DNA of 64,000 bases from an uncultured Spirochaetales bacterium (GTDB taxonomy: Bacteria; Spirochaetota; Spirochaetia; Sphaerochaetales; Sphaerochaetaceae): positions 291,161-355,160 of the forward strand of contig CASEAG010000028.1 in assembly GCA_949285785.1 (NCBI GenBank), given 5' to 3'. The notes below the pieces were generated by a model. The model did not search any database. It had not been told where the DNA came from and saw only the letters and a program-made list of their open reading frames with translations. How positions within the stretch are numbered: the stretch's first letter is position 1; every line of letters begins with the position of its first letter. Positions 1 through 64,000 of the stretch are shown here, piece after piece. The position numbers were made by a program, and so were the translations under genes.

Positions 1-461
1 TCGTCCCCGTAGAGGAACTTGACCGTGAGCTTGCCGCCCGCGGACACCACATGCGTATTGGTCACGATATATCCATCGGAGGTTATCACGACGCCGCAGC
101 CCATCGATGATGACAGTTCGCTGGATGCATAGATCTCGACGACGGATCCGGCACACTTCTCATAGACCTTAATGTTCTGCATCTCATCTGCCGAATAGCG
201 CCAGCTCTGGCTGCCCTCCTCGAAGAGGAGCAGTCCCTCGTCGGAATAGAAGATGTCGTCGACCTCATAGCCTCCCAAAGCAAGCAGGGCACGCTCTCCA
301 CCCTCCATGCCGATGCGCTCGAGTTCGCGCCTGAGCTCGTCGCTCCGCTTCTCCTGGGATATCCTGATGGTCCATAATGAAAGCAGGACCAGGACCGCGA
401 CGACTACCACGGCGAGACATACTGCGAGGATGATTCGGGAAAGAGGTGGTCTGGACTCCAT
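1..461 (-). CDS. HtrA/DegP-type serine protease, N-terminal part
   Basis: This gene runs off the left edge; only the first 153 residues are visible. After a short basic start there is one membrane anchor (about residues 9-30), a Glu/Arg-rich stretch, then the start of a trypsin-like fold with a Ser-Met-Gly-Cys-Gly-Val-Val-Ile segment and Thr-Asn-Thr-His-Val-Val, which matches the catalytic His motif of HtrA/DegP proteases. The Asp and Ser of the triad and any PDZ domains lie outside the window. The likely role is envelope protein quality control by a membrane-anchored protease. The ATG follows a TTGACC-17-TAGCTT promoter by only seven bases, so the transcript is probably leaderless. Family is fairly sure; the exact subfamily is not. 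Confidence 0.8.
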   Translation of the reverse strand, partial: MESRPPLSRIILAVCLAVVVVAVLVLLSLWTIRISQEKRSDELRRELERIGMEGGERALLALGGYEVDDIFYSDEGLLLFEEGSQSWRYSADEMQNIKVYEKCAGSVVEIYASSELSSSMGCGVVITSDGYIVTNTHVVSAGGKLTVKFLYGD

Positions 462-468
462 AATCCGT

Positions 469-497
469 AAGCTAGCACTATGCCCGCCAAGGGTCAA
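469..497 (-). promoter_or_regulatory. sigma70-type promoter of the HtrA-like gene
   Basis: On the minus strand TTGACC (492-497) is followed after 17 bases by TAGCTT (469-474). The ATG at 461 begins seven bases after the -10 box, which puts the expected transcription start at or beside the start codon. Confidence 0.65.
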
Positions 498-541
498 TTG
501 AACTGGTGCAACGACCCGGTTCCGGAGATATAATCACATTC

Positions 542-1330
542 ATGGACGACCACCACTGCACAGTCAACGAGAAGGCCTGGGACCTCGAGGTGGACAGGGG
601 GAACCACTGGACGATACCGGTGGATGGGAAAAGCATCGCCGAAGCCCGCGAGGGACGGATCGCGATGACGCTCACGCCGAATCGTCCTGTTCCCTCATCC
701 TGGTGCGACATGATAGGGCACGAAGTGCTTGCCCTTGCCTCCGGCGGAGGTCAGCAGGGTCCGTTGCTTGCGGCTTCCGGCAGGGACGTGACAGTTCTCG
801 ACCTCTCGTCCCGACAGCTTGAACAGGACGAGAGATGTGCAAGGGCCAACGGCCTGACGCTGAGGACGGTGAAGGCGGACATGGGGGACCTGTCGGCCTT
901 CGAGGACGAATCGTTCGACACGGTGGTCAATCCCGTATCGCTGAATTTCCATCCGGACATAGACAAGGTGTACAGGCAGGTCCACCGCGTCCTGCGCCCG
1001 GGCGGGGTGTTCATGTTCGCCATAGCCAATCCGGTCATGTACATGTTCGACGTCAAGGCGCTGGAGAGAGGCAGGATGAGAATCCGCTACACCCTTCCCT
1101 TCTCAAGCGAGAAGTCGCTCTCGCAGAGGCAGAGACGCCATCTTGTCGACAGCGGGGACACATTCGAATACAGCCACAGTCTCGAATCGATCATAGGAGG
1201 CGTCTGCAGGACGGGCTTCGTCATCCGCGACTTCTACAGCGACACAAGCGACTTCGAGCCCGTCGACAGCTTCGTGAACGACTGCTACTTCGCCATGCTA
1301 TGCATCAAGACGGATGATTTCGCCGGATGA
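542..1330 (+). CDS. class I SAM-dependent methyltransferase
   Basis: A 262-residue protein with a methyltransferase domain of the Methyltransf_11 type. The SAM-binding glycine loop reads Leu-Ala-Ser-Gly-Gly-Gly-Gln-Gln, followed by an acidic strand end (Val-Leu-Asp-Leu-Ser), an Asp near the adenine site (Lys-Ala-Asp-Met) and the post-motif Leu-Arg-Pro-Gly-Gly. The substrate cannot be told. A GTG at 506 is in frame, but a TATAAT box at 529-534 lies between it and ATG 542. I therefore take 542 as the start, seven bases after the box. The last 33 bases overlap the convergent ApbE gene. Confidence 0.8.
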   Translation: MDDHHCTVNEKAWDLEVDRGNHWTIPVDGKSIAEAREGRIAMTLTPNRPVPSSWCDMIGHEVLALASGGGQQGPLLAASGRDVTVLDLSSRQLEQDERCARANGLTLRTVKADMGDLSAFEDESFDTVVNPVSLNFHPDIDKVYRQVHRVLRPGGVFMFAIANPVMYMFDVKALERGRMRIRYTLPFSSEKSLSQRQRRHLVDSGDTFEYSHSLESIIGGVCRTGFVIRDFYSDTSDFEPVDSFVNDCYFAMLCIKTDDFAG

Positions 1331-2263
1331 AGTGAGAACGAGCATCCCGACCCCCATTCTCCTGCACAGGTCCTCGGCGCCGCGGCTGCCAAGCACGAAG
1401 CATGCGGTGGACAGGGCGTCTGCCAGGGCGCCGTCAGGGCTTATGATGGAGACGCTCACGATATCGCTCTCGGCAGGCCATCCCGTAGCCGGATCGAGTA
1501 TGTGGTGATAGTCGACTCCATCGACCTCGAAGTGTCTCTGATATGATCCCGAGGTGACCACCGCCGCATCGCTGCAACGCACCGTGGCGAAGTAGCCGCC
1601 GGTGGCGGCCTGCGGATTCTGTATGCCGACCACCCAGTCCTCTCCCGGGCTCCTGCTGCCCAGGCAGTACACGTTCCCACCCAGATTGACGATGGCGCGC
1701 TCTACTCCGCAGGAGGCCAGATGATCGGCCGCCATCTGGCTGGCATGACCCTTTGCGATTGCACCGAGGTCGAGCTGAATGACCCCATCTGTCAGGAAGA
1801 CGCTCATGTGCTCCTCGTCCAGGACGAGACAGTCGATGTCGACATGCTCCACCAGGGATGAAACCAGGGCGGCATCGGGAACCTCATGGACGGGACTGTC
1901 GAACGCCCATAGCGAGCTGATCGCACCGAGAAGGGGATTGAATGCCCCATCTGTCGCTTCCGACAGCGCCTTCGCCCTGGACACGATCTCGAACGTCTGT
2001 TCACTGACGCAGACAGGTGCAATGCCGGCATTGCGGTTGATCATTGCGATCTCGCTGTCCTCGTCGTAGCGGTCCAGCCTGTCATCAAGGTCTCTGATCA
2101 GGGCGAATGTCTGCTCGATGTACTTCTCGTCCGCCCTGTCGTATACGGTGATGGCGCACTGTGTGTCCATCATGAACTCGTGGCATGTGATCGGCTCCTG
2201 TGAACACGAGAGCAGACATGAGGTCAGCAGGACGATGAGCATGACTAGGACTGGATATCGCAT
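1298..2263 (-). CDS. apbE: FAD:protein FMN transferase (ApbE), lipoprotein
   Basis: A 321-residue lipoprotein. A short hydrophobic signal ends in Leu-Leu-Ser-Cys, a lipobox. ApbE enzymes transfer FMN from FAD to a Thr of target proteins such as Rnf or Nqr subunits on the outer face of the membrane. Family marks are visible: the Gly-Ala-Ile-Ala-Lys-Gly segment, Asn-Leu-Gly-Gly-Asn, Tyr-His-His-Ile-Leu-Asp-Pro-Ala-Thr-Gly and the Asp-Ala-Leu-Ser-Thr-Ala metal site. The in-frame ORF opens earlier, but ATG 2263 gives the signal peptide and sits eight bases after a TATTCT box. No Rnf or Nqr genes are nearby, so its targets are unknown. Confidence 0.9.
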   Translation of the reverse strand: MRYPVLVMLIVLLTSCLLSCSQEPITCHEFMMDTQCAITVYDRADEKYIEQTFALIRDLDDRLDRYDEDSEIAMINRNAGIAPVCVSEQTFEIVSRAKALSEATDGAFNPLLGAISSLWAFDSPVHEVPDAALVSSLVEHVDIDCLVLDEEHMSVFLTDGVIQLDLGAIAKGHASQMAADHLASCGVERAIVNLGGNVYCLGSRSPGEDWVVGIQNPQAATGGYFATVRCSDAAVVTSGSYQRHFEVDGVDYHHILDPATGWPAESDIVSVSIISPDGALADALSTACFVLGSRGAEDLCRRMGVGMLVLTSSGEIIRLDA

Positions 2264-2271
2264 CGAGCACA

Positions 2272-2337
2272 AGAATATGGCTTTTGGGCTCAGGGAGGCA
2301 ACAGGCGGTTGCACAGAAGGTCCTTTGGCCCTACTCT
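2272..2337. promoter_or_regulatory. divergent overlapping promoters for apbE and the first GGDEF gene
   Basis: Minus strand: TTGCCT (2296-2301), 18 bases, TATTCT (2272-2277), then ATG 2263 eight bases on. Plus strand: TTGCAC (2309-2314), 17 bases, TACTCT (2332-2337), then ATG 2344 six bases on. The two start points lie about 80 bases apart back to back, so the two transcription units may compete or be co-regulated. Confidence 0.6.
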
Positions 2338-2343
2338 TTGGAT

Positions 2344-4032
2344 ATGCTGAGCGCGAGCAGGCAGATGTATGCACGAGCCCTGCACATCGTCGTCATGGCG
2401 ATGGCGCTGTTCACACTCGTCTCCGCGCTAGTCATGCATTCCCACATCATATCGCCTTCGATCTTCACCGACGGGGCATACAGGGCGCCTTCGTCCATGG
2501 ACCTGTACATCAACGACGAACTGGTCGAGAGGGACACGGCCCTGCCGCAGACGATCGTGGTGGAGGATGGAGATGTGATAAGGCTTTCCGGCATCGTGGA
2601 GGACTTCGACACCAGGCATCTTTCTTTCATGCTCGTCACCGATGCCAGCATATACAGGGTGTACGCCAATGGTGTCCAGGTGGCCAGCGATGACACCCAT
2701 GGCCACGTTTCCGGATTCTTCCGGATGCATCACGGCTCTCCGCAGATGCACATAGGGTTCTTCCCTGACGGCATGGACGTCTCACGCATCGACATCGAGT
2801 TCGAATGCGGATCCGTTCCCGACGGTCGCCATTTCAACATAGACTCGCTGGTCCTCGGCTCATCATGGGACCTCATCTCGATTTATCGAAACACGCTGAG
2901 GCTGTCCGCCTGCCTGCTTGTCATGCACTTCACGATCCTCGTCGTCCTGGTCATCATCATGATCACGATGCGCCGTCCTCTGACATCAAGACTGATGCTG
3001 GTCATCCTGCTGGAGATCCTGATGATAGTACAGAGCGTGGTGAACATGGGCGTACGCGACCTGCTGTATTCGAACGAATACATGTGGCAGGTTCTGGACC
3101 AGGTCTCGAGCGTTCCATACCCGCTGATCTTCCTGGCGCTGCTGTACTGGATAGACAGGATGTCGTTCCTGTCCTCGCCGCGCCACTGGCTGATAGCCCT
3201 GATCCCCGTCACGCTGCTCGCGCTGTCCGGGCTTGCCGCTCCATTCAGCCTGCGGGTGTCGCATATGCTGTTCCATATGACGAAGGGCAGCTGCCTGGCG
3301 GTATGCATCGCATACACGATCACACTTGCACTCAGACGGATGAAGGGCGACAACCATCTGCTGTCGTTCGCGCTCATGATGGATACGGCGATGATGCTGG
3401 AGATCGTCAACGTGCCCAGCTTCGATACGTTCAATCTGCTTCACAGCGTCAGCAACATCCTCAGACTGGCGGCCGTGATCACATACATCACGTTCACCAT
3501 CTCCAGGTACCTGACCAACGAGAGGATCGTCATCGGGCAGATCGAGCTGGACGACATGCTGTACAGGGACAGTCTGACGGGATGCCTGAACAGACGCAAT
3601 CTCGAGCAGCTGAGGTCTGAGGAGGAATCGATCGCCGGAGTGCGGTTCTACATGCTCTACTACGATCTGGACGAGCTCAAGCTCATCAACGACAGCTTCG
3701 GCCACGGCGAAGGTGACAGGATCTTCATGCACCTGGGCGAGACGATAAGATCGTTCTTCGGCAAGGGCCGCTCCACGTTCCGCTGCGGCGGCGACGAGTT
3801 CCTGACGCTGGTGCCTGCAGACGAAGGCATCATCGACATCGGGGCCATGGCGGAGGCCTTCTGTGCCGCATTCTCCAAGGACGCCCCATACTCGGCCACA
3901 TTGTCCATAGGCTGGGCGCTGTACGAAGGAGGCGGCCAGGAGGAGTTCGACCTCCGTCTCGAGCAGGCTGACAGGATGATGTACACCCAGAAGAAGGCCC
4001 ACCACGAAAGGCACAGGAGCGAAGTCAGATGA
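2344..4032 (+). CDS. membrane-anchored diguanylate cyclase
   Basis: About 562 residues. An N-terminal anchor is followed by a roughly 180-residue extracytoplasmic beta-rich domain, a block of about seven to eight membrane segments (residues 190-390) and a C-terminal GGDEF domain. This resembles the 7TMR-DISM sensor layout. The active-site motif Gly-Gly-Asp-Glu-Phe is intact (Arg-Cys-Gly-Gly-Asp-Glu-Phe), and Asp-Ser-Leu-Thr-Gly and Asn-Asp-Ser-Phe-Gly-His motifs precede it, so it should make cyclic di-GMP. No RxxD inhibitory site is seen at the expected place upstream. The stop overlaps the start of the next cyclase (ATGA), so both are translated together. The periplasmic signal sensed is unknown. 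Confidence 0.85.
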   Translation: MLSASRQMYARALHIVVMAMALFTLVSALVMHSHIISPSIFTDGAYRAPSSMDLYINDELVERDTALPQTIVVEDGDVIRLSGIVEDFDTRHLSFMLVTDASIYRVYANGVQVASDDTHGHVSGFFRMHHGSPQMHIGFFPDGMDVSRIDIEFECGSVPDGRHFNIDSLVLGSSWDLISIYRNTLRLSACLLVMHFTILVVLVIIMITMRRPLTSRLMLVILLEILMIVQSVVNMGVRDLLYSNEYMWQVLDQVSSVPYPLIFLALLYWIDRMSFLSSPRHWLIALIPVTLLALSGLAAPFSLRVSHMLFHMTKGSCLAVCIAYTITLALRRMKGDNHLLSFALMMDTAMMLEIVNVPSFDTFNLLHSVSNILRLAAVITYITFTISRYLTNERIVIGQIELDDMLYRDSLTGCLNRRNLEQLRSEEESIAGVRFYMLYYDLDELKLINDSFGHGEGDRIFMHLGETIRSFFGKGRSTFRCGGDEFLTLVPADEGIIDIGAMAEAFCAAFSKDAPYSATLSIGWALYEGGGQEEFDLRLEQADRMMYTQKKAHHERHRSEVR

Positions 4033-5735
4033 GAAAAGGACGCGGCTTCATCATCTTCGCCTCCATCGTGATCGCGCTCGCCCTGCTCTTCTCGCTAGAC
4101 GTGCTGCTGGACTCGCTGCGCTTCTCGCAGGTGTTCAGCCATATCTATCATGATCCGATCCACGTCGTGGGCGGCATGGACGTATATGTGAACGGCACCC
4201 TGTACAAGGAGAACCTTGCCCCTGGACAGTGGCGATACGACGGGCCATACGACTTCAGCGACACGGTCATCTTCACCGTGGACCTGGCCACGTTCCCCTA
4301 CTGCACGGATCCGACGCTGTGCTTCCGCTCACGATCGTCCGAGGTCCACGTCTACCAGGGCAGCCGGCTCATCTACTCCCTGGAGAGCACAGGCGGCCAG
4401 AATCCCGCCGCATACAACGGTGGGCGATACAATCTGGTCGAGCTCGATCCGCAGGCGATGGACGAAGATCTGACACTGGTGTTCGAGACGTCATACATCA
4501 CCTCCGCACCACTGTTCGATCCGGTCTTCTTCGCAAACAGGACGACTCTTGTGACGGGCATCGTGGCACGCAACATGCCATCGCTGCTGATCGGCATGTC
4601 GATGGTCTCGACAGCGCTTCTGATCGCATTCCTGAGCCTCACACTGTCGAACAGACGCATCAGGTCCAACCTGATGTCGGCGGTGTTCCTGATCGCGCTC
4701 ACAGGCATCTGGATCCTGATGCAGAACTGGAGCCGCCAGCTGTTCATCTCCAACGTCTCCATCGCCCAGGACGTTTCTTATCTCATGATGGCGCTGCTGC
4801 CGGGCTCGATGCTTCAATACATCATGAAGAACTACGACATGGACATGCAGTACATGAGACGCATCTTCGTGCCTCTGGCGGACCTGTTCCTGGTGCTGTA
4901 CGTACTCATGTACGTTCCGTTCCTCTTCATGGGTGTTCCGCTGGACGGAATGCTGTCCGTCATCAGCATAGGTCTGCTGCTGTACTTCATCGCCCTTCTG
5001 GTCTTCTGCCTCCTGCAGTACCTCAGAAGCGGCTTCTCCGGAGGCGTCCCGCTGATGGCGGGCATTGCAGCCTACATGTGCGCCATAGCCCTGGAGCAGA
5101 CCCTGCTCTCGCTCGAAAGCCCGCTCAGACTCCAGCTGGCGATCTACCTTCCCTACTACATAGCCCTCTTCATCTTCCTCTTCCGTGCAACAGGAGAGGC
5201 AATGAGGAACTCCCATTCCAGCGGCGAGAAGAGACGCATCATGGAGATGTCGTTCACGGATCCGCTCACAGGCCTTCTCAACCGCAACGCCCTCGACAAC
5301 CGCCTGGAACGCATATCCAGGGAGAGGAGGGACAACATCTACATCTTCATGATAGATGTGGACGGGATGAAGTCATACAACGACGACTTCGGCCACAAGG
5401 CCGGTGACGATCTGCTCATCGCGATGGCCGAGAGCATCAGGGAGGCCACGGTGGCGCTGAACCGCTATATCTTCCGATATGGCGGCGACGAATTCCTGCT
5501 GATGGTCGAGGAGGCCGGAGCGCTTGACACGGATGCGGTCGTCCAGCGCATCAGGGAGAACTTCAGACGCCTGATGGACAGGGCCAACGCGGACTTCTCG
5601 GTCGGCGTCGTCCGCTACGACATCAGCATGAGGAAGGACATCATGGCAAGGCTGAACGAAGCCGATGCCAGGATGTATTACGACAAGAGGGGCGAACACA
5701 GGAAAGGCATGTCCACCCCCCCCCGCAGGAAATAG
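4029..5735 (+). CDS. second membrane-anchored diguanylate cyclase
   Basis: 568 residues with the same plan as the gene before it: N-terminal anchor, extracytoplasmic sensor domain (about 40-180), a block of membrane helices (about 185-390) and a GGDEF domain with intact Tyr-Gly-Gly-Asp-Glu-Phe. Asp-Pro-Leu-Thr-Gly-Leu-Leu-Asn-Arg and Asn-Asp-Asp-Phe-Gly-His are present. Again no clear RxxD inhibitory site. ATGA overlap with the upstream cyclase shows translational coupling. The pair looks like an old tandem duplication that has diverged in the sensor half. A run of nine C near the stop (about 5719) is a possible slippage spot but leaves the frame open. Confidence 0.85.
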   Translation: MRKGRGFIIFASIVIALALLFSLDVLLDSLRFSQVFSHIYHDPIHVVGGMDVYVNGTLYKENLAPGQWRYDGPYDFSDTVIFTVDLATFPYCTDPTLCFRSRSSEVHVYQGSRLIYSLESTGGQNPAAYNGGRYNLVELDPQAMDEDLTLVFETSYITSAPLFDPVFFANRTTLVTGIVARNMPSLLIGMSMVSTALLIAFLSLTLSNRRIRSNLMSAVFLIALTGIWILMQNWSRQLFISNVSIAQDVSYLMMALLPGSMLQYIMKNYDMDMQYMRRIFVPLADLFLVLYVLMYVPFLFMGVPLDGMLSVISIGLLLYFIALLVFCLLQYLRSGFSGGVPLMAGIAAYMCAIALEQTLLSLESPLRLQLAIYLPYYIALFIFLFRATGEAMRNSHSSGEKRRIMEMSFTDPLTGLLNRNALDNRLERISRERRDNIYIFMIDVDGMKSYNDDFGHKAGDDLLIAMAESIREATVALNRYIFRYGGDEFLLMVEEAGALDTDAVVQRIRENFRRLMDRANADFSVGVVRYDISMRKDIMARLNEADARMYYDKRGEHRKGMSTPPRRK

Positions 5736-5764
5736 ACGCAGGAAGAGGACATGACTGGCCGGTC

Positions 5765-6502
5765 TCATGACATGCGGCTGCACAGCTGTCGGTAGATGTC
5801 CAGACGGTCGCCTTCTGCCGTCGATACGAGATCGCCATTATACCATCTGGTGACGGTTCCCCCCTTCAGCAGGAAGACCTCTGATGCCAGAGATGCGATG
5901 TCCTCTCCTTCGAAGAGGTCAAGGTCGCTCTCCTCAAGCACAATCGTGTCGGCACTTTCAAGGGCCTGGCGTATCTGGCGGACAAGCCTGGCGTTCTCCG
6001 GATGCTCATATGAAGAGGATGCGACATCGAGCACCAGTTGCGCCCTGGGGCTGTGGAACGTCGCCGCGTCGAGCAGGGAGCCGAAGAGCGGCTGATGGTA
6101 CAGACCGCCGGCACACATCACGATGATGTCGACATCGCTGTTCTCGTCCAGAGACCTCAGCAGCTCCTGGCTTGATGCGCTGACCGCGCCGGTGAAGCTG
6201 GAGTAGCAGCTCGTCCTGCCCTGCCTGTCCTCCACGACGAGGTAGCTGGGCAGGTCGGTGGACACCAGGAACGGGTCGAACAGGAGCCTGTCATGGACAA
6301 GCGCCTCGAGCGTGATGCGCCCCGGTCCGTCGTTGCCCAGTCTTGCAAGTACGCCCACGCGGGGGTCTATCGAGCTCCTGACGGCGCGTGCCGTCTCATA
6401 CAGGAAGCCTCCCGGTGCGATGGAGACGTCATGCCCGTCTATCACGAGATGCGATTCCAGTATTCCGGCGAAACAGATCATCATGCCCTCCCCGCTGTAC
6501 AA
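5765..6502 (-). CDS. PfkB-like carbohydrate kinase, short form
   Basis: About 245 residues, against roughly 300 or more for active PfkB kinases. The N-terminal substrate motif appears as Ala-Pro-Gly-Gly-Phe-Leu-Tyr, and Arg-Leu-Gly-Asn-Asp-Gly-Pro-Gly and a Val-Leu-Asp-Val segment follow in the family order. The C-terminal Gly-Ala-Gly-Asp motif, which carries the catalytic Asp and anion hole, cannot be found. Either the enzyme is inactive or regulatory, or it uses another base. The start may be TTG 6502 (six bases after TAATAC) or ATG 6484 behind a purine-rich stretch. It converges on the GGDEF operon. Confidence 0.55.
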   Translation of the reverse strand: MYSGEGMMICFAGILESHLVIDGHDVSIAPGGFLYETARAVRSSIDPRVGVLARLGNDGPGRITLEALVHDRLLFDPFLVSTDLPSYLVVEDRQGRTSCYSSFTGAVSASSQELLRSLDENSDVDIIVMCAGGLYHQPLFGSLLDAATFHSPRAQLVLDVASSSYEHPENARLVRQIRQALESADTIVLEESDLDLFEGEDIASLASEVFLLKGGTVTRWYNGDLVSTAEGDRLDIYRQLCSRMS

Positions 6503-6532
6503 GGACGCGTATTATGTAGGATTATTCCATTC

Positions 6533-6973
6533 ATGTTGAAGATAAGGAAATGCCAGTGGATTTGCAAGCCGGAGAGGTTGAGCATCCTCTCATCCAGGTC
6601 GTTGACCTTCATGAGCCGGGGTGAGCACCAATTCGTGTGGACGACGGATGAGGACGAGAGGATCCGCTTCGCATATGAAGGCGATGTGAAATGCGGCATC
6701 GGGATCATCTTCAGCATCGACCAGGGGCTGAGTATCGTCAACGACCACGGCAAGGCATCCCTCGACTTCGACCTGCTGGGCATACGCACCCATGAGGAAT
6801 GGACGGGCTGCGACGAAGACGGGTCGCTGACCGTCGAGAAGTCTGGTGACACGGTCCGCTTCCACTCGGCGGGCAGGCTGCTGTACTCCTTCACGTTCCC
6901 CCCGGTCAGGGAAAGCGTCTCCATCTCGTTCTTCTCTTCAGGCGAGGGCCAGGTCACGTTCTCCTTTTCATGA
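6533..6973 (+). CDS. hypothetical beta-rich protein
   Basis: 146 residues with no signal peptide, rich in beta-forming residues (Ile-Ile-Phe-Ser-Ile, Phe-Thr-Phe-Pro-Pro) and ending Thr-Phe-Ser-Phe-Ser. It may be a small jelly-roll or lectin-like domain of the DUF1349 kind, but I cannot place it firmly. It is divergent from the PfkB-like gene, and both use a shared 30-base start region. The next gene, GlnRS, lies 74 bases on with its own SD. Confidence 0.55.
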   Translation: MLKIRKCQWICKPERLSILSSRSLTFMSRGEHQFVWTTDEDERIRFAYEGDVKCGIGIIFSIDQGLSIVNDHGKASLDFDLLGIRTHEEWTGCDEDGSLTVEKSGDTVRFHSAGRLLYSFTFPPVRESVSISFFSSGEGQVTFSFS

Positions 6974-7046
6974 AAGGCTCTTTGGTGCTAACATTCGGGA
7001 AAATCACCAAGCGCCCCTCTGGAAGGGCGGTAGGAGGACAACTGAA

Positions 7047-8738
7047 ATGCCGGAAGTCGCTGAAAGACCTCTCAACTTCATCGAGAAGATCATCGAGGAC
7101 GACCTGAAGAACGGAAGGGTTCCGAACAACGAGATCGTGACCCGCTTCCCCCCGGAGCCGAACGGCTACCTTCACATCGGACACATCAAGAGCATCTGCC
7201 TCAACTTCTCCCTCGCGGAGAAGTACCATGGACGTTGCCATCTGCGGCTGGACGACACGAATCCGGCCAAGGAGGAGAACGAGTACATAGACGCCATCAA
7301 GGACGACATCCGCTGGCTTGGATTCGACTGGGGCGAGCATGAATACTATGCATCCGACTATTATGACCAGCTCTACGAGATCGCGGTGCGCCTGATCAGG
7401 GAAGGTAAGGCCTATGTCGATTCCCTCTCGGCGGACGAGATGAAGGAATACAGGGGCACACTCACGGAACCCGGCCGCAACAGCCCCGACCGCGACAGGC
7501 CCATCGAGGAAAACCTGCGCCTCTTCGAGGAGATGAGGCAGGGGCTGCATCCCGAAGGGAGCTACACGCTGCGCGCGAAGATCGACATGGCCAGTCCGAA
7601 CATGAACCTGAGGGACCCCGCGCTCTACAGGATCAAGTTCGCCCATCATCCGCGTACCGGCGACAAGTGGTGCATCTACCCGATGTACGACTTCACCCAC
7701 CCCATCAGCGATGCCATAGAGGGCATCACCCACTCGATCTGCACTCTCGAGTTCGAGGACCATCGTCCGGCCTATGACTGGGCGACCGGCATCGACGGCA
7801 TCGAGCACACCCCGCACCAGTACGAGTTCGCAAGGCTGAACATAACCTACTGCCTGATGAGCAAGCGCAAGCTGCTCTACCTCGTGAACAACGGCCTTGT
7901 CAGCGGCTGGGACGATCCCAGGATGCCGACCATCGCAGGCATCAGAAGGCGCGGCTATTCGCCCGAGTCCATGAAGGACTTCGTCTCACGCGTGGGAGTG
8001 GCGAAGGTCGAGGGCGTGGTGGACTTCTCTCTGATGGAGTTCTGCGTGAGGGAGGACCTCAACAGGAAGGCCAGGAGGCTGATGGCCGTGCTGGATCCGG
8101 TGGAGGTCGTCATCGACAACTATCCCGACGACCAGGTCGAGTACTTCGAGGCCGAGAACAACCCGGAGGACGCGGAGGCCGGCACTCACGAGGTGGCCTT
8201 CTCGAAGCACATCCTCATCGAGCGCGAGGACTTCATGGAGAACCCTGTCAAAGGCTACCACCGTCTGTACATAGGCAACGAGATCAGGCTTAAGTACGCC
8301 TACTACATCACCGCAACCGGCGTGGAGAAGGACGATGATGGCAACATCACGCTGATCCATGCCACATACGACCCGCTCTCGCGCGGCGGCCAGACTCCTG
8401 ACGGACGCAAGGTGCGCGGCACCAGCCACTGGGTCTCGAAGGACCACTGCATCAAGGCGGAGGTCAGGCAGTACGACAAGCTGTTCAAGAGCGAGAACCC
8501 CGGGCAGGAGACGGGCAACTACCTGGACGATCTGAATCCGCAGTCTCTGGTGGTCATCCCATGCGCCTGCATCGAGGCGGAGGCGGCCAATGCCAAGGTC
8601 GGCGACTATCTGCAGTTCATCCGCAACGGCTACTACTGTGTCGACAGCAGGGACAGCAGGCCTGACAGGATGGTCTTCAACAGGACCGTGACGCTCAAGG
8701 ACTCCTGGGCGAAGCAGAAGGCGAAGCTGGGCCTGTGA
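7047..8738 (+). CDS. glnS: glutaminyl-tRNA synthetase
   Basis: 563 residues, close to the usual 550-560 of bacterial GlnRS. It charges tRNA-Gln with glutamine in the cytoplasm. The class I signatures are clear: Pro-Glu-Pro-Asn-Gly-Tyr-Leu-His-Ile-Gly-His near the start, the Asp-Asp-Thr-Asn-Pro segment, and Leu-Met-Ser-Lys-Arg-Lys as the KMSKS loop. The C-terminal beta-barrel anticodon domain is complete. ATG 7047 is chosen because TAGGAGGA (7031-7038) precedes it; the ORF is open further upstream. Its presence means direct Gln charging rather than reliance on the GatCAB route. Confidence 0.97.
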   Translation: MPEVAERPLNFIEKIIEDDLKNGRVPNNEIVTRFPPEPNGYLHIGHIKSICLNFSLAEKYHGRCHLRLDDTNPAKEENEYIDAIKDDIRWLGFDWGEHEYYASDYYDQLYEIAVRLIREGKAYVDSLSADEMKEYRGTLTEPGRNSPDRDRPIEENLRLFEEMRQGLHPEGSYTLRAKIDMASPNMNLRDPALYRIKFAHHPRTGDKWCIYPMYDFTHPISDAIEGITHSICTLEFEDHRPAYDWATGIDGIEHTPHQYEFARLNITYCLMSKRKLLYLVNNGLVSGWDDPRMPTIAGIRRRGYSPESMKDFVSRVGVAKVEGVVDFSLMEFCVREDLNRKARRLMAVLDPVEVVIDNYPDDQVEYFEAENNPEDAEAGTHEVAFSKHILIEREDFMENPVKGYHRLYIGNEIRLKYAYYITATGVEKDDDGNITLIHATYDPLSRGGQTPDGRKVRGTSHWVSKDHCIKAEVRQYDKLFKSENPGQETGNYLDDLNPQSLVVIPCACIEAEAANAKVGDYLQFIRNGYYCVDSRDSRPDRMVFNRTVTLKDSWAKQKAKLGL

Positions 8739-8744
8739 CTTCAA

Positions 8745-8773
8745 TGGAGTGGAGAGAGACCCTCTCCACTCCA
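8745..8773 (+). terminator. hairpin after glnS
   Basis: A perfect 12-bp inverted repeat (8745-8756 with 8762-8773) around a five-base loop starts six bases after the GlnRS stop. No clear T run follows, so it may stabilise the mRNA end or act as a weak terminator. Confidence 0.6.
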
Positions 8774-8789
8774 GGCCCCCACCAGAGCG

Positions 8790-10073
8790 ATGGAAGTCTT
8801 CTACGATACCCATATCCACCTCATGACGCTCGAGGAGCCGGACTTCGCGGCCTTCCTCGCCCCGCTGGTCACGTCGCCGGCCTCTTTCCTGTCCGGTTCG
8901 CTGACAAAGGACTACATATTCTCCGGCAGGCAGAGCATGGTGAACGACATCGGGAACACGCTCGTGACCTTCACGCAGGGCATCGTCGAGACGATGACGA
9001 TGCTCGAGGACGATCTTGCCGGGAGATTCAGGCATCCGGACAACAGGGCATCCTACCCGTCTCTGCCATACCTCAGGGACGGACGGTTCCACTTCAGGGA
9101 CAGAGTCTACGACAGGCTCGTCCTGTGCCCTCTGGTGATGGACTTCACCCATATTCCAGACGACGGTGCGAGGACGTACTACCCCGTATCGACCAACGAC
9201 AAGCTGACGGCCTACCTCGGCAAGACGCTCGCGGCGATCGAGGAGTTCAGAAGGCTCCGCCCTGCCTCGCCCATCGTCTTCCGTCCATTCGCCGGAATCA
9301 ACCCGCCGGCCCACACCCAGGAATTCCTGGAGCGGTATCTCGAGAGATGGCTGAACATCACGAGGCGCACCGATGATGCCTCGCACCCGTTCTTCGGAGT
9401 CAAGCTGTATCCGCCGCTAGGCTGCGATCCATGGCCGTCGGATGCTGCGGAACTGAAGAAGATGCGCACGCTCTATTCCTTCTGCTCCCGATACCGAATC
9501 CCGATCGTCACGCACTGCGACGACCAGGGCTTCAGAGGCATGGACGTACGCAGGGCCTGGAGGTTCACCGATCCCGCAAGCTGGAGAAGCGTCCTGGAGA
9601 ACTACCCCGACCTGGTCATCGACTTCGCCCATGTCGGACGACAGTATGGCCTGCTGAACGGAGGAGGCAACATCGTGGATGGCATCGCGGCCCGCCTCAA
9701 GGGACAGCCGACGGACGAATGGTTCTATTCGTTGATGGGCCTTATCCAGGATTTCGACAACGTATACAGCGACATATCGTTCACGGGCGCCTACAAGGAC
9801 TTCTACATCACGCTGGGCAACTACATGAAGCGCCTTGACGAATCAAGCCGCAACCGTCTTCAGGACAGGCTCATGTTCGGAAGCGACTTCTCGATAAACC
9901 TGCTGAGGGTGGAGTCGTATTCGGCCTGGTGGAACATCGTCGAGACCAGTCCCCTTCCAGACGACCTCGTGCACAGGATGACAAGCGTCAATCCCGCCCG
10001 CTTCCTCGCGCTGGCAGATGAGCCCCGGATCAAGGAGCCGGAGAGGAGAATGCGTCTGCCTCGCTTCAGATGA
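8790..10073 (+). CDS. amidohydrolase-family metal-dependent hydrolase
   Basis: 427 residues, a TIM-barrel hydrolase. The first strand has Asp-Thr-His-Ile-His, the usual pair of metal-binding His residues. A Lys in Phe-Gly-Val-Lys-Leu-Tyr, a His in Val-Thr-His-Cys-Asp, a further His in Phe-Ala-His-Val-Gly and an Asp in Phe-Gly-Ser-Asp-Phe complete an amidohydrolase_2-like metal site. No signal peptide, so it is cytoplasmic. The substrate is unknown. The C-terminus overlaps the convergent AraC gene by eight bases. Confidence 0.8.
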   Translation: MEVFYDTHIHLMTLEEPDFAAFLAPLVTSPASFLSGSLTKDYIFSGRQSMVNDIGNTLVTFTQGIVETMTMLEDDLAGRFRHPDNRASYPSLPYLRDGRFHFRDRVYDRLVLCPLVMDFTHIPDDGARTYYPVSTNDKLTAYLGKTLAAIEEFRRLRPASPIVFRPFAGINPPAHTQEFLERYLERWLNITRRTDDASHPFFGVKLYPPLGCDPWPSDAAELKKMRTLYSFCSRYRIPIVTHCDDQGFRGMDVRRAWRFTDPASWRSVLENYPDLVIDFAHVGRQYGLLNGGGNIVDGIAARLKGQPTDEWFYSLMGLIQDFDNVYSDISFTGAYKDFYITLGNYMKRLDESSRNRLQDRLMFGSDFSINLLRVESYSAWWNIVETSPLPDDLVHRMTSVNPARFLALADEPRIKEPERRMRLPRFR

Positions 10074-10872
10074 ACCTGGAGCGGTACTCGCTCGGACTCG
10101 TCGCATACATTCTCCTGAAGGCGGTGGAGAAATGGCTCATCGATTCGAATCCCGTCTTCTCGCACACCTGCCAGATGCTCTCCACATCCCCTTCGAGAAG
10201 CCGTCTGGCCTCCTCCAGCCGCATCGTGAGGAAATGACGCATGGGCGATGTCGACAGCTGTCTGGAAAAGAGCCGCGAGGCCTCCCTGGGCGACACGAAG
10301 CCGGAGCGGGCGATCATGTCGACGCTGAGATGCCGGTCGAGATTGGCCTTCATGTATTCCAGCATCCTCTCCAGACGTGGATCCAGCTGCAGCGCACCGC
10401 TTTTGAGAATATCCTCCTTCTCGTAGACTATCATCGAAAATACGTCATACAGCCGCGACAGGAATCTCAGCTCATTGCCGAAGCGTACCTCCTCGAGCGC
10501 CTCCACGGCCTGTGCCAGACAGGCAGACGAAGGATGCGACAGTACGATGAACTCGATACGGCTGGATAGCAGAGGCTTGACATATCTGTCCGCGATCATG
10601 GACGAATCGAACAGCGATGGAGAGAACTCCATCAGGACGATGACCGAGTCGCGATTCGTACGTACATGCCGTCTGCAGGATGCGTTCACGAACAGCGACG
10701 AGAAAGTCGGCAGGGGCACGTCCATCTGGCAGAACGGCATGGTCACATCCCCCTGCTCCACCAGAATGAGGGAAGGACGGGCGGCCACGCCGAGATCGGC
10801 CCGCTCGCCTTCGGCTAGAGAACATCTCATGATCGAGACCGGGAACGTCGCCTGGTCGAATACAGCCTTCAT
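10066..10872 (-). CDS. AraC-family transcriptional regulator
   Basis: 268 residues. The N-terminal two thirds resemble a cupin-type ligand-binding half, and the last 100 residues hold two helix-turn-helix units, ending in Gly-Phe-Glu-Ser-Met-Ser-His-Phe-Ser-Thr-Ala-Phe-Arg-Arg followed by Pro-Ser-Glu-Tyr-Arg, the AraC signature. ATG 10872 lies six bases after TATGAC; GTG 10878 is possible. It is divergent from the MFS gene at 11000 and convergent with the amidohydrolase, so either could be its target. Confidence 0.88.
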   Translation of the reverse strand: MKAVFDQATFPVSIMRCSLAEGERADLGVAARPSLILVEQGDVTMPFCQMDVPLPTFSSLFVNASCRRHVRTNRDSVIVLMEFSPSLFDSSMIADRYVKPLLSSRIEFIVLSHPSSACLAQAVEALEEVRFGNELRFLSRLYDVFSMIVYEKEDILKSGALQLDPRLERMLEYMKANLDRHLSVDMIARSGFVSPREASRLFSRQLSTSPMRHFLTMRLEEARRLLEGDVESIWQVCEKTGFESMSHFSTAFRRMYATSPSEYRSRFI

Positions 10873-10999
10873 TTCCACGTCATACGAGCTTGCCGCATCG
10901 GCCGGACATAGTCAACGGTGCACCTTGGCCGGAACAGACAAGCGCAGTGCATTTTCCCGATAGCGCTCCGCATGCCGCCTGTGCTACTCTTGCTGCCGT

Positions 11000-12172
11000 A
11001 TGGCAACAATACTGCTCCTGGTAATATACATCGCGTTCATATCGCTCGGCCTCCCGGACTCGGTGCTCGGCACCGCCTGGCCGATGATGCACATCGACCT
11101 TGGTGTTCCGGTATCCCTGGCGGGTCTGGTGAACATCTTCATCTCGCTGTGCACCGTCATCGCCTCGATGACGAGCCAGCGTCTGATCGCACGCTTCGGG
11201 ACCTTCAGGGTGACGCTCTTCTCGATCGCGCTCACCTGTGGAGGCCTGTATCTCATCTCCGTCAGTTCCAGCCTGGTGGCCCTGATGCTCTTCTGCATCC
11301 CGCTCGGTCTTGGCGGCGGAGCGATCGACACGGCGCTGAACAACTACGTGGCCAACAACTACAGCGCCATGCAGATGAACTTCCTGCACGCATTCTGGGG
11401 CATCGGGACGATGGTCGCCCCGTCCATGCTGTCGGTGTTCTTCGACACGGGCCGCACCTGGCGTGACGGCTACCTTGTGCTCGCCATGATCCAGAGCGTC
11501 ATATTCGTGATCGTCCTGTTATCCAGAAGGCTGTGGAAGGTGCACGAGGAAAGCGGTAGCAGGAAGGGACGGCTGCTTGCCCAGGACAGGAAGGTCCACT
11601 CCAACGGGGAACTGTTGAGAATCCCCGGAGCCCTTCCCTCATGTCTTGCGTTCACGTTCTACTGTTTCGAAAGCGTCACGATACTCTGGCTGGCCAGCTA
11701 TCTGGTATATGGAAAGCTCTTCGATGCCGCCACAGCCGCCGCCGTGAGCTCGATGACATACCTCGGAATAACCTCCGGGCGCATCGCGACGGCGTTCATC
11801 GCCGACAGGATACCGGCAAAGCGCATGATACAGACAAGCCAGCTGATGATCGCGCTTGCCATCATCGCAATGATTCCGACACGCAGCATCCCGCTGCTAT
11901 ACGTGATCGTCTTCGTGCTGGGCTTCAGCTTCGGACCGATCTATCCGACGATGGTCCATCAGACGGTATCGTATTTCCACCCGTCCTGCAGCGTGGGGAT
12001 AATAGGACTGCAGATGAGCTTCGCCTACATCGGCAACATGACGATCGTCCCGCTGTACGGCGTGGTGGCGGACCTTGTCGGTAGCCAGGCCATCTTCCCG
12101 TTCTATATGCTTGTCCTGCTTGCGCTGCAGACCCTATCGACGACATTGAAAAACCATGGATGCGGCAAGTGA
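11000..12172 (+). CDS. MFS transporter (FucP-like)
   Basis: 390 residues with about twelve membrane helices and an Arg/Lys-rich central cytoplasmic loop (about residues 180-205). The start Gly-Leu-Pro-Asp-Ser-Val-Leu-Gly-Thr-Ala-Trp-Pro is typical of sugar-type major facilitator permeases related to FucP. The substrate is unknown. It sits divergent to the AraC regulator and just before an alpha/beta hydrolase, which suggests a small uptake-and-use unit. No SD is seen; a TACTCT box ends nine bases before the ATG. Confidence 0.82.
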   Translation: MATILLLVIYIAFISLGLPDSVLGTAWPMMHIDLGVPVSLAGLVNIFISLCTVIASMTSQRLIARFGTFRVTLFSIALTCGGLYLISVSSSLVALMLFCIPLGLGGGAIDTALNNYVANNYSAMQMNFLHAFWGIGTMVAPSMLSVFFDTGRTWRDGYLVLAMIQSVIFVIVLLSRRLWKVHEESGSRKGRLLAQDRKVHSNGELLRIPGALPSCLAFTFYCFESVTILWLASYLVYGKLFDAATAAAVSSMTYLGITSGRIATAFIADRIPAKRMIQTSQLMIALAIIAMIPTRSIPLLYVIVFVLGFSFGPIYPTMVHQTVSYFHPSCSVGIIGLQMSFAYIGNMTIVPLYGVVADLVGSQAIFPFYMLVLLALQTLSTTLKNHGCGK

Positions 12173-12196
12173 GGGCGATGTGATAGCATGTGCATC

Positions 12197-13117
12197 ATGA
12201 CAGCTGCGATAATCATTGCCATCATCGTCATTGCGCTCCTCATCGCAATCTGCGAGTTCTTCCTCCGCTTCGCCCTGTCCACGAAGGTGCACAACATGGC
12301 GGTGCCTGCCGATTCCGTCTTCCTCGGCGAGGAGAACAGGAGGGAGACTACCCTCTCCCGGGCTTTCCTTGAAGAGGAATGCAGCCAGGTGACGATCACC
12401 AGCCGCGACGGCCTTGCACTTCACGGATATCTCCACGAGAAGCCGGGATGCGACAGGTATGTGATCACCGTCCACGGATACAAGGGAAGCGCTCTGGACA
12501 ACGGAATCCTGTACAGATACCTGGCAAAGATGGGGATGAACGTCCTGGCGATCGATGTCAGGGGTCATGGCCACAGTGGAGGCCGGTACCTCAGCATGGG
12601 GCTGTGGGAGTCCGACGACCTGGCGCGCTGGGTGGACTTCATAAAAGGGCGCAACGACAAGGCCGCAATCGCACTCCACGGCGTATCCATGGGAGGAGCG
12701 ACGGTCATGATGCTCTCGTCCCGCAATCCGGATGGAGTGAAGGCGATCGTCGAGGACTGTGGCTATTCGTCGACCTACGACGAGTTCGCATGCCAGATGA
12801 AGGCCATGTTCCACCTTCCGGCGCATCCGCTGCTCGACCTCATAAGCCTGTGGTGCCGCATCCGTCTGGGCTTCTCGTTCAGAGACGTCACGCCGAAGAA
12901 GGAGGTCGCGAAGACCCGTATCCCGATGATGTTCATACACGGGGATGCAGACACCTTCGTGCCTTTCCACATGGTCCACGAAAACGTTGACGCCCACCGG
13001 AAAGAGCACGAGCTCTGGGTCACGGCGGGCGTCGCTCATGGAGCAAGCATGATCGCATGCATGGACGAATACAGGTCGAGGGTCCTTCGATTCATCGAAA
13101 GGCACCTCGAGGAATGA
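12197..13117 (+). CDS. alpha/beta hydrolase, membrane-anchored
   Basis: 306 residues. One N-terminal membrane helix, then a serine hydrolase fold: the oxyanion His-Gly in Val-His-Gly-Tyr-Lys-Gly, nucleophile elbow Gly-Val-Ser-Met-Gly-Gly, a catalytic Asp in His-Gly-Asp-Ala-Asp and a late His in Val-Ala-His-Gly. This resembles the YqkD/FrsA-like group. ATG 12197 is preferred to ATG 12188 because TAGCAT ends seven bases before it. The stop abuts the stop of the convergent rRNA-methyltransferase-like gene. Confidence 0.82.
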   Translation: MTAAIIIAIIVIALLIAICEFFLRFALSTKVHNMAVPADSVFLGEENRRETTLSRAFLEEECSQVTITSRDGLALHGYLHEKPGCDRYVITVHGYKGSALDNGILYRYLAKMGMNVLAIDVRGHGHSGGRYLSMGLWESDDLARWVDFIKGRNDKAAIALHGVSMGGATVMMLSSRNPDGVKAIVEDCGYSSTYDEFACQMKAMFHLPAHPLLDLISLWCRIRLGFSFRDVTPKKEVAKTRIPMMFIHGDADTFVPFHMVHENVDAHRKEHELWVTAGVAHGASMIACMDEYRSRVLRFIERHLEE

Positions 13118-14824
13118 TCACTCCTGTTCGTCGTCCTCCCTGCTCCTGCTGCTTCTTATGCTGTCATAGCCATAGGGTCTGATGGACTTCCTGGCACGGC
13201 GTGCCTTGTCATATGAATGGCTCTGGGCACGACTCCTGCCCTCCCTGTCCTGATACGGCCTTCTCTCCCCGCGGTCTGCACCGTCACGATACGATGAACG
13301 GCGGTCGTCACGGGACCATGAGGTTCTGCCATCCCCGTCACCATAAGGTCTTCTGCCTTCGTCGCGTCCTCTCCTGGCATCCCTGTCGCCGGACCACTCG
13401 CGTCTGTCACCCCTGTATGAGGCCCTTCCCTCATCGCGTCTGTCGTCACGATCGCGCCATGAAGGACGTCTGTCGTCCCTGTATGAAGGACGGCCTTCAT
13501 CACGGCCTCTCCTGTCGTCGCTCCTGTAGGAGGAACGCCTGTCGCTCTGGCCATAGGGCCTTCTGCCTTCGTCGCGCCCTCTCCTGGTATCCCTGTCACC
13601 GGACCAGTCCCGTCTTTCACCCCTGTAGGAGGACCTTCCCTCGTCACGTCTGCCGTCGTGATCACGTCTGGGGGCACGTCTGTCATCCCTGTAGGAAGGA
13701 CGGCCTTCATCACGGCCTCTCCTGTCATCGCGGCGAGAGGGTCTGTCGCCTCTGGCCTGTGTCTCCTCGCTGTCGATGGACGAGACGAGATGCTCGAAAT
13801 CCTGATCGCCTACTGTCTTCACCTTGGACCTGCCTGTTCTGTATTCCCTTGAATGATCCTCTCTCCACTCGAAGAGGTCGAGCTTCTCCATGAGCCAGGT
13901 GCGGCTCATGCCACCCCGGGACCTGGAAAACCCCACAGGAGCCATCTGCTCCGTGATCTCCGTTATTCTGAAAGAGCGCTTCAGGGTGGATTTGTCAAGC
14001 GCGAAAGTACTTGAATTGCATGAAAAAATCAAGATGCCGTGCTCGCTCATGATGCGGCTTATCATCGATATCCACTCGAGATGGTCCTTCTTCACATCGA
14101 AGGGGCGCTCCATCCTGTGCGAGTTCGAGAAGCTGGGCGGATCGAAGATCACGAGGTCGTATCGGGCCTTGCCGGCGATCGCCTTCCTCATGAACTGGAG
14201 CGCATCACAGGCTATCACCGGATAGTGCGTCCTGTCGATGAAGCCGTTAGCCTCCAGATTGCGCTCGGCGATGGCGCAGTAGGTGTTCGACATGTCGACG
14301 CTGGTCACGGACTCGGCCTTGCCTGCGGCCGCATACACGGAGAAGCTGCCGGTGTATGAGAACAGATTGAGCACCTTCAGCCCCTCGCTGATGCTCCTGA
14401 CGTATTCCCTGGTGATCGCATGGTCCAGGAACAGTCCTGTGTCTATATGGCTGGTCAGGTCGACCAGGAATCCGAGCCCATGCTCCTTCACGGTGAGCTC
14501 GACCTTCTCCTCGCTCATCAGGGTGTGCTGCTCCAGCCCCTCCCTCTTGCGTCTGAGCTGATAGACGATGCGCTCGCGCTCTACATAGGCCATCCTGTTG
14601 ACCAGATCGATGACCTCGTCCCGGGTGGTATCGTCCAGACCGGATGGAGCATAGTCGACTATCTTGGCATGACGACCGTACAGGTCGACCGTGACCGGAA
14701 CGCCCTCGAGGTTCCTGTCGTATATCCTGACGGCCTCGCTGTCGGTGCTGCGCATCCAGCGCCGGCCTTCCAGGGCACCCCTCTTGAGGAGTTTCGAGAA
14801 ATCCTTTCTTTCATATTCAAGCAT
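13118..14824 (-). CDS. rRNA (cytosine)-methyltransferase-like protein with Arg/Asp/Gly repeat tail
   Basis: 568 residues. Residues 1 to about 330 form a class I methyltransferase like the C-terminal half of RlmKL or RlmI: Leu-Asn-Leu-Phe-Ser-Tyr-Thr-Gly-Ser-Phe-Ser (SAM loop), Val-Asp-Met-Ser acidic strand end, and Asp-Pro-Pro-Ser-Phe-Ser catalytic motif. Residues from about 350 to the end are a low-complexity tail built of Asp-Arg-Arg-Gly-Arg-Asp-Glu-Gly-Arg and Ser-Tyr-Arg-Asp units, likely disordered and RNA-binding. The tail is encoded by a tandem repeat. The start ATG follows a TATTAG box by six bases, divergent from the gene at 14869. Confidence 0.8.
   Translation of the reverse strand: MLEYERKDFSKLLKRGALEGRRWMRSTDSEAVRIYDRNLEGVPVTVDLYGRHAKIVDYAPSGLDDTTRDEVIDLVNRMAYVERERIVYQLRRKREGLEQHTLMSEEKVELTVKEHGLGFLVDLTSHIDTGLFLDHAITREYVRSISEGLKVLNLFSYTGSFSVYAAAGKAESVTSVDMSNTYCAIAERNLEANGFIDRTHYPVIACDALQFMRKAIAGKARYDLVIFDPPSFSNSHRMERPFDVKKDHLEWISMISRIMSEHGILIFSCNSSTFALDKSTLKRSFRITEITEQMAPVGFSRSRGGMSRTWLMEKLDLFEWREDHSREYRTGRSKVKTVGDQDFEHLVSSIDSEETQARGDRPSRRDDRRGRDEGRPSYRDDRRAPRRDHDGRRDEGRSSYRGERRDWSGDRDTRRGRDEGRRPYGQSDRRSSYRSDDRRGRDEGRPSYRDDRRPSWRDRDDRRDEGRASYRGDRREWSGDRDARRGRDEGRRPYGDGDGRTSWSRDDRRSSYRDGADRGERRPYQDREGRSRAQSHSYDKARRARKSIRPYGYDSIRSSRSREDDEQE
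13341..13730 (-). repeat. tandem 210-bp imperfect repeat coding the Arg/Asp/Gly tail
   Basis: The block around 13351-13520 recurs at 13561-13730 with an offset of 210 bases, that is 70 codons in frame. Both copies begin with the same TTCTGCCTTC stretch. Shorter sub-repeats of Arg-Asp-Glu-Gly-Arg codons lie inside. The in-frame offset suggests growth by unequal crossing-over or slippage. Confidence 0.75.
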
Positions 14825-14868
14825 GGTCTGCTAATATTAGAGGAAATCGCGGTTTTAGGATAGAAGCA

Positions 14869-15339
14869 TTGGAAAGCAGGGAAGCAAGACAGTTCATAGA
14901 CCAGCTGGAGGCCCAGCTGGGGGCGCATATCGGATGGCGCACCTTCGCGACATGGTTCGCCTCCAACGACGGCACCATACGTGAATACGGCGTGTTCCTC
15001 GGCATCCTGGATGACGGTACGCTGTACCTCGAGGACTTCGACCGCAAGCCTCAGATCCTCGGCTTCACCATAAGGCCCAGGAACCCTGTGGAATACGTCA
15101 AGTACAGTCTGAGGATTCCGCTTGGGCACATAAGGTCCGTCACCAGGGTCCGCAAGAGCCATGCGGTCGACACATGCACCACCGCCTCGCGCGTCCCGCT
15201 CTGCCAGGCCGGTCGACTGGCAGAGGCCCTCCTTCCCGTCGTGACGCAGGTGGAGCTGGAGGACGGATCGTGCATCTATCTGGAGCTGATCTCGCACAAG
15301 GAGTTCGTGAACGCGCTGACCAGGGCGAAAGGAGAATAG
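14869..15339 (+). CDS. conserved-looking hypothetical protein
   Basis: 156 residues, no signal peptide or membrane helix. A mixed alpha/beta sequence with Arg-Pro-Arg-Asn-Pro-Val-Glu-Tyr-Val and a short Lys-Gly-Glu end. I do not recognise the family. It begins with TTG seven bases after TAGGAT and ends three bases before the phosphohexomutase start, whose SD (AAAGGAGA) overlaps its stop, so the two are co-transcribed. A link to sugar-nucleotide supply is possible from position alone. Confidence 0.6.
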   Translation: MESREARQFIDQLEAQLGAHIGWRTFATWFASNDGTIREYGVFLGILDDGTLYLEDFDRKPQILGFTIRPRNPVEYVKYSLRIPLGHIRSVTRVRKSHAVDTCTTASRVPLCQAGRLAEALLPVVTQVELEDGSCIYLELISHKEFVNALTRAKGE

Positions 15340-15342
15340 AAG

Positions 15343-16692
15343 ATGGGAGCATTCAAGGCTTATGACATCAGAGGGGTCTACGGCGAGGATTTCGACAAGG
15401 ACACCGTGTACAGGATAGGGTATTTCCTTCCAAGGCTGCTGAAGACGGACAGGGTGCTTGTCGGACGCGACGTGAGACTGTCCAGTCCCGAGATCCACGA
15501 GTACCTGCTCAAGGGCATCACCGACAGCGGAGCGGATGTCTGGGACCTGGGGCTGTGCACCACGCCGATGGTCTATTTCGCCACACGCTTCTACAAGGCG
15601 GATGCGTCGGTACAGATAACCGCAAGCCACAATCCGCCACAGTACAACGGTCTCAAGATCAGCCGCACCGACGCACTTCCCGTAGGCGGCGACTCTGGTC
15701 TTAAGGACCTGGAGCGGATGGTCGCCGAAGACGATATCGTCGTGGCGGAGACCAGGGGATCGGTCCTGGACCGTTGCGGCTTCAGGGAGGACTACATCGC
15801 ATTCCAGCGATCGTTCGTGCCCGACCTGTCCGACGTGAAGATCACGATCGACACATCGAACGGCATGGCGAACGTGGTGATCAAGGACATCCTGCGGGAC
15901 CAGCCCTCCATCAGATACATCAACGACGTGCTCGACGGCTCGTTCCCTGCCCATGAGCCCAATCCGCTGGAGGTGTCCAACTGCGCCCAGATCATCCAGG
16001 CGGTCAGGGACGACGGAAGCGACGTGGGAGTGATCTACGACGGCGATGCGGACCGCGTCATGTTCATCGACGAGCGCGGCCGCTTCATCCAGCCCGACTA
16101 CATCACCGCGCTCATCGGCTACTACTACTGGAAAAAGGGGGAGGTCGGAGCCGCCCTGCAGGACATAAGGACCAGCAGATCCACCACACAGTACCTCGAG
16201 AAGCTCGGCTTCAGCGTGACCACGTGGAAGGTTGGCCATGCATTCGCCAAGCTCAAGATAAGGGAGATCCACGGCATCTTCGGAGGAGAGCTGGCCGGAC
16301 ATTACTATTTCCGCGACTTCGGGAACTGCGACTCGGGTGTGCTGGCTTCGCTCATCGTCCTGTCGGTCGTCGCCGACCTGAAGAAGGAGGGCCGCACTCT
16401 TGGCTCCTTCATCGACGGGATCGTCACCTACGCCAACAGCGGCGAGGTCAACTTCCGGCTGGAGAATAAGGACGGAGCGATAGATGCCCTGTGTAGCCGA
16501 TTCATAGACCACGACAGTCCGGATAAGGTCCTCGACTTCGACGGCAGGCGCATAGAGTTCCCCACCTGGTGGTTCAATGTGAGGAAAAGCAACACGGAGC
16601 CCTATCTCAGGATAGTATGCGAGGCCTCCGATGGTGTAGAATTGAAGAGGCGGCTTGACGAGATAAGCTCGATCATCCACAAGTTCAACTGA
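15343..16692 (+). CDS. phosphomannomutase/phosphoglucomutase
   Basis: 449 residues, the usual length for ManB/AlgC-type enzymes. It moves phosphate between C6 and C1 of mannose or glucose phosphate, feeding GDP-mannose or UDP-glucose synthesis. Active-site loop Thr-Ala-Ser-His-Asn-Pro-Pro carries the phosphoserine; the metal loop is Asp-Gly-Asp-Ala-Asp-Arg; the sugar loop reads Gly-Gly-Glu-Leu-Ala-Gly-His and the phosphate loop Arg-Lys-Ser-Asn-Thr-Glu-Pro. It lies directly before galE, so both serve surface-sugar synthesis. Confidence 0.93.
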   Translation: MGAFKAYDIRGVYGEDFDKDTVYRIGYFLPRLLKTDRVLVGRDVRLSSPEIHEYLLKGITDSGADVWDLGLCTTPMVYFATRFYKADASVQITASHNPPQYNGLKISRTDALPVGGDSGLKDLERMVAEDDIVVAETRGSVLDRCGFREDYIAFQRSFVPDLSDVKITIDTSNGMANVVIKDILRDQPSIRYINDVLDGSFPAHEPNPLEVSNCAQIIQAVRDDGSDVGVIYDGDADRVMFIDERGRFIQPDYITALIGYYYWKKGEVGAALQDIRTSRSTTQYLEKLGFSVTTWKVGHAFAKLKIREIHGIFGGELAGHYYFRDFGNCDSGVLASLIVLSVVADLKKEGRTLGSFIDGIVTYANSGEVNFRLENKDGAIDALCSRFIDHDSPDKVLDFDGRRIEFPTWWFNVRKSNTEPYLRIVCEASDGVELKRRLDEISSIIHKFN

Positions 16693-16705
16693 AGGAGAAA
16701 GATAT

Positions 16706-17698
16706 ATGAGAGTACTTCTTTTCGGCGGTGCCGGCTACATCGGCACACATGTCGCGATGGCCTTCCTCGACAGGGGCGACAAGGTCGGAATCTTCGACAA
16801 CCTGTCTTCCGGACTCAGGAGCAACGTATCCCCTGATGCGGAGTTCTACGAAGGGGACATCCTCGACAGGGAGCGTGTACGCGAGGTGCTCTCGAAGGGC
16901 TGGGACTGCGCGGTGTTCCTCGCCGCATTCAAGGCCGCAGGCGAGAGCATGATCAAGCCTGAGAAATACAGCGAGAACAACATAACCGGCGCCCTGATCG
17001 TCATCACGGAATGCGTCGCTGCAGGATGCATGAACTTCATCCTCTCCTCCTCGGCGGCCACCTTCGGCGAGCCGCAGTACCTGCCGATCGACGAGAAGCA
17101 CCCGACCAATCCGGAGAACTACTACGGCTACACGAAGCTTTGCATCGAGGAGAACCTCAAGTGGTACTCCAAGCTGAAGAACCTGCGCTTCGCGGCACTG
17201 CGCTACTTCAATGCAGCAGGATACGATGTCGAGGGAAGGATGCTCGGCCTCGAGAGGAATCCCGCGAACCTCATTCCAGTCGTCATGGAGGCCGCATGCG
17301 GCATCAGACCGAACGTGCTCGTCTTCGGCGACGACTACGACACGATCGACGGAACCGGCGTCAGGGACTACGTCCATGTAACGGACCTTGCAGATGCCCA
17401 TGTCAAGGCGGCGGACTACATCTCCAGCCAGAACAAGGACCTCATCGTCGGTCTCGGCTCCGAGACGGGGCTTTCCGTCATGCAGATCATCGAGGCCTCC
17501 AGAAGAATCACAGGCAAGCCGATCCCCTCGCAGATCGTGGCACGCCGCCCCGGCGACCCGGCCAAGCTCGTCGCAAGCAGCAAAATGGCGCATGAGGTCC
17601 TCGGATGGAAGGCACGCTATTCGGATCTCGACACGATCATCTCCTCGACATGGAACGTCTACAAGGCCAACATGAAGGCACAGGGGAAGGAAGTCTGA
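16706..17698 (+). CDS. galE: UDP-glucose 4-epimerase
   Basis: 330 residues. It interconverts UDP-glucose and UDP-galactose using tightly bound NAD. The Rossmann loop Gly-Gly-Ala-Gly-Tyr-Ile-Gly, the Ser-Ser-Ser-Ala-Ala-Thr-Phe-Gly segment and the Tyr-Tyr-Gly-Tyr-Thr-Lys catalytic Tyr-x-x-x-Lys are all present, as is Gly-Thr-Gly-Val-Arg-Asp-Tyr-Val-His-Val typical of GalE. An SD (GAAGGAGA) lies before the ATG, 13 bases after the mutase stop, so it is the last gene of a three-gene operon from 14869. Confidence 0.93.
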   Translation: MRVLLFGGAGYIGTHVAMAFLDRGDKVGIFDNLSSGLRSNVSPDAEFYEGDILDRERVREVLSKGWDCAVFLAAFKAAGESMIKPEKYSENNITGALIVITECVAAGCMNFILSSSAATFGEPQYLPIDEKHPTNPENYYGYTKLCIEENLKWYSKLKNLRFAALRYFNAAGYDVEGRMLGLERNPANLIPVVMEAACGIRPNVLVFGDDYDTIDGTGVRDYVHVTDLADAHVKAADYISSQNKDLIVGLGSETGLSVMQIIEASRRITGKPIPSQIVARRPGDPAKLVASSKMAHEVLGWKARYSDLDTIISSTWNVYKANMKAQGKEV

Positions 17699-17742
17699 AG
17701 AGCAGGAACATGGGCCTCGGCTCACGATCACGATAATGATGG

Positions 17743-17764
17743 CAGGTCTCCGCAAGGGGACCTG
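17743..17764. terminator. hairpin between galE and the convergent MGMT gene
   Basis: A nine-base stem with one G-T pair (17743-17751 with 17756-17764) closed by a GCAA tetraloop. It lies between convergent genes and may end transcription from both sides, although the T run is weak. Confidence 0.55.
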
Positions 17765-17774
17765 TCCCGTCTTC

Positions 17775-18074
17775 TCACTCCTGCCAGAGGAATCTCTTCA
17801 TATCCACAAGGCCATTGTCCAGAAAGCCGACGCCCTCCTCTTCCAGCAGCCTTCTCTGCCCACTCCAGCCGGGAGCGCAACGCCCGGCGTGGTTCACCAC
17901 CCGGTGGCAGGGGTGGTCGCCATACAACTGCGAGAAGGAGAGGATTCGTCCTACGAGACGTGCCGATGATGGCATCCCCGCCAATCGTGCTATCTGGCCG
18001 TATGTAGCGACTTTGCCGAAAGGGATCTCGTCGACGATCGACAGCACCTCCCAGGCCTTCCTGTCGTCAATCAT
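17775..18074 (-). CDS. MGMT-family DNA alkyltransferase domain, short
   Basis: 99 residues holding only the C-terminal domain of O6-methylguanine-DNA methyltransferase. The active-site motif is Pro-Cys-His-Arg-Val, so the alkyl-accepting Cys is kept, unlike ATL proteins where Trp replaces it. Pro-Phe-Gly-Lys-Val-Ala-Thr-Tyr-Gly-Gln marks the DNA-binding turn. Its ATG overlaps the stop of the purine permease (ATGA), so it is translated from the permease message, an unusual partner for a repair gene. Confidence 0.85.
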   Translation of the reverse strand: MIDDRKAWEVLSIVDEIPFGKVATYGQIARLAGMPSSARLVGRILSFSQLYGDHPCHRVVNHAGRCAPGWSGQRRLLEEEGVGFLDNGLVDMKRFLWQE

Positions 18075-19375
18075 TCGTCATCCTTCGGGAGGATCAGGTT
18101 GAGTGCAACCGCGACGAGCGTCGCGACGACGACAGGGGATGATGCGAAGACCATCGTCACCCACTGGGGGAACTGCGCAAGCGACTCGCTTACAAGGCTG
18201 ACGCCCATTCCGAGAGCCGCCGACAGCCCGACTATCGAGGTGTTGCGGTAGCCCATGTGTTCACGGGAGACGAGCTTCATGCCTGTCATCGCGATCGATG
18301 CGAACACCGACACCGTCGCTCCGCCGAGCACGCACTGCGGAATCGTGGTCAGAAGCGCCGAGAACTTCGGGACCAGGCCGGCGGCCAAGAGCATCAGGGC
18401 CGTGAGGCCCAGTACCCTGCGGTTGACGACCTTCGTCGCAGAGACGATTCCGACGTTCTGCGAATACGTGGCGTTCGGCAATCCGCCCAGAAGCGATGAG
18501 AAGAGGTTGGATACTCCGAATCCTATTATTCCTCCCCTGAGCTCGTCGCTCGTCGGCTCCCTGTCCATTCCTCCAATGGTCGTGGCGCTCATGTCCCCTA
18601 TCGCCTGGATGGCGTTTATCGCGAAGAGAATCGAGATCGCCAGGATCGACGAGAACTCGAAGCGGATGCCGAATGGTGCCGGCCTGACGATGGAGAACAT
18701 GCCAGCCTCCCCTACCGCGGACAGGTCTATCATGCCGAACGGGATGGAGAAGACGTACCCGGCGGCGATGCCGAGCAGAATCGAGGCCAGTTTCACCAGC
18801 CCCTTCGCAAAGTGGTTCAGACTCGTCACGCAGACCAAGGTGAAGATGGCCACAAGCCAGTTCTGCCAGCTTCCGAAGTCGGGATTCCCGCTTCCTCCAG
18901 CCATGTAGGTTATCGCGGTTGGATACAGCGACAGTCCGATCGTGAAGACGACGGTGCCCGTGATCAGAGGCGGGAACAGATGCTGGATGCGCTTTGCGAA
19001 TACGCCGATGACGATGGCGACCAGGGAACCGACAAGCTGTGCTCCGAATATCTCGGCGATGGAGAATGTCGTTGCTATGCTCTGCATCGTCGCCAGATAG
19101 GCGAAGCTGACGCCCATGATCACCGGCAGTCTGGCCCCGCACAGCCTCGTGACGCCGAACAGCTGCAGCAGCGTCGAGAGCGCGGCGCATACGAGAGACG
19201 ACTGGATCAGGAGAATCCGCTGGGCGTTGTCCAGTCCGGCGACCGACGAGATGATTATAGCCGGTGTGACGCAGCCCACGATCATCGCGACCAGGTGCTG
19301 CATGGCAAGCGGAAGCGAACAGGCCAGAGGGGGAAGCCTCCCGTCCATGTCGAATAGAAGTCTCTTGTCGTCCAT
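18071..19375 (-). CDS. NCS2-family purine (xanthine/urate) permease
   Basis: About 434 residues with some fourteen membrane helices. NCS2 marks: Ala-Met-Gln-His in the first helix, an Ile-Gly-Asp-Met-Ser-Ala segment, and Asn-Ala-Thr-Tyr-Ser-Gln-Asn-Val-Gly. It should import xanthine, urate or a related base with H+ or Na+. The residue before Ala-Ile-Gly-Asp is Gln where many xanthine/urate members have Glu, so specificity is uncertain. Start 19375 is seven bases after TACAAT. It is divergent from diaminopropionate ammonia-lyase, a pairing also met in purine-degradation clusters. Confidence 0.85.
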   Translation of the reverse strand: MDDKRLLFDMDGRLPPLACSLPLAMQHLVAMIVGCVTPAIIISSVAGLDNAQRILLIQSSLVCAALSTLLQLFGVTRLCGARLPVIMGVSFAYLATMQSIATTFSIAEIFGAQLVGSLVAIVIGVFAKRIQHLFPPLITGTVVFTIGLSLYPTAITYMAGGSGNPDFGSWQNWLVAIFTLVCVTSLNHFAKGLVKLASILLGIAAGYVFSIPFGMIDLSAVGEAGMFSIVRPAPFGIRFEFSSILAISILFAINAIQAIGDMSATTIGGMDREPTSDELRGGIIGFGVSNLFSSLLGGLPNATYSQNVGIVSATKVVNRRVLGLTALMLLAAGLVPKFSALLTTIPQCVLGGATVSVFASIAMTGMKLVSREHMGYRNTSIVGLSAALGMGVSLVSESLAQFPQWVTMVFASSPVVVATLVAVALNLILPKDDE

Positions 19376-19382
19376 ACGCATG

Positions 19383-19411
19383 ATTGTATCATGGGAAAAC
19401 CGGGCTGTCAG
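19383..19411 (-). promoter_or_regulatory. promoter of the purine permease
   Basis: On the minus strand CTGACA (19406-19411), 17 bases, TACAAT (19383-19388), then ATG 19375 after seven bases. It is a good sigma70 match with no room for an SD site. Confidence 0.65.
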
Positions 19412-19541
19412 ACCAATCATGATGCAGAATCATCAAAAACGGACCATCATACTGAAGAATCCCACAATCCACAACGCCCGCATGCGGGAAATATTGCAAT
19501 GCGGCTGGCAGACATATATCATGGGGTCAGGAGTCGAGAAC

Positions 19542-20789
19542 ATGTCCAACTACAGCAAAGCCGATTTTTCGTGGATACTCCGCAACCCAAGCCATGAGAC
19601 CTGGGAGGCGGACAACCTGTTCAACGTGGAGACGGCCCGCAGGGCACGCCATTTCCACCGTCAGCTTCCATCCTTCAGGCAGACACCGCTTGTGAGCCTG
19701 GGTCATCTGGCCCAGATGATGGGTGTGGAGGGAATATACGTCAAGGACGAGTCACAGCGCCTCGAGCTTAACAGCTTCAAGGTCATGGGCGGCTCGTTCG
19801 CCATCTTCCGCTTCCTGCAGAAGAAGCTCGGCCTTCCCGACGAGAAGATGACATACAAGTTCCTCATCAGCAAGGAATGCCACGACATGACGGGCACCCT
19901 CACCTTCGCCAGCGCGACCGACGGCAACCACGGCAAGGGGATCGCATGGGCCAGCAGGATGCTTGGCCACAAGTGCAACATCTACGTCCACAGGGACACC
20001 AGCCAGGCCAGGATCGACGCGATCAGGATGTTCGGGGCCAACGTGACCGTCGTGGACGGCAACTACGACGATGCGGTGCGCCAGGTCGCGATCGACGCCC
20101 GCGACAACGGCTGGGAGATAATCTCCGACACGTCATGGCCGGGCTACACCGAAGTGCCGACCTGGATCATGCAGGGCTACACGACGATGCTGCTCGAGGC
20201 GCAGGAGCAGTTCGCAGGCATGGGCATCGAACGCCCCACCCACATCTTCGTTCAGGCGGGAGTTGGAGCGCTGGCCGCATCCGTAATCGGCTTCTATGCT
20301 TCGCTTTTCAAGGAGAATCTTCCCAAGTTCATAGTCGTCGAGCCTGAGAACGCCGCCTGCCTCTTCCTCAGCGCAAAGGTCGCCGACGGAAAGCCTCATG
20401 TCGTCACTGGTGACCTGGACACCATCATGGCCGGTCTTGCCTGCGGCGAGCCGTCAGAGATCGCATGGAACGTGCTCTGGCCTCTGGTTGACGCCTTCCT
20501 GTCCGTTCCCGACTACGTTGCAGCCCGTGGCATGAGGATACTCGCCACTCCGCTCAAGGACGACCCGTTCGTAATCAGCGGGGAATCGGGTGCCGTGCCC
20601 CTTGGCGCATTCTACTCCATGATGTGCGAAAAGGATGTGACCAAGGAGCTCATCGACCATCTCGGAATCGATTCCAACAGCAGACTGCTGTTCATCAACA
20701 CCGAGGGCAATACGGATCCCACCCACTTCCGCCAGATCATCTGGGACGGTTGCGATCCCGTGCCGAAGGAATACTGGACTACAAGATAG
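19542..20789 (+). CDS. dpaL: diaminopropionate ammonia-lyase
   Basis: 415 residues, against about 400 for E. coli YgeX. A PLP fold-type II enzyme that turns 2,3-diaminopropionate into pyruvate and ammonia. The PLP Lys is in Leu-Asn-Ser-Phe-Lys-Val-Met-Gly; Ala-Thr-Asp-Gly-Asn-His-Gly-Lys and Gln-Ala-Gly-Val-Gly-Ala-Leu-Ala-Ala form the cofactor loops; Val-Glu-Pro-Glu-Asn-Ala-Ala-Cys and Gly-Leu-Ala-Cys-Gly-Glu-Pro-Ser are family marks. ATG 19542 has AGGAG at 19529-19533. DpaL occurs in anaerobic purine breakdown clusters, which fits the divergent permease. Confidence 0.92.
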   Translation: MSNYSKADFSWILRNPSHETWEADNLFNVETARRARHFHRQLPSFRQTPLVSLGHLAQMMGVEGIYVKDESQRLELNSFKVMGGSFAIFRFLQKKLGLPDEKMTYKFLISKECHDMTGTLTFASATDGNHGKGIAWASRMLGHKCNIYVHRDTSQARIDAIRMFGANVTVVDGNYDDAVRQVAIDARDNGWEIISDTSWPGYTEVPTWIMQGYTTMLLEAQEQFAGMGIERPTHIFVQAGVGALAASVIGFYASLFKENLPKFIVVEPENAACLFLSAKVADGKPHVVTGDLDTIMAGLACGEPSEIAWNVLWPLVDAFLSVPDYVAARGMRILATPLKDDPFVISGESGAVPLGAFYSMMCEKDVTKELIDHLGIDSNSRLLFINTEGNTDPTHFRQIIWDGCDPVPKEYWTTR

Positions 20790-20815
20790 GATTCTGACAG
20801 AGGTGCATCGAGTGG

Positions 20816-20866
20816 TGCTCCGGCGTGTCTTCGATTCGCGAAGGCATGCTGGAGCATCATCCTTTT
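20816..20866. terminator. long hairpin between dpaL and the NlpC/P60 gene
   Basis: A bulged stem of about 16 pairs (TGCTCC at 20816 with GGAGCA ending 20856, inner CTTCG with CGAAG) followed by TCATCCTTTT. It ends dpaL and may act on the convergent gene as well. Confidence 0.65.
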
Positions 20867-20894
20867 CCGGACATCTCCATCTATCATACACCCA

Positions 20895-21401
20895 TCAAAG
20901 CAGCATCATGTGCCCGAACGACAGGATCTTCGGATTGTCGAGAGGATATGAGCGGATCGAGACACCCATGATTTCAGGAAGCGACGAGGCGTCTATGAAC
21001 TCCAGACAATCGCCTTCTACGGCGAGGACGATTCCGATATGGGACGGATCTCCGTTCGTACCATCGCCCATGAACACGAGATCCCCGGCAGCAGGAGCTG
21101 AACATGGACTCGACCAGCGGGTGTAGATCTCCATTACCGTCGAGTCTTCGAATGGCAGAGACCTGTCGACAAGCGCCTCCTTGTAGACGTTGATCACAAA
21201 ACCGCTGCAGTCGACCGTCGCGCCATCCTCCCACCAGAAGCTCTGCCCACCCCATTCATATGGAACCCCGATGTATTTCTCTGCAACCTGGACGATCCGC
21301 TGACGTTCGGCGTCGGTCAGTTCCCCGGCCTGCCGCATGGAGGTCGAGCAGGAGAAGCAAAGACAGCTGAATATCAGGATAAGAAAGACTGACTTCCTCA
21401 T
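20895..21401 (-). CDS. NlpC/P60 peptidase lipoprotein
   Basis: 168 residues. The signal peptide ends Cys-Phe-Ser-Cys-Ser, a lipobox at about residue 18. The NlpC/P60 catalytic Cys is in Val-Asp-Cys-Ser-Gly-Phe, the His in Pro-Ser-His-Ile-Gly-Ile-Val, with an Asp or polar residue following. It should cut gamma-D-Glu-diamino acid links in peptidoglycan at the envelope. The promoter TTGACC-18-CATAAT ends six bases before the ATG. Expected to be monocistronic. Confidence 0.88.
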   Translation of the reverse strand: MRKSVFLILIFSCLCFSCSTSMRQAGELTDAERQRIVQVAEKYIGVPYEWGGQSFWWEDGATVDCSGFVINVYKEALVDRSLPFEDSTVMEIYTRWSSPCSAPAAGDLVFMGDGTNGDPSHIGIVLAVEGDCLEFIDASSLPEIMGVSIRSYPLDNPKILSFGHMMLL

Positions 21402-21407
21402 GGCCTG

Positions 21408-21437
21408 ATTATGGCTTCACGCCAAAGAGACGGTCAA
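21408..21437 (-). promoter_or_regulatory. promoter of the NlpC/P60 lipoprotein
   Basis: Minus strand TTGACC (21432-21437), 18 bases, CATAAT (21408-21413), then ATG 21401 after six bases. Another start with no space for a leader. Confidence 0.65.
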
Positions 21438-21511
21438 TTGCGCATGGAGAGCATTCACACATCTTCTCGATCGGCCATGTGTAAAAAAAGACACATATTT
21501 CAGAAAACCCT

Positions 21512-21540
21512 TTGTGCCATCTCCGTAAAGGTTCTAGAAT
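21512..21540 (+). promoter_or_regulatory. promoter of the sugar ABC operon
   Basis: TTGTGC (21512-21517), 17 bases, TAGAAT (21535-21540). The expected leader before ATG 21590 is about 43 bases, so this operon, unlike most neighbours, has a real 5' leader. Confidence 0.6.
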
Positions 21541-21589
21541 GGAGGTGTTGGGCCTGTGCCTGCTCAGATCTTTCTCAGAGGTTAAGAAG

Positions 21590-22675
21590 ATGGACATAAG
21601 GTTGGAAGGACTGACGAAGACCTTCACTGGAAAGGACAAGGTCGAGACCATAGCGGTCAATGATCTCACGGTCACCATTCCGGGTGGTCATCTCGTCGGT
21701 CTCCTGGGACCTTCCGGTTGCGGAAAGAGCACCACGCTGTTCATGCTCGCTGGTCTGCATGAGCCCACGAGAGGGCGCATCTGGTTCGGCGACGAGGACG
21801 TGACGGACCTCCCGCCGGAGAAGAGGGGCATCGGTCTGGTGTTCCAGAACTACGCCCTCTACCCTCACATGACGGTATACGACAACATCGCCTTCCCGCT
21901 CCGCAACAGCAAGAGTTTCCGCGAGAAGCACAAGGATGGAAAGGAACGGCATGAGGCCATAGACCAGATTGTCCAGCAGACCGCGAAGATCGTTGCGATC
22001 GAGGAGCTGCTTGCCCGCAAGCCGAGCCAGCTTTCCGGCGGCCAGCAGCAGCGGGTCGCCATCGCCAGGGCGATCGCGAAGCAGCCCAGGGTCCTGCTTC
22101 TGGACGAGCCGCTGTCGAACCTCGACGCAAGGCTGAGGATCCAGACAAGGGAGGAGATAAGGCGCATCCAGCAGGCCACCGGCATCACGACCGTGTTCGT
22201 CACCCACGACCAGGAGGAGGCGATGAGCATCACCGACGAGATCATCGTCATGAAGGACGGCGTCGTGCAGCAGGTCGACCATCCGCAGGAGACGTACATA
22301 CATCCGGCGAACGTCTTCGTCGCCCGCTTCCTCGGCAACCCGCCGATAAACATGATCGATGCAGCCATCAAGGACGGCCAGGTGATGATAAACGGCTGTC
22401 CGGCCATCGCGGCGGCTCTGCCGGATGGACAGTACAAGGTCGGCATCAGGCCGGAGAGCTTCATCCTCTCGGACGACGGTTTCACTGCCGACATACTCAC
22501 CAAGGCGACGATAGGACGTGACTTCCAGGTGCGCTTCGACATGAACGGAAGATACAGCGAGGCGCTGATAGAGTCCGACAAGAGCATAGAGGAAGGAGAC
22601 AAGGTGCACTTCCGTCTGCGTAGAAGCGGCGTCCACATATTCGACCTTGACGAGAAGAGGATCGCGCAATGGTAG
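21590..22675 (+). CDS. carbohydrate ABC transporter ATP-binding protein (UgpC/MsmK type)
   Basis: 361 residues. Walker A Gly-Pro-Ser-Gly-Cys-Gly-Lys-Ser-Thr, signature Leu-Ser-Gly-Gly-Gln-Gln-Gln-Arg, Walker B Leu-Leu-Leu-Asp-Glu-Pro and the switch His in Val-Thr-His-Asp are intact. The C-terminal 120 residues form the TOBE/OB-like regulatory domain found in MalK/UgpC proteins. It powers the importer encoded by the next three genes. The ORF is open to 21512, but ATG 21590 starts the conserved Met-Asp-Ile-Arg-Leu. The stop overlaps the first permease start. Confidence 0.93.
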   Translation: MDIRLEGLTKTFTGKDKVETIAVNDLTVTIPGGHLVGLLGPSGCGKSTTLFMLAGLHEPTRGRIWFGDEDVTDLPPEKRGIGLVFQNYALYPHMTVYDNIAFPLRNSKSFREKHKDGKERHEAIDQIVQQTAKIVAIEELLARKPSQLSGGQQQRVAIARAIAKQPRVLLLDEPLSNLDARLRIQTREEIRRIQQATGITTVFVTHDQEEAMSITDEIIVMKDGVVQQVDHPQETYIHPANVFVARFLGNPPINMIDAAIKDGQVMINGCPAIAAALPDGQYKVGIRPESFILSDDGFTADILTKATIGRDFQVRFDMNGRYSEALIESDKSIEEGDKVHFRLRRSGVHIFDLDEKRIAQW

Positions 22676-23556
22676 GACAGAACCAGAGGAAGACGTTCCT
22701 GAAGGCGATGCTCTACCTGCTTCCGGCGCTCGTGATCATCGCGCTCTTCGTGGTCTGGCCCATGTTCCACACGCTGCGCATGAGCTTCTACGAGGACTTC
22801 AACATCTTCAACAAGACCGGCGAGGGCTTCGGCCTGTCCAGCTACATCTGGGTCCTCCAGGATCCGACATTCCACAAGGCTCTGCTGAACACGTTCATCT
22901 ACGCCATAGTAACCGTGCCGGTTTCAATCATGATCGCCCTCGCGATAGCGATACTGCTGAACAGCGGGATAAGGGGATCCAAGTTCTTCCAGACGGCATA
23001 CTTCCTGCCATATGTGACGAATGCGATAGCGATCGGCCTCGCCTTCCGTTTCATATTCCACAGCGAGTTCGGCGTCTTCAACAAGTTCCTGGCCGTCTTC
23101 GGAATCGATGCCATAAACTGGCTCACCGACCCCGACTGGGCGATGCCCACGCTGTGCATCTTCGGAGTATGGTCCGCACTGGCCTTCAAGATCGTCATAT
23201 TCCTTGCAGGACTGCAGGGCATCGATCCGCAGCTATACCAGGCGGCAAGGATCGACGAGGCCGGCAAATGGAAGATGTTCACCAGCATCACGCTGCCGCA
23301 GCTGGGTCCAATACTGGCATACCAGTTCGTCATCGCCACGATAAACGCGTTCAAGGCATACAACGAGGTCGTGGGTCTGTTCGGCGATGACGGGCCGCTT
23401 CACAGTGCTATCACGATGGTCTACTACATGTACGACAAGTTCTACAACGCGAACAAGTACACGATCGCCGCGGCCAGCGGCGTGATCATGTTCCTGATCA
23501 TCATGGTCTTCACGTTCATCCAGCTGAGGATGAGCAACCGCAGGGCGGACCAGTAG
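22669..23556 (+). CDS. sugar ABC transporter permease (MalF/UgpA type)
   Basis: 295 residues with six membrane helices. The cytoplasmic EAA loop that contacts the ATPase reads Tyr-Gln-Ala-Ala-Arg-Ile-Asp-Glu-Ala-Gly, the form seen in MalF/UgpA-like permeases. It overlaps the ATPase gene by seven bases and is followed after 11 bases by the partner permease with an AGGAGG site. Together they form the membrane channel of a CUT1-family importer. Confidence 0.92.
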   Translation: MVGQNQRKTFLKAMLYLLPALVIIALFVVWPMFHTLRMSFYEDFNIFNKTGEGFGLSSYIWVLQDPTFHKALLNTFIYAIVTVPVSIMIALAIAILLNSGIRGSKFFQTAYFLPYVTNAIAIGLAFRFIFHSEFGVFNKFLAVFGIDAINWLTDPDWAMPTLCIFGVWSALAFKIVIFLAGLQGIDPQLYQAARIDEAGKWKMFTSITLPQLGPILAYQFVIATINAFKAYNEVVGLFGDDGPLHSAITMVYYMYDKFYNANKYTIAAASGVIMFLIIMVFTFIQLRMSNRRADQ

Positions 23557-23567
23557 GAGGTGGCGGC

Positions 23568-24413
23568 ATGAACGATTCCATGAAAATCGAGAACCGCTGG
23601 GCAAGGGCCTTCGTCATACTGCTGCTGACCCTTGGAGCCATCGCGATGCTCTTTCCGTTCTTCTGGATGATAAGCGGCTCGTTCAAGACGATCAGGGAGA
23701 TAACCAGCCCCGACATCATCTGGTGGCCGGAGGAGATGCAGTGGGACAACTACACCACTGTCCTCACCATGAAGACCAACCCGTTCGGAATATACTTCAA
23801 GAACTCCATCATAGTGGCCGTCGCGAACACCGTCTTCACGCTGCTTACGACGATCCTAGGGGCATTCGCGTTCTCAAGACTGGAGTTCAAGGGACGCGAC
23901 AAGCTCTTCAGCATCCTGCTTGCGACGATGATGGTCCCCAGCCAGATGTACATCGTGACGAACTTCATCACCATAACGAGGATGAACCTCTACGACTCGC
24001 TGTGGGCCCAGATACTCCCCTACACCGCCAGCGTCTTCTACATCTACCTTCTCAGGCAGTTCTTCAACCAGATCCCCGATCAGATATATCTGGCGGCGAA
24101 GGTCGACGGCTGCTCGGACTGGAAGTACCTGTGGAAGATGATGGTGCCCAACGCCAAGAGTTCGCTGGTCACCATAGGCCTGTTCAACTTCATCGCCAGC
24201 TGGAACGCCTACCTCTGGCCGCTGATGGTCACCGGCAGAATCGAGAAGCGCGTGCTGTCGATCGGATTGAAGTATTTCGCAAGCGATTCGGGAACCGACT
24301 ACCATCTGATGATGGCGGGCGCCACCATCGTCGTGCTCCCGCTGATCGTGATATACCTCGTCTTCCAGAAGTACATCATACAGGGCATAGCCCGTGGTGG
24401 ACTCAAGGGATAG
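23568..24413 (+). CDS. sugar ABC transporter permease (MalG/UgpE type)
   Basis: 281 residues, six membrane helices. The EAA loop is Tyr-Leu-Ala-Ala-Lys-Val-Asp-Gly-Cys-Ser-Asp, and the protein ends in Gly-Gly-Leu-Lys-Gly, typical of MalG/UgpE permeases. A strong SD (GGAGGTGG) precedes ATG 23568. It pairs with the permease at 22669. Confidence 0.92.
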   Translation: MNDSMKIENRWARAFVILLLTLGAIAMLFPFFWMISGSFKTIREITSPDIIWWPEEMQWDNYTTVLTMKTNPFGIYFKNSIIVAVANTVFTLLTTILGAFAFSRLEFKGRDKLFSILLATMMVPSQMYIVTNFITITRMNLYDSLWAQILPYTASVFYIYLLRQFFNQIPDQIYLAAKVDGCSDWKYLWKMMVPNAKSSLVTIGLFNFIASWNAYLWPLMVTGRIEKRVLSIGLKYFASDSGTDYHLMMAGATIVVLPLIVIYLVFQKYIIQGIARGGLKG

Positions 24414-24438
24414 AAAAAGACTGAAAGGAGAAGAGAGA

Positions 24439-25758
24439 ATGAAAAGAATTCTTGTGTTCCTGATGGTTGCACTGATCTCGTTCAGCGCATTCGCATCCGG
24501 CGCCGCAGAGAGCGCTTCGTCTTCCGTGGCAGCCGACGAGATAACCGCAGACGATCTTCGCGCAGCGAACATCACGCTGGAGCTGTGGCATGCACAGACC
24601 AACGAGAACGGAATCGCGCTCGACATGGTCGTCGACCTCTTCAACGAGACGAACGAGTACGGCATCACGGTCAACGCCACCTGCCAGGGCGGCTACTCCG
24701 ACTGCCACAACAAGATCGTCAGCGCCCTTGCCGCAGGCACGGCTCCGAACATCGGACAGGCCTATAACAACAACATGATGACCTACATGCCCAGCGGCAA
24801 GCTGATGGACCTCACAGACTATCTGCAGGACGACTTCGGCATCACGGCAGAGGAGCTTGCACAGGTCGTGCCCTCCTACCTGGAGGAGAACAGGACCTTC
24901 CCCGACGGCAAGACCTACGCCACCAGCCTTGGAAAGTCCACCGAGGTCATGTTCTACAACAAGACCTTCTTCGACGAGCACGGACTCGAGGTCCCCACGA
25001 CCTATGAGGAGCTTGCCGAAGTGGCCAAGCAGATCAGTCAGATCACGGGCCGCCCGTCCGTCGGGTTCGACTCCATGGACAACCTGGGAATCTACGGACC
25101 GGTCAACTTCGGAGCAAGATACGCCGACGTCGACGGGAACCTCTACCTCTTCGACGAGGACAACATCGATGCCACGATGGAGTTCTACCGCTGGTGGCAG
25201 AAGGGCATCCAGGAAGGATACTTCCGCACTGCAGGCGAGGACCAGTACTGCTCCGGACCCTTCAGCAACGGCACGATCATAGCCTACATCGGATCGAGCG
25301 CCGGAACGGCATACATCCTTCCCGACGGATTCGAGTGCGCCGTCACCTACTCTCCTGTCGGAGTCAATCCTGCGGTCATCCAGCAGGGTGGCAACTTCTG
25401 CGGCTTCTCGACAGGCGATCCGCTTGTGGACCTTGCAACCAGCATCTTCCTCGAGTACATGTATGACGCCGAGGCAAGCGGACTGTATGCAGCCAACACC
25501 GGATACGCACCTTCCAGCAAGGCTGGACTCGAGACCCAGGCATACAAGGACTCGATCGCAGCCGGCGGAATCGGCCCCGAGGCGAAGGATGTCAGCGCCA
25601 CCTATCCTGACGGCGTGCTGGCATACGACCCCGTGTTCGAGAACAGCTACGAGACCCGTCTGGCCCTTTCCGACATCGTCGAGGCCATCGCCCTTGACAA
25701 GAATGCGGACATCGAGGCTCTCATAGCCGAAGCCCAGAGGACCATCGCAGCTCTCTGA
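24439..25758 (+). CDS. extracellular sugar-binding protein of the ABC importer
   Basis: 439 residues. A signal peptide of about 19 residues (Met-Lys-Arg-Ile-Leu-Val start, Phe-Ala-Ser end) is followed by Gly-Ala-Ala-Glu-Ser, a start common in spirochaete binding proteins. The mature part is a family 1 solute-binding protein, with Glu-Leu-Trp-His-Ala at the first strand and Gly-Lys-Ser-Thr-Glu-Val-Met-Phe-Tyr-Asn-Lys in the middle, like UgpB. It captures a glycan, sugar or glycerophosphodiester outside the membrane; the ligand is not known. The SD AAAGGAGA precedes the ATG and a strong terminator follows. Confidence 0.92.
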   Translation: MKRILVFLMVALISFSAFASGAAESASSSVAADEITADDLRAANITLELWHAQTNENGIALDMVVDLFNETNEYGITVNATCQGGYSDCHNKIVSALAAGTAPNIGQAYNNNMMTYMPSGKLMDLTDYLQDDFGITAEELAQVVPSYLEENRTFPDGKTYATSLGKSTEVMFYNKTFFDEHGLEVPTTYEELAEVAKQISQITGRPSVGFDSMDNLGIYGPVNFGARYADVDGNLYLFDEDNIDATMEFYRWWQKGIQEGYFRTAGEDQYCSGPFSNGTIIAYIGSSAGTAYILPDGFECAVTYSPVGVNPAVIQQGGNFCGFSTGDPLVDLATSIFLEYMYDAEASGLYAANTGYAPSSKAGLETQAYKDSIAAGGIGPEAKDVSATYPDGVLAYDPVFENSYETRLALSDIVEAIALDKNADIEALIAEAQRTIAAL

Positions 25759-25781
25759 GCACATCGACGCATCATTACAGG

Positions 25782-25814
25782 CAGGCCCGTTCCGCACGGG
25801 CCTGTCTCTTTTCT
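25782..25814 (+). terminator. intrinsic terminator of the ABC operon
   Basis: A perfect nine-base stem CAGGCCCGT / ACGGGCCTG (25782-25790 with 25796-25804), loop TCCGC, followed by the T-rich TCTCTTTTCT. This closes the four-gene importer operon. Confidence 0.88.
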
Positions 25815-25852
25815 GTTCCCCTGATCCCCTATTTGGAAGTAGAATCTGGGTC

Positions 25853-26779
25853 ATGAACGCATTCGAAATCATCGAGAGGGAGATCGCTCGGCACTCCTCA
25901 ACCGTAATAATCGGTCACATACAGCCTGACGGGGACTGCATGGGTTCCTCGTTCGGCCTCTTCCACCTCATCCGTGACAACTACGGCATAGAGCCTGTCA
26001 TCGTCAACCAGCCGATCCGTCGCTTCGATTTCCTGGGGGAATGGAATTCTCCAGGAAGCGTAGACTACACAGATGCATTCGTGATCCAGGTCGACAACTC
26101 GACCAGAGAGCGCAGCGCGGATCCTTCATTCATCGCCGCTCCGGCCATCCTGAAGATCGACCACCACCTGGTGGTGGACAGCTACGGGAGCTGGAACATC
26201 GAGCGCCAGACATCGTCCTGCTGCCAGATCATTGCAGAAGAGGCGATCGAGGCGGGTCTCGTCATCTCGCCGATGGCGGCACAGGCCCTGTACATGGGCA
26301 TGGTCACCGATACGGGACGCTTCGCCTACTCGGGTGTCGATGAACGCACTCTCGAGGTCGCCTCGCTTCTGCTTGCCACCGGATTCGACATGCCGGCCCT
26401 GATCTCTAGAATCGAGATGAGGAGCCTTGACAGCATAAGATTCCTGGCTCAGTGCTACAACGACATGCAGATCAGTCCGAAGGGTGTACTCTGGCTGTAT
26501 GTGACACAGGAGACCATCGACCGCTTCCATCTGTCACCCGACATGGTGTCGCAGGCCCTTTCGGTAATGCGTGACATCGAAGGCCACCCCATATTCGTGC
26601 TGTTCGCAGATCTTGATGGCAGGATAAGAGTGGAGTTCCGTTCGGACAGGATACGCATCGTCGACGTCGCGGTGAAGTTCGGCGGTGGTGGTCATCCTTG
26701 TGCATGCGGGGCTCGCCTGGACTCGACGGACATGATTGCACAGGTCGTCAAGGAACTGGAAAAGTACATGCCCAACTAG
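25853..26779 (+). CDS. DHH/DHHA1 phosphoesterase (NrnA-like)
   Basis: 308 residues. The DHH domain shows Gly-His-Ile-Gln-Pro-Asp-Gly-Asp-Cys near the start and Lys-Ile-Asp-His-His in the middle; the DHHA1 domain ends with Gly-Gly-Gly-Gly-His-Pro. NrnA-type enzymes degrade short oligoribonucleotides and pAp or cyclic-dinucleotide products. With two diguanylate cyclases in the window, hydrolysis of pGpG is a possible role. ATG 25853 is seven bases after TAGAAT. It overlaps the convergent GNAT gene by four bases. Confidence 0.88.
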   Translation: MNAFEIIEREIARHSSTVIIGHIQPDGDCMGSSFGLFHLIRDNYGIEPVIVNQPIRRFDFLGEWNSPGSVDYTDAFVIQVDNSTRERSADPSFIAAPAILKIDHHLVVDSYGSWNIERQTSSCCQIIAEEAIEAGLVISPMAAQALYMGMVTDTGRFAYSGVDERTLEVASLLLATGFDMPALISRIEMRSLDSIRFLAQCYNDMQISPKGVLWLYVTQETIDRFHLSPDMVSQALSVMRDIEGHPIFVLFADLDGRIRVEFRSDRIRIVDVAVKFGGGGHPCACGARLDSTDMIAQVVKELEKYMPN

Positions 26780-27183
26780 GAGAGCATCTTCAAGAAGAAA
26801 TGCTGTCTGCACTTTCCGAAGCAGGGATCGATGCACAGCAGCTCCTCGTATCCCATCGCACGGTAGAAACCCGGCGCCTGGAAGCTGTACGTATTCAGCA
26901 GCACCCTTTTCATGCCTTTCCGGCGGGCCTCATCCTCGACATGGAGGAGAAGCTGTTTTCCAAGACCTCTGCCGCGATAGGCCTCATCGACGAACAGGAA
27001 CGAGACCTCAAGAGTGTCCATGGTGCTTTCAGCAACGATTCCGGCGACGGTTCGTCCGCAATCCTCGATATGAAACGAGAAGTCCATGCCCTCACCCATA
27101 TATGGCCTGTTGTATTCCTGCAGGCGCTGATGGACGTATTCGCACTCCTCCTGTGAACTCTTGACAAGTTCAAGTTCCGCCAT
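26776..27183 (-). CDS. GNAT-family N-acetyltransferase
   Basis: 135 residues, a complete GNAT fold. The acetyl-CoA loop is Tyr-Arg-Gly-Arg-Gly-Leu-Gly, preceded by Val-Ser-Phe-Leu-Phe-Val. A late Ala-Pro-Gly-Phe-Tyr-Arg-Ala-Met-Gly-Tyr is typical. The substrate is unknown. ATG 27183 has AAGGAGA upstream; an in-frame ATG at 27207 is less likely. Confidence 0.85.
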   Translation of the reverse strand: MAELELVKSSQEECEYVHQRLQEYNRPYMGEGMDFSFHIEDCGRTVAGIVAESTMDTLEVSFLFVDEAYRGRGLGKQLLLHVEDEARRKGMKRVLLNTYSFQAPGFYRAMGYEELLCIDPCFGKCRQHFFLKMLS

Positions 27184-27225
27184 GGCCGCTCTCCTTGTGT
27201 TCACCATAGATGGCTGAAAACAGAA

Positions 27226-27251
27226 ACGGCATCCTGTCTCCAGAATGCCGT
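27226..27251. terminator. inverted repeat upstream of the GNAT gene
   Basis: ACGGCAT (27226-27232) pairs with ATGCCGT (27245-27251). On the minus strand it lies between the helicase stop and the GNAT start and could end the defence operon. The surrounding 150 bases hold no gene and show no tRNA. Confidence 0.4.
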
Positions 27252-27361
27252 CCTATCAAGCTACAGTATGCATACTGACTCCTACAAATAAACGATTAGA
27301 TGATGACAGGGGCAATAGAAAATCGGTGGAGGTAAAGTCGAAACACCACACAGCTTCCACA

Positions 27362-30043
27362 TCATTCATCGTACTCATCCGCACTCATCGTCTCCATGTA
27401 GAACTCAATATCTTCTGGGTCTGAAGTGTAGAAACAATCCCAATGGTTCTTTTCCACCTCAATTGCTTCCTCCCGAATCTCTGCATCATCACAGTTGAGA
27501 ATTGACCTTTCAATGTGCATTGCCCCATCGTTTGAGAATCTGATGTCGATGTCTTTGCCTCGTGCAAGTATCTTCTTGGCAATGCGTCGAGAGAATCCAA
27601 TCTCAACCAAACGAATCGTCTTTCCATCAGCTGTTCCATACTCGATGTACTTCGACCAATCATTCTGCAACAACTTGGTACTATCTTTCTTGAGAACTCT
27701 ATAACGGCGGGAGAAGATGCGGAAATAGTCGGCCAGTTCATGCAGCAGAACTTTGTCAATATCGCTCAGCACGCCATTCATGACCATGTTGCGTGCCATG
27801 GGGGTGCCATCATATATCTTAGCGTTCTGATATCCGAATATTTCCTTGTCTTTTCCTTCTTCATAGCGCTTGAGTTTGCTTGCGATCAGTTCTGGAACAG
27901 ATGTCCCATTTACCCACATGAACAGGAGGTAAGAATACCAGCGATGAGAGTTGCCTCTACCTAAAGTGGACTTGTTGTATACATCCCAATTGAAAATTAC
28001 CTTCAAATCCGACATAAACTCAGATACAGCTTCGTATGAATGTCCTTTCCTGCCGGGGCGCACCGGGTATGCACCACCATTCAGAATGTATTTGTCAAGC
28101 TTGGTTATCTGGTCATTGGAGATGTAGTACTCGTCATATGTAATCCCTTTGGGAAACCATCGCCTAATGCTATCTATCTGTCCCTCTGATGCATTCTCCT
28201 TTGCATTCATGACAATCGCCGAATCCTCATACCCAAGGGAAAGATCCCGTGTCAGCATGGTCGAATACATGCGTTCAAATCTGTGAGAAGCATCCCCATT
28301 GAGAAGTATGTCATTATTCGCAAGATCCTCGATGGTCTTCTTTATTCTTTTCACATTCTTCGGATGTTCTACGGAAAGGGTTTGTTCCGGAATCTTGCCC
28401 AAACAAAGTTTCTTGACATGATCGAGATCATTCTTATCTTCCTTGTCGCCGGTCCAGACGAAATATATGTTCCCTGACAGCTGGAATCTTATTCTTCCAG
28501 CCCTGCCAACAAGATTCTTAAATTCAATGGAAGACAGGTTGCTGTTTCCATTCTTGTGGCTGGTGATGAACAGGTTGTCACATGGAAAGTTCACTCCTTC
28601 AATGATTGTGCTCGTGCAGAAAATTGTATTGATTGAACCGTCTCGGAAAAGGCTCTCTATGATCTTTCTTACAGACGCAGGGAGTAATCCGATGTGGTAG
28701 GCTACACCTTTCTTGATTGTCTCAGCCAAGAAACAGTCCTTATGTACAAGTTCTACAATCTGGGAGGATGCCTGTTTAAGTTTCTCATATTGTTCCGAAG
28801 GCAAATCAGCAGTGTGCTTTTCTGCAAATTCAACAGCCCATCTCATGGCCTGCTCCGTCGATTTGCAATACACTATGTTCTTCTTGCCTCTTCCAAGATT
28901 CTCTATGACCGAAAGTGGCTTGTTCACACTCTTGAACTTGCCAAGCATGGAGAACTCTTTCTTCCGTCGATCCAATACATAGGCATGCTGATCTGCCAGA
29001 TCCATATAATAGAAGAAGTGGACAACCGGAGTATATTCGGAGGAAAGAGCAGTCTTGCTGTCATCACCACTGACAGTGAGGTGATCCCATGCGGATGTAG
29101 GAATCAATTGATTGAACACATCTGGATTCGGGATGTTGGGAGACGAGAATATAAGGTTGCAGCGTTTTTCCATGCGCATCACACGATCCACGATGCGGTA
29201 ATAAAGCAGACTGCGTTCTTTATCAGACGAGATGATCTGGGCTTCATCGATGAAGACATAATCGGGTCTTCGCACATCACCTTGCTCCATGAATGACAGG
29301 AATCGTTCTGGGGTCATCACGCATACGATGTTTGCTGCCACATTCTCCACTGGGCTGGACACAACACGATAGCCATGTCCACGAAGCAGATCTCCCAGCT
29401 TCTCAATCAGCTCAGATCGCACTTCGCTGACCAATGCCCTTGTCGGCAGGATGACGAAATAGTCACGGCACTTCCCATCTAAAATCTCCTTCCTGACGAA
29501 ATTGATAAACAGGAAGGTCTTCCCCAATGAGGTAGGCCCCGAAAAACTCAGAACGTCATTCGACAGGTTATCGAATATCAGCTTCTGGTCTGGGAAGAAA
29601 TACTGGTTCTCCTGTTCAGGAATTGCCAGATAATCCTTGTCCACCTGGATGGCCAATTCATCCCAAAATGACTTGAAACTGAATGTAGAATCAACAAGTT
29701 CTAGTCCGAGGAAGTTTGATGCAGAAGAAAGGACTCCGGCCAGAGTCTTTCTGATTTCTGGATTCCCGGGACTCAAGGCATCAATCATCACCATGATTTC
29801 CTGGGCAAGTTCCTTATAACTGTCCATATATCCGAAACAGGCAGTCTTGGCTAAGAGGTCGGCAAAAGACAAGAGGTCACCCAACTCTTTTTTCTCAAGT
29901 GGGGATTCGCTCATCAGGAATATCTTTCTGGAGTAAGCATTCAACAGCTTGGAATATAGGAAAGTAAGGTACTCATTGGACTCGATGTTCTTTGCAATAT
30001 ACTCGCGCAATGACATATCCGATTGGTTTCTCATGGCATTCAT
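27362..30043 (-). CDS. HamB-like Ski2-type helicase (Hachiman/AbpAB-type defence)
   Basis: 893 residues. Superfamily 2 helicase motifs: Ser-Gly-Pro-Thr-Ser-Leu-Gly-Lys-Thr (motif I, about residue 170), Leu-Pro-Thr-Arg-Ala-Leu (Ia), Asp-Glu-Ala-Gln (II), Phe-Ser-Ser-Pro-Asn (III) and Leu-Val-Gly-Arg-Ala-Gly-Arg (VI). The Ski2-like form and size match HamB/AbpB. The N-terminal 130 residues are helical and unassigned. The gene starts four bases inside the upstream HamA-like gene (overlap 30040-30043). G+C is clearly below that of its neighbours, which suggests transfer. In Hachiman the helicase senses DNA and frees the HamA effector; here that role is inferred. Confidence 0.75.
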   Translation of the reverse strand: MNAMRNQSDMSLREYIAKNIESNEYLTFLYSKLLNAYSRKIFLMSESPLEKKELGDLLSFADLLAKTACFGYMDSYKELAQEIMVMIDALSPGNPEIRKTLAGVLSSASNFLGLELVDSTFSFKSFWDELAIQVDKDYLAIPEQENQYFFPDQKLIFDNLSNDVLSFSGPTSLGKTFLFINFVRKEILDGKCRDYFVILPTRALVSEVRSELIEKLGDLLRGHGYRVVSSPVENVAANIVCVMTPERFLSFMEQGDVRRPDYVFIDEAQIISSDKERSLLYYRIVDRVMRMEKRCNLIFSSPNIPNPDVFNQLIPTSAWDHLTVSGDDSKTALSSEYTPVVHFFYYMDLADQHAYVLDRRKKEFSMLGKFKSVNKPLSVIENLGRGKKNIVYCKSTEQAMRWAVEFAEKHTADLPSEQYEKLKQASSQIVELVHKDCFLAETIKKGVAYHIGLLPASVRKIIESLFRDGSINTIFCTSTIIEGVNFPCDNLFITSHKNGNSNLSSIEFKNLVGRAGRIRFQLSGNIYFVWTGDKEDKNDLDHVKKLCLGKIPEQTLSVEHPKNVKRIKKTIEDLANNDILLNGDASHRFERMYSTMLTRDLSLGYEDSAIVMNAKENASEGQIDSIRRWFPKGITYDEYYISNDQITKLDKYILNGGAYPVRPGRKGHSYEAVSEFMSDLKVIFNWDVYNKSTLGRGNSHRWYSYLLFMWVNGTSVPELIASKLKRYEEGKDKEIFGYQNAKIYDGTPMARNMVMNGVLSDIDKVLLHELADYFRIFSRRYRVLKKDSTKLLQNDWSKYIEYGTADGKTIRLVEIGFSRRIAKKILARGKDIDIRFSNDGAMHIERSILNCDDAEIREEAIEVEKNHWDCFYTSDPEDIEFYMETMSADEYDE

Positions 30044-31494
30044 CCCAGCACCTCTTCTATCAATGAATCAAGATTGGATTCCAATTCGGTGAATGGAAGC
30101 AGATAGATGTAATAGCTGTAACCGAACATTCCCTCTTTAATGACAATCCGGCGAAAAGCTTCTTCCAGCTCGGCAATTCGTCTCTGCAAACGTAAGGACG
30201 CATACTGGTTGTACCCCCCACATTGAAGGATTGCCTCTCCATCTTTCATGTCTGCCTCATATCCTATGAACACTCCAAATGATCTGGATATCGATGATGC
30301 CTTCCCGACTTGTTGTTTCGGGATAATGAAATCTGCAATCATAGATGCCATATCATTGCTGAACAGCTTTGAAAGCAGTGCGGAATCAACATTTTTTGAA
30401 ATGGTCGGAAACTGATTCCTTATTGCAATCGAACAGTCAATGACCCTTTCCATCGCCTCTTGTGGACTCTCATCGGCAAAGGATAGGCCAAATACAAGTT
30501 GGGAGACATCGCCTTCATGTAGCAAATAGATTCCTCCGCAATCAGCACCCATGTCATCCGACGAATTGAGTTCAACATTCGTGAAGATCTTTGGTGCACA
30601 AAGGCCGCACTCCATGAAGGCATGAAGCAAGAATTCCACAACGACCTTTCTTCGTGTCGAAGAATCTGGATATTTGTTGCGAATGTGTTTCACCGCCTTA
30701 AGTGCAATAAGCTGTTTTCTCTCATCCGATTCTTCCATTTCAGATTTCTGACGACGACTGAGAGCAAATGATCCAACACTAATTTGGAAGAACTCTGTGA
30801 AGGCGTCATAATCAAATGACTCGCCAACGAGTGGAAGTGTAAAGATGTTCAGGCTTGAAGTCTTGTCCCCGACCTGAACATCAGCATGTCTCTGCAACTT
30901 GAAGATCTCATCAAACCTGTTCCGGTTCAAAGAGAATGGAATCGTGACAGGAAGTTTACCATCATCTATCAAATCGAAATAGTCTGGCGGAAAAGTATAA
31001 TCATTTATCCAATCGGGGTCTGTCTTTTTCTTCTTCTTATTCTTTGGATTGATTGCATTGGGAACAGTATCAAGAGAATGTTTTACAAGTGAAGCAAGAT
31101 AGTCAAAAAAGGGGAATCTCTCTCTTTCTCTTTTTATTGCTTCATATTTCTTGTTGATACACCCAAGTATCGTTTCAAGCCCAGCAGGATCTGAGCCTTG
31201 TAACACTTGTGCGGTTTTGCATACAAAGACATAGCGATTTGATGGAGTATATAAGTAGTCAAGTTCTTTCTCCAAATAGTTGGCATAGTCTTTTACTTCA
31301 GCTGAAATGATTTTATCTTTAAGATCTCTGGGAACTTCTCTGTTTCCTTGCTTAATTAAAGTAGGTATAGGGTCACCGGAAGACACTGCAGCATCGTCAT
31401 AACCCAGCAACCAGTGGTACAAGGTTGGCTGTTTGATTCTTCTACGTTTAGGAAGGATTAAAAGTAATTCAAAAATCTGTCCGAAACGATACAT
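30040..31494 (-). CDS. HamA-like DUF1837 protein of a Hachiman/AbpAB-type system
   Basis: 484 residues. The C-terminal half has the DUF1837 layout: a helix with Val-Val-Val-Glu-Phe-Leu-Leu, then Ala-Pro-Lys-Ile-Phe, then Gly-Ala-Asp-Cys-Gly-Gly-Ile. HamA nucleases next carry Gly-Glu-x-Lys; here the same spot reads Phe-Gly-Leu-Ser-Phe-Ala, so the Glu and Lys of the PD-(D/E)XK site seem lost. The N-terminal 240 residues are unassigned, and a run of Lys lies near residue 155. First gene of the two-gene operon, with promoter TTGATT-16-TATACT. The family call is by motif order, not by search. Confidence 0.62.
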   Translation of the reverse strand: MYRFGQIFELLLILPKRRRIKQPTLYHWLLGYDDAAVSSGDPIPTLIKQGNREVPRDLKDKIISAEVKDYANYLEKELDYLYTPSNRYVFVCKTAQVLQGSDPAGLETILGCINKKYEAIKRERERFPFFDYLASLVKHSLDTVPNAINPKNKKKKKTDPDWINDYTFPPDYFDLIDDGKLPVTIPFSLNRNRFDEIFKLQRHADVQVGDKTSSLNIFTLPLVGESFDYDAFTEFFQISVGSFALSRRQKSEMEESDERKQLIALKAVKHIRNKYPDSSTRRKVVVEFLLHAFMECGLCAPKIFTNVELNSSDDMGADCGGIYLLHEGDVSQLVFGLSFADESPQEAMERVIDCSIAIRNQFPTISKNVDSALLSKLFSNDMASMIADFIIPKQQVGKASSISRSFGVFIGYEADMKDGEAILQCGGYNQYASLRLQRRIAELEEAFRRIVIKEGMFGYSYYIYLLPFTELESNLDSLIEEVLG

Positions 31495-31842
31495 GCTGCC
31501 CCCTTTATTGCCAAGTATACAAGTCCAAGCTGGTTAATCAAGATTTCGTGCACCTTGGCTATTGATCTAGATTGTTTGCTAAAAAACTGGCTAATCGATT
31601 GTTAATGACTGTGCTAACTACACGAACAGAATCTTGTCGTACCTTCATTCTTGTCGAGAGAACTCTCGACTTGGGAAATTTATGACAGGACTTGGCCAGT
31701 CGCTTGCATGCTGTCAGCAATTTCCATGATTTGTAGCTAGCCGCCCCATGCATGGCGGTTCCGCCCGGAACAGTTCATCTCTGAGGCATGGTCGCGTCAT
31801 GCCTACGAGGCTGGATGGTTCCGGTTCCTCTCGGAGCTGTCC
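31495..31842. other. junction between the defence cassette and the prophage
   Basis: About 350 bases without a confident gene. The left 245 bases are A+T-rich like the defence genes; from about 31743 the base composition jumps to that of the phage. At the jump there is a short palindrome (CCATGCATGG). A reading frame runs from just after a TAG at 31740 into the next gene without a start codon (Trp-Arg-Phe-Arg-Pro-Glu onwards), so the next gene may be the remnant of a longer one. I see no tRNA or integrase. Confidence 0.5.
31514..31541 (-). promoter_or_regulatory. promoter of the HamA/HamB-like operon
   Basis: Minus strand TTGATT (31536-31541), 16 bases, TATACT (31514-31519), then a G-rich SD-like stretch and ATG 31494. 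Unlike the chromosomal first genes it has a leader with an SD. Confidence 0.55.
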
Positions 31843-32322
31843 ATGCAGGAACGCATCAAATTCAGTTACACACTCGCATCGGGCCGGACTATCGTCCTTG
31901 AAGAAGGGCAGAACGGCATCACCAATGACCATATCGCAGCACTCATCGACCTCGACCGCATCGAGGCCAACGAGGCCAGACGCGATAGGGAGCATCGCAG
32001 CCAGCTAACCGAATTCGAGAAGAGTGCAATCCATGACGACGGCCGTATCCATACCGACCCAATCGAAAGGTTAGCCGATTATCGCTGGTCCCCTGAGAGA
32101 ATCATCTTCGCCGAGGAGAGCAAGGTCAGCCTGATGGATCAGGTTGAAGCCGTCCTTCCTAAACTCACAAAGGCACAAGCCGAACTCTTCAGACTCCTCC
32201 GACTTGGACTCACCGAGGGCCAGCTCGCCAAGACGCTTGGCATCAGTCGTGATGCCGTGAAGTCGAGGAAACGCTATCTCTTCGCCGCAATTCGCCGCCA
32301 GCTGGGAATCACTGTCGCTTGA
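31843..32322 (+). CDS. sigma-70 region 4-like phage regulator
   Basis: 159 residues. The last 60 residues form a helix-turn-helix of the sigma region 4 type: Leu-Thr-Lys-Ala-Gln-Ala-Glu-Leu-Phe-Arg, then Leu-Thr-Glu-Gly-Gln-Leu-Ala-Lys-Thr-Leu-Gly-Ile-Ser-Arg-Asp-Ala-Val. The N-terminal part (Leu-Glu-Glu-Gly-Gln-Asn-Gly-Ile-Thr) resembles small phage or transposon-borne sigma-like proteins. No SD is clear and the frame is open upstream without a start, so the true N-terminus may differ. It probably drives expression of the phage operons. Confidence 0.6.
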   Translation: MQERIKFSYTLASGRTIVLEEGQNGITNDHIAALIDLDRIEANEARRDREHRSQLTEFEKSAIHDDGRIHTDPIERLADYRWSPERIIFAEESKVSLMDQVEAVLPKLTKAQAELFRLLRLGLTEGQLAKTLGISRDAVKSRKRYLFAAIRRQLGITVA

Positions 32323-32337
32323 TTGATTTCCAAGCCT

Positions 32338-32402
32338 GCCCCTACCCTCCACCTCCATCCCTATGTAGGGGCCAACGGCAACTGCCAAAGGTCCCGGGAG
32401 GC
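32338..32402 (+). promoter_or_regulatory. phage early RNA leader, copy 1
   Basis: GCCCCTAC (32338-32345) pairs with GTAGGGGC (32365-32372). The loop carries ACCTCCAT (32351-32358), an anti-SD sequence, and GGGAGG (32396-32401) is the SD of the gene at 32406. A near copy precedes the VirE gene at 41829. Pairing of the loop with the SD and formation of the stem are alternative states. Confidence 0.6.
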
Positions 32403-32405
32403 ACG

Positions 32406-32612
32406 ATGACTCACAAGGTCAAGGTGGAGGTCGCAAGGGCCGCCGAAAGGAACATGGTCCTGGCGACAGGACAGAAGCGTATGAGGGCGTGGTTGGCACG
32501 CCTTCTGTTCGGGGCCGACAGGTTCAGCGAGGTTCTCGTCCTAAGCCCCGGACGCACGGTAAGGACGATCGAGATCATGGAAGAACGGGAGATGAACGCA
32601 AATGCAGGATGA
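32406..32612 (+). CDS. small phage protein, unknown
   Basis: 68 residues, basic in the first half (Met-Thr-His-Lys-Val-Lys-Val-Glu-Val-Ala-Arg) with no known motif. It is the first gene of the early operon and the one directly under the RNA leader, with SD GGGAGG five bases before ATG. It overlaps the next gene by 11 bases. The family is not recognised. Confidence 0.6.
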   Translation: MTHKVKVEVARAAERNMVLATGQKRMRAWLARLLFGADRFSEVLVLSPGRTVRTIEIMEEREMNANAG

Positions 32613-33030
32613 AATGAAGAGGATGATCGGGAAGACGGCAAAGGACATCAGGGTCGTGGCTGAAGACCTCGAGAACATCGCAAGGTGCATGGAGGCATTG
32701 CCTCCCACACTGCTCGGAGACGGCCTCGACGACGAGCCCATGCTCGACGACCACGGCTACCCCACCGACATGGATTCTGCCGAGAGGAAGGCCATCGAGA
32801 AGAAGGAGTACAGGAAAGGTCTTGAGACTGCCGTCGAGTCAAACAAGCCGGAGGAGTCCGTCACACTCGAGGACATCAGGAAGGTGCTCGTCGAGAAGAA
32901 GAGGGCCGGCTTCATCAGTGAGGTGAAGGCCCTCATCACCGAGTATGGCGTCGACCGCATCTCCGCCCTCGGCGAGGAGATGCATTCCGAGTTCATCGTC
33001 AAGGCCAGAGCCATCGGGGAGACGGTCTGA
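32602..33030 (+). CDS. small acidic phage protein
   Basis: 142 residues, acidic. The C-terminal 60 residues (Val-Thr-Leu-Glu-Asp-Ile-Arg-Lys-Val-Leu, then Gly-Phe-Ile-Ser-Glu-Val-Lys) match a short helical domain that recurs in phage early proteins and is sometimes mislabelled as an rRNA biogenesis protein. Function unknown. Its stop shares one base with the DUF2800 start, so the genes are coupled. Confidence 0.6.
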   Translation: MQDEMKRMIGKTAKDIRVVAEDLENIARCMEALPPTLLGDGLDDEPMLDDHGYPTDMDSAERKAIEKKEYRKGLETAVESNKPEESVTLEDIRKVLVEKKRAGFISEVKALITEYGVDRISALGEEMHSEFIVKARAIGETV

Positions 33031-34139
33031 TGCCCGGGACACACTCGCTGCTCTCCCCCTCGGGGGCGCACCGCTGGATGAACTGCACCCCGTCTGCCCG
33101 ACAGACCGAAGGAATGGACGAGGAGTCCAGCTGGTATGCGCGGGAAGGAACCGAGGCCCACGAGCTATGTGCCTATCTCGTCGACAGGGAACTAGGCCGG
33201 GACACTGACGACCCCAGGCCAGGCATGGAGTTCTACAACGCAGAGATGCAGGAGTGCGCCGAGGACTACAGGGACTACATCCTCTCGCTGATCCATGAAG
33301 GGGATGTCCACTTTGTCGACACCGAAGTCTCGCTCGACATGAGAAGGTGGATACCGGAAGGAAGAGGAACGAGCGACTGCGTACTGGTCATCGGCACGAC
33401 GCTCCACATCGTGGACTACAAGCATGGCAAGGGCGTGCCGGTCGAGGTCGAGGAGAATCCCCAGCTGATGATCTACGGCCTTGGCGGCCTCGACCTGCTC
33501 GACGGCATCTACGACATCGGAGAGGTGCGCCTCAGCATCGTGCAGCCGAGGATATCCAACACGGGGTCCTGGACCATCACGAGGAAGGACCTTCTCGACT
33601 GGGGCGACGACATCCTCCGACCACTTGCCGAACAGGCCTGGAAGGGTTGCGGAGAGATGCACTCTGGAGACTGGTGCAGATGGTGCCTTCTCAAGGCCTC
33701 GTGCCGCCGGAGGGCGGAGGACAACCTCGAGCTTGCCAGGCTGGACTTCCGCAAGCCCCCCGCCCTCAGCGACGAGGAGCTTGGGGAGGTGCTGTCCAGG
33801 GCCGGCAATCTCGAAGCCTGGGTCGGCGACCTCAGGGCATATGCCCTCTCGCGCCTCATGGCCGGAGGTGTCATCCCCGGCTGGAAGGCCGTCGAGGGAC
33901 GCAGCGTGCGCACCTGGTCGGATGCGGCCAGAGTCGCCGACACGGTCAGAAATGCGGGATACGACCCCTACAGGCACGAGGTCCTCGGCATCACGGCAAT
34001 GACGGAGATGCTGGGGAAGGAGAAATTCAACGAACTGCTCGGCGATCTCGTCATCAAGCCTCGTGGCAAGGCGACACTTGCTCCGGCCGACGACAGGAGA
34101 CCGGCGATCACAAGCGCAACATGCGACTTCAAAGACTGA
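33030..34139 (+). CDS. DUF2800 phage protein (RecB-like nuclease fold)
   Basis: 369 residues. It opens with Leu-Leu-Ser-Pro-Ser-Gly-Ala-His-Arg-Trp-Met-Asn-Cys-Thr-Pro-Ser-Ala, the DUF2800 start. A Gly-Thr-Glu-Ala-His-Glu-Leu segment, then Ile-Val-Asp-Tyr-Lys-His-Gly-Lys-Gly and late Cys residues (Trp-Cys-Arg-Trp-Cys ... Cys) resemble AddB/Cas4-like Fe-S nucleases, with the Asp-Tyr-Lys as catalytic motif. Such proteins act with DUF2815 and a family A polymerase in phage replication or recombination. Start overlaps the previous stop. Confidence 0.82.
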   Translation: MPGTHSLLSPSGAHRWMNCTPSARQTEGMDEESSWYAREGTEAHELCAYLVDRELGRDTDDPRPGMEFYNAEMQECAEDYRDYILSLIHEGDVHFVDTEVSLDMRRWIPEGRGTSDCVLVIGTTLHIVDYKHGKGVPVEVEENPQLMIYGLGGLDLLDGIYDIGEVRLSIVQPRISNTGSWTITRKDLLDWGDDILRPLAEQAWKGCGEMHSGDWCRWCLLKASCRRRAEDNLELARLDFRKPPALSDEELGEVLSRAGNLEAWVGDLRAYALSRLMAGGVIPGWKAVEGRSVRTWSDAARVADTVRNAGYDPYRHEVLGITAMTEMLGKEKFNELLGDLVIKPRGKATLAPADDRRPAITSATCDFKD

Positions 34140-34155
34140 ACAAGGAGGAAACGTC

Positions 34156-34719
34156 ATGAACGGAAAGAGCGTTTCTACAAAAGTTGTAACCGGCAGGGTG
34201 CGTCTGTCTTATGCACATCTCGTACAGCCCGAGGAGGCGATGGACGGCGGCGCCGCCAAGTACAGCACCAGCATCCTCATCCCCAAAGACGACCAGGCCA
34301 CGATCGAGGCCATCCGCAGGGCCGTGGAGGCGGCCTACAAGGTGGGCGAAGGGAGGCTCCGTGGCAACGGCCGCAGCGTACCGCCACTGGCCACACTGAG
34401 GACTCCGCTGCGCGACGGAGACACCGAGAGGCCCGACGACGAGGCATACCATGGATGCTGGTTCCTTACAGCCCGCAGCACGACCAAGCCAGGAATCGTC
34501 GACCGCAACCTCAACGAGGTCATCGACCCTGCGGAAGTCTACAGCGGACGCTGGGCAAGGGTCAGCATGACGGCGTTCGCCTACAACAACAACGGCAACA
34601 GGGGAATCGGCATGGGACTGCTGAACGTGCAGCTCCTCGATGACGACGAGCCCCTCGGAGGTGGACGCTCGAGGCCTCAGGACGACTTCGGCTCCGACGA
34701 CGAGGACTTCCTCGCCTGA
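34156..34719 (+). CDS. DUF2815 phage protein (ssDNA-binding-like)
   Basis: 187 residues. DUF2815 family, recognised by Arg-Leu-Ser-Tyr-Ala-His-Leu near the start, Tyr-Ser-Thr-Ser-Ile-Leu-Ile-Pro-Lys-Asp-Asp and the late Tyr-Ser-Gly-Arg-Trp-Ala-Arg-Val-Ser. These proteins are thought to bind single-stranded DNA beside DUF2800 and the polymerase. The acidic tail (Asp-Asp-Glu-Asp-Phe) is typical of SSB-like proteins. The AAGGAGG SD lies before ATG 34156 and an intrinsic terminator follows. Confidence 0.85.
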   Translation: MNGKSVSTKVVTGRVRLSYAHLVQPEEAMDGGAAKYSTSILIPKDDQATIEAIRRAVEAAYKVGEGRLRGNGRSVPPLATLRTPLRDGDTERPDDEAYHGCWFLTARSTTKPGIVDRNLNEVIDPAEVYSGRWARVSMTAFAYNNNGNRGIGMGLLNVQLLDDDEPLGGGRSRPQDDFGSDDEDFLA

Positions 34720-34740
34720 CAATCATCGGTAACCGGTTTT

Positions 34741-34773
34741 GGGTCACCGGGCATTTGCCTGGTGGCCCTTTTT
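34741..34773 (+). terminator. terminator after DUF2815
   Basis: GGGTCACCGGGC (34741-34752) pairs with GCCTGGTGGCCC (34757-34768) with two mismatches, followed by five T. It ends the first early operon before the antisense lipoprotein gene. Confidence 0.75.
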
Positions 34774-34804
34774 CCAGCAGAGAGGAACATGTCTCAATGC
34801 AACA

Positions 34805-35941
34805 TCATTCTGGGACTTCTTCAAAAAAGATGTCCTTCCAAAACAAATAGGTCTTGTTGTTCGTACTGTAAAAGAATGCAAGTCCATAATGCCGACCTCC
34901 ATCCATGTCCACAACCTGGAGCACGTTGTCTGTGGCATATATTCCTGCAAACCGCCCCACAGGAAGCCCATCTATGTTCATCGAACCTGCAGCAAGACTT
35001 CCATCGACATATTGGAATTTGTTGCTTGTGAATACTTCAGGATCCTCTTGCCATACCGGCCCTTTCAGCCTATCAAGGGACAGAGCATCAAGACTTGCTG
35101 CTTCTGCATCATGCAACGTGTAGCGCAACATGTCGTTTTCACATAGGATTGCCCCGTCCCCAATTGCCTGTTCAATCGGCATCGCGAAGTGCATCACTGA
35201 CGGTATTCGGTCGGGACTGGAAAACAATATCGTGCTGTCATCGACTACATGATATGTACCCTTGCCGTAATGGTTGTCCTCAAGCCAGGTGACTGAGCCT
35301 TCGCCATCAAAGTAGTAGACGGCGTAGACAAGCCCCGTATTGTCACCTCGGCCAATCCAGAGGCCCTTCATCTCCGCTTCCAGTGAAGAGCCGTCAACAG
35401 GAACAATGTATGGATCCGGAACAACAAGAGATGGCGTGAAATCAAGCTCACTGTTATAGCCGTAATCGGTATCGTCATAGCAGAATTCGATGATGGCACC
35501 AGAAATCGTCTCTGTCTCCAATGTCTCGAAAATCACCTCGATGACCTGGGACTGTCCTGGCATCAGAGAGACCTGTGGCTGTGGTGAATGGATGCCACTC
35601 CACCATCTTGAAAAATATTTGTTGCCGTTTGCAAGCGTGATTGAGGGCATGCCAGTCAGCTTGTCCAGGTCAATCTGCATGTTGGCATTGTTCGTAATCG
35701 TCATGAAGACGATATAGAGGGTGTTGCCGTCTGCCGACTGCCACAGGGGTCCTTCGCTGTATTGTCGATATGAATCCAAGGAAACGGCATATTCATACTG
35801 GATGGAGAAAATCTCCTCCTTCTGAACAGGAAAATCAGGACTCGGGACATCTTGTCCGGGAAGATTGTCTGGTTGCTGGCAGGACAGCAACATCAGAAGA
35901 AGCATCGTTGCAATGAGCAGGGTCCTGACGTGTCTCAACAT
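34805..35941 (-). CDS. lipoprotein carried inside the prophage
   Basis: About 378 residues. The signal peptide ends Leu-Leu-Met-Leu-Leu-Ser-Cys-Gln, a clear lipobox, followed by a Pro-rich linker. The body is acidic and beta-rich with a repeated Gly-Leu-Trp-Ile-Gly-type segment; no family is recognised. It lies antisense between two early phage genes and has lower G+C than they do, so it looks like a moron expressed from the lysogen. ATG 35941 has GGGAGG before it; ATG 35971 is in frame. Confidence 0.72.
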   Translation of the reverse strand: MLRHVRTLLIATMLLLMLLSCQQPDNLPGQDVPSPDFPVQKEEIFSIQYEYAVSLDSYRQYSEGPLWQSADGNTLYIVFMTITNNANMQIDLDKLTGMPSITLANGNKYFSRWWSGIHSPQPQVSLMPGQSQVIEVIFETLETETISGAIIEFCYDDTDYGYNSELDFTPSLVVPDPYIVPVDGSSLEAEMKGLWIGRGDNTGLVYAVYYFDGEGSVTWLEDNHYGKGTYHVVDDSTILFSSPDRIPSVMHFAMPIEQAIGDGAILCENDMLRYTLHDAEAASLDALSLDRLKGPVWQEDPEVFTSNKFQYVDGSLAAGSMNIDGLPVGRFAGIYATDNVLQVVDMDGGRHYGLAFFYSTNNKTYLFWKDIFFEEVPE

Positions 35942-36049
35942 GTTGCCTCCCACTTGGAGACGATACTTCATAACCGAAATTGAATCCAGATTGTGATTGT
36001 CCCATTGCCAGAACCTACCTCAAATCTCCTTTCCAATAGGAGAACTTCT

Positions 36050-37972
36050 ATGATCCACACGCTCAGCATCGACATCGAGACCTATTCGTCAGCAGACCTT
36101 GCAAAGGCCGGAACCTACCGATATGCAGAGTCGGAAGACTTCAGAGTGCTGCTTTTCGGATACTCCGCCGACCATGGGCCTGTCCATGTCGTCGACCTGG
36201 AAAACGGAGAGATCATCCCTCCCGACATCCTTGAAGCGATCCGGAATCCGTCTGTGGTGAAGTGGGCCTTCAACGCCTCGTTCGAACGGGTCTGCCTGTC
36301 GAGACATCTCGGGCTGCCAACAGGAGAATATCTCGATCCGTCTTCATGGCGATGCTCGATGGTGTGGTCGGCTTATCTGGGTCTGCCGATGTCGCTGGAG
36401 AACGTGGGATCGGTCCTTGGACTTGAACATCAGAAGATGAAGGAAGGCCGACTCCTGATCAGACGGTTCTGCAGACCCGGCAGGTGCGGACGATGCCTTC
36501 CTTCGGATCATCCGGACGAGTGGGCACTATTCAAGGAGTACAACCGCCGTGACGTCGAGACCGAGATGGCCATCCAGGACAGGCTGTCGCCCTTCCCCGT
36601 TCCCGACTCCGTCTGGAAGGAATATGCCGACAGCGAAATCATCAATGACCGCGGAGTGCTCGTCGACCTTGCGATGGCGAGGAAGGTCATAGACATCGAC
36701 AGACAGTCCAGCGCAGACATCGCATCAAGGCTCAGGGAGATCACGGGGCTCGAGAATCCGAACTCGACCATGCAGATGAAGGCGTGGCTTGCCGACAACG
36801 GACTCGAGGTCGAGACGCTCGGCCGGAAGGAGGTCGCAGCGCTTGCAGCCAATGTTCAGGAGGAACTCAGGGAGCCATTGCAACTTCGTCTCAAGCTGGC
36901 GAAGTCGTCAATCAGGAAGTATGACGCGATGCTCGCCACGGCATGCTCCGACGCAAGGGCAAGAGGCATGTTCCAGTTCTACGGATCGCACACTGGGCGC
37001 TGGGCCGGTCGTCATGTACAGCTGCAGAACCTTCCACAGAACCACATGGCCGACCTGGCTGACGCAAGGAAGAGGGTCATGACGATGGACTACCCTGCCC
37101 TACGGGAACAGGTTGCAGACATCCCAGACCTCCTGAGCCAGCTCATCAGGACGACCTTCATCCCGCCGAAGGAAACGAAGTTCATAGTCGTCGACTACTC
37201 CGCCATCGAGGCCAGGGTCGTCTCGTGGTATGCGGGAGAGGAATGGCGCCTCGAAGTCTTCCGCCATGACGGCGACATCTATTCGGAGACCGCCTCCAGG
37301 ATGTTCGGCGTCCCTGTCGCCAAGCACGGCCCCAATGCGGATCTGAGGCAGAAGGGAAAGCGTGCCGAGCTCGCATGCGGCTACGGAGGATCGGTGGGAG
37401 CCATGAAGGCCATGGGCGCCGTGGAGATGGGAATTCCCGAGGAGGAGCTGAGGGGCATCGTGGACGCATGGAGGAAGGCCAACCCCGCCATAGTGCGCTT
37501 CTGGTGGGATGTCGACAGGGCGGCGAAGACCGCAATCCGGAACAGGAAGCCCGTGAGACTCGGCAGCCTCGTCATGTCGGATGAGCGTGGCATCCTCTTC
37601 ATCCAGCTGCCATCCGGAAGAAGGCTTGCCTACCAGAAGGCGGCTGTCGGTCTCAACCGCTTCGGCGGTGAAGGCATCACCCACCTCGGCGTCGACGGCA
37701 CGACGAGGAAATGGAGAACGCTAGAGACATACGGCCCCAAGCTCGTCGAGAACATCGTGCAGGCGACGAGCAGGGACATCCTCGCCCATGCCATCGGTCT
37801 GATGAGGGACCTGCGTGTCGTCATGCACATCCATGACGAGGTCATAATTGAGGCTCCTGTTTCCATGCAGGTCGATGATGTCGTTCAGATCATGACCACC
37901 CTGCCCTCATGGGCCGATGGGCTGCCTCTGTCCGCAGACGGATACGAGTGCAGTTTTTACATGAAGGATTGA
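36050..37972 (+). CDS. phage family A DNA polymerase
   Basis: 640 residues. The N-terminal 3'-5' exonuclease shows Ser-Ile-Asp-Ile-Glu-Thr (DxE), Asn-Ala-Ser-Phe-Glu-Arg and Tyr-Asn-Arg-Arg-Asp-Val. The polymerase part has Val-Asp-Tyr-Ser-Ala-Ile-Glu-Ala-Arg (motif A), Arg-Gln-Lys-Gly-Lys-Arg-Ala-Glu-Leu-Ala-Cys-Gly-Tyr-Gly (motif B) and Met-His-Ile-His-Asp-Glu (motif C). It copies the phage genome. An AGGAG precedes ATG 36050. It follows the lipoprotein cargo, so the early operon restarts here, with a promoter not clearly seen. Confidence 0.93.
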   Translation: MIHTLSIDIETYSSADLAKAGTYRYAESEDFRVLLFGYSADHGPVHVVDLENGEIIPPDILEAIRNPSVVKWAFNASFERVCLSRHLGLPTGEYLDPSSWRCSMVWSAYLGLPMSLENVGSVLGLEHQKMKEGRLLIRRFCRPGRCGRCLPSDHPDEWALFKEYNRRDVETEMAIQDRLSPFPVPDSVWKEYADSEIINDRGVLVDLAMARKVIDIDRQSSADIASRLREITGLENPNSTMQMKAWLADNGLEVETLGRKEVAALAANVQEELREPLQLRLKLAKSSIRKYDAMLATACSDARARGMFQFYGSHTGRWAGRHVQLQNLPQNHMADLADARKRVMTMDYPALREQVADIPDLLSQLIRTTFIPPKETKFIVVDYSAIEARVVSWYAGEEWRLEVFRHDGDIYSETASRMFGVPVAKHGPNADLRQKGKRAELACGYGGSVGAMKAMGAVEMGIPEEELRGIVDAWRKANPAIVRFWWDVDRAAKTAIRNRKPVRLGSLVMSDERGILFIQLPSGRRLAYQKAAVGLNRFGGEGITHLGVDGTTRKWRTLETYGPKLVENIVQATSRDILAHAIGLMRDLRVVMHIHDEVIIEAPVSMQVDDVVQIMTTLPSWADGLPLSADGYECSFYMKD

Positions 37973-37976
37973 GGTC

Positions 37977-38408
37977 ATGGACGTCAGGAATCACGAAGGA
38001 TACATGGACATGACGCCATATCTCGCCCTTTCCAAATGCCATACGAGAAAGTGGTACAAGGTCGTCTACATCTGCTCTCCATATGCAGGTAATGTCGAAG
38101 CCAATATCGAGAACGCCAGGCGCTATTGCCGCTATGCTGTCGAGGCCGGATGCATGCCGGTCGCTCCCCATCTTCTGTATCCGCAGTTCATGGACGACGG
38201 CAACCCATGCGAGAGGGATGCGGCGTTGAAGTTCGGCATCGTGCTGCTGTCCAGATGCGCTGAGCTCTGGTGGTTCGGCAACCGCATCAGCTCGGGGATG
38301 CGCGGTGAAATCGAATTTGCCAAACGAAAGGGCATCCCCGTGATACACATTGACGAAGACGTCATTCGTGGGCGCTTGACGACTGCGGAAATGCGCGGCA
38401 GGGTGTGA
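37977..38408 (+). CDS. DUF4406-like protein (deoxyribosyltransferase fold)
   Basis: 143 residues. Val-Tyr-Ile-Cys-Ser-Pro-Tyr-Ala-Gly-Asn, Asn-Ala-Arg-Arg-Tyr-Cys, Pro-Val-Ala-Pro-His-Leu and Ser-Ser-Gly-Met-Arg-Gly-Glu-Ile match the DUF4406/DUF7768 group, which has the fold of nucleoside 2-deoxyribosyltransferases and TIR-like enzymes. It may act on nucleotides for phage DNA synthesis. Four bases separate it from the polymerase stop. Confidence 0.7.
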   Translation: MDVRNHEGYMDMTPYLALSKCHTRKWYKVVYICSPYAGNVEANIENARRYCRYAVEAGCMPVAPHLLYPQFMDDGNPCERDAALKFGIVLLSRCAELWWFGNRISSGMRGEIEFAKRKGIPVIHIDEDVIRGRLTTAEMRGRV

Positions 38409-38430
38409 GTCGCAGAGGAGATGAAACGAT

Positions 38431-38904
38431 ATGGCAGAAGAAGCAAGAATCAGTGATTTCTCGATTTCCGGACTCCAGATGATGGAGAGCACGGACGGCT
38501 ACGCTATAAGATGCAGACTTCTTTACAAAGGCAAGAGTCTCGGAATGTTCTTCGACAAGGGAGACGGAAGCGAGTACTACTTCTATCCCGATAACGGTCA
38601 CAGTCAAGCCGAGGTCGAGGCGATGCTCACGGGAGAGGACTTCCCTCCAATCGACAACTTCCTTCCCGACCTGCCCCCACTCAGCTGGAACATCGGCATC
38701 CTCGTCGAGGAACTCATCAATCGAAAGGACCTCGATGACAGAATTGCCAAAGCGAAGAAGGAAGACAGGGATCTTGTCGTCATCGACGACGAGAAGGCCG
38801 GATACAGGTACTATGTGAAATTCCGCAGTTTCGCCCCCGATGAGGCCGTGGCCATGTACGTCAAGGCGAACTATGGCGACGGCGTGAAGTGGGTCAGATA
38901 TTAA
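38431..38904 (+). CDS. phage hypothetical protein
   Basis: 157 residues, acidic, no signal or membrane helix. It has a beta-rich N-terminal half (Tyr-Ala-Ile-Arg-Cys-Arg-Leu-Leu-Tyr) and a helical middle. Two surface segments, Ser-Glu-Tyr-Tyr-Phe-Tyr and Tyr-Arg-Tyr-Tyr-Val-Lys, are aromatic. No family is recognised. It is the last G+C-rich gene before the A+T-rich cassette. Confidence 0.55.
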   Translation: MAEEARISDFSISGLQMMESTDGYAIRCRLLYKGKSLGMFFDKGDGSEYYFYPDNGHSQAEVEAMLTGEDFPPIDNFLPDLPPLSWNIGILVEELINRKDLDDRIAKAKKEDRDLVVIDDEKAGYRYYVKFRSFAPDEAVAMYVKANYGDGVKWVRY

Positions 38905-38909
38905 TGCCC

Positions 38910-38938
38910 TTACAATAAACACTATTCTTTTGTAGAAT
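38910..38938 (+). promoter_or_regulatory. promoter of the cassette C5 methyltransferase
   Basis: TTACAA (38910-38915), 17 bases, TAGAAT (38933-38938), 26 bases before ATG 38964. It gives the methyltransferase its own expression, independent of the phage early operon. Confidence 0.65.
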
Positions 38939-38963
38939 CACACTAACTTTGGAGTCTATGATA

Positions 38964-40013
38964 ATGAACAAACTGACAGCCATTTCTCTTTTCACAGGTG
39001 CTGGAGGAATGGATATTGGCTTTGAAAAAGCTGGATTTGAAATACTTTGGGCGAACGAACTTGATGTCGATGCTTCTAAAACCTATACCCAGAACCATCC
39101 ATCAACCAAAACTGTTGTCGGCGATATAAACAATTGCATTCCAATGCTTTCAGAATACAGAGGAGCAGACATTGTCTTTGGAGGTCCTCCTTGCCAAGGT
39201 TTTTCGGTCGCTGGGAAAATGGATCCCAATGATGGCAGAAGCAAATTGATTTTCTCTTTTCTTAAAGCCGTGGAAATCGTCCAACCAAAGGTCTTTGTCA
39301 TGGAAAACGTGAAGGCGCTTGCTAAACTTGATAAGTGGGCAAATGTAAGAGCTGAATACTTTGACCAAGCCTCTAAGTTGGGGTATACATGCTATGCTTA
39401 TGTTCTAAATGCTACTGACTACGGTGTTCCTCAAAAAAGGGAGAGAGTTTTTTTTGTTGGAATAAAAGACGATCTCTTTTTTGGAGACCAAATCAGAGCA
39501 CTTATTGAAAAGCAAAAGTGCAATACGCCGACAATTAGGGAGTTGCTTACTCCACTTGGCAAGGCCGGTTCAAAAAACAACCCCAAAACATGCACAGCAA
39601 AGATTACATATGCAACAAACCCAGTAATGCGCCAGTCTCCATATGCTGGAATGATGTTTAATGGCATGGGTCGTCCAATAAATTTGGACAGTTTTGCTAA
39701 TACTTTACCAGCCTCAATGGGAGGGAATAAAACACCCATAATTGATGAAGATTATTTGTTTGATAACACCAAGAATAACTGGATTGAAGATTACCATAAT
39801 CAGCTGAAACATGGATATAAGCCTGAATTTGGAGAAGCACCCACTAGACTACGAAGACTAACAATAAAAGAAGCAGCTTTAATCCAAACCTTTCCTGAAG
39901 ACTACGTTTTCTGTGGTAAGAAATCAGCAATCTATAGACAAATTGGAAATGCAGTCCCATGCAAGCTTGCAGAAGTAGTTGCGAGAGCTGTTTATGAATA
40001 TCTCCACAAATAA
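38964..40013 (+). CDS. DNA (cytosine-5)-methyltransferase of an R-M-like cassette
   Basis: 349 residues. Motif I Leu-Phe-Thr-Gly-Ala-Gly-Gly-Met-Asp, motif IV Gly-Gly-Pro-Pro-Cys-Gln-Gly-Phe-Ser with the catalytic Cys, motif VI Glu-Asn-Val, motif VIII Gln-Lys-Arg-Glu-Arg and motif X Gln-Ile-Gly-Asn-Ala-Val-Pro are intact. Start is ATG 38964 or 38958. The gene has far lower G+C than the phage genes around it and its own promoter. It converges on a nuclease-like gene and a glycosylase, together forming a modification unit. Target sequence unknown. Confidence 0.92.
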   Translation: MNKLTAISLFTGAGGMDIGFEKAGFEILWANELDVDASKTYTQNHPSTKTVVGDINNCIPMLSEYRGADIVFGGPPCQGFSVAGKMDPNDGRSKLIFSFLKAVEIVQPKVFVMENVKALAKLDKWANVRAEYFDQASKLGYTCYAYVLNATDYGVPQKRERVFFVGIKDDLFFGDQIRALIEKQKCNTPTIRELLTPLGKAGSKNNPKTCTAKITYATNPVMRQSPYAGMMFNGMGRPINLDSFANTLPASMGGNKTPIIDEDYLFDNTKNNWIEDYHNQLKHGYKPEFGEAPTRLRRLTIKEAALIQTFPEDYVFCGKKSAIYRQIGNAVPCKLAEVVARAVYEYLHK

Positions 40014-40020
40014 ATGAGTC

Positions 40021-40040
40021 ATGCATCAGTTTAGATGCAT
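40021..40040. terminator. inverted repeat between convergent cassette genes
   Basis: ATGCATC (40021-40027) pairs with GATGCAT (40034-40040). It spans the end of the nuclease-like gene and lies seven bases after the methyltransferase stop, so it could stop both transcripts. Confidence 0.45.
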
Positions 40041-41129
40041 CCATAGCTTCTTCACTTTCTCCGATGTATTAATATCATTGACATAAGCATTCAGGAGAGA
40101 GTGAAATTTTTTTCTTGCTTCACCGTTTATTCTTTCTAGCATAAATCTCAACCATTCAAATATATTCCAAAAGATATACCTAACATCCTCACGATCATAA
40201 TAACCAAGGCTCAAAGAGGAATTTATTTTTTCCATTTCTCTTGGGCAATCTTCTGGTCTGCAAATAACAATTACCTCATGCACAGGTTCTCCAATTTCCG
40301 CATACGCGTGTAGGCATTTTAACGAATCATCTATTCGAGCTGAATCAAATGGTTTTACAGTAATTTCATATACTTTGTATATACTGCCATCTGATAACTC
40401 TTCATTTATATCACCGGGTTTTTTACTAGTCGTACTAGTTGTTGAAGCCCTATCATCACCAGTTACATTCACGTCGTCTTGAAGCGATTCATGAAAGGTC
40501 GACAATAAAAGAAAAGAAATCTTCTGTGGAGTATTTCCTCTATCAGGAGCTTCGACTATCAATCTTTTGCAGATGTCAAAGAGAATAGTGCTGGAAGCAG
40601 TAGGTTCGATCTCAATTTTCAGGTCCTCAACCATCTCGCTTTCGGAAATCAGATTTGCTAAAATCTTGGCGAGAACAATATCTACATTATCTCTATCAGC
40701 TTCAAGCCCTTCTACAATGTTTACTACAGCTTCACCTGATTCACGAGGCCTCTTATTTTCACTCCATGATCGGTCAATAGCCTTTATTGCTTTGCCGACA
40801 TTTAAGGGACCCGACTGCCTGTGTGGAATGTGTTTTTCTCTCAGAAACTTTTTTATTGGACCCTCAAATATTGCGCGAGGTTTACAGGCATATAAATCCT
40901 TTGAAGCTTCATAAGTAGGATCAAGTTTCATTGCAACACAAATTACAATCAGGATTTCTCTAAACCCCCAGGCCTCAAGTTTTTCTACTTTGTCATTTAT
41001 CACTTTGTTGAACAAATAAAAAATATCCGCATCAAATTCAGAATCCTTTAACACGACACCTGAAATTGCGTCATAATATGCCTGCTCTAAAATTTTAATT
41101 ATTAATGAATTCCTTTCTTCAACTTTCAT
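40026..41129 (-). CDS. candidate restriction endonuclease
   Basis: 367 residues, A+T-rich gene. The N-terminal 200 residues are helical. Near residue 240 there is Lys-Pro-Gly-Asp-Ile, then 14 residues on Glu-Ile-Thr-Val-Lys-Pro-Phe, an order like a PD-(D/E)XK nuclease core, followed by Val-Ile-Val-Ile-Cys-Arg. Its place beside a C5 methyltransferase supports a type II restriction enzyme, but no family is recognised. Translation is coupled to the upstream glycosylase by a four-base overlap. Confidence 0.5.
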   Translation of the reverse strand: MKVEERNSLIIKILEQAYYDAISGVVLKDSEFDADIFYLFNKVINDKVEKLEAWGFREILIVICVAMKLDPTYEASKDLYACKPRAIFEGPIKKFLREKHIPHRQSGPLNVGKAIKAIDRSWSENKRPRESGEAVVNIVEGLEADRDNVDIVLAKILANLISESEMVEDLKIEIEPTASSTILFDICKRLIVEAPDRGNTPQKISFLLLSTFHESLQDDVNVTGDDRASTTSTTSKKPGDINEELSDGSIYKVYEITVKPFDSARIDDSLKCLHAYAEIGEPVHEVIVICRPEDCPREMEKINSSLSLGYYDREDVRYIFWNIFEWLRFMLERINGEARKKFHSLLNAYVNDINTSEKVKKLWMHLN

Positions 41130-41803
41130 AATAAACCCTCCTTTTTAGTTATTCCGTTGTCCAATGCACGATATAAAAATCGGGATGCGATTGAACAATA
41201 TGGGTTCCAACTTTCCGTATTCTTTTTTATAGATTTTTGTGACACATCTTGGGTTGAATAAGCCCATTTATAAGCAGCACAAAAAGCACCGTCTTCAAAA
41301 GGTAAGACATTTTTACGGTCTAGAACAAAAATCAAATACATTTTTGCAGTCCAAGGTCCTATTCCTTTTATCCTTGTTAGGCTTTGAATAATATCGGAGT
41401 CATTTTTTTCTTCTAACGCGGAGAAATCAAGCTCCCCAGAAACAACTGCTTGAGTAAGATTTCTGATATAACTTACCTTGGCATTTGAAATGCCTGTGTT
41501 CCGTATTTGGTCATTAGTCAAATTATTGATAGTCTTTACTGTGATTTGACCGTTACATAGCTCGACTAATCGATTTGTTATGATGTCTCCTGCCTTATTT
41601 GAAAGCATTTGAGCAATAATATTCGCCACAAGAAAGCTATATGAATCATCATAAGGTCTATATTCTATTGGACCGACCAGGTTGATCACTCTGGCAATCG
41701 TAGAATCATTTTTTATTAAATGCTTTACTGCTTCGCTTTCAGAATTTAATAAAACTTCATCATGCATTTCATTGGACCTGTTGCCCAGTCTACTTGAAGA
41801 CAC
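41126..41803 (-). CDS. HhH-GPD (AlkA-like) DNA glycosylase of the cassette
   Basis: 225 residues or 213 if ATG 41767 is used. The helix-hairpin-helix reads Ile-Lys-Gly-Ile-Gly-Pro-Trp-Thr-Ala-Lys-Met, and the catalytic Asp is in Leu-Pro-Phe-Glu-Asp-Gly, as in AlkA. It should cut N-glycosidic bonds of damaged or mismatched bases. Beside a C5 methyltransferase it may repair T:G mismatches from 5-methylcytosine deamination, like Vsr or thermophilic Mig enzymes, or act as part of the restriction step. It is first in the two-gene minus-strand operon. Confidence 0.72.
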   Translation of the reverse strand: MSSSRLGNRSNEMHDEVLLNSESEAVKHLIKNDSTIARVINLVGPIEYRPYDDSYSFLVANIIAQMLSNKAGDIITNRLVELCNGQITVKTINNLTNDQIRNTGISNAKVSYIRNLTQAVVSGELDFSALEEKNDSDIIQSLTRIKGIGPWTAKMYLIFVLDRKNVLPFEDGAFCAAYKWAYSTQDVSQKSIKKNTESWNPYCSIASRFLYRALDNGITKKEGLL

Positions 41804-41828
41804 ATCGATTGTGAAGCATTTGGGTGCT

Positions 41829-41894
41829 GTCCCTACCCTTAACCTCCATCCCTATAGGGAACATCGCAAGTCCCCGCATCACGTGAATGGAGGT
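41829..41894 (+). promoter_or_regulatory. phage early RNA leader, copy 2
   Basis: TCCCTA (41830-41835) pairs with TAGGGA (41855-41860). The loop holds ACCTCCAT (41842-41849), fully complementary to ATGGAGGT (41887-41894) that contains the SD of the VirE gene. Compared with copy 1, the outer C-G pair has become T-A, so the stem is kept through a paired change. A DNA palindrome CCCTATAGGG also lies here and could be a protein site instead. Confidence 0.6.
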
Positions 41895-41902
41895 GACTGT
41901 CC

Positions 41903-44392
41903 ATGTCGTCCATATCGGAGGACCGTCTTCCAAGGAAGTTCGGCATAGCAATCGGCGACAGGGTCGACGCACGACGCTGGCGCAACACCGAGATGACATT
42001 CGAGGAGCTTGCATCGAAGCTCGAGACCCCTGTCAGGACGGGCGAGTCCTCCATGGAGTACGCCTCGATGAAGGGCCGGGAGAGGCTCACAACCAAGGAC
42101 CACGGAGGCTTCGTCGGAGGCAGACTCAGGGGGAACGTCAGGGACGCCGCCCATGTCGAGTGCAGATCGTTGCTGACCCTCGACGCCGACAACGCCGAGG
42201 CAAGCCTCATGACGAGGATAATAGCCGAGGCGGAATGCGACCTGGTCATCTACACGACGCATGGCCACACTCCACAGAAGCCGAGGTTCAGGGTCATCGT
42301 CCCCCTGGCAGAGGATGTAGGCCCCGACGCATACAACGCCGTCGCGCGCATCTGGACATCGCACTGGGGAATCGACAACTTCGACCCAGTGTCATTCCGG
42401 CCGGCGCAGCTCATGTTCTGGCCGAGCGCACCATCGGACGGCGAGTACATCTGCACACGCTCCTCCTCAAGGGCGCTTCTGGATCCGGACAGGGTCCTTG
42501 CCTCGGTGCCGGACTGGAGGGATGTGGCGAACCTCCCGAAGACAAAGGGAGAGGACAGCACCGCTGCGCATGGCAAAGTTGCGGAGGACCCGCTTGGGAA
42601 GCAGGGGCTTGTAGGAGCCTTCTGCCGCACCTACTCCATGACGGAGGCGATCGGGACATTCCTTTCCGACATCTACGAGCCGACCGACTGGGAGGAGCGC
42701 TGGAGCTACATCCCGGCGGACTCCAGGGGCGGACTCCTCGTATACGACGACAGGTGGGCCTACTCCCACCATGCAAGCGACCCGGCATACGGACGACTCT
42801 GGAACGCATACGACCTCGTGCGCATCCACAGGTTCGACAACCTCGACGGGAACGTGAAGTCCAGCACGGAGATGGCCCGAAGACCTTCTGTCAGGGCGAT
42901 GAACGATCTCGTCTCCAAGGACTCTAGGGTCAAAAAGACCATAGTCGACGAGCGCATCAGAGATTTAAAATCGGACTTTCATTCCGAAACAGGTACTGAA
43001 TTATGTAATGAGGAATGGAAGGAAAGACTTGATGTCGACGGCAAGGGACGGATCCGGGAAACCGTGGAGAACATCCGCCTGATCCTCGCCAACGACCCCG
43101 CCCTCAAGGCAATCGCCTATGACGAGCTTGCCTGCCTCGTCTCAGTGCGTGGAGAACTCCCATGGAGCACATGCGGCAGGGGCTGGACGGAGATGGACTT
43201 CTCATGCCTCCTCGTCTACCTCAGCGCACGCTACGGCATCTACTCGACGCAGAAGACGAGGGACGCATTCAACGACGTCATCCTGACACGCAGGTTCCAC
43301 CCCATCAGGGAATACCTGGACGGATTGCCGCCATGGGACGGGACACCGAGGCTCGACACCCTGCTCGTCGACGCGCTTGGAGCCGAGGACACGGAGTATG
43401 TCAGGGCGGTGACAAGGAAGACTCTTGTCGCTGCGGTCGCCAGGGCGATGCATCCCGGCATCAAGTTCGACCATGTCCTCATCCTCTCCGGACCACAGGG
43501 CATAGGCAAGTCCGGGCTCTTCGCCAGGCTTGGAGGCAGGTGGTTCTCGGACTCCCTCACCCTCACGGACATGAAGGACAAGTCCGGCAGCGAGAAGCTC
43601 CAGGGCTGGTGGATCATGGAGCTTGGAGAGCTTGCGGGGATGCGCAAGGCGGACATCGAGTGCGTCAAGGGATTCATCACCTGCACGGACGACCGCTACA
43701 GGCCGGCATATGGCCGACAGGTCGAGACGCACCCGCGCACCTCGATAATAGTCGGCACGACCAACAGCGAGAGCGGGTTCCTGCGCGACGTGACCGGAAA
43801 CAGGAGATTCTGGCCGGTGGCCGTCAATGGCAGGGCCGACGGAAGGACGCCATGGGACATGGAGCAGTTCGAGATCGACCAGATCTGGGCCGAGGCCAAG
43901 GTGCGCCATGCGGAAGACGAGACGCTCTACCTCGATCCCGCAGTCTCAGTCGAAGCCGAGAGGATGCAGACGGACGCCATGGAGCACGACGAGCGCCGTG
44001 GCCTCGTGGAGGCGTACCTCGAGACACGCCTGCCACCGGAATGGGAGGCCATGGAGCTCGGGCAAAGGCGCTCGTATCTTGCCATGCACGACCCCGCCAA
44101 TCCTCCCGTCGCAAGCGTCAGGAGGGAGCACGTGTGCAACATGGAGATATGGGCCGAGTGCTTCGGCAGGGAACCCTCCTCCATGACGCGCAAGGACAGC
44201 TACGACATCTCGGCGATCATGGCATCCCTCGACGGATGGCACCAGCAGTCAGGCCCGGGCGAGCATGGAAGGCGCCGATTTCCCATCTACGGACGACAGA
44301 GGAGCTACGAGCGCACCACGGGACAGGCACCGACCGACGGAGGTCTCGTCCCGTTCACGCACTGGGCCGACGGCCTGCTGGAGAAGAGGTGA
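41903..44392 (+). CDS. VirE-family phage primase-helicase
   Basis: 829 residues. The N-terminal part (to about 200) resembles a primase-polymerase-like domain with Leu-Thr-Leu-Asp-Ala-Asp. The C-terminal half is a VirE/D5-type ATPase: Walker A Gly-Pro-Gln-Gly-Ile-Gly-Lys-Ser, Trp-Trp-Ile-Met-Glu-Leu-Gly-Glu-Leu as Walker B, and Gly-Thr-Thr-Asn-Ser-Glu as sensor. It unwinds and primes the phage origin. The gene lies under RNA leader copy 2. A patch at about 42958-43035 is A+T-rich and may mark an old joint between the two halves. Confidence 0.88.
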   Translation: MSSISEDRLPRKFGIAIGDRVDARRWRNTEMTFEELASKLETPVRTGESSMEYASMKGRERLTTKDHGGFVGGRLRGNVRDAAHVECRSLLTLDADNAEASLMTRIIAEAECDLVIYTTHGHTPQKPRFRVIVPLAEDVGPDAYNAVARIWTSHWGIDNFDPVSFRPAQLMFWPSAPSDGEYICTRSSSRALLDPDRVLASVPDWRDVANLPKTKGEDSTAAHGKVAEDPLGKQGLVGAFCRTYSMTEAIGTFLSDIYEPTDWEERWSYIPADSRGGLLVYDDRWAYSHHASDPAYGRLWNAYDLVRIHRFDNLDGNVKSSTEMARRPSVRAMNDLVSKDSRVKKTIVDERIRDLKSDFHSETGTELCNEEWKERLDVDGKGRIRETVENIRLILANDPALKAIAYDELACLVSVRGELPWSTCGRGWTEMDFSCLLVYLSARYGIYSTQKTRDAFNDVILTRRFHPIREYLDGLPPWDGTPRLDTLLVDALGAEDTEYVRAVTRKTLVAAVARAMHPGIKFDHVLILSGPQGIGKSGLFARLGGRWFSDSLTLTDMKDKSGSEKLQGWWIMELGELAGMRKADIECVKGFITCTDDRYRPAYGRQVETHPRTSIIVGTTNSESGFLRDVTGNRRFWPVAVNGRADGRTPWDMEQFEIDQIWAEAKVRHAEDETLYLDPAVSVEAERMQTDAMEHDERRGLVEAYLETRLPPEWEAMELGQRRSYLAMHDPANPPVASVRREHVCNMEIWAECFGREPSSMTRKDSYDISAIMASLDGWHQQSGPGEHGRRRFPIYGRQRSYERTTGQAPTDGGLVPFTHWADGLLEKR

Positions 44393-44393
44393 C

Positions 44394-44610
44394 GGGACAA
44401 GCCGACGGTCCAGACGGCTCGTCCCACGCCCGTCCCGCCCCTTGTCCCACATGCATCTCCTTCACACATCGAGGGATACATGGCCTTGGGACAAGTTGGA
44501 CGAGAATTTTCCCTCGTAGCAATAGAAACGATGTGTGTGAACCGCACACATGCACACACACGCATATAGGAGATGTATATGGAGAACTTCGGCCCTCGTC
44601 CACTTGTCCC
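44394..44610. repeat. four GGGACAAG repeats in both orientations
   Basis: GGGACAAG at 44394-44401 and 44488-44495; its complement CTTGTCCC at 44441-44448 and 44603-44610. A GT/CA-rich inverted repeat (about 44531-44560) lies between. The set fills the 186-base gap between the primase and VRR-NUC genes and runs into the latter. It may bind an initiator or regulator. Confidence 0.5.
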
Positions 44611-44890
44611 GCAGAGGCGTCGGTGCAGCGAGGCAGACATCGAGAGGAGGCTTGTGGCCGAGGTCAGGAAGGCCGGAGGGCTGTGCCTCAAGTTCACGAG
44701 TCCCTCGACCAGGGGAGTTCCGGACAGGATCGTCCTCCTGCCCGGCGGCGTCATGGTCTTCGTCGAGCTGAAAGCTCCTGGAAGGAAGCCGACAAGGCTG
44801 CAGAGGATCATGCACGAGCGCATCAGGGCGCTCGGCTTCAGGGTGGCCGTCGTCGACAGCCTGGACGGCATCGGGGAGGTCGTGGCATGA
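44579..44890 (+). CDS. VRR-NUC nuclease
   Basis: 103 residues. A stand-alone VRR-NUC domain of the PD-(D/E)XK fold: an early Glu in Glu-Arg-Arg-Leu-Val-Ala-Glu-Val, Gly-Val-Pro-Asp-Arg-Ile, and Phe-Val-Glu-Leu-Lys-Ala as the E-x-K. Phage VRR-NUC proteins cut branched or flap DNA, working with the SNF2 helicase that follows. ATG 44579 has ATAGGAG before it; ATG 44573 is also possible. Its stop overlaps the helicase start. Confidence 0.88.
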   Translation: MENFGPRPLVPQRRRCSEADIERRLVAEVRKAGGLCLKFTSPSTRGVPDRIVLLPGGVMVFVELKAPGRKPTRLQRIMHERIRALGFRVAVVDSLDGIGEVVA

Positions 44891-46251
44891 GGTACGAGGC
44901 GCATCCATACCAGAGGGCCGTCACGGACTTCATCGTCACGCATCCGGTCTCTGCCGTCTTCCTCGACATGGGCCTTGGCAAGACGGTCTCGACCCTCACC
45001 GCGGTGAACGACCTGATGTTCGACCTCTTCGAGGTGGAGCATGTCCTGGTCATTGCTCCCCTCAGGGTGGCGAGGGACACCTGGCCCGACGAAGTGGCCA
45101 AGTGGGACCATCTGTCCAATCTTCGGATCTCGGTTGCCGTCGGAGACAGGGCTCAGCGCATCAAGGCACTCGCAATGGACGCAGACATCCATGTTGTGAA
45201 CCGCGAGAACGTGGACTGGCTCGTGGAGAAGTCGGAAATCCCCTGGATCTGGGACATGGTCGTCATCGACGAGCTCTCAGGGTTCAAGAACGCGAAGGCG
45301 AAGAGGAGCCGCGCGCTCATCCATGCAAGGCCTCTCGTGAAGAGGATCGTCGGCCTCACGGGCACACCGGCTCCAAATGGTCTGATGGACCTCTTCGGAG
45401 AGTTCCTCATCCTCGACGGAGGAAAGCGTCTTGGCCGCTATGTCACATGCTACCGCGAGGCATGGTTCGTCCCAGACAGGCGCAACGGCGCGGTCGTGTG
45501 GACATGGAGGCCGAGGGACGGCGCAAGGGATGAGATCATGAGGCGCATCGCCGACATGACCATCTCCATGAAGGCGGTCGACCACCTCGACATGCCGACG
45601 CTTGTCACCGTCGACAGGAAGGCCGTCCTGCCACAAAAGGCGATGGAGCGCTACGGGGAGCTGACGAAGGAGCTGGCAGTATCGCTCCGGGGACATGAGG
45701 TCGTCGCCCTGAACGCCGCAAGCCTCTCGGCGAAGCTCATGCAGCTGGCATCTGGCTTCCTGTATTCGGAAGACGGGACGGCCGTCGAGGTACATGAGGC
45801 CAAGCTCGACGTGCTCGAGGACGTCATAGAGGAGTCCGCAGGACGGGGAGTCCTGGTCGCCTGGTGGTTCAGGGAGGACCGCTCGAGGATCGAGGGGAGG
45901 CTCCGCAGAACCGGGAGGGAATGGTGCGTGCTGGACGGCAGGGACGGCATCGAGTCCTGGAGGTCCGGGAAGGTCCGCATCGGTCTGATCCATCCCGCAT
46001 CAGCCGGACACGGACTCAACATACAGGCCGGAGGCTCCGTGCTCGTCTGGTTCACGGTTCCATGGAGCCTCGAGCTGTACGAGCAGACCGTGGCGAGACT
46101 CTGGAGACAGGGACAGACGGAAAAGACCGTGACGGTCGTGAGGATCGTCGCAGACGGCACGATCGACTGCAGGGTCGTGAAGGCCGTCGAGAACAAGGCC
46201 ATGGGCCAGGATGCCCTGATGGAGGCCGTGAAGGCGGAGGTGGAAGGATGA
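44887..46251 (+). CDS. SNF2-family phage helicase
   Basis: 454 residues. Helicase motifs: Met-Gly-Leu-Gly-Lys-Thr (I), Ala-Pro-Leu-Arg-Val (Ia), Val-Ile-Asp-Glu-Leu-Ser (II, with Leu-Ser instead of the usual Ala-His), Leu-Thr-Gly-Thr-Pro-Ala (III) and Gln-Thr-Val-Ala-Arg-Leu-Trp-Arg-Gln-Gly-Gln (VI). It is the common phage SNF2 protein paired with VRR-NUC. The frame stays open for 1.7 kb upstream, inside the primase gene, but ATG 44887 starts the conserved Pro-Tyr-Gln motif. Confidence 0.92.
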   Translation: MRYEAHPYQRAVTDFIVTHPVSAVFLDMGLGKTVSTLTAVNDLMFDLFEVEHVLVIAPLRVARDTWPDEVAKWDHLSNLRISVAVGDRAQRIKALAMDADIHVVNRENVDWLVEKSEIPWIWDMVVIDELSGFKNAKAKRSRALIHARPLVKRIVGLTGTPAPNGLMDLFGEFLILDGGKRLGRYVTCYREAWFVPDRRNGAVVWTWRPRDGARDEIMRRIADMTISMKAVDHLDMPTLVTVDRKAVLPQKAMERYGELTKELAVSLRGHEVVALNAASLSAKLMQLASGFLYSEDGTAVEVHEAKLDVLEDVIEESAGRGVLVAWWFREDRSRIEGRLRRTGREWCVLDGRDGIESWRSGKVRIGLIHPASAGHGLNIQAGGSVLVWFTVPWSLELYEQTVARLWRQGQTEKTVTVVRIVADGTIDCRVVKAVENKAMGQDALMEAVKAEVEG

Positions 46252-46475
46252 GGCCGATGGACTGCTGGAGGGTCCTTGCGGCCGCCGTGTTGGACAGGGC
46301 GCTGAAGGACAGGGACGATGCCCTCGAAAGGCTGGGGACCAACCCCGGGGATAGGGTCGCGTCACGCATGATGGAGGATGTCGAACGCTTCCTGTCGTCG
46401 GAATGGGCGGAGGCGCTGGTATGGTTCAGCCCGGAGACAGAGCGTGAGAGATTTGCAAGGGAGGTCGCACGTTGA
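46248..46475 (+). CDS. small phage protein
   Basis: 75 residues, helical, charged, starting Met-Arg-Pro-Met-Asp-Cys-Trp-Arg. It is bound by four-base overlaps to the helicase before and the regulator after (ATGA and TTGA), so it is a real coupled gene. No family is recognised. Confidence 0.6.
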   Translation: MRPMDCWRVLAAAVLDRALKDRDDALERLGTNPGDRVASRMMEDVERFLSSEWAEALVWFSPETERERFAREVAR

Positions 46476-46888
46476 CGAGGAACGAGAAGAAGGAATGGCT
46501 CAGCAGGGCCTATCACCTGGACAGGAGGATCCGTGCGAAGATGCGCAGGGCGGAGAACCTGTCATGTCTTGCGACGAAGGCATCCGGCATCAGCGACGGA
46601 ATCCCCGTGTCGACGGGAGGATATGCCGCCTCGAGGCTGGAGTCAATCGCGGTGAGGCTTGCGGACCTGAGCACCGAGATCGAGAAGGACAATGCAGAGC
46701 TAACGGAAATCACGGGCCAGATAAGGTCGGCCATCTCATCCGTCGGCGACCAGACCATGGAAGACATCCTCGAGATGAGATACCTGGACATGCTGAAATG
46801 GGAGGAGATATCTGCCATGATGGGACTCTCGGTGGACTACACCTACCAGTTGCATCGCAGGGCGTTGGAGATTGTGCAGGTGAAATAA
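46472..46888 (+). CDS. DUF1492/ArpU-like late-gene regulator
   Basis: 138 residues. The N-terminal half is a coiled helix pair; the C-terminal half is a sigma-region-4-like helix-turn-helix (Ile-Leu-Glu-Met-Arg-Tyr-Leu, Trp-Glu-Glu-Ile-Ser-Ala-Met-Met-Gly-Leu-Ser, Tyr-Gln-Leu-His-Arg-Arg-Ala). Proteins of this kind control late genes in phages of this group. It begins with TTG overlapping the previous stop. It is the last gene of the early operon, before the cargo and the HNH-terminase module. Confidence 0.75.
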   Translation: MTRNEKKEWLSRAYHLDRRIRAKMRRAENLSCLATKASGISDGIPVSTGGYAASRLESIAVRLADLSTEIEKDNAELTEITGQIRSAISSVGDQTMEDILEMRYLDMLKWEEISAMMGLSVDYTYQLHRRALEIVQVK

Positions 46889-46963
46889 TCTGATGAAGGC
46901 TTAGGCATCAGGTTGCATCGTGAAAGCTTTCCACATTGCCACCTAAATTGCAATGCCACCGCA

Positions 46964-46992
46964 TTGACTCCAAATTCCTGCAGTAGGAGAAT
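46964..46992 (+). promoter_or_regulatory. promoter of the DUF4236 cargo gene
   Basis: TTGACT (46964-46969), 17 bases, GAGAAT (46987-46992), then AAGGAG and ATG 47017. The 120 bases before it hold a weak CTGATG/CATCAG hairpin and no gene. Confidence 0.6.
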
Positions 46993-47016
46993 ACCTTGTT
47001 AGAAGGAGTAGTTCTC

Positions 47017-48315
47017 ATGGGGTTGAGATGCCACAGGTCTATTCGGATATGCAAGGGTTTGAGACTCAACATCTCGGGGTCTGGCATAGGCTTATCCGTA
47101 GGTGTCCGTGGAGCATCTGTCAGCTTCGGCCCCAGAGGAACATATGTCAATGTGGGAATTCCGGGGACAGGCATTTCCTACAGAGAGAAGATTGGTGACT
47201 CCTCAAGGAAAACGTCTGGAGCATCACAGGCTGTGCCAAGTAGACCTGTCGATATCGAGTTAATTGTGAAATACATACTCGATGATGATGGGAAGGAGCG
47301 TATCGAGTTCTATCGTGATGGTACCCTTGTGACCGATGAGAGCCTTATCCGTCGCGTCAAACGAACCGATCAATACAAGGAGTGGCTACAGGAATCCAGG
47401 AAGAAGGTGGTAGACAAGGTCGAAAACGACACAGAGGCTCTTCTCACCCTGACAAGGCACTGCATCCCGAGAACCGATTGGGATATGGTTCGGACAAGGT
47501 TTGAATCAATGAAGCCAGAACGCTATATCCGTAGGGTCTATGGTGTGCGTAAGCCAGATGCTGCCGATGCCGAACGAGTCGTCGCTGCGAGGGCCCAGAA
47601 GGTCACCGAGAACAAGTTCATACTCTTCAGGAATAAGGCAAGAATAGACTATATCAACAACAATCGCTCTGCGGTGATGGAGGAAATTCTTGCTGACTGG
47701 CAAAAGGAAAAAGACCGTTTCGAAGAAAACGAGAATCGCCTCGAGAAGATAGAGAACGACAAGTTTAACAGTCGCTTCTCAGAGCAGAAGGAATACATCG
47801 CCCATATGCTATCCCCCAACAAAGGCTTCCTTGAGTGCAGAATGGATGACTTGCTTTCCGAAATCAGATTACCTGTCGAGTTCAATGTCGATTATGAAAT
47901 AGCGGATGACCTCAAATCGATGAAGATGGACATTGAACTCCCCGGAATGGACTGCATTGCAGAGAGGACTGCTCGTATCCTTGCCTCAGGAAAGGCCTCA
48001 AGCAGAAAAAAGCCACAGAAGACCATCAAAATGGAATATACCAAGGTAGTGTTCGGTCTGGCCTTTTATTTCGCTTCCGTCGCATTCTCGCTAGCCCCGA
48101 CCATCTCGGAAGTCGATGTGGCAGGCCATGCAAGAACTATCGACGGAAGCACGGGACACGAGGTAGATGCATATCTGTATCATGTCGTATACGCGATTGA
48201 CGACTTCTTCGAACTCGATTTTGCCAACATCGACCCGTTGCTGGCCATAAGACGATTCAATCCTGAGATGGACATCGATGCAGGCTACGAAATGAAGGCA
48301 ATCGAATTATCATGA
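47017..48315 (+). CDS. DUF4236-domain protein, cargo gene
   Basis: 432 residues. The first 60 match DUF4236 (Arg-Leu-Asn-Ile-Ser-Gly-Ser-Gly-Ile-Gly-Leu-Ser-Val-Gly, then Val-Asn-Val-Gly-Ile-Pro-Gly-Thr-Gly). A long charged coiled region follows (about 220-290) and one hydrophobic helix (about 345-365). The role of DUF4236 is unknown. The gene has lower G+C than the phage genes, its own promoter and terminator, so it is an insert between the early and packaging modules. Confidence 0.75.
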   Translation: MGLRCHRSIRICKGLRLNISGSGIGLSVGVRGASVSFGPRGTYVNVGIPGTGISYREKIGDSSRKTSGASQAVPSRPVDIELIVKYILDDDGKERIEFYRDGTLVTDESLIRRVKRTDQYKEWLQESRKKVVDKVENDTEALLTLTRHCIPRTDWDMVRTRFESMKPERYIRRVYGVRKPDAADAERVVAARAQKVTENKFILFRNKARIDYINNNRSAVMEEILADWQKEKDRFEENENRLEKIENDKFNSRFSEQKEYIAHMLSPNKGFLECRMDDLLSEIRLPVEFNVDYEIADDLKSMKMDIELPGMDCIAERTARILASGKASSRKKPQKTIKMEYTKVVFGLAFYFASVAFSLAPTISEVDVAGHARTIDGSTGHEVDAYLYHVVYAIDDFFELDFANIDPLLAIRRFNPEMDIDAGYEMKAIELS

Positions 48316-48402
48316 TCTGGAAGTTTCTTCAAGAACACAGTAAATCTCAGTAGAACGCAGTTTTTGCTGTGTGGTAATGTAGACTCGTGAAGGAACGACG
48401 GA

Positions 48403-48436
48403 AGGGACCTGGTTGATGCCGGGTCCTTTCTTGTTG
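48403..48436 (+). terminator. terminator after the DUF4236 gene
   Basis: AGGGACC (48403-48409) pairs with GGTCCTT (48422-48428), one G-T pair, followed by TCTTGTT. It insulates the cargo gene from the HNH gene. Confidence 0.6.
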
Positions 48437-48454
48437 CCCGAAGAGGAATCACCA

Positions 48455-48814
48455 ATGCCACACAAGCCGAAGAGGCCGTGCTCATGGCCCGGCTGTCCCG
48501 AACTCACGGACGGAAGGTACTGCCCACATCACGAGAAGCTGGCCATGCGCGACTACAACCGCTACGCAAGAACAAAGGAGCAGAAGCGGCGCTATGGCAA
48601 CCACTGGAAGCGGACGAGGGACGCCTTCCTCGCCGAGCATCCGTTCTGCGAGATGTGCCGGTCCGAAGGCCGTGTGACCATCGCAGACACCGTCCACCAT
48701 GTCAGGCCCGTGAGCGAAGGCGGAAGCAACGAGTGGGACAACCTGATGGCGCTGTGCCATGTCTGCCACTCCAGGCTGCATGCCAGGCGCGGCGACCGAT
48801 GGGGAAGACGATGA
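48455..48814 (+). CDS. phage HNH endonuclease
   Basis: 119 residues. N-terminal Cys-x-x-x-Gly-Cys zinc site, then Trp-Lys-Arg-Thr-Arg, Cys-Glu-Met-Cys and the HNH core Val-His-His-Val-Arg-Pro ... Asn-Glu-Trp-Asp-Asn-Leu ... Cys-His-Val-Cys-His-Ser. In HK97-type phages the HNH protein beside terminase is needed for cutting cos DNA. The same order, HNH, repeat region, small terminase, occurs here. Confidence 0.9.
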   Translation: MPHKPKRPCSWPGCPELTDGRYCPHHEKLAMRDYNRYARTKEQKRRYGNHWKRTRDAFLAEHPFCEMCRSEGRVTIADTVHHVRPVSEGGSNEWDNLMALCHVCHSRLHARRGDRWGRR

Positions 48815-48826
48815 TTCTCCGTGGGG

Positions 48827-48980
48827 CACCATATGCAGGGTGTCAGGCGGGAAAGAAGACTTGAAACAGGCCTCCCAACCCCGCATGCAGGGGTGCGGAT
48901 ATCAGAAGACGATGGCAAGGCACTGATGACACCACCATATGCGGGGGTGCAAATCTCCAGGGCACCCTGAATGCAGGGCG
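48827..48980. repeat. four phased inverted repeats, candidate cos/terminase site
   Basis: Four related imperfect palindromes: CACCATATGCAGGGTG (48827-48842), ACCCCGCATGCAGGGGTG (48878-48895), CACCATATGCGGGGGTG (48933-48949) and CACCCTGAATGCAGGGCG (48963-48980). Centres are about 52, 54 and 31 bases apart, near whole turns of the helix. They fill the gap between the HNH and small terminase genes, where cos sites often lie. Confidence 0.6.
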
Positions 48981-49051
48981 GGCCCCAAGCCTCACGCACA
49001 AAAATGCGCAATCAAACGGGGTATTGCCCCACGTTCCAGGAGGAAAGGCAC

Positions 49052-49576
49052 ATGTCCAGGGATGGGACAAGGCGTGGCGGACCGCGCCCGGGAGCGGGCA
49101 GGAAGCTACGTGACAGGGACGAGATGGTCCTTGAAGGCAGAATCGAGGCGCCCGGCGTGGACCTTCCATCCGCCGCCCTTTCAGGACGGGACATGCCGGA
49201 TGTCCACGATCACCTGAAGAGGGTCCAGGAGGACGGAGGGCAGTTCCAGGCCGAGCAGGTCTTCGAGGAGACCTGGCGGTGGCTTGCGGCGAGGGGCGCC
49301 GAGGAGTCTGTCGGCCGCCAGCTCGTCGAGCAGTATGCGATGACGGTCGCCAGATGGATCCAGTGCGAGGACGCCGTCTCGAAGTACGGCTTCATCGCAA
49401 AGCATCCGACCACAGGTGCTCCGATAGCCTCACCTTATGTCGCAATGGGCAGGGAGTACCTCAGGCAGGCCAACCAGTCATGGTGGCAGATCTGGCAGAT
49501 CGTGAAGGAGATGGGAGGACAGGGCTCCGGCGAAGACCGGTCAGACCCGATGGAGGCCATCCTCTCGCAGGGATGA
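49052..49576 (+). CDS. P27-family small terminase subunit
   Basis: 174 residues. An Arg/Gly-rich start (Arg-Gly-Gly-Pro-Arg-Pro-Gly-Ala-Gly-Arg-Lys) followed by helices with Gln-Tyr-Ala-Met-Thr-Val-Ala-Arg-Trp and Pro-Tyr-Val-Ala-Met-Gly-Arg-Glu-Tyr, as in P27 terminases. It binds the packaging site and brings in the large subunit. AGGAGG precedes ATG 49052. The stop overlaps the methyltransferase start. Confidence 0.88.
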   Translation: MSRDGTRRGGPRPGAGRKLRDRDEMVLEGRIEAPGVDLPSAALSGRDMPDVHDHLKRVQEDGGQFQAEQVFEETWRWLAARGAEESVGRQLVEQYAMTVARWIQCEDAVSKYGFIAKHPTTGAPIASPYVAMGREYLRQANQSWWQIWQIVKEMGGQGSGEDRSDPMEAILSQG

Positions 49577-51213
49577 ATCAGGAAATGCACAAGAAAGGAC
49601 TGACACTCGGGAGCCTGTTCGACGGCTCCGGAGGGTTCCCCCTTGCCGCGGCGCTGAACGGAATCAGGCCAGTGTGGGCAAGCGAGGTCGAACCCTTCCC
49701 CATAAGGGTCACTGAAAGGCGCTTCCCGGGGATGAAGCACCTGGGAGACATAACGAAGATCGACGGAGGGTCGATTCCTCCCGTTGACATCATCACCTTC
49801 GGCTCGCCATGCCAGGATCTTTCGATCGCCGGAAGACGCGAAGGGCTGGATGGAGACAGGTCGGGCCTCTTCTACGAGGCGGTGAGGGTCATCAGGGAGA
49901 TGAGGGAGGCAACAGATGGAGCATATCCACGCCATGTCGTCTGGGAGAACGTCCCAGGAGCATTCACGAGTTCGCAGGGACGGGACTTCCAGTCGGTCAT
50001 CGAGGAGCTCCTCTCTCTTGGTGGCTCAGCGTTTCCAGTTCCTCTGCCGAAAAGGTGGTCGAATGCAGGACTTGTCCTGGGCGACGGAATCTCGCTTGCC
50101 TGGCGCGTCCTCGACGCCCAGTACTGGGGCGTCCCCCAGAGACGCAAGAGGATCTTCCTTGTCGTCGATCTTGATGGAGAGCGTGCCGGAGAGGTTCTAT
50201 TTGAGTCCGAGGGCATGCCTCGGGATAATCCGCAGGACCTCGGTGAGGGGCAAGGCCCTTCCGGAGGTGCTGAGGAAGGCCCTGGAGGAACAGGCGGGGA
50301 TCAGGGAATCTGCCTGAACGACATGGGAGGCAGGAAGATTGCGCTCTCCTATGGGTTCGTCCCGACGCTGAGGGCGCAGGCCGAGCACCCTCCCCTCGTC
50401 TTCCAGAACCACTCGAACGATTCCAGGTACAGAGGGCCGCTCGAGACGGCGGACACCGTCACGCAGAGCTACGGCTCAGGAGGCAACAACCAGCCTCTCG
50501 TGGCCACTCCCAAGACCATGCGGATCAGAAGCGGCAGGGAGGAAGGCGGCGGCAAGGGGGCTCTGGTGCAGGAAGACCTTGCCGCAACGCTCTCCACGCA
50601 TGGAACCGACCAGACGCTGTTCCAGCCGAAGGCATTCAAGCTGCAGCCGATGGACTCGGCGAGCATGAAGTGCCCCGACCCCGGGAAGGGGGTCGAGGAG
50701 ACTTCGGTCGCAAACACCCTGGACACCCGGGGCGTCAACCCCGCATGCAACCAGGGCGGAGTGGCCGTGGTCAACAGGGCATACAGCCTCAGCAAGAACT
50801 CCTTCTTCACGAGGGCGGACGAGGAGATTGCCGGCTCCCTGGTCGCAACCGACAGCAAGGACCCCCAGATAGTCTGCCGGGACGGCTATGTCGTGAGGAG
50901 GCTCACGCCGACCGAATGCGCACGACTCCAGGGCTTCCCGGACTGGTGGTGCGACGACCTTGCCGACGAGGACCCGTCCGACGGGGAGATGGATTTCTGG
51001 AGGGGCGTGTTCAGCCAGTACGCCGCAATGAATGGCGTGAAGGCGAAGACGGACAGGCAGATAAGGAAATGGCTTGCCGCTCCGGGGAGCGACAGCGCCG
51101 AATACAGGATGTGGGGCAACGGAGTCGCACTGCCCTGCGTCTCATACGTCCTTGGCGGAATCGCCGGGATTGCGGCAGAGGAGATGGAAGATGAGACGGA
51201 TCAAAGTGGCTGA
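49573..51213 (+). CDS. phage DNA (cytosine-5)-methyltransferase
   Basis: 546 residues, long for this family. Motif I Leu-Phe-Asp-Gly-Ser-Gly-Gly-Phe-Pro, motif IV Gly-Ser-Pro-Cys-Gln-Asp-Leu-Ser, motif VI Glu-Asn-Val-Pro-Gly, motif VIII Gln-Arg-Arg-Lys-Arg and late Met-Trp-Gly-Asn-Gly-Val-Ala. The target-recognition part (about 290-430) holds four diverged copies of an Ala-x-Thr/Ser-Leu element spaced 40-44 residues apart. G+C matches the phage, so it is a native gene. It overlaps small terminase (ATGA) and SAM synthetase, which supplies its cofactor. Confidence 0.9.
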   Translation: MNQEMHKKGLTLGSLFDGSGGFPLAAALNGIRPVWASEVEPFPIRVTERRFPGMKHLGDITKIDGGSIPPVDIITFGSPCQDLSIAGRREGLDGDRSGLFYEAVRVIREMREATDGAYPRHVVWENVPGAFTSSQGRDFQSVIEELLSLGGSAFPVPLPKRWSNAGLVLGDGISLAWRVLDAQYWGVPQRRKRIFLVVDLDGERAGEVLFESEGMPRDNPQDLGEGQGPSGGAEEGPGGTGGDQGICLNDMGGRKIALSYGFVPTLRAQAEHPPLVFQNHSNDSRYRGPLETADTVTQSYGSGGNNQPLVATPKTMRIRSGREEGGGKGALVQEDLAATLSTHGTDQTLFQPKAFKLQPMDSASMKCPDPGKGVEETSVANTLDTRGVNPACNQGGVAVVNRAYSLSKNSFFTRADEEIAGSLVATDSKDPQIVCRDGYVVRRLTPTECARLQGFPDWWCDDLADEDPSDGEMDFWRGVFSQYAAMNGVKAKTDRQIRKWLAAPGSDSAEYRMWGNGVALPCVSYVLGGIAGIAAEEMEDETDQSG

Positions 51214-52333
51214 GGCGGTAAGGAAGGGTCACCCGGACAAGCTTTGCGACCTGATTGCGGACACGGTTCTGGACAGGTGCCTTGCAGACGACCCGATGTC
51301 GAGGGTCGCCGTGGAGGTCATGGCTACAAGGGGACGCATCGTCGTCGCCGGAGAGGTCACCACATCTGCCAGGATCGACTTCGGAAGGGTCGTGCGTGAC
51401 TGCCTCATCAGCTGCGGATACAGGACGGAGCCCTTCTCCATCCACATATTCATCCACGGTCAGAGCGCAGACATCGCGGCCGGCGTCGACGACGCCATCG
51501 AGTCAAGAGGCTCCGGAACCGGACTGCTCGGAGCCGGGGACCAGGGAACGGTCTATGGCCATGCAACGGATGAAGGCGAAGAGCTGATGCCCCTTCCCCT
51601 GCTCCTCTCGCAGCGCCTGTGCAGGGTCGTCGACGAGGCCATGCTTCCCGGAGTGCTGCCGGACGGCAAGTGCCAGGTCGGCATCGAGTATGACGACGGC
51701 GTCCCGTCAAGGGTGGACTCCGTGGTCGTGAGCCTCCAGACCGACACGGCGAAGAGTCTGGACGAACTCGAGGCCGAACTCAGGACCCGGGTCTTCCCGA
51801 AGGTGTTCACCACGCTTCCCCTCGACGGGGATTCCACCATCCTCGTCAATCCGTCGGGCCGCTTCAACATCGGAGGCCCCGATGCGGATACCGGTCTCAC
51901 CGGGCGCAAGCTGATGGTCGACACGTATGGAGGCCTCGCCCCTCATGGCGGCGGAGCCTTCAGCGGAAAGGATCCCACGAAGGTGGACAGGAGCGCCGCA
52001 TACATGGCGAGGTCGATCGCCAGGTCCATCGTGAAGGCGGGCCTTGCACACAGGTGCACCATGGCGCTCAGCTACGCAATCGGAGTGGCCGAGCCGGTTG
52101 CAGTCTCCGTCGACACCCATGGCACCGGATGCGTGGATGACGATGCAATCGCCACGGCGGTATCCGGGGCATGGGACCTGAGGCCGGACGGGATCATCTC
52201 GGCACTCGGACTCAGAAGGCCCCTCTACGGAGAGACATCGAGCTATGGACACTTCGGGAATCCCGGGTTCCCCTGGGAGCAGTCCGACAGGCCGGATGCC
52301 ATTCTGGAGGCGCTGTCATGGATGCGGAGCTGA
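51191..52333 (+). CDS. metK: phage S-adenosylmethionine synthetase
   Basis: 380 residues, the full length of bacterial MetK. It makes S-adenosylmethionine from ATP and methionine. Gly-His-Pro-Asp-Lys, Gly-Ala-Gly-Asp-Gln-Gly, Asn-Pro-Ser-Gly-Arg-Phe, Gly-Leu-Thr-Gly-Arg-Lys, and the phosphate loop Gly-Gly-Gly-Ala-Phe-Ser-Gly-Lys-Asp are all intact, so it should be active. It overlaps the methyltransferase by 23 bases in another frame, a layout that couples cofactor supply to DNA methylation during infection. MetK genes at this place are known in some phages of anaerobes. Confidence 0.95.
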   Translation: MRRIKVAEAVRKGHPDKLCDLIADTVLDRCLADDPMSRVAVEVMATRGRIVVAGEVTTSARIDFGRVVRDCLISCGYRTEPFSIHIFIHGQSADIAAGVDDAIESRGSGTGLLGAGDQGTVYGHATDEGEELMPLPLLLSQRLCRVVDEAMLPGVLPDGKCQVGIEYDDGVPSRVDSVVVSLQTDTAKSLDELEAELRTRVFPKVFTTLPLDGDSTILVNPSGRFNIGGPDADTGLTGRKLMVDTYGGLAPHGGGAFSGKDPTKVDRSAAYMARSIARSIVKAGLAHRCTMALSYAIGVAEPVAVSVDTHGTGCVDDDAIATAVSGAWDLRPDGIISALGLRRPLYGETSSYGHFGNPGFPWEQSDRPDAILEALSWMRS

Positions 52334-52623
52334 TGACGTTCGCAACGACGCTCGTCGCCTGCCTCTTCGGCTCGGGCGGCGTGGCGCTGTGGTTTCTCAA
52401 CCGCCTTGCGAAGCGCATCGACGAGAGGGACGAGGCCAGGAGGGACATGAAGGAACTCAAGGCCGCCGTCAAGGACATCGAGAAGGGTCTGGTGCTGACG
52501 CTGGACAACGACAGGGTGATCTTCAAGGCACTCAGGACCCATGAGATCAACGGAGAGAGCGAGGAACAGGAGAGGAAGATGGACGAATACCTGCTCTCGC
52601 TTCTGAAGGAGGAGACGACATGA
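52318..52623 (+). CDS. small membrane protein, XhlA-like lysis helper candidate
   Basis: 101 residues: one N-terminal membrane helix (Phe-Ala-Thr-Thr-Leu-Val-Ala-Cys-Leu-Phe) and a long charged helix with a coiled-coil pattern. Such proteins often sit beside holins, but sequence identity to a family is not clear. It overlaps metK by 16 bases and the next gene by four. Confidence 0.5.
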   Translation: MDAELMTFATTLVACLFGSGGVALWFLNRLAKRIDERDEARRDMKELKAAVKDIEKGLVLTLDNDRVIFKALRTHEINGESEEQERKMDEYLLSLLKEETT

Positions 52624-52931
52624 CGGCACTCGTGCTCATGATGGTCGTGGCGGCCCTGGCGACGGGGCTTGCGATGGAGGCATACAAGAAGGTTGCCAGG
52701 AAGGACAGGGCATCGGCCTGGGAGTCGAGGCTCGTGGCGCTCGTCCCGTCCACCCTCTTCGGCTTCGTGCTATGGAGGACGGTCGACTTCACCGCCCTGT
52801 CGCCATTCCTCGTGCAGAGTGCATGGATGATGGTGCCATGCACACTGGCGGTGTACATCCTGCAGCTCCCGGCATGCATGAAGCTGTGGAAGCCGCTGCT
52901 GAAGCGCTGGCTGGACCGGAGGCTGAAGTGA
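52620..52931 (+). CDS. holin-like membrane protein
   Basis: 103 residues with about three membrane helices (Met-Met-Val-Val-Ala-Ala-Leu start, Leu-Val-Pro-Ser-Thr-Leu-Phe-Gly-Phe-Val, Met-Met-Val-Pro-Cys-Thr-Leu) and a basic tail. The size, topology and place before a spanin pair suggest a holin. No endolysin is seen in the window. Overlaps both neighbours by four bases. Confidence 0.5.
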   Translation: MTALVLMMVVAALATGLAMEAYKKVARKDRASAWESRLVALVPSTLFGFVLWRTVDFTALSPFLVQSAWMMVPCTLAVYILQLPACMKLWKPLLKRWLDRRLK

Positions 52932-53203
52932 CCGGGTGGATCATCGGGATCATGGCGGCGGTGATCGCCGTCCTGGTCGGCATCACGAGGAACAGGGCGC
53001 AGAAGCTCAGGCGGACGACCGAGGAGCTTGAAGCCGAGAGGACCGTTTCGAAGCGCAGGAAGAACGAGGCGCAGGTCCTGGAGGATATGGTTGATGAGAT
53101 CGGGAAGATACGAAGCGAGAAGCGGAGGGAAGAGGTTCCACCACCGGATCCTGGTGACGTCGATTCTCGCCTTGACCGTCTTGGCAGGATGCACGAGCAC
53201 TGA
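52928..53203 (+). CDS. candidate inner-membrane spanin (Rz-like)
   Basis: 91 residues: a signal-anchor helix (Ile-Ile-Gly-Ile-Met-Ala-Ala-Val-Ile-Ala-Val-Leu) then a charged periplasmic coiled coil, ending Pro-rich. This is the plan of an i-spanin, which links to an outer-membrane lipoprotein to fuse membranes at lysis. It starts with GTG overlapping the holin-like stop. The lipoprotein gene at 53094 begins inside it in another frame. Confidence 0.62.
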   Translation: MTGWIIGIMAAVIAVLVGITRNRAQKLRRTTEELEAERTVSKRRKNEAQVLEDMVDEIGKIRSEKRREEVPPPDPGDVDSRLDRLGRMHEH

Positions 53204-53480
53204 GGCGGCTGGGGAGGACGTCCTCTCCAGGGAACATGCCGCAACCCTTGCGCTGATGATTCCGGACATCCCCGTTCCGCCGCACATGCCCCGGCTCGAA
53301 TGGAGTGCATGTGGCGGCCTCTACTGCATCGGAGAGGAGGATGCCGACAGGCTGCTGGACTATGCGGAGAACGGGCTTGCGGGCTACCGCGACGAGATTG
53401 GAAGAGCGAGTCGGATAATCGCCGAAGTCAAGAAGGCACTCATTGCCGGCGTGGAAGAGGACGATGCTCGCCAGCAGTGA
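53094..53480 (+). CDS. candidate outer-membrane spanin lipoprotein (Rz1-like)
   Basis: 128 residues. A basic start (Met-Arg-Ser-Gly-Arg) then a hydrophobic stretch ending Val-Leu-Ala-Gly-Cys, a lipobox at about residue 33, then Pro-rich Asp-Ile-Pro-Val-Pro-Pro-His-Met-Pro. GGAGG lies about eight bases before ATG 53094. The first 110 bases lie inside the i-spanin-like gene in a different frame, as with lambda Rz/Rz1. Homology is not claimed; the call is by layout. Confidence 0.6.
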   Translation: MRSGRYEARSGGKRFHHRILVTSILALTVLAGCTSTEAAGEDVLSREHAATLALMIPDIPVPPHMPRLEWSACGGLYCIGEEDADRLLDYAENGLAGYRDEIGRASRIIAEVKKALIAGVEEDDARQQ

Positions 53481-53588
53481 GCAGATATCCACCATACAAC
53501 GAGTTGCACGGAATGCGGCTTTGATGTGAAACTTCAGAGCACCAGAAAAGCGGGGGCTGCGGAGGTCTCCGGAGGAGGTCTGAAGACA

Positions 53589-53879
53589 ATGATCCGGAAG
53601 GAAGTGGATGCACTGACGCTTGCACGCGATGTCGGCTATGTGCCGGAACTGTGGAAGGAGGACACGGTCCTCTTCACGAGCATGTCGGGGCCGACGGTCC
53701 TCGTCACGCTCCGCAACGAGGTTGCAGTCGATGCGAAGGTCGACATGGCCGGCAGTCCGATCACGGACGACAGCGACTGGATCCTGGCGTACAGCCACAA
53801 GGTCGCCGCCGCATGTCACATGGCCAAGGCGATCATCGGCAGAAGGGTCTCGAAGGAGGACATGCCGACTGGGGAATGA
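53589..53879 (+). CDS. phage hypothetical protein
   Basis: 96 residues, mixed alpha/beta, no signal. A strong SD (GGAGGAGGT, about nine bases upstream) picks ATG 53589 over 53526. Features such as Leu-Arg-Asn-Glu-Val-Ala-Val-Asp-Ala suggest a small structural or regulatory protein. No family is recognised. It ends just before a terminator. Confidence 0.55.
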   Translation: MIRKEVDALTLARDVGYVPELWKEDTVLFTSMSGPTVLVTLRNEVAVDAKVDMAGSPITDDSDWILAYSHKVAAACHMAKAIIGRRVSKEDMPTGE

Positions 53880-53921
53880 GCCTTTCGAGCCTACGGAAGG
53901 TTCAACACACTCTTCTGCCTT

Positions 53922-53945
53922 GGGGAGGCCCAGGCCTCCCCTTTT
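53922..53945 (+). terminator. intrinsic terminator before large terminase
   Basis: A perfect nine-base stem GGGGAGGCC / GGCCTCCCC (53922-53930 with 53933-53941), two-base loop, then TTTT. It lies 24 bases before the large terminase start, inside what would otherwise be one late operon. Confidence 0.8.
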
Positions 53946-53968
53946 CGTGCCACGGCATGGAGGGGAAG

Positions 53969-55564
53969 ATGACAGGAGAACACACACCCACGCGCTTCAT
54001 GGCCGAGGGGTCGCACTACGACCACGCGAAGGCGGACAGGGCCGTGAGGTTCATAGAATGCCTGAGCCACACCAAGGGGCAGTGGGCCGGAAAGCCCTTC
54101 ATGCTGCTCCCCTGGCAGGAAGCGATCATCCGCGACCTGTTCGGTGTCGTGAAGGAGGATGGCTGGAGGCAGTTCAACACCGCATATGTCGAGATCCCGA
54201 AGAAGAACGGGAAGTCCGAACTGGCTGCGGCGATCGCCCTGCTCCTCCTTGCCGGGGACGGAGAGGAGCGTGCCGAGATCTACGGCGCCGCGGCGGACCG
54301 CCAGCAGGCCTCGATAGTCTTCGAGGTGGCGGCGGACATGGTCAGGATGTGCCCCGCACTTTCGAAGAGGATGAAGGTGCTTGCGGCGACGAAGAGGATA
54401 ATCTACAGGCCCACGAACAGCTTCTACCAGGTGCTCTCGGCAGAGGCCTACTCGAAGCACGGCTTCAATGTCCACGGGGTCATATTCGACGAGCTCCACG
54501 CACAGCCGGACAGAAGGCTGTTCGACGTGCTCACCAAGGGTTCGGGAGATGCGAGGACCCAGCCGCTGTACTTCCTGATCACGACGGCGGGCAACGACAC
54601 CCGCTCTATCTGCTGGGAGCAGCATCAGAAGGCCGTCGACATCCTGGAAGGACGCAAGGTCGACAGGACGTTCTACCCGGTCGTGTATGGTGCGGGGATG
54701 GACGAGGACTGGACGGATCCCGGAGTCTGGGCAAGGGCGAACCCCTCGCTCGGGCATACGATAACCCTGGAAAAGGTCAGGGCCGCATGCGACTCTGCCA
54801 GGCAGAACCCCGGCGAGGAGAACTCGTTCAGACAGCTGAGGCTCTGCCAGTGGGTCAAGCAGTCCGTGAGGTGGATGCCCCTTGAGAAGTGGGATGCCTG
54901 CATGGCCCTCTACAGGCCGGAAGACCTGGAGGGACGGCGGTGCTACGGAGGACTGGATCTTTCCAGCACCACGGACATAACGGCATTCGTCCTCGTCTTC
55001 CCTCCGGCGGATGACGGAGAGCCATACAAGGTGCTCCAGTGGTTCTGGATACCAGAAGAGAACATGCGGCAGAGGGTGCTGCGGGACAGCGTCCCCTACG
55101 ATGTGTGGTCGAGACAGGGACGGCTTGAGACGACGGAGGGCAACGTCATCCACTACGCATGGATCGAAGCCTTCATCGAGGAGCTTGGAAAGAGGTACGA
55201 CATCAGGGAGATCGCCTATGACCGCTGGGGTGCAGTGCAGATGACGCAGGATCTGGAGGGCATGGGCTTCACGGTCGTGCCATTCGGCCAGGGCTACAAG
55301 GACATGTCCCCTCCGACCAAGGAACTGATGAAGATGGTCCTCGAAGGCTCCATCGTCCATGATGACAGCCCCGTCATGAGATGGATGATGGACAACATCC
55401 ACATCCGCACCGACCCGGCGGGGAACATCAAGCCCGACAAGGAGAAGTCGACAGAGAAGATCGACGGGGTCGTCGCCCTCGTGATGGCGCTCGACAGGGC
55501 GCTGAGGCATTCGGGCGATGCAGTCCGGTCGGTGTATGACGAAAGGGGACTGGTTCTTCTATGA
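53969..55564 (+). CDS. large terminase subunit (HK97 type)
   Basis: 531 residues. The packaging motor: Walker A Pro-Lys-Lys-Asn-Gly-Lys-Ser-Glu, Walker B Gly-Val-Ile-Phe-Asp-Glu-Leu-His, then a nuclease domain with Gly-Leu-Asp-Leu-Ser-Ser-Thr-Thr-Asp and a second acidic site in Tyr-Asp-Arg-Trp-Gly-Ala. It pumps DNA into proheads and cuts it. ATG 53969 is chosen for its close purine-rich SD; ATG 53957 is possible. The ORF opens further upstream but the other starts lie before the terminator. Confidence 0.95.
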   Translation: MTGEHTPTRFMAEGSHYDHAKADRAVRFIECLSHTKGQWAGKPFMLLPWQEAIIRDLFGVVKEDGWRQFNTAYVEIPKKNGKSELAAAIALLLLAGDGEERAEIYGAAADRQQASIVFEVAADMVRMCPALSKRMKVLAATKRIIYRPTNSFYQVLSAEAYSKHGFNVHGVIFDELHAQPDRRLFDVLTKGSGDARTQPLYFLITTAGNDTRSICWEQHQKAVDILEGRKVDRTFYPVVYGAGMDEDWTDPGVWARANPSLGHTITLEKVRAACDSARQNPGEENSFRQLRLCQWVKQSVRWMPLEKWDACMALYRPEDLEGRRCYGGLDLSSTTDITAFVLVFPPADDGEPYKVLQWFWIPEENMRQRVLRDSVPYDVWSRQGRLETTEGNVIHYAWIEAFIEELGKRYDIREIAYDRWGAVQMTQDLEGMGFTVVPFGQGYKDMSPPTKELMKMVLEGSIVHDDSPVMRWMMDNIHIRTDPAGNIKPDKEKSTEKIDGVVALVMALDRALRHSGDAVRSVYDERGLVLL

Positions 55565-55575
55565 GTCCTCCATGT

Positions 55576-56127
55576 TCAGCGGAAGGACTCGAGCACCGGA
55601 AGGTTCTCGAAACCGCTGAACCCGGGCTCCATGGATTCAAGCGTATCGGCGATTGCATCAAGGTCGGCCCTATACACCTTTCCGTCGGATGTAACGGCCC
55701 TGTAGACGAAGCTGACGGAGAACTCCACATCCCCGGCGTCGGGACCCGGGGTGACCCATGCCCCGCTCACTCCGTCGATTCCACCGGATGCCAGCGTGGA
55801 GTCCTGACCATACGAATGTTCCTGCTCGAGTATGAAGACGGGGTCGTGGAACATGTCGAATGCGACATTCCACATCCGGAGTGCTCTTATGTCCTCGGAT
55901 GCCTTGAATGTCATCCTGCCGGTCAGCCTGTCCGCATCGACTGCCCAGATGGAGCCTCCGTTGGATGCGACCGGCGCTTCGTCGTCGACGATGAAGTTGT
56001 ACAATCTGGGGCTTTCAGGTGCATACGGCGAGGTATGCCAGTATGCATCGGTGGTCAGCATCGTGACCTCTGCCGACAGGGACATGCACGCAAGCAGCAT
56101 GATTGCGATGAGAAGCGGCTTCCGCAT
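55576..56127 (-). CDS. exported protein, cargo between terminase and portal
   Basis: 183 residues. A signal peptide (Met-Arg-Lys-Pro-Leu-Leu-Ile-Ala-Ile-Met-Leu) ends in Leu-Ser-Ala or, as a lipobox, in Leu-Leu-Ala-Cys. The mature part is acidic and beta-rich, with no known family. It is antisense to the late genes, second in a two-gene unit from 56483, with its own SD (GGGAGGA). It was probably brought by the phage as a surface or secreted protein of the lysogen. Confidence 0.65.
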   Translation of the reverse strand: MRKPLLIAIMLLACMSLSAEVTMLTTDAYWHTSPYAPESPRLYNFIVDDEAPVASNGGSIWAVDADRLTGRMTFKASEDIRALRMWNVAFDMFHDPVFILEQEHSYGQDSTLASGGIDGVSGAWVTPGPDAGDVEFSVSFVYRAVTSDGKVYRADLDAIADTLESMEPGFSGFENLPVLESFR

Positions 56128-56180
56128 CGTGGGTCCTCCCGGTATTCCAGACTACTCCATGCCGCTGAAGGAGTAAAGGT

Positions 56181-56483
56181 TCAGACGTTGAGGGCGAACC
56201 CCGTCTCCTCGAGATGCATGGCCCTCCCGTCGGAAAGTCTCAGGATGTGCCTGTATGGTGGTCCGTCGCCATGGATGGAGCCGCTTCCGTCGTATGACGC
56301 CATCAGCTTCAGATCGCCCGACTGTGGACGGCGGCAGTAGACGGTCAGCTGGCTGTCGAGGAGCTTCCGGTTCGACATCAGGAAGCCGTGGAAGGCGGCT
56401 GGGAAAGAGTCCGCCCCGACGACGGCCTCCCTGTAGGAATGAGTCCTCTTCTCGAGGACGACGAGTTCGTAGCTGTACGGCAT
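56181..56483 (-). CDS. small cargo protein, unknown
   Basis: 100 residues, basic, no signal: Tyr-Ser-Tyr-Glu-Leu-Val-Val-Leu-Glu-Lys, Pro-Ala-Ala-Phe-His-Gly-Phe. ATG 56483 follows a TATGAT box by six bases, like the leaderless chromosomal genes, so it is read from a host-type promoter. It is first in the antisense pair and ends 22 bases away from the portal's own SD region. Family not recognised. Confidence 0.5.
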   Translation of the reverse strand: MPYSYELVVLEKRTHSYREAVVGADSFPAAFHGFLMSNRKLLDSQLTVYCRRPQSGDLKLMASYDGSGSIHGDGPPYRHILRLSDGRAMHLEETGFALNV

Positions 56484-56504
56484 GAACAAATCATAGGTGA
56501 AGAA

Positions 56505-57779
56505 ATGGGATTTTTCGACAGGCTTCTATCAAGGTCATCGCGGGACAGGCCCATCGACAGGACAGAAGGCTCGCAGTGGACGTTCCGCTTCGGCCCCACC
56601 CCTGCAGGCAGGAGGGTCGACGAGAGGAGCGCGATGCAGACCACCGCGGTCCACGCATGCGTGAGGATACTCGCCGAGGCCGTGGCATGCCTGCCGCTTC
56701 ATCTCTACCGCTACAGGGATGACGGAGGCAAGGAGAAGGCCCTCGACCACCCTCTCTACAGGGTGCTCCACGACGAGCCGAATCCGGAGATGACGAGCTT
56801 CATATTCCGAGAAACCCTCATGAGCCACCTCCTGCTGTGGGGGAACGCATATGCGCAGGTGGTGCGCAATGGTCGAGGCGAGGTGGTCGGACTCTACCCT
56901 CTCCTGCCCGACCGGATGGATGTCGACCGGGATGGAGACGGACGGCTCGTCTACACATACTCCCCGTCCGAGACATCGAGGTTCAGGGGAGGCACCGTCA
57001 AGCTGCCGCCGGACCAGGTGCTGCACATCCCGGGTCTCGGCTTCGACGGACTTGTAGGATACTCGCCCATCGCCATGGCGCGACAGGCGATTGGTCTGGG
57101 GATGGCCGCCGACGAGTATGCGGCCAGCTACCTGAAGAACGGGGCGAGTCCATCCGGCGTCCTGGAGCATCCAGGCACGCTCAAGGACCCCACCAGGGTC
57201 AGGGAGTCGTGGCAGGGGATGTTCTCGGGTTCCGGCAATGCAGGCAGGGTCGCCGTGCTCGAGGAGGGCATGAAGTACCAGCCCATCTCGCTCAGCCCGG
57301 AGGCAAGCCAGCTCATACAGACCAGGAAGTTCCAGATCGACGAGATCGCCCGCATCTTCCGCATCCCTCCCCACATGGTCGGGGACCTGGAGAAGTCGAG
57401 CTTCTCGAACATCGAGCAGCAGAGCCTCGAGTTCGTCAAGTACACCCTCGACCCCTGGGTGGTCAGATGGGAGCAGTCGATGCAGCGCTGCCTCTTCACC
57501 CCATCAGAGAAGAAAAGCCTCTTCATCAAGTTCAACGTCGAGGGGCTCATGAGGGGCGACTACGCAAGCAGGATGTCGGGCTATGCCACCGCACGGCAGA
57601 ACGGCTGGATGAGCGCGAACGACATCAGGGAACTGGAGAACATGGACAGGATCGCTCCGGAGGATGGAGGAGACCTGTATCTCGTCAACGGAAACATGCT
57701 CCCCCTCGTCATGGCGGGGAGGCAGGGAGGAAAGGATGAAGCAGAGGTTCTGGAAGTGGATGGACCTGGCAGGCGATGA
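56505..57779 (+). CDS. phage portal protein (HK97 type)
   Basis: 424 residues. Pro-Leu-Tyr-Arg-Val-Leu-His-Asp-Glu-Pro-Asn-Pro, Leu-Leu-Trp-Gly-Asn-Ala-Tyr and Pro-Pro-His-Met-Val-Gly-Asp are portal marks of the HK97 family. It forms the ring through which DNA enters. The ORF opens at 56388, but ATG 56505 starts Met-Gly-Phe-Phe-Asp-Arg-Leu. The last 44 bases overlap the protease gene. Confidence 0.93.
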   Translation: MGFFDRLLSRSSRDRPIDRTEGSQWTFRFGPTPAGRRVDERSAMQTTAVHACVRILAEAVACLPLHLYRYRDDGGKEKALDHPLYRVLHDEPNPEMTSFIFRETLMSHLLLWGNAYAQVVRNGRGEVVGLYPLLPDRMDVDRDGDGRLVYTYSPSETSRFRGGTVKLPPDQVLHIPGLGFDGLVGYSPIAMARQAIGLGMAADEYAASYLKNGASPSGVLEHPGTLKDPTRVRESWQGMFSGSGNAGRVAVLEEGMKYQPISLSPEASQLIQTRKFQIDEIARIFRIPPHMVGDLEKSSFSNIEQQSLEFVKYTLDPWVVRWEQSMQRCLFTPSEKKSLFIKFNVEGLMRGDYASRMSGYATARQNGWMSANDIRELENMDRIAPEDGGDLYLVNGNMLPLVMAGRQGGKDEAEVLEVDGPGRR

Positions 57780-58461
57780 CGGAGGACCTCCGTCGAGGGA
57801 GCTGCTCCTCGAAGGCACCATAGCGGAGGAGAGCTGGTTCGACGACGACGTCACGGCGGAGGCGTTCCGCGATGAACTGAACGGAGGAAGCGGCGACGTC
57901 ACCATATGGATCAACTCGCCGGGAGGCGACTGCATCGCCGCAAGCCGGATCTACACGATGCTGATGGAGTACCCGGGGCACGTGACCGTGAAGATACCGG
58001 GGCTTGCCGCATCGGCCGCAAGCGTCGTCGCCATGGCTGGAGAGAGGGTTCTCATGAGCCCGACGGCCATGATGATGGTCCACAATCCGGCGACCGTGGT
58101 CTTCGGGGACCACAGGGAGATGTCGAAGGCGATGGAGGTGCTTGACGAGGTCAAGGAATCCATCATCAACGCCTACGAGATCAAGACGGGCATGAGCAGG
58201 GCGAAGATCGCCAGGCTGATGGACGACGAGACCTGGATGAACGCGAGGAAGGCGGTCGAACTCGGGTTTGCCGACGGACTCCTTTCGGGGACGCCGATGC
58301 CCGGGTCGGAAGACGGACCTGACGGAGGTGACGGCACATTCGCCGCACGTGGACAGATGAGGAGACTGGTCGCCCTCCTCTCGGCGGATGCCGGGGAAGG
58401 ACGGGGACGACAGGTGAGCGCCGATGACCTGATGGCACGGCTGGAACTCATAAGGAGATGA
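57736..58461 (+). CDS. ClpP-type prohead protease
   Basis: 241 residues. The Clp serine protease fold: Ile-Asn-Ser-Pro-Gly-Gly-Asp, the catalytic Ser in Ala-Ala-Ser-Ala-Ala-Ser-Val, the His in Met-Met-Val-His-Asn-Pro and an Asp later. It trims the capsid N-terminal delta domain during head maturation. AGGAAAGG precedes ATG 57736 inside the portal gene. Confidence 0.93.
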   Translation: MKQRFWKWMDLAGDDGGPPSRELLLEGTIAEESWFDDDVTAEAFRDELNGGSGDVTIWINSPGGDCIAASRIYTMLMEYPGHVTVKIPGLAASAASVVAMAGERVLMSPTAMMMVHNPATVVFGDHREMSKAMEVLDEVKESIINAYEIKTGMSRAKIARLMDDETWMNARKAVELGFADGLLSGTPMPGSEDGPDGGDGTFAARGQMRRLVALLSADAGEGRGRQVSADDLMARLELIRR

Positions 58462-58473
58462 GGAGGACAACCC

Positions 58474-59676
58474 ATGGAGAAGACGATCGAACTCATGGAA
58501 GCCAGGGCGAGGCTCTGGGACAAGGCGAAGAGGTTCCTCGACGAGAGGAGGGACGAGAACGGACTGCTGAGCGCGGAGGACAATGCCGCATACGAGAAGA
58601 TGGAGGCGGACCTCGTGGCACTCGGCAAGGAGATCGACAGGGAGGAGCGCCTCGCAAGCCTCGGCCGCAGACTCTCGCAGCCCACAAGCGAGCCCCTCAC
58701 GAACAGGCCCGACGCAGGCATCGGCAGGGCCGGAAGGCCCAGGGCCACGGACGAGTACCGCACCTCCTTCTGGGACATGATGCGCAGCCGCGCAATCGGC
58801 CGTGAGATCGTCGATGCGCTCCAGATCGGCACAGACAGCGAGGGAGGCTATCTCGTACCTGACGAGTTCGAGGCGACACTGGTCGAGAAGCTCGAGGAGG
58901 AGAACATCTTCCGCACCCTTGCGAACGTCATCCAGACCTCGTCCGGCGACCGCAAGATACCCGTGGCATCCACGAAGGGGACTGCAAGCTGGATCGACGA
59001 GGAGGGTGCGTTCACCGAGAGCGACGACGCCTTCAGCCAGGTGACCATCGGCGCCTACAAGCTGGGCACGATGATCAAGGTGTCCGAGGAGCTGCTGAAC
59101 GACAGCGCATTCGACCTCGAGGCCTACATCGCAAAGGAGTTCGCAAGGCGCATCGGGGCGAAGGAGGAGGAGGCGTTCTTCACGGGCGACGGATCCGGAA
59201 AGCCCCTGGGAGTCCTCGCGGCATCCGGCGGAGCCGAGACCGGCATCACCGCCGCATCCGCAACGGCAGTCACCGCCGACGAGCTCATGGACCTCTTCTA
59301 CTCGCTCAGGGCGCCCTACCGCAGGAACGCCGTGTGGATCGTCAACGACTCTACGATCAAGGCCATCCGCAAGCTGAAGGACGGCAACGGCCAGTATCTC
59401 TGGCAGCCCGCCCTCACCGCAGGTGCGCCCGACATGCTGCTCGGACGCCCCGTGAAGACCAGCGCCTTCATGCCCTCCATCGAGGCCGGAGCCAGGTCGG
59501 TGCTCTTCGGCGACCTCTCCTACTACTGGATCGCGGACCGCCAGAGCCGCACCTTCAAGCGCTTGGGCGAGATCTATGCGCCGAACGGCCAGGTCGGCTT
59601 CCTTGGCAGCCAGAGGGTCGACGGACGCCTCGTGCTTCCCGAGGCCGTGAAGGTCCTCGTGCAGAAGGCGGCATGA
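58474..59676 (+). CDS. major capsid protein (HK97 fold)
   Basis: 400 residues. The first 90 form a charged coiled helix, the scaffold-like delta domain that the protease removes, followed by the HK97-fold body with Gly-Gly-Tyr-Leu-Val-Pro-Asp-Glu-Phe, Ile-Pro-Val-Ala-Ser-Thr and the late Phe-Gly-Asp-Leu-Ser-Tyr-Tyr. Starts 12 bases after the protease; the next gene overlaps its stop. Confidence 0.95.
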   Translation: MEKTIELMEARARLWDKAKRFLDERRDENGLLSAEDNAAYEKMEADLVALGKEIDREERLASLGRRLSQPTSEPLTNRPDAGIGRAGRPRATDEYRTSFWDMMRSRAIGREIVDALQIGTDSEGGYLVPDEFEATLVEKLEEENIFRTLANVIQTSSGDRKIPVASTKGTASWIDEEGAFTESDDAFSQVTIGAYKLGTMIKVSEELLNDSAFDLEAYIAKEFARRIGAKEEEAFFTGDGSGKPLGVLAASGGAETGITAASATAVTADELMDLFYSLRAPYRRNAVWIVNDSTIKAIRKLKDGNGQYLWQPALTAGAPDMLLGRPVKTSAFMPSIEAGARSVLFGDLSYYWIADRQSRTFKRLGEIYAPNGQVGFLGSQRVDGRLVLPEAVKVLVQKAA

Positions 59677-59897
59677 CGATGGCCAACACGCTCAACTACA
59701 GCTCCCCCGGCGGCGACGAATGGGTCGTCGGGGGCAGGCTCGTGATCAGGAAGGGCGCAGTGGTGGAGGGTCTGCCCTCCCCTGCGCCCATGGCCGGAAA
59801 GATGGCGGACAGCGTTGCGGAGGATGTGGCCGCGCTCAGGACCGACCACAACGCCCTTCTGGCCGCACTGCGCTCGGCAGGGCTGATGGAGATGTGA
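59673..59897 (+). CDS. head fiber-like protein
   Basis: 74 residues. Glu-Trp-Val-Val-Gly-Gly-Arg-Leu-Val-Ile-Arg-Lys-Gly-Ala-Val-Val-Glu-Gly-Leu-Pro matches the short repeat of the phage head-fiber family, often found after the capsid gene as a decoration or fiber. The start overlaps the capsid stop (ATGA); ATG 59679 is also possible. Confidence 0.7.
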   Translation: MTMANTLNYSSPGGDEWVVGGRLVIRKGAVVEGLPSPAPMAGKMADSVAEDVAALRTDHNALLAALRSAGLMEM

Positions 59898-59900
59898 GGG

Positions 59901-60443
59901 ATGATCGTCGATGTGCAGAGCCTGAACGCATACAGCGGCAACTGGGAGGACAACGATGAGGCGGTGGCCATGAAGGAGCTGTTCCTCGGCTCCGCCGAAG
60001 AGATCGTCTCGGACTATCTGAGGTACAGCCCGGTACTCGGTCTGCATGCCGACATCGTACTCTCGGGGAACGGCACGGGAAGGCTTCAGCTTCCCTCCCG
60101 CCCCGTGAGGTCGCTTGAGCGGATGGAGATCGACGGGTGCACCATGGATGTGGCCCTCTTCCGGCTCGACGACGACCGCATCACGGCCATCCGTCGGATG
60201 GTCTTCCCCAGAGGGGACGGCAACATCGTCGTCTCCTACACCTCCGGCTGGAAGGCGGAGGAGATGCCGAATGCAATCAGGGTGGCGATACTGCGCATCG
60301 CAACGCTCATGCTCAGCGAGACCGACGGCAACATCGGTCTCACGGGCAAGAGCTTTGCGGACAACAGCCGCACCTTCGTGAACTACTCGAACTACCGCAA
60401 GTACCTCGAGCCGCTCGCCGGCTTCAGGGTGACGGGATTCTGA
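59901..60443 (+). CDS. head-tail connector protein (gp6-like)
   Basis: 180 residues. Helical N-terminal half with Leu-Phe-Leu-Gly-Ser-Ala-Glu-Glu-Ile-Val-Ser-Asp-Tyr-Leu, a central beta insertion, and Ala-Ile-Arg-Val-Ala-Ile-Leu-Arg-Ile-Ala, the pattern of the HK97 gp6 adaptor ring that sits below the portal. ATG 59901 follows the previous stop by three bases. Confidence 0.75.
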   Translation: MIVDVQSLNAYSGNWEDNDEAVAMKELFLGSAEEIVSDYLRYSPVLGLHADIVLSGNGTGRLQLPSRPVRSLERMEIDGCTMDVALFRLDDDRITAIRRMVFPRGDGNIVVSYTSGWKAEEMPNAIRVAILRIATLMLSETDGNIGLTGKSFADNSRTFVNYSNYRKYLEPLAGFRVTGF

Positions 60444-60444
60444 C

Positions 60445-60969
60445 ATGGTGCAGCGCAGCATGATGCAGGGGGAGCTTGTCTCCCTCGAGTCGGACATCAG
60501 CGGGCCGATCGCCTTCCTGAAGGAGCTGGGAGGACGGGAGAAGACCGTCCTGAGGAACATCCTCTCCGGCATCGGCACCGATGCGAAGTCCGTCGTCAAG
60601 CGCAGCTACAGGACATCCGGCCTGAAGAAGGACACCGGATCCCTCTACAAGGGGATCGTCCGCCGCGTCACGAAGGACGGCAGGACCGTGATCGTCTCCA
60701 CCACCGCCCGCAACGACAGGCAGATCCTCTATGGCGGCGCACTGGCGAAGGGCAGCCTCGTCGAGGCGAAGGAGGCGAAGGCGCTCCGCTTCCAGGTGGA
60801 CGGCAAATGGGTATCGAAGACGTCTGTCAAGCTGCCGGAGAGGCCGTTCATCACACAGCCGGTCCTGAGGCACATGGGCACGACTGCATTCAGGGAGAAG
60901 CTCGACCAGCTCGTCGAGAGGGAGGTCCGGAAGATCATGAGACGCAAGGCGAAGGAGGCGGGAGCATGA
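60445..60969 (+). CDS. HK97 gp10-like tail-completion protein
   Basis: 174 residues. A helix with Val-Leu-Arg-Asn-Ile-Leu-Ser-Gly-Ile, Gly-Ser-Leu-Tyr-Lys-Gly-Ile-Val-Arg-Arg, and Arg-Pro-Phe-Ile-Thr-Gln-Pro resemble the HK97 gp10 family. It lies at its usual place after the connector. Overlaps the next gene by four bases. Confidence 0.75.
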   Translation: MVQRSMMQGELVSLESDISGPIAFLKELGGREKTVLRNILSGIGTDAKSVVKRSYRTSGLKKDTGSLYKGIVRRVTKDGRTVIVSTTARNDRQILYGGALAKGSLVEAKEAKALRFQVDGKWVSKTSVKLPERPFITQPVLRHMGTTAFREKLDQLVEREVRKIMRRKAKEAGA

Positions 60970-61418
60970 AGGACGAGATGGAGGTCATGGATGCCCTGAG
61001 GATGCGCATAATCGACAGCCTGTCCTCGTTCATCAGGGAACCGGGGGTAGCCGTGACACTGGACGAGAGAAGCGTCCTCATCGACTTTCCCGACCCCGAC
61101 AACATGGCGAGGGACTCGGTCGTGTGGATCACACCCGACTGGGAGAACATCGAGGAGCTGTCGGTTGCGACCGACGTGTCGACCCTGAGGCTGTCGGTGT
61201 ACATCGTGTGCAAGGGAGCTCCTTCGGCCCAGCTGGTCAGGCGGGCCTTTGCGCTGTGGTCGGCACTCTACCTCCTGGTCGATGACGACAGGAGCATCGG
61301 AGGTGTCGTCGCACACACGAGGGTGACGGACATGGACTACTACCCGTCCGTTGCGGCGGGAAGGACCCAGGTGGGCATCGAGGCCAGCCTCGAGCTCCAG
61401 TGGGCAAGGGAGGATTGA
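60966..61418 (+). CDS. tail terminator-like protein
   Basis: 150 residues. Beta strands with Thr-Leu-Arg-Leu-Ser-Val-Tyr-Ile-Val and Gln-Val-Gly-Ile-Glu-Ala-Ser-Leu-Glu-Leu-Gln-Trp fit a small tail terminator, and it lies directly before the tail tube gene, where siphoviruses carry it. No exact family is claimed. Confidence 0.6.
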   Translation: MKDEMEVMDALRMRIIDSLSSFIREPGVAVTLDERSVLIDFPDPDNMARDSVVWITPDWENIEELSVATDVSTLRLSVYIVCKGAPSAQLVRRAFALWSALYLLVDDDRSIGGVVAHTRVTDMDYYPSVAAGRTQVGIEASLELQWARED

Positions 61419-61424
61419 AAGTAC

Positions 61425-62384
61425 ATGGCATTCCATACTGGTGTCGGCGCATCCCTCCAGATAGGCGCCGAGAAGACCTACGGGGTCGCGGTGGAGCCCG
61501 ACGTGCTCGTGGACCTCACGAGCGAGGGTATCGCCCTGGCTGTCGAGAAGGGCGACGAGGGCTCCCTTCTCGCATCGAAGACGGCGATGACCAGGGATCT
61601 CCTGGCGGTGACCGTCTCTGGAAACGTGAGCGCCATACTGCGCCCGGAGGGAGCTCCTCTGCTCTTCCTCCTCGCGATGGGAGGCGTGGACACGGTCGCA
61701 TCCGAAGGCGACGACGGAAGGTACACGCACACGTTCACACTCTGCGGAGCGAACGAGGACCTGCCGGGCTGCACGATAGTCGTCGACCGCAAGGCGGCGG
61801 TGAAGAAATATGCCGGATGCACCATCGGGAGCCTCTCGATCGAGGCGGCGGCAGGGGACTATGTAAAGGTCACCTTCGACGTCACCGGCGTCAAGGAGGA
61901 GACGGGACAGCTCAACACCTCGCTCAAGGGATTCTCCATCCCGTCCTACAGGTGCACTGCCGCCGTGTTCAGGATCGGAGGGCAGACCTACGACATCACG
62001 ACATCGACCGTGACCATCGACAACGCACTGGAGTCGGCCCCGAGGACCTACGGATCCGGACTCTATTCAGGCCGCCCACAGCATGGACGCAGAAGCGTGA
62101 CGGTCTCGTTCGAGATCCCCTACTCCAGCGACGTCGAGGACCTGAAGTCGGACTTCCTCACGAGCGAGGACACGGCTTCGGTCGAGCTGACGTTCACATC
62201 CAGCAACGCCGACTACTCGGTCAGGATCGAGGTGCCCAACCTCGCGGTCACCTCGGTCGGCGGCAACGTGTCGGGGACGGGGATACTCACGGCCTCCTGC
62301 GAAGGCGAGGCCCTCTCGGTGGGGGATGTCGAACCCATCACGGTCACCGTCACCGACAGGACGGCAACGGCCTACGGGGCCTGA
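61425..62384 (+). CDS. major tail tube protein
   Basis: 319 residues, beta-rich. Gly-Ala-Ser-Leu-Gln-Ile-Gly near the start, a central Ile-Gly-Ser-Leu-Ser-Ile-Glu-Ala, and a C-terminal Ig-like tail (Val-Glu-Pro-Ile-Thr-Val-Thr-Val-Thr-Asp). It polymerises into the tail tube of a long non-contractile tail. An SD for the next gene overlaps its stop. Confidence 0.85.
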   Translation: MAFHTGVGASLQIGAEKTYGVAVEPDVLVDLTSEGIALAVEKGDEGSLLASKTAMTRDLLAVTVSGNVSAILRPEGAPLLFLLAMGGVDTVASEGDDGRYTHTFTLCGANEDLPGCTIVVDRKAAVKKYAGCTIGSLSIEAAAGDYVKVTFDVTGVKEETGQLNTSLKGFSIPSYRCTAAVFRIGGQTYDITTSTVTIDNALESAPRTYGSGLYSGRPQHGRRSVTVSFEIPYSSDVEDLKSDFLTSEDTASVELTFTSSNADYSVRIEVPNLAVTSVGGNVSGTGILTASCEGEALSVGDVEPITVTVTDRTATAYGA

Positions 62385-62395
62385 AGGAGGAACAG

Positions 62396-62845
62396 GTGTT
62401 TTCCAGGAAACGCAACTACGACAACTGCATACAGAAGGTCAGGCTCGATGTAGGCACGCTGGTCGGCCTGCAGAAGGACGACGAGGCTTACATCACGCTG
62501 CGCGAGCTGCCGACGCTGGAGATGCTCCGCCTCAAGGAGGCATCCGAGCACGGCGAGAAGGAGACGCTGGAGGTCTTCCGCGAGCTCCTTCCCTCGATCG
62601 TGGCGGACCACAACTTCTACGAGGACGAGGATGGCAAGGTGAAGATGAAGGACACCGACCTCGCCTCTCTCGTGTTCGAGTCCGTGGACCTGACGCTCAA
62701 GGTGGTCAGGGGGTACACCGAAGCGGCTTTTTTTACCCGTCGGAGGAAGGACGGCGACAGCTCGCCAGCCTCTGCCGGGAGGTCTTCAACGGAAGACGGA
62801 GCCGGGAGCTCTACGGGGAATACGGACACTGGCTCGGCTACATAA
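62396..62845 (+). CDS. tail assembly chaperone, short (G-type) form
   Basis: 149 residues. GTG 62396 with AAGGAGG (62384-62390) opens it. It is the zero-frame product of a frameshifting gene: a helical chaperone body (Leu-Pro-Thr-Leu-Glu-Met-Leu-Arg-Leu-Lys) and, past the slip site, a short low-complexity Ser/Thr/Gly-rich end. In siphoviruses such proteins coat the tape measure during tail building. Confidence 0.82.
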   Translation: MFSRKRNYDNCIQKVRLDVGTLVGLQKDDEAYITLRELPTLEMLRLKEASEHGEKETLEVFRELLPSIVADHNFYEDEDGKVKMKDTDLASLVFESVDLTLKVVRGYTEAAFFTRRRKDGDSSPASAGRSSTEDGAGSSTGNTDTGSAT

Positions 62846-63027
62846 CCGACGTCTTCCTGCCCATATGCGACAGCGAGACCGGGGACTTCAGGCACCTACC
62901 ATTCCCCGGAGGCGTGATGGACCAGCCATACATGACCATGCAGGTGGTGAGGCTGGTCCAGCTGAACTACCGCCGGCACCTCGCCGAGAAGGCCGAGGCC
63001 ACAAGAGCGAAGATGAAACGGCGGTAG
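62396..63027 (+). CDS. tail assembly chaperone, frameshift (GT-type) form
   Basis: A -1 slip at the T run 62728-62734 joins the first frame to the frame that ends at 63027, giving about 210 residues. The second-frame part continues Tyr-Pro-Ser-Glu-Glu-Gly-Arg-Arg-Gln-Leu and has a folded look (Tyr-Gly-His-Trp-Leu-Gly-Tyr, Met-Gln-Val-Val-Arg-Leu-Val-Gln), unlike the zero-frame tail. Gene order after the tail tube is as in lambda G/GT. Confidence 0.78.
62728..62734 (+). promoter_or_regulatory. -1 ribosomal frameshift site T_TTT_TTT
   Basis: Seven T in the zero-frame phase T TTT TTT, then ACC. Both tRNAs can re-pair exactly after a one-base backward slip. The second frame opens at once with TAC CCG. 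Confidence 0.8.
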
Positions 63028-63035
63028 AAGAGAGA

Positions 63036-63998
63036 TCAGACGGATGTAGCCTCGCGGAAGGTCACGATACAGCCTGATGGGATGCTCCAATCATTGTCAC
63101 CATTGTTGTAAATATCTCTTAGAGACTCTGGAAGGCTGATATTTTTCAGCGAAGAGGAACTGAAAGCACCTGTGCTAATTTCTACGACGCTGTCGGGAAT
63201 TGTAATGCTGTAAAGATTTCTGCATCCTGAAAAAACACTCTTTCCTATCTTTGTAACACTCTCGGGAATAACAACCTGAGACATGGCCCAACACTGTCTG
63301 AATGCCCGATCTCCAATTGCTTCAACGCCATATGGAATTACTGCATCAGGAGCATCCCAGTCACAATAAACCACAGTAATAACTCCATCAAGGTTTTTTA
63401 TGTACAGCAAATTCGTTGGATCATCTGGAATTTCTGGAGCATCCGGTGTTTCCGGTGTTTCCGGGTTTTCAGGATTCTCAGGTTGCCCTGGCATATCAGG
63501 CGTGATTGAATCCAGATCGGCACCTTTCTTTACCTGAATGACACCATCAGCCAGGGAACTTAGAATCGCGGGTCTTTCTGCAAGAATGAAGTTGTAATTT
63601 TCTCCTATCCGCAAAGCAATAATCTGAAACATGAAAGACCCTTCTGTAACTGTGATAACAGGGTACCCACCTACTCCACTAACTGAAATCACATATGGTA
63701 GACATGATGTGGAACCTTTAGTTGGAACGTAGATTATCAAGCCATTTGAACTGAATGAGAAATATATTGTGTCCTCAAAATCTTGAAATGCCTCTTTTTT
63801 TACAGCCTGCCAGATTCCTTCAAACTCGCCGGGCTCATTAGGGGAACCATCATATCCTCCCAGGCCGGGTTCGCCACCACTATCTGGAGTCACAGACTCT
63901 CCCGTACCTGTACCAGGCATCGGTGTATCCCCTTTGCACGACACGGCCGTGAACAGTGCAAGCATGGCCACCAACAACAGAGAAAAAATCCTTTTCAT
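63036..63998 (-). CDS. leucine-rich-repeat (BspA-like) lipoprotein
   Basis: 320 residues. Signal peptide ending Thr-Ala-Val-Ser-Cys (lipobox), a Pro/Gly/Thr-rich linker, a middle beta domain, a Pro-Glu-Asn-Pro-Glu-Thr repeat hinge (about residue 180), then LRR_5 repeats: Ile-Gly-Asp-Arg-Ala-Phe-Arg, Val-Val-Ile-Pro-Glu-Ser-Val-Thr, Ile-Thr-Ile-Pro-Asp-Ser-Val. Such surface proteins bind host or matrix proteins. It is antisense, A+T-richer than the phage and lies eight bases after the tail chaperone, so it is likely phage cargo. Confidence 0.82.
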   Translation of the reverse strand: MKRIFSLLLVAMLALFTAVSCKGDTPMPGTGTGESVTPDSGGEPGLGGYDGSPNEPGEFEGIWQAVKKEAFQDFEDTIYFSFSSNGLIIYVPTKGSTSCLPYVISVSGVGGYPVITVTEGSFMFQIIALRIGENYNFILAERPAILSSLADGVIQVKKGADLDSITPDMPGQPENPENPETPETPDAPEIPDDPTNLLYIKNLDGVITVVYCDWDAPDAVIPYGVEAIGDRAFRQCWAMSQVVIPESVTKIGKSVFSGCRNLYSITIPDSVVEISTGAFSSSSLKNISLPESLRDIYNNGDNDWSIPSGCIVTFREATSV

Positions 63999-64000
63999 GT

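What the first reader, a model, noticed from the sequence alone, without database searches (positions are those of the whole stretch)
38964..41803. C5 methyltransferase, nuclease-like protein and AlkA-type glycosylase as one mobile unit inside a phage
Three A+T-rich genes, with their own promoter and a shared end hairpin, split the G+C-rich early operon. A C5 methyltransferase faces a coupled pair: an HhH-GPD glycosylase with catalytic Asp and a protein with a Pro-Gly-Asp...Glu-x-Thr-Val-Lys core. The glycosylase may mend deaminated 5-methylcytosine, or cut bases as a restriction step. R-M units with an AlkA-type partner instead of Vsr are not commonly described.
Basis: partly seen in the sequence, partly recalled or inferred. 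Interest (0 to 1): 0.65.

Follow-up and report, generated by a model that had tools for sequence, protein, structure and literature searches.

The report
Prophage restriction unit with DNA glycosylase
A bacterial virus sleeping in its host's genome carries a DNA-cutting defence system with an added base-removing enzyme, and close relatives of that enzyme sit beside many unrelated DNA-cutting enzymes, so it looks like a little-noticed recurring accessory of such defences.

Summary
The three genes are real and form a complete Type II restriction-modification (R-M) unit carried as prophage cargo: a C5 methyltransferase (38964-40013) facing a coupled glycosylase (41126-41803) and endonuclease (40026-41129). 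The 367-residue protein has no family hit, but its predicted structure matches EcoT38I endonuclease over 322 residues (Z 22.4; next other enzyme 8.4). The methyltransferase resembles those paired with SacI-type enzymes, so GAGCTC/GRGCYC is the predicted site. The trio recurs in the same order in gut Clostridia. The wider finding: close relatives of the glycosylase lie within 5 kb of a DNA methyltransferase in 12 of 13 viral contigs (the 13th is cut off), beside SacI, Eco47II, HincII and other endonucleases, normally next to the endonuclease on its strand. Several of these systems methylate adenine, so repair of deaminated 5-methylcytosine cannot be the general role. Against: relatives in host chromosomes are mostly not R-M-linked. 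No own promoter, strong terminator or flanking repeats were found. The glycosylase's substrate is unknown; a restriction-side role is favoured weakly over clearing methylation damage. Verdict: new variant of a known kind.

The parts
38964..40013 (+). C5-cytosine DNA methyltransferase (349 aa; an upstream TTG start at 38949 is possible)
   Evidence: Pfam DNA_methylase E 2.6e-73, NCBIfam dcm 1.9e-63; 62-66% identical to methyltransferases of related units
40026..41129 (-). Type II restriction endonuclease of EcoT38I-like fold (367 aa), PD-(D/E)XK-like core
   Evidence: AlphaFold2 model pLDDT 84.3 matches EcoT38I 7edb: Foldseek E 1.7e-8, prob 1.00, Z 22.4 over 322 residues; beside a C5 methyltransferase in 14 of 17 loci that carry it
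40353..40412 (-). catalytic core of the endonuclease, codons of D240 to K259 (D240, E255, T257, K259)
   Evidence: invariant in 9 of 9 and 11 of 11 aligned sequences; residue numbering checked
41126..41803 (-). AlkA2-like HhH-GPD DNA glycosylase (225 aa from GTG; likely 213 aa from ATG at 41767)
   Evidence: Pfam HhH-GPD 8.6e-10; phmmer to 2h56 E 5.1e-31 and DrAlkA2 2yg8 E 4e-24; model pLDDT 91.1, Z 24.5 to 2h56
41126..41129 (-). ATGA overlap: glycosylase stop and endonuclease start (translational coupling)
   Evidence: sequence
41291..41293 (-). codon of catalytic Asp171 of the glycosylase
   Evidence: invariant in 14 of 14 aligned R-M-linked sequences; aligns with Asp of 2h56 and 2yg8
40021..40040 (.). 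weak 7-bp hairpin at the meeting point of the convergent genes
   Evidence: -8.4 kcal/mol, z -0.47
38431..38904 (+). left flanking phage gene (157 aa, unknown)
41903..44392 (+). right flanking phage primase-helicase
   Evidence: phrog_256 DNA helicase E 3.7e-282

Best explanation
A complete Type II R-M system is inserted as cargo in the replication region of a prophage. The C5 methyltransferase marks host and prophage DNA at a GAGCTC/GRGCYC-like site; the EcoT38I-like endonuclease cuts unmarked incoming DNA and, as a side effect, helps keep the prophage. The third gene, an AlkA2-like glycosylase translated together with the endonuclease, belongs to a distinct glycosylase clade that is shared as an accessory by many unrelated R-M systems. 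My favoured reading is that it works on the restriction side: it removes bases in incoming DNA that block or escape the endonuclease, leaving abasic sites. Shown: gene identities, folds, coupling, recurrence, association. Inferred: recognition site, that the genes are active, and the glycosylase's substrate and role (restriction-side role about 0.4 likely; R-M identity of the unit about 0.9).
For: R-M identity; C5 methyltransferase with the endonuclease in 14 of 17 loci (of the other three, L011 and L187 end before it and L016 lacks it); distant plasmid relatives have methyltransferase - HTH regulator - endonuclease head to head. Site: methyltransferases paired with SacI endonucleases (RE_SacI E 3.7e-115; 1.9e-56) are 63-66% (L204: 56%) identical to this one, and the former keep the target-recognition stretch; a separate line, the EcoT38I fold match, points to GRGCYC (site recalled). 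Accessory: 12 of 13 viral loci found by the glycosylase itself have a DNA methyltransferase within 5 kb against 2 of 9 viral loci with other AlkA-like genes (Fisher p 0.0015). Coupling: in 18 of 22 R-M-linked loci the glycosylase is on the endonuclease's strand within 165 nt of the endonuclease or partner gene (15 with a recognised endonuclease, 3 with an unrecognised partner); in 0 of 22 does it directly abut a methyltransferase on one strand. Distinct pocket: M66 in 28 of 28 clade members against Q in 62 of 62 others, Y211 in 27 of 28 against W in 62 of 62. Precedent for glycosylases in anti-phage defence: Brig1 and Brig3 (PMC11078745 abstract and passages; PMC13160076 passages).
Against: No activity, methylation or substrate was measured. 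No sequence-level match links the 367-residue family to EcoT38I, and PADLOC's endonuclease hit is weak (E 0.033; 4 of 9 members, best 0.0011). The same glycosylase clade, with the same pocket residues, occurs without R-M genes in chromosomes: 7 of 28 clade rows are orphans, and of 40 chromosomal loci in the window's own class only 1 had a methylase hit, weak and 4.3 kb off. The glycosylase is dispensable: only 6 of 17 loci with this endonuclease have it (L010 is cut off on that side) and one keeps a 30-residue remnant (L006). Several linked loci are close kin, so counts are not independent.
Confidence: 0.45

Rival explanations
1. Vsr/Mig-like repair: the glycosylase removes T from T:G pairs left when the unit's own 5-methylcytosine deaminates.
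For: This unit methylates C5; of 18 R-M-linked loci found through the glycosylase, 13 have a C5 and 5 an amino methyltransferase (labels, counted). HhH T:G glycosylases beside a C5 methyltransferase have a precedent (Mig.MthI, recalled; not found in my library searches).
Against: Same clade sits in adenine systems (HincII with N6 methylase, type-I-like N6 methylase). Two C5 units carry Vsr as well (L026, L158). The gene abuts the endonuclease, not the methyltransferase; where an OGG-type glycosylase is present it is that one that follows the methyltransferase.
Confidence: 0.2
2. Clearing of methylase by-products: the AlkA2-like enzyme removes alkyl lesions such as 3-methylcytosine, 1- or 3-methyladenine that DNA methyltransferases or their cofactor leave in DNA.
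For: Would apply to C5 and adenine systems alike. The second-best solved relative by sequence, DrAlkA2 (E 4e-24), excises 3meA, 7meG, 1meA and 3meC (PMC5128194, passage). That DNA methyltransferases make 3-methylcytosine is recalled, not found in a call.
Against: Two positions differ from all 62 ordinary relatives, which suggests another substrate. Coupling is to the endonuclease. The one paper search on this (10 of 15 listed) showed no bacterial R-M case.
Confidence: 0.2
3. Hitchhiking: the glycosylase is a general repair gene caught in defence islands and has no functional tie to the R-M genes, or it is a non-catalytic lesion binder.
For: Orphan clade members in chromosomes. The host genome has no other match to this profile (1 match in G000), so the prophage copy could serve ordinary repair. 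S. pombe Mag2, titled a glycosylase homolog that sculpts DNA at abasic sites, is among the closest folds (Z 22.6).
Against: Tight coupling to at least six endonuclease types (EcoT38I-like, SacI, Eco47II, HincII, PDLC03402, SacI-family on plasmids) and label clustering on the tree (7 changes against 20 shuffled, 0 of 500 as low). Catalytic Asp kept in 14 of 14.
Confidence: 0.13

Closest known systems
EcoT38I R-M system (E. coli P2 prophage)
   Same: Endonuclease fold over nearly the whole chain (Z 22.4); C5 methyltransferase partner (recalled); prophage cargo (title of Kita et al. 2003 seen in the reference list of PMC4176335; text not held). GRGCYC and a C regulator are recalled.
   Different: No detectable sequence identity by search; genes convergent rather than head to head; no C regulator gene seen in the window; extra glycosylase.
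SacI-type R-M systems
   Same: Methyltransferase 63-66% identical including target-recognition stretch; in Clostridia-type viral contigs they carry the same glycosylase in the same place (L020-L023).
   Different: Endonucleases not detectably related (hhalign probability 2.4%).
AlkA2-type 3-methyladenine DNA glycosylases (2h56, DrAlkA2 2yg8)
   Same: Fold (Z 24.5 and 22.4), catalytic Asp, HhH-GPD domain.
   Different: Clade-specific M66, Y211, E170, K154, R208 in place of residues fixed or different in ordinary members; R-M context.
Vsr and Mig-type mismatch repair accessories of C5 systems
   Same: Repair-type enzyme carried in an R-M unit (recalled).
   Different: Different fold from Vsr; found in adenine systems too; tied to the endonuclease gene.
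Brig1/Brig3 anti-phage glycosylases
   Same: Base excision by a glycosylase near restriction genes (PMC11078745, PMC13160076, passages).
   Different: Brig3 is placed in the uracil-DNA glycosylase superfamily and neither paper mentions HhH or AlkA in its text (0 occurrences).
PabI-type restriction glycosylases
   Same: Glycosylase in restriction (titles seen in the reference list of PMC12707154).
   Different: There the glycosylase is itself the sequence-specific restriction enzyme; here a separate endonuclease is present. Fold differs (recalled).

Membership tests
Type II R-M system | DNA methyltransferase with conserved C5 motifs | tested here: met
   Pfam 2.6e-73; GGPPCQ and other conserved blocks in alignment
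Type II R-M system | restriction endonuclease with nuclease fold and active-site residues | tested here: met
   D240, E255, K259 invariant
Type II R-M system | both enzymes act on the same site | not testable with these tools
   needs methylome and digestion
EcoT38I/BanII-like endonucleases | same overall fold | tested here: met
   Z 22.4, rmsd 4.9, 322 residues; Foldseek TM 0.60/0.62
EcoT38I/BanII-like endonucleases | detectable sequence relationship | tested here: not met
   no EcoT38I hit by phmmer or profile search of PDB sequences up to E 10; I therefore say 'EcoT38I-like fold', not member
EcoT38I/BanII-like endonucleases | recognition of GRGCYC | not testable with these tools
   prediction only; site counts in the window are uninformative: GRGCYC 29 seen, 38.5 expected in 26800-64000; 21 seen, 24.7 expected in 1-26700
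AlkA2-type HhH-GPD glycosylases | HhH-GPD fold and catalytic Asp | tested here: met
AlkA2-type HhH-GPD glycosylases | ordinary residues at two conserved positions (Q at 66, W at 211) | tested here: not met
   M66 and Y211; 62 of 62 ordinary rows have Q and W
AlkA2-type HhH-GPD glycosylases | excision of 3-methyladenine | not testable with these tools
   needs assay
Vsr-type mismatch accessories | Vsr nuclease fold | tested here: not met
   protein is HhH-GPD
Vsr-type mismatch accessories | restricted to C5 systems | tested here: not met
   adenine systems L024, L029 and, for a more distant AlkA-like gene, L103
Brig-type defence glycosylases | uracil-DNA glycosylase superfamily | tested here: not met
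   HhH-GPD instead (for Brig3)

The most novel reading that the evidence does not exclude
There is a class of Type II R-M systems with a third, endonuclease-coupled arm: an HhH glycosylase of a dedicated clade that excises modified or masked bases which would protect incoming phage DNA, so that cutting and base excision act together. The clade moves between unrelated endonucleases (EcoT38I-like, SacI, Eco47II, HincII and others) and between cytosine- and adenine-methylating systems, while a second, OGG-type glycosylase serves the methyltransferase side in some units.
Probability: 0.33. Interest if true: 0.8.

Novelty: new variant of a known kind. Interest (0 to 1): 0.58.

Why it matters
R-M systems are usually described as two enzymes, with Vsr as the classic add-on for cytosine systems. 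A glycosylase clade that abuts endonuclease genes of several unrelated types, in adenine as well as cytosine systems, says that base excision is a regular partner of restriction. It gives a clear test: either restriction enzymes are backed up by base removal against modified phage DNA, or methylation causes base damage broad enough that mobile R-M units carry their own repair. It also assigns an unannotated 367-residue family to a restriction endonuclease fold and predicts its site.

Tried and rejected
Family searches for the 367-residue protein gave nothing useful (Pfam only VPR/VPX E 0.11; NCBIfam none; PDB sequences no relevant hit). A relationship between it and SacI endonuclease was tested and not seen. 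Site avoidance of GAGCTC/GRGCYC in the window was tested and is uninformative. A strictly mobile unit was looked for by flanking repeats; none bracket the trio. Own promoter and terminator: no excess over shuffles for promoters, hairpin ordinary.

The idea that this glycosylase group is exclusive to R-M units was tested and rejected: chromosomal orphans L062 and L064-L069 fall in the clade. For those controls I read the best 40 places after the window's own (101 of 394 genomes had a match) and 18 of the 37 other matching genomes (I left out G686 and G682, a contig-edge and an interrupted gene, and the weaker rows). Methyltransferases were detected with a C5 profile and a few adenine-methylase seeds, so adenine methylases in controls could be missed; a loose motif check raised the counts to 4 of 40 in the own class and 4 of 9 in other viral loci. 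Two of those four viral loci proved to have real amino methylases (L154 N6_N4, L157 D12); I count L154 as R-M-linked in the rival section and L157 as undecided. The first Fisher value printed used a control count of 1 of 58; the detection counts in the same call give 2 of 58, so I do not use that value. The tree used 74 of 90 rows; 16 low-scoring chromosomal rows were dropped, and duplicate contigs, L031, L063, L162 and L163 were left out before that.

Paper searches listed no paper on an AlkA-type glycosylase in R-M units; the open-licence library lacks most subscription papers, so this is weak evidence of absence. REBASE was not available.
Full report
WHAT IS THERE. The window holds a prophage (terminase, DNA polymerase A, DUF2800, single-strand annealing protein, primase-helicase). 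Between a 157-residue gene (38431-38904) and the primase-helicase (41903-44392) lie three A+T-rich genes: a C5 methyltransferase on the + strand and, converging on it, a glycosylase-endonuclease pair on the - strand whose stop and start codons overlap as ATGA. G+C is 0.36-0.40 inside against 0.58-0.62 outside.

INSERTION. Relatives of the phage replication genes were found in a genome of the window's own family (three places, L200-L202) and in one viral contig (L194). None of the four stretches has a match to any of the three genes, and L200 and L201 keep the order DUF2800, annealing protein, polA, 37977-gene, primase with about 0.8 kb before the primase. The trio is therefore cargo in a variable slot. 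No flanking repeats were found and there is no evidence of its own mobility.

THE 367-RESIDUE PROTEIN HAS A RESTRICTION ENDONUCLEASE FOLD. Family libraries are blank apart from a weak PADLOC Type II endonuclease hit (E 0.033; 4 of 9 aligned members, best 0.0011). Relatives at 36-51% identity were found in Clostridia and viral contigs, and at 27-29% on Psychrobacter and Acinetobacter plasmids. In 17 loci with this protein, 14 have a C5 methyltransferase beside it; in two the sequence ends first and L016 lacks it. On the plasmids a small HTH protein precedes it, as C regulators do. D240, E255, T257 and K259 are invariant. The AlphaFold2 model (pLDDT 84.3) matches EcoT38I endonuclease with Foldseek E 1.7e-8 and probability 1.00, and Z 22.4 over 322 residues, the next entry other than EcoT38I at 8.4. 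No sequence match to EcoT38I was found, so I call it EcoT38I-like in fold.

PREDICTED SITE. The methyltransferase is 62-65% identical to those paired with this endonuclease in Clostridia and equally (63-66%) to those paired with SacI-family endonucleases, and the stretch that usually holds the target-recognition domain is conserved across both sets and largely in the Psychrobacter one. An Evtepia phage pairs a 56% identical methyltransferase with a SacI-family endonuclease and has no glycosylase match. SacI (GAGCTC) and EcoT38I (GRGCYC) sites are recalled; both lines point to the same site family. The two endonuclease families are not detectably related.

THE GLYCOSYLASE. It is HhH-GPD (E 8.6e-10), closest in sequence and fold to B. 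halodurans 2h56 (phmmer E 5.1e-31; Z 24.5); D. radiodurans AlkA2 is second by sequence. DrAlkA2 excises 3meA, 7meG, 1meA and 3meC (PMC5128194, passage). A 74-row tree puts the window gene in a clade of 28 with full support (100/100): 20 R-M-linked, 7 orphan, 1 undetermined. The clade has Met at position 66 (28 of 28; Gln in 62 of 62 others) and Tyr at 211 (27 of 28; Trp in 62 of 62), plus mostly E170, K154 and R208. In the alignments these two positions face a Gln and a Trp of 2h56; from recall they correspond to the wedge and a base-stacking residue in AlkA. Altered specificity is an inference.

IT IS A RECURRENT R-M ACCESSORY. A scan of viral contigs with the glycosylase alignment gave 13 loci. 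Twelve have a DNA methyltransferase within 5 kb; the thirteenth, L031, is cut inside the gene. Partners: EcoT38I-like endonuclease (L019, the same contig as L002), SacI (L020-L023), Eco47II (L027), a PADLOC Type II endonuclease (L028), HincII with an N6 methylase (L029), a type-I-like N6 methylase (L024), a two-domain N6/N4 methylase (L025), two C5 methylases with Vsr (L026), and a C5 methylase (L030). A Terrisporobacter phage has it with a split Type II endonuclease and two methylases. Plasmids of Aeromonas caviae and Comamonas carry a more distant AlkA-like gene after a Dam-type methylase and an annotated SacI-family endonuclease; viral L155 has C5 methylase, Eco47II-like endonuclease and glycosylase, and L158 C5 methylase, Vsr and glycosylase.

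CONTROLS. Nine other viral loci with AlkA-like genes: 2 of 9 by the same test (Fisher p 0.0015 against 12 of 13; 4 of 9 with a loose motif). Chromosomal loci of the window's own class: 1 of 40, a weak hit 4.3 kb away (4 of 40 with the motif). Clostridia: 1 of 18, L169, itself a clade member with a C5 methylase 13-14 nt away on the other strand. Clade members L062 and L064-L069 of the own class are orphans. So the link is strong on mobile elements and absent in those chromosomes.

GEOMETRY. Of 22 R-M-linked loci, 18 have the glycosylase on the endonuclease's strand and within 165 nt of it (15 with a recognised endonuclease; L024, L025 and L030 have an unrecognised partner gene); L028 has it on the other strand; L026, L158 and L169 have no recognised endonuclease. 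In none does it directly abut a methyltransferase on one strand. Four of the 22 (L002, L003, L005, L007) were first fetched through the endonuclease, so they are not independent evidence of association. By contrast an OGG_N-type glycosylase (E 5.8e-16) directly follows the methyltransferase in L002, L005, L006 and L022, is broken in L021 and cut off in L011.

HOW IT PROBABLY WORKS. Methylation and cutting follow from family knowledge. For the glycosylase three readings remain. Repair of deaminated 5-methylcytosine fits this unit but not the adenine systems, nor the units that also have Vsr. Clearing of alkyl by-products fits both chemistries and the substrates of DrAlkA2. A restriction-side role fits the tie to the endonuclease, the altered pocket and the wide sharing among defence units. 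I lean to the last at about 0.4; it is an inference.

NOVELTY. Ten paper searches listed no report of it. A 2025 R-M review (PMC12707154, passages only) mentions glycosylases three times, in one sentence on base excision and in two reference entries, and never Vsr. R-M systems in prophages are known but rare (PMC4176335, abstract and passages). I rate this a new variant of a known kind.

Noticed in passing
27362-31494 (-): A Hachiman defence system (HamB 27362-30043, PADLOC E 4.7e-229; HamA 30040-31494, Pfam E 1.2e-15) lies in the A+T-rich left part of the prophage.
   Followed up: partly
34805-35971 (-): A 388-residue gene without any Pfam, NCBIfam or PADLOC hit sits on the minus strand between the annealing protein and polA; the related stretches L194 and L200-L202 gave no match to it, so it is probably another cargo gene.
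   Followed up: partly
46996-48315 (+): DUF4236 domain followed by a stretch weakly like a type IV methyl-directed restriction enzyme (PADLOC E 7.7e-6), at lower G+C.
   Followed up: no
31843-32322 (+): A 159-residue frame with a weak CARF-like match (PADLOC E 5e-5).
   Followed up: no
L005:7821-8648 (and L002, L006, L022): An OGG_N 8-oxoguanine-type glycosylase gene directly downstream of the C5 methyltransferase, a second base-excision accessory in the same units.
   Followed up: partly
L006:5239-5328: A 30-residue remnant of the glycosylase upstream of an intact endonuclease, so the accessory can be lost.
   Followed up: no
L103 and L189: Mobilizable plasmids of Aeromonas caviae and Comamonas carry a Dam-type methylase, SacI-family endonuclease and AlkA-like glycosylase in a row; on the Aeromonas plasmid carbapenemase and aminoglycoside resistance genes are nearby.
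   Followed up: no
L002:2737-5007, L003:2862-4703, L015:4086-5750, L024:3975-5777, L031:3015-4823: SMC/Rad50-like ATPase genes recur just upstream of these units, perhaps a neighbouring defence system (function guessed from the start of the sequence).
   Followed up: no
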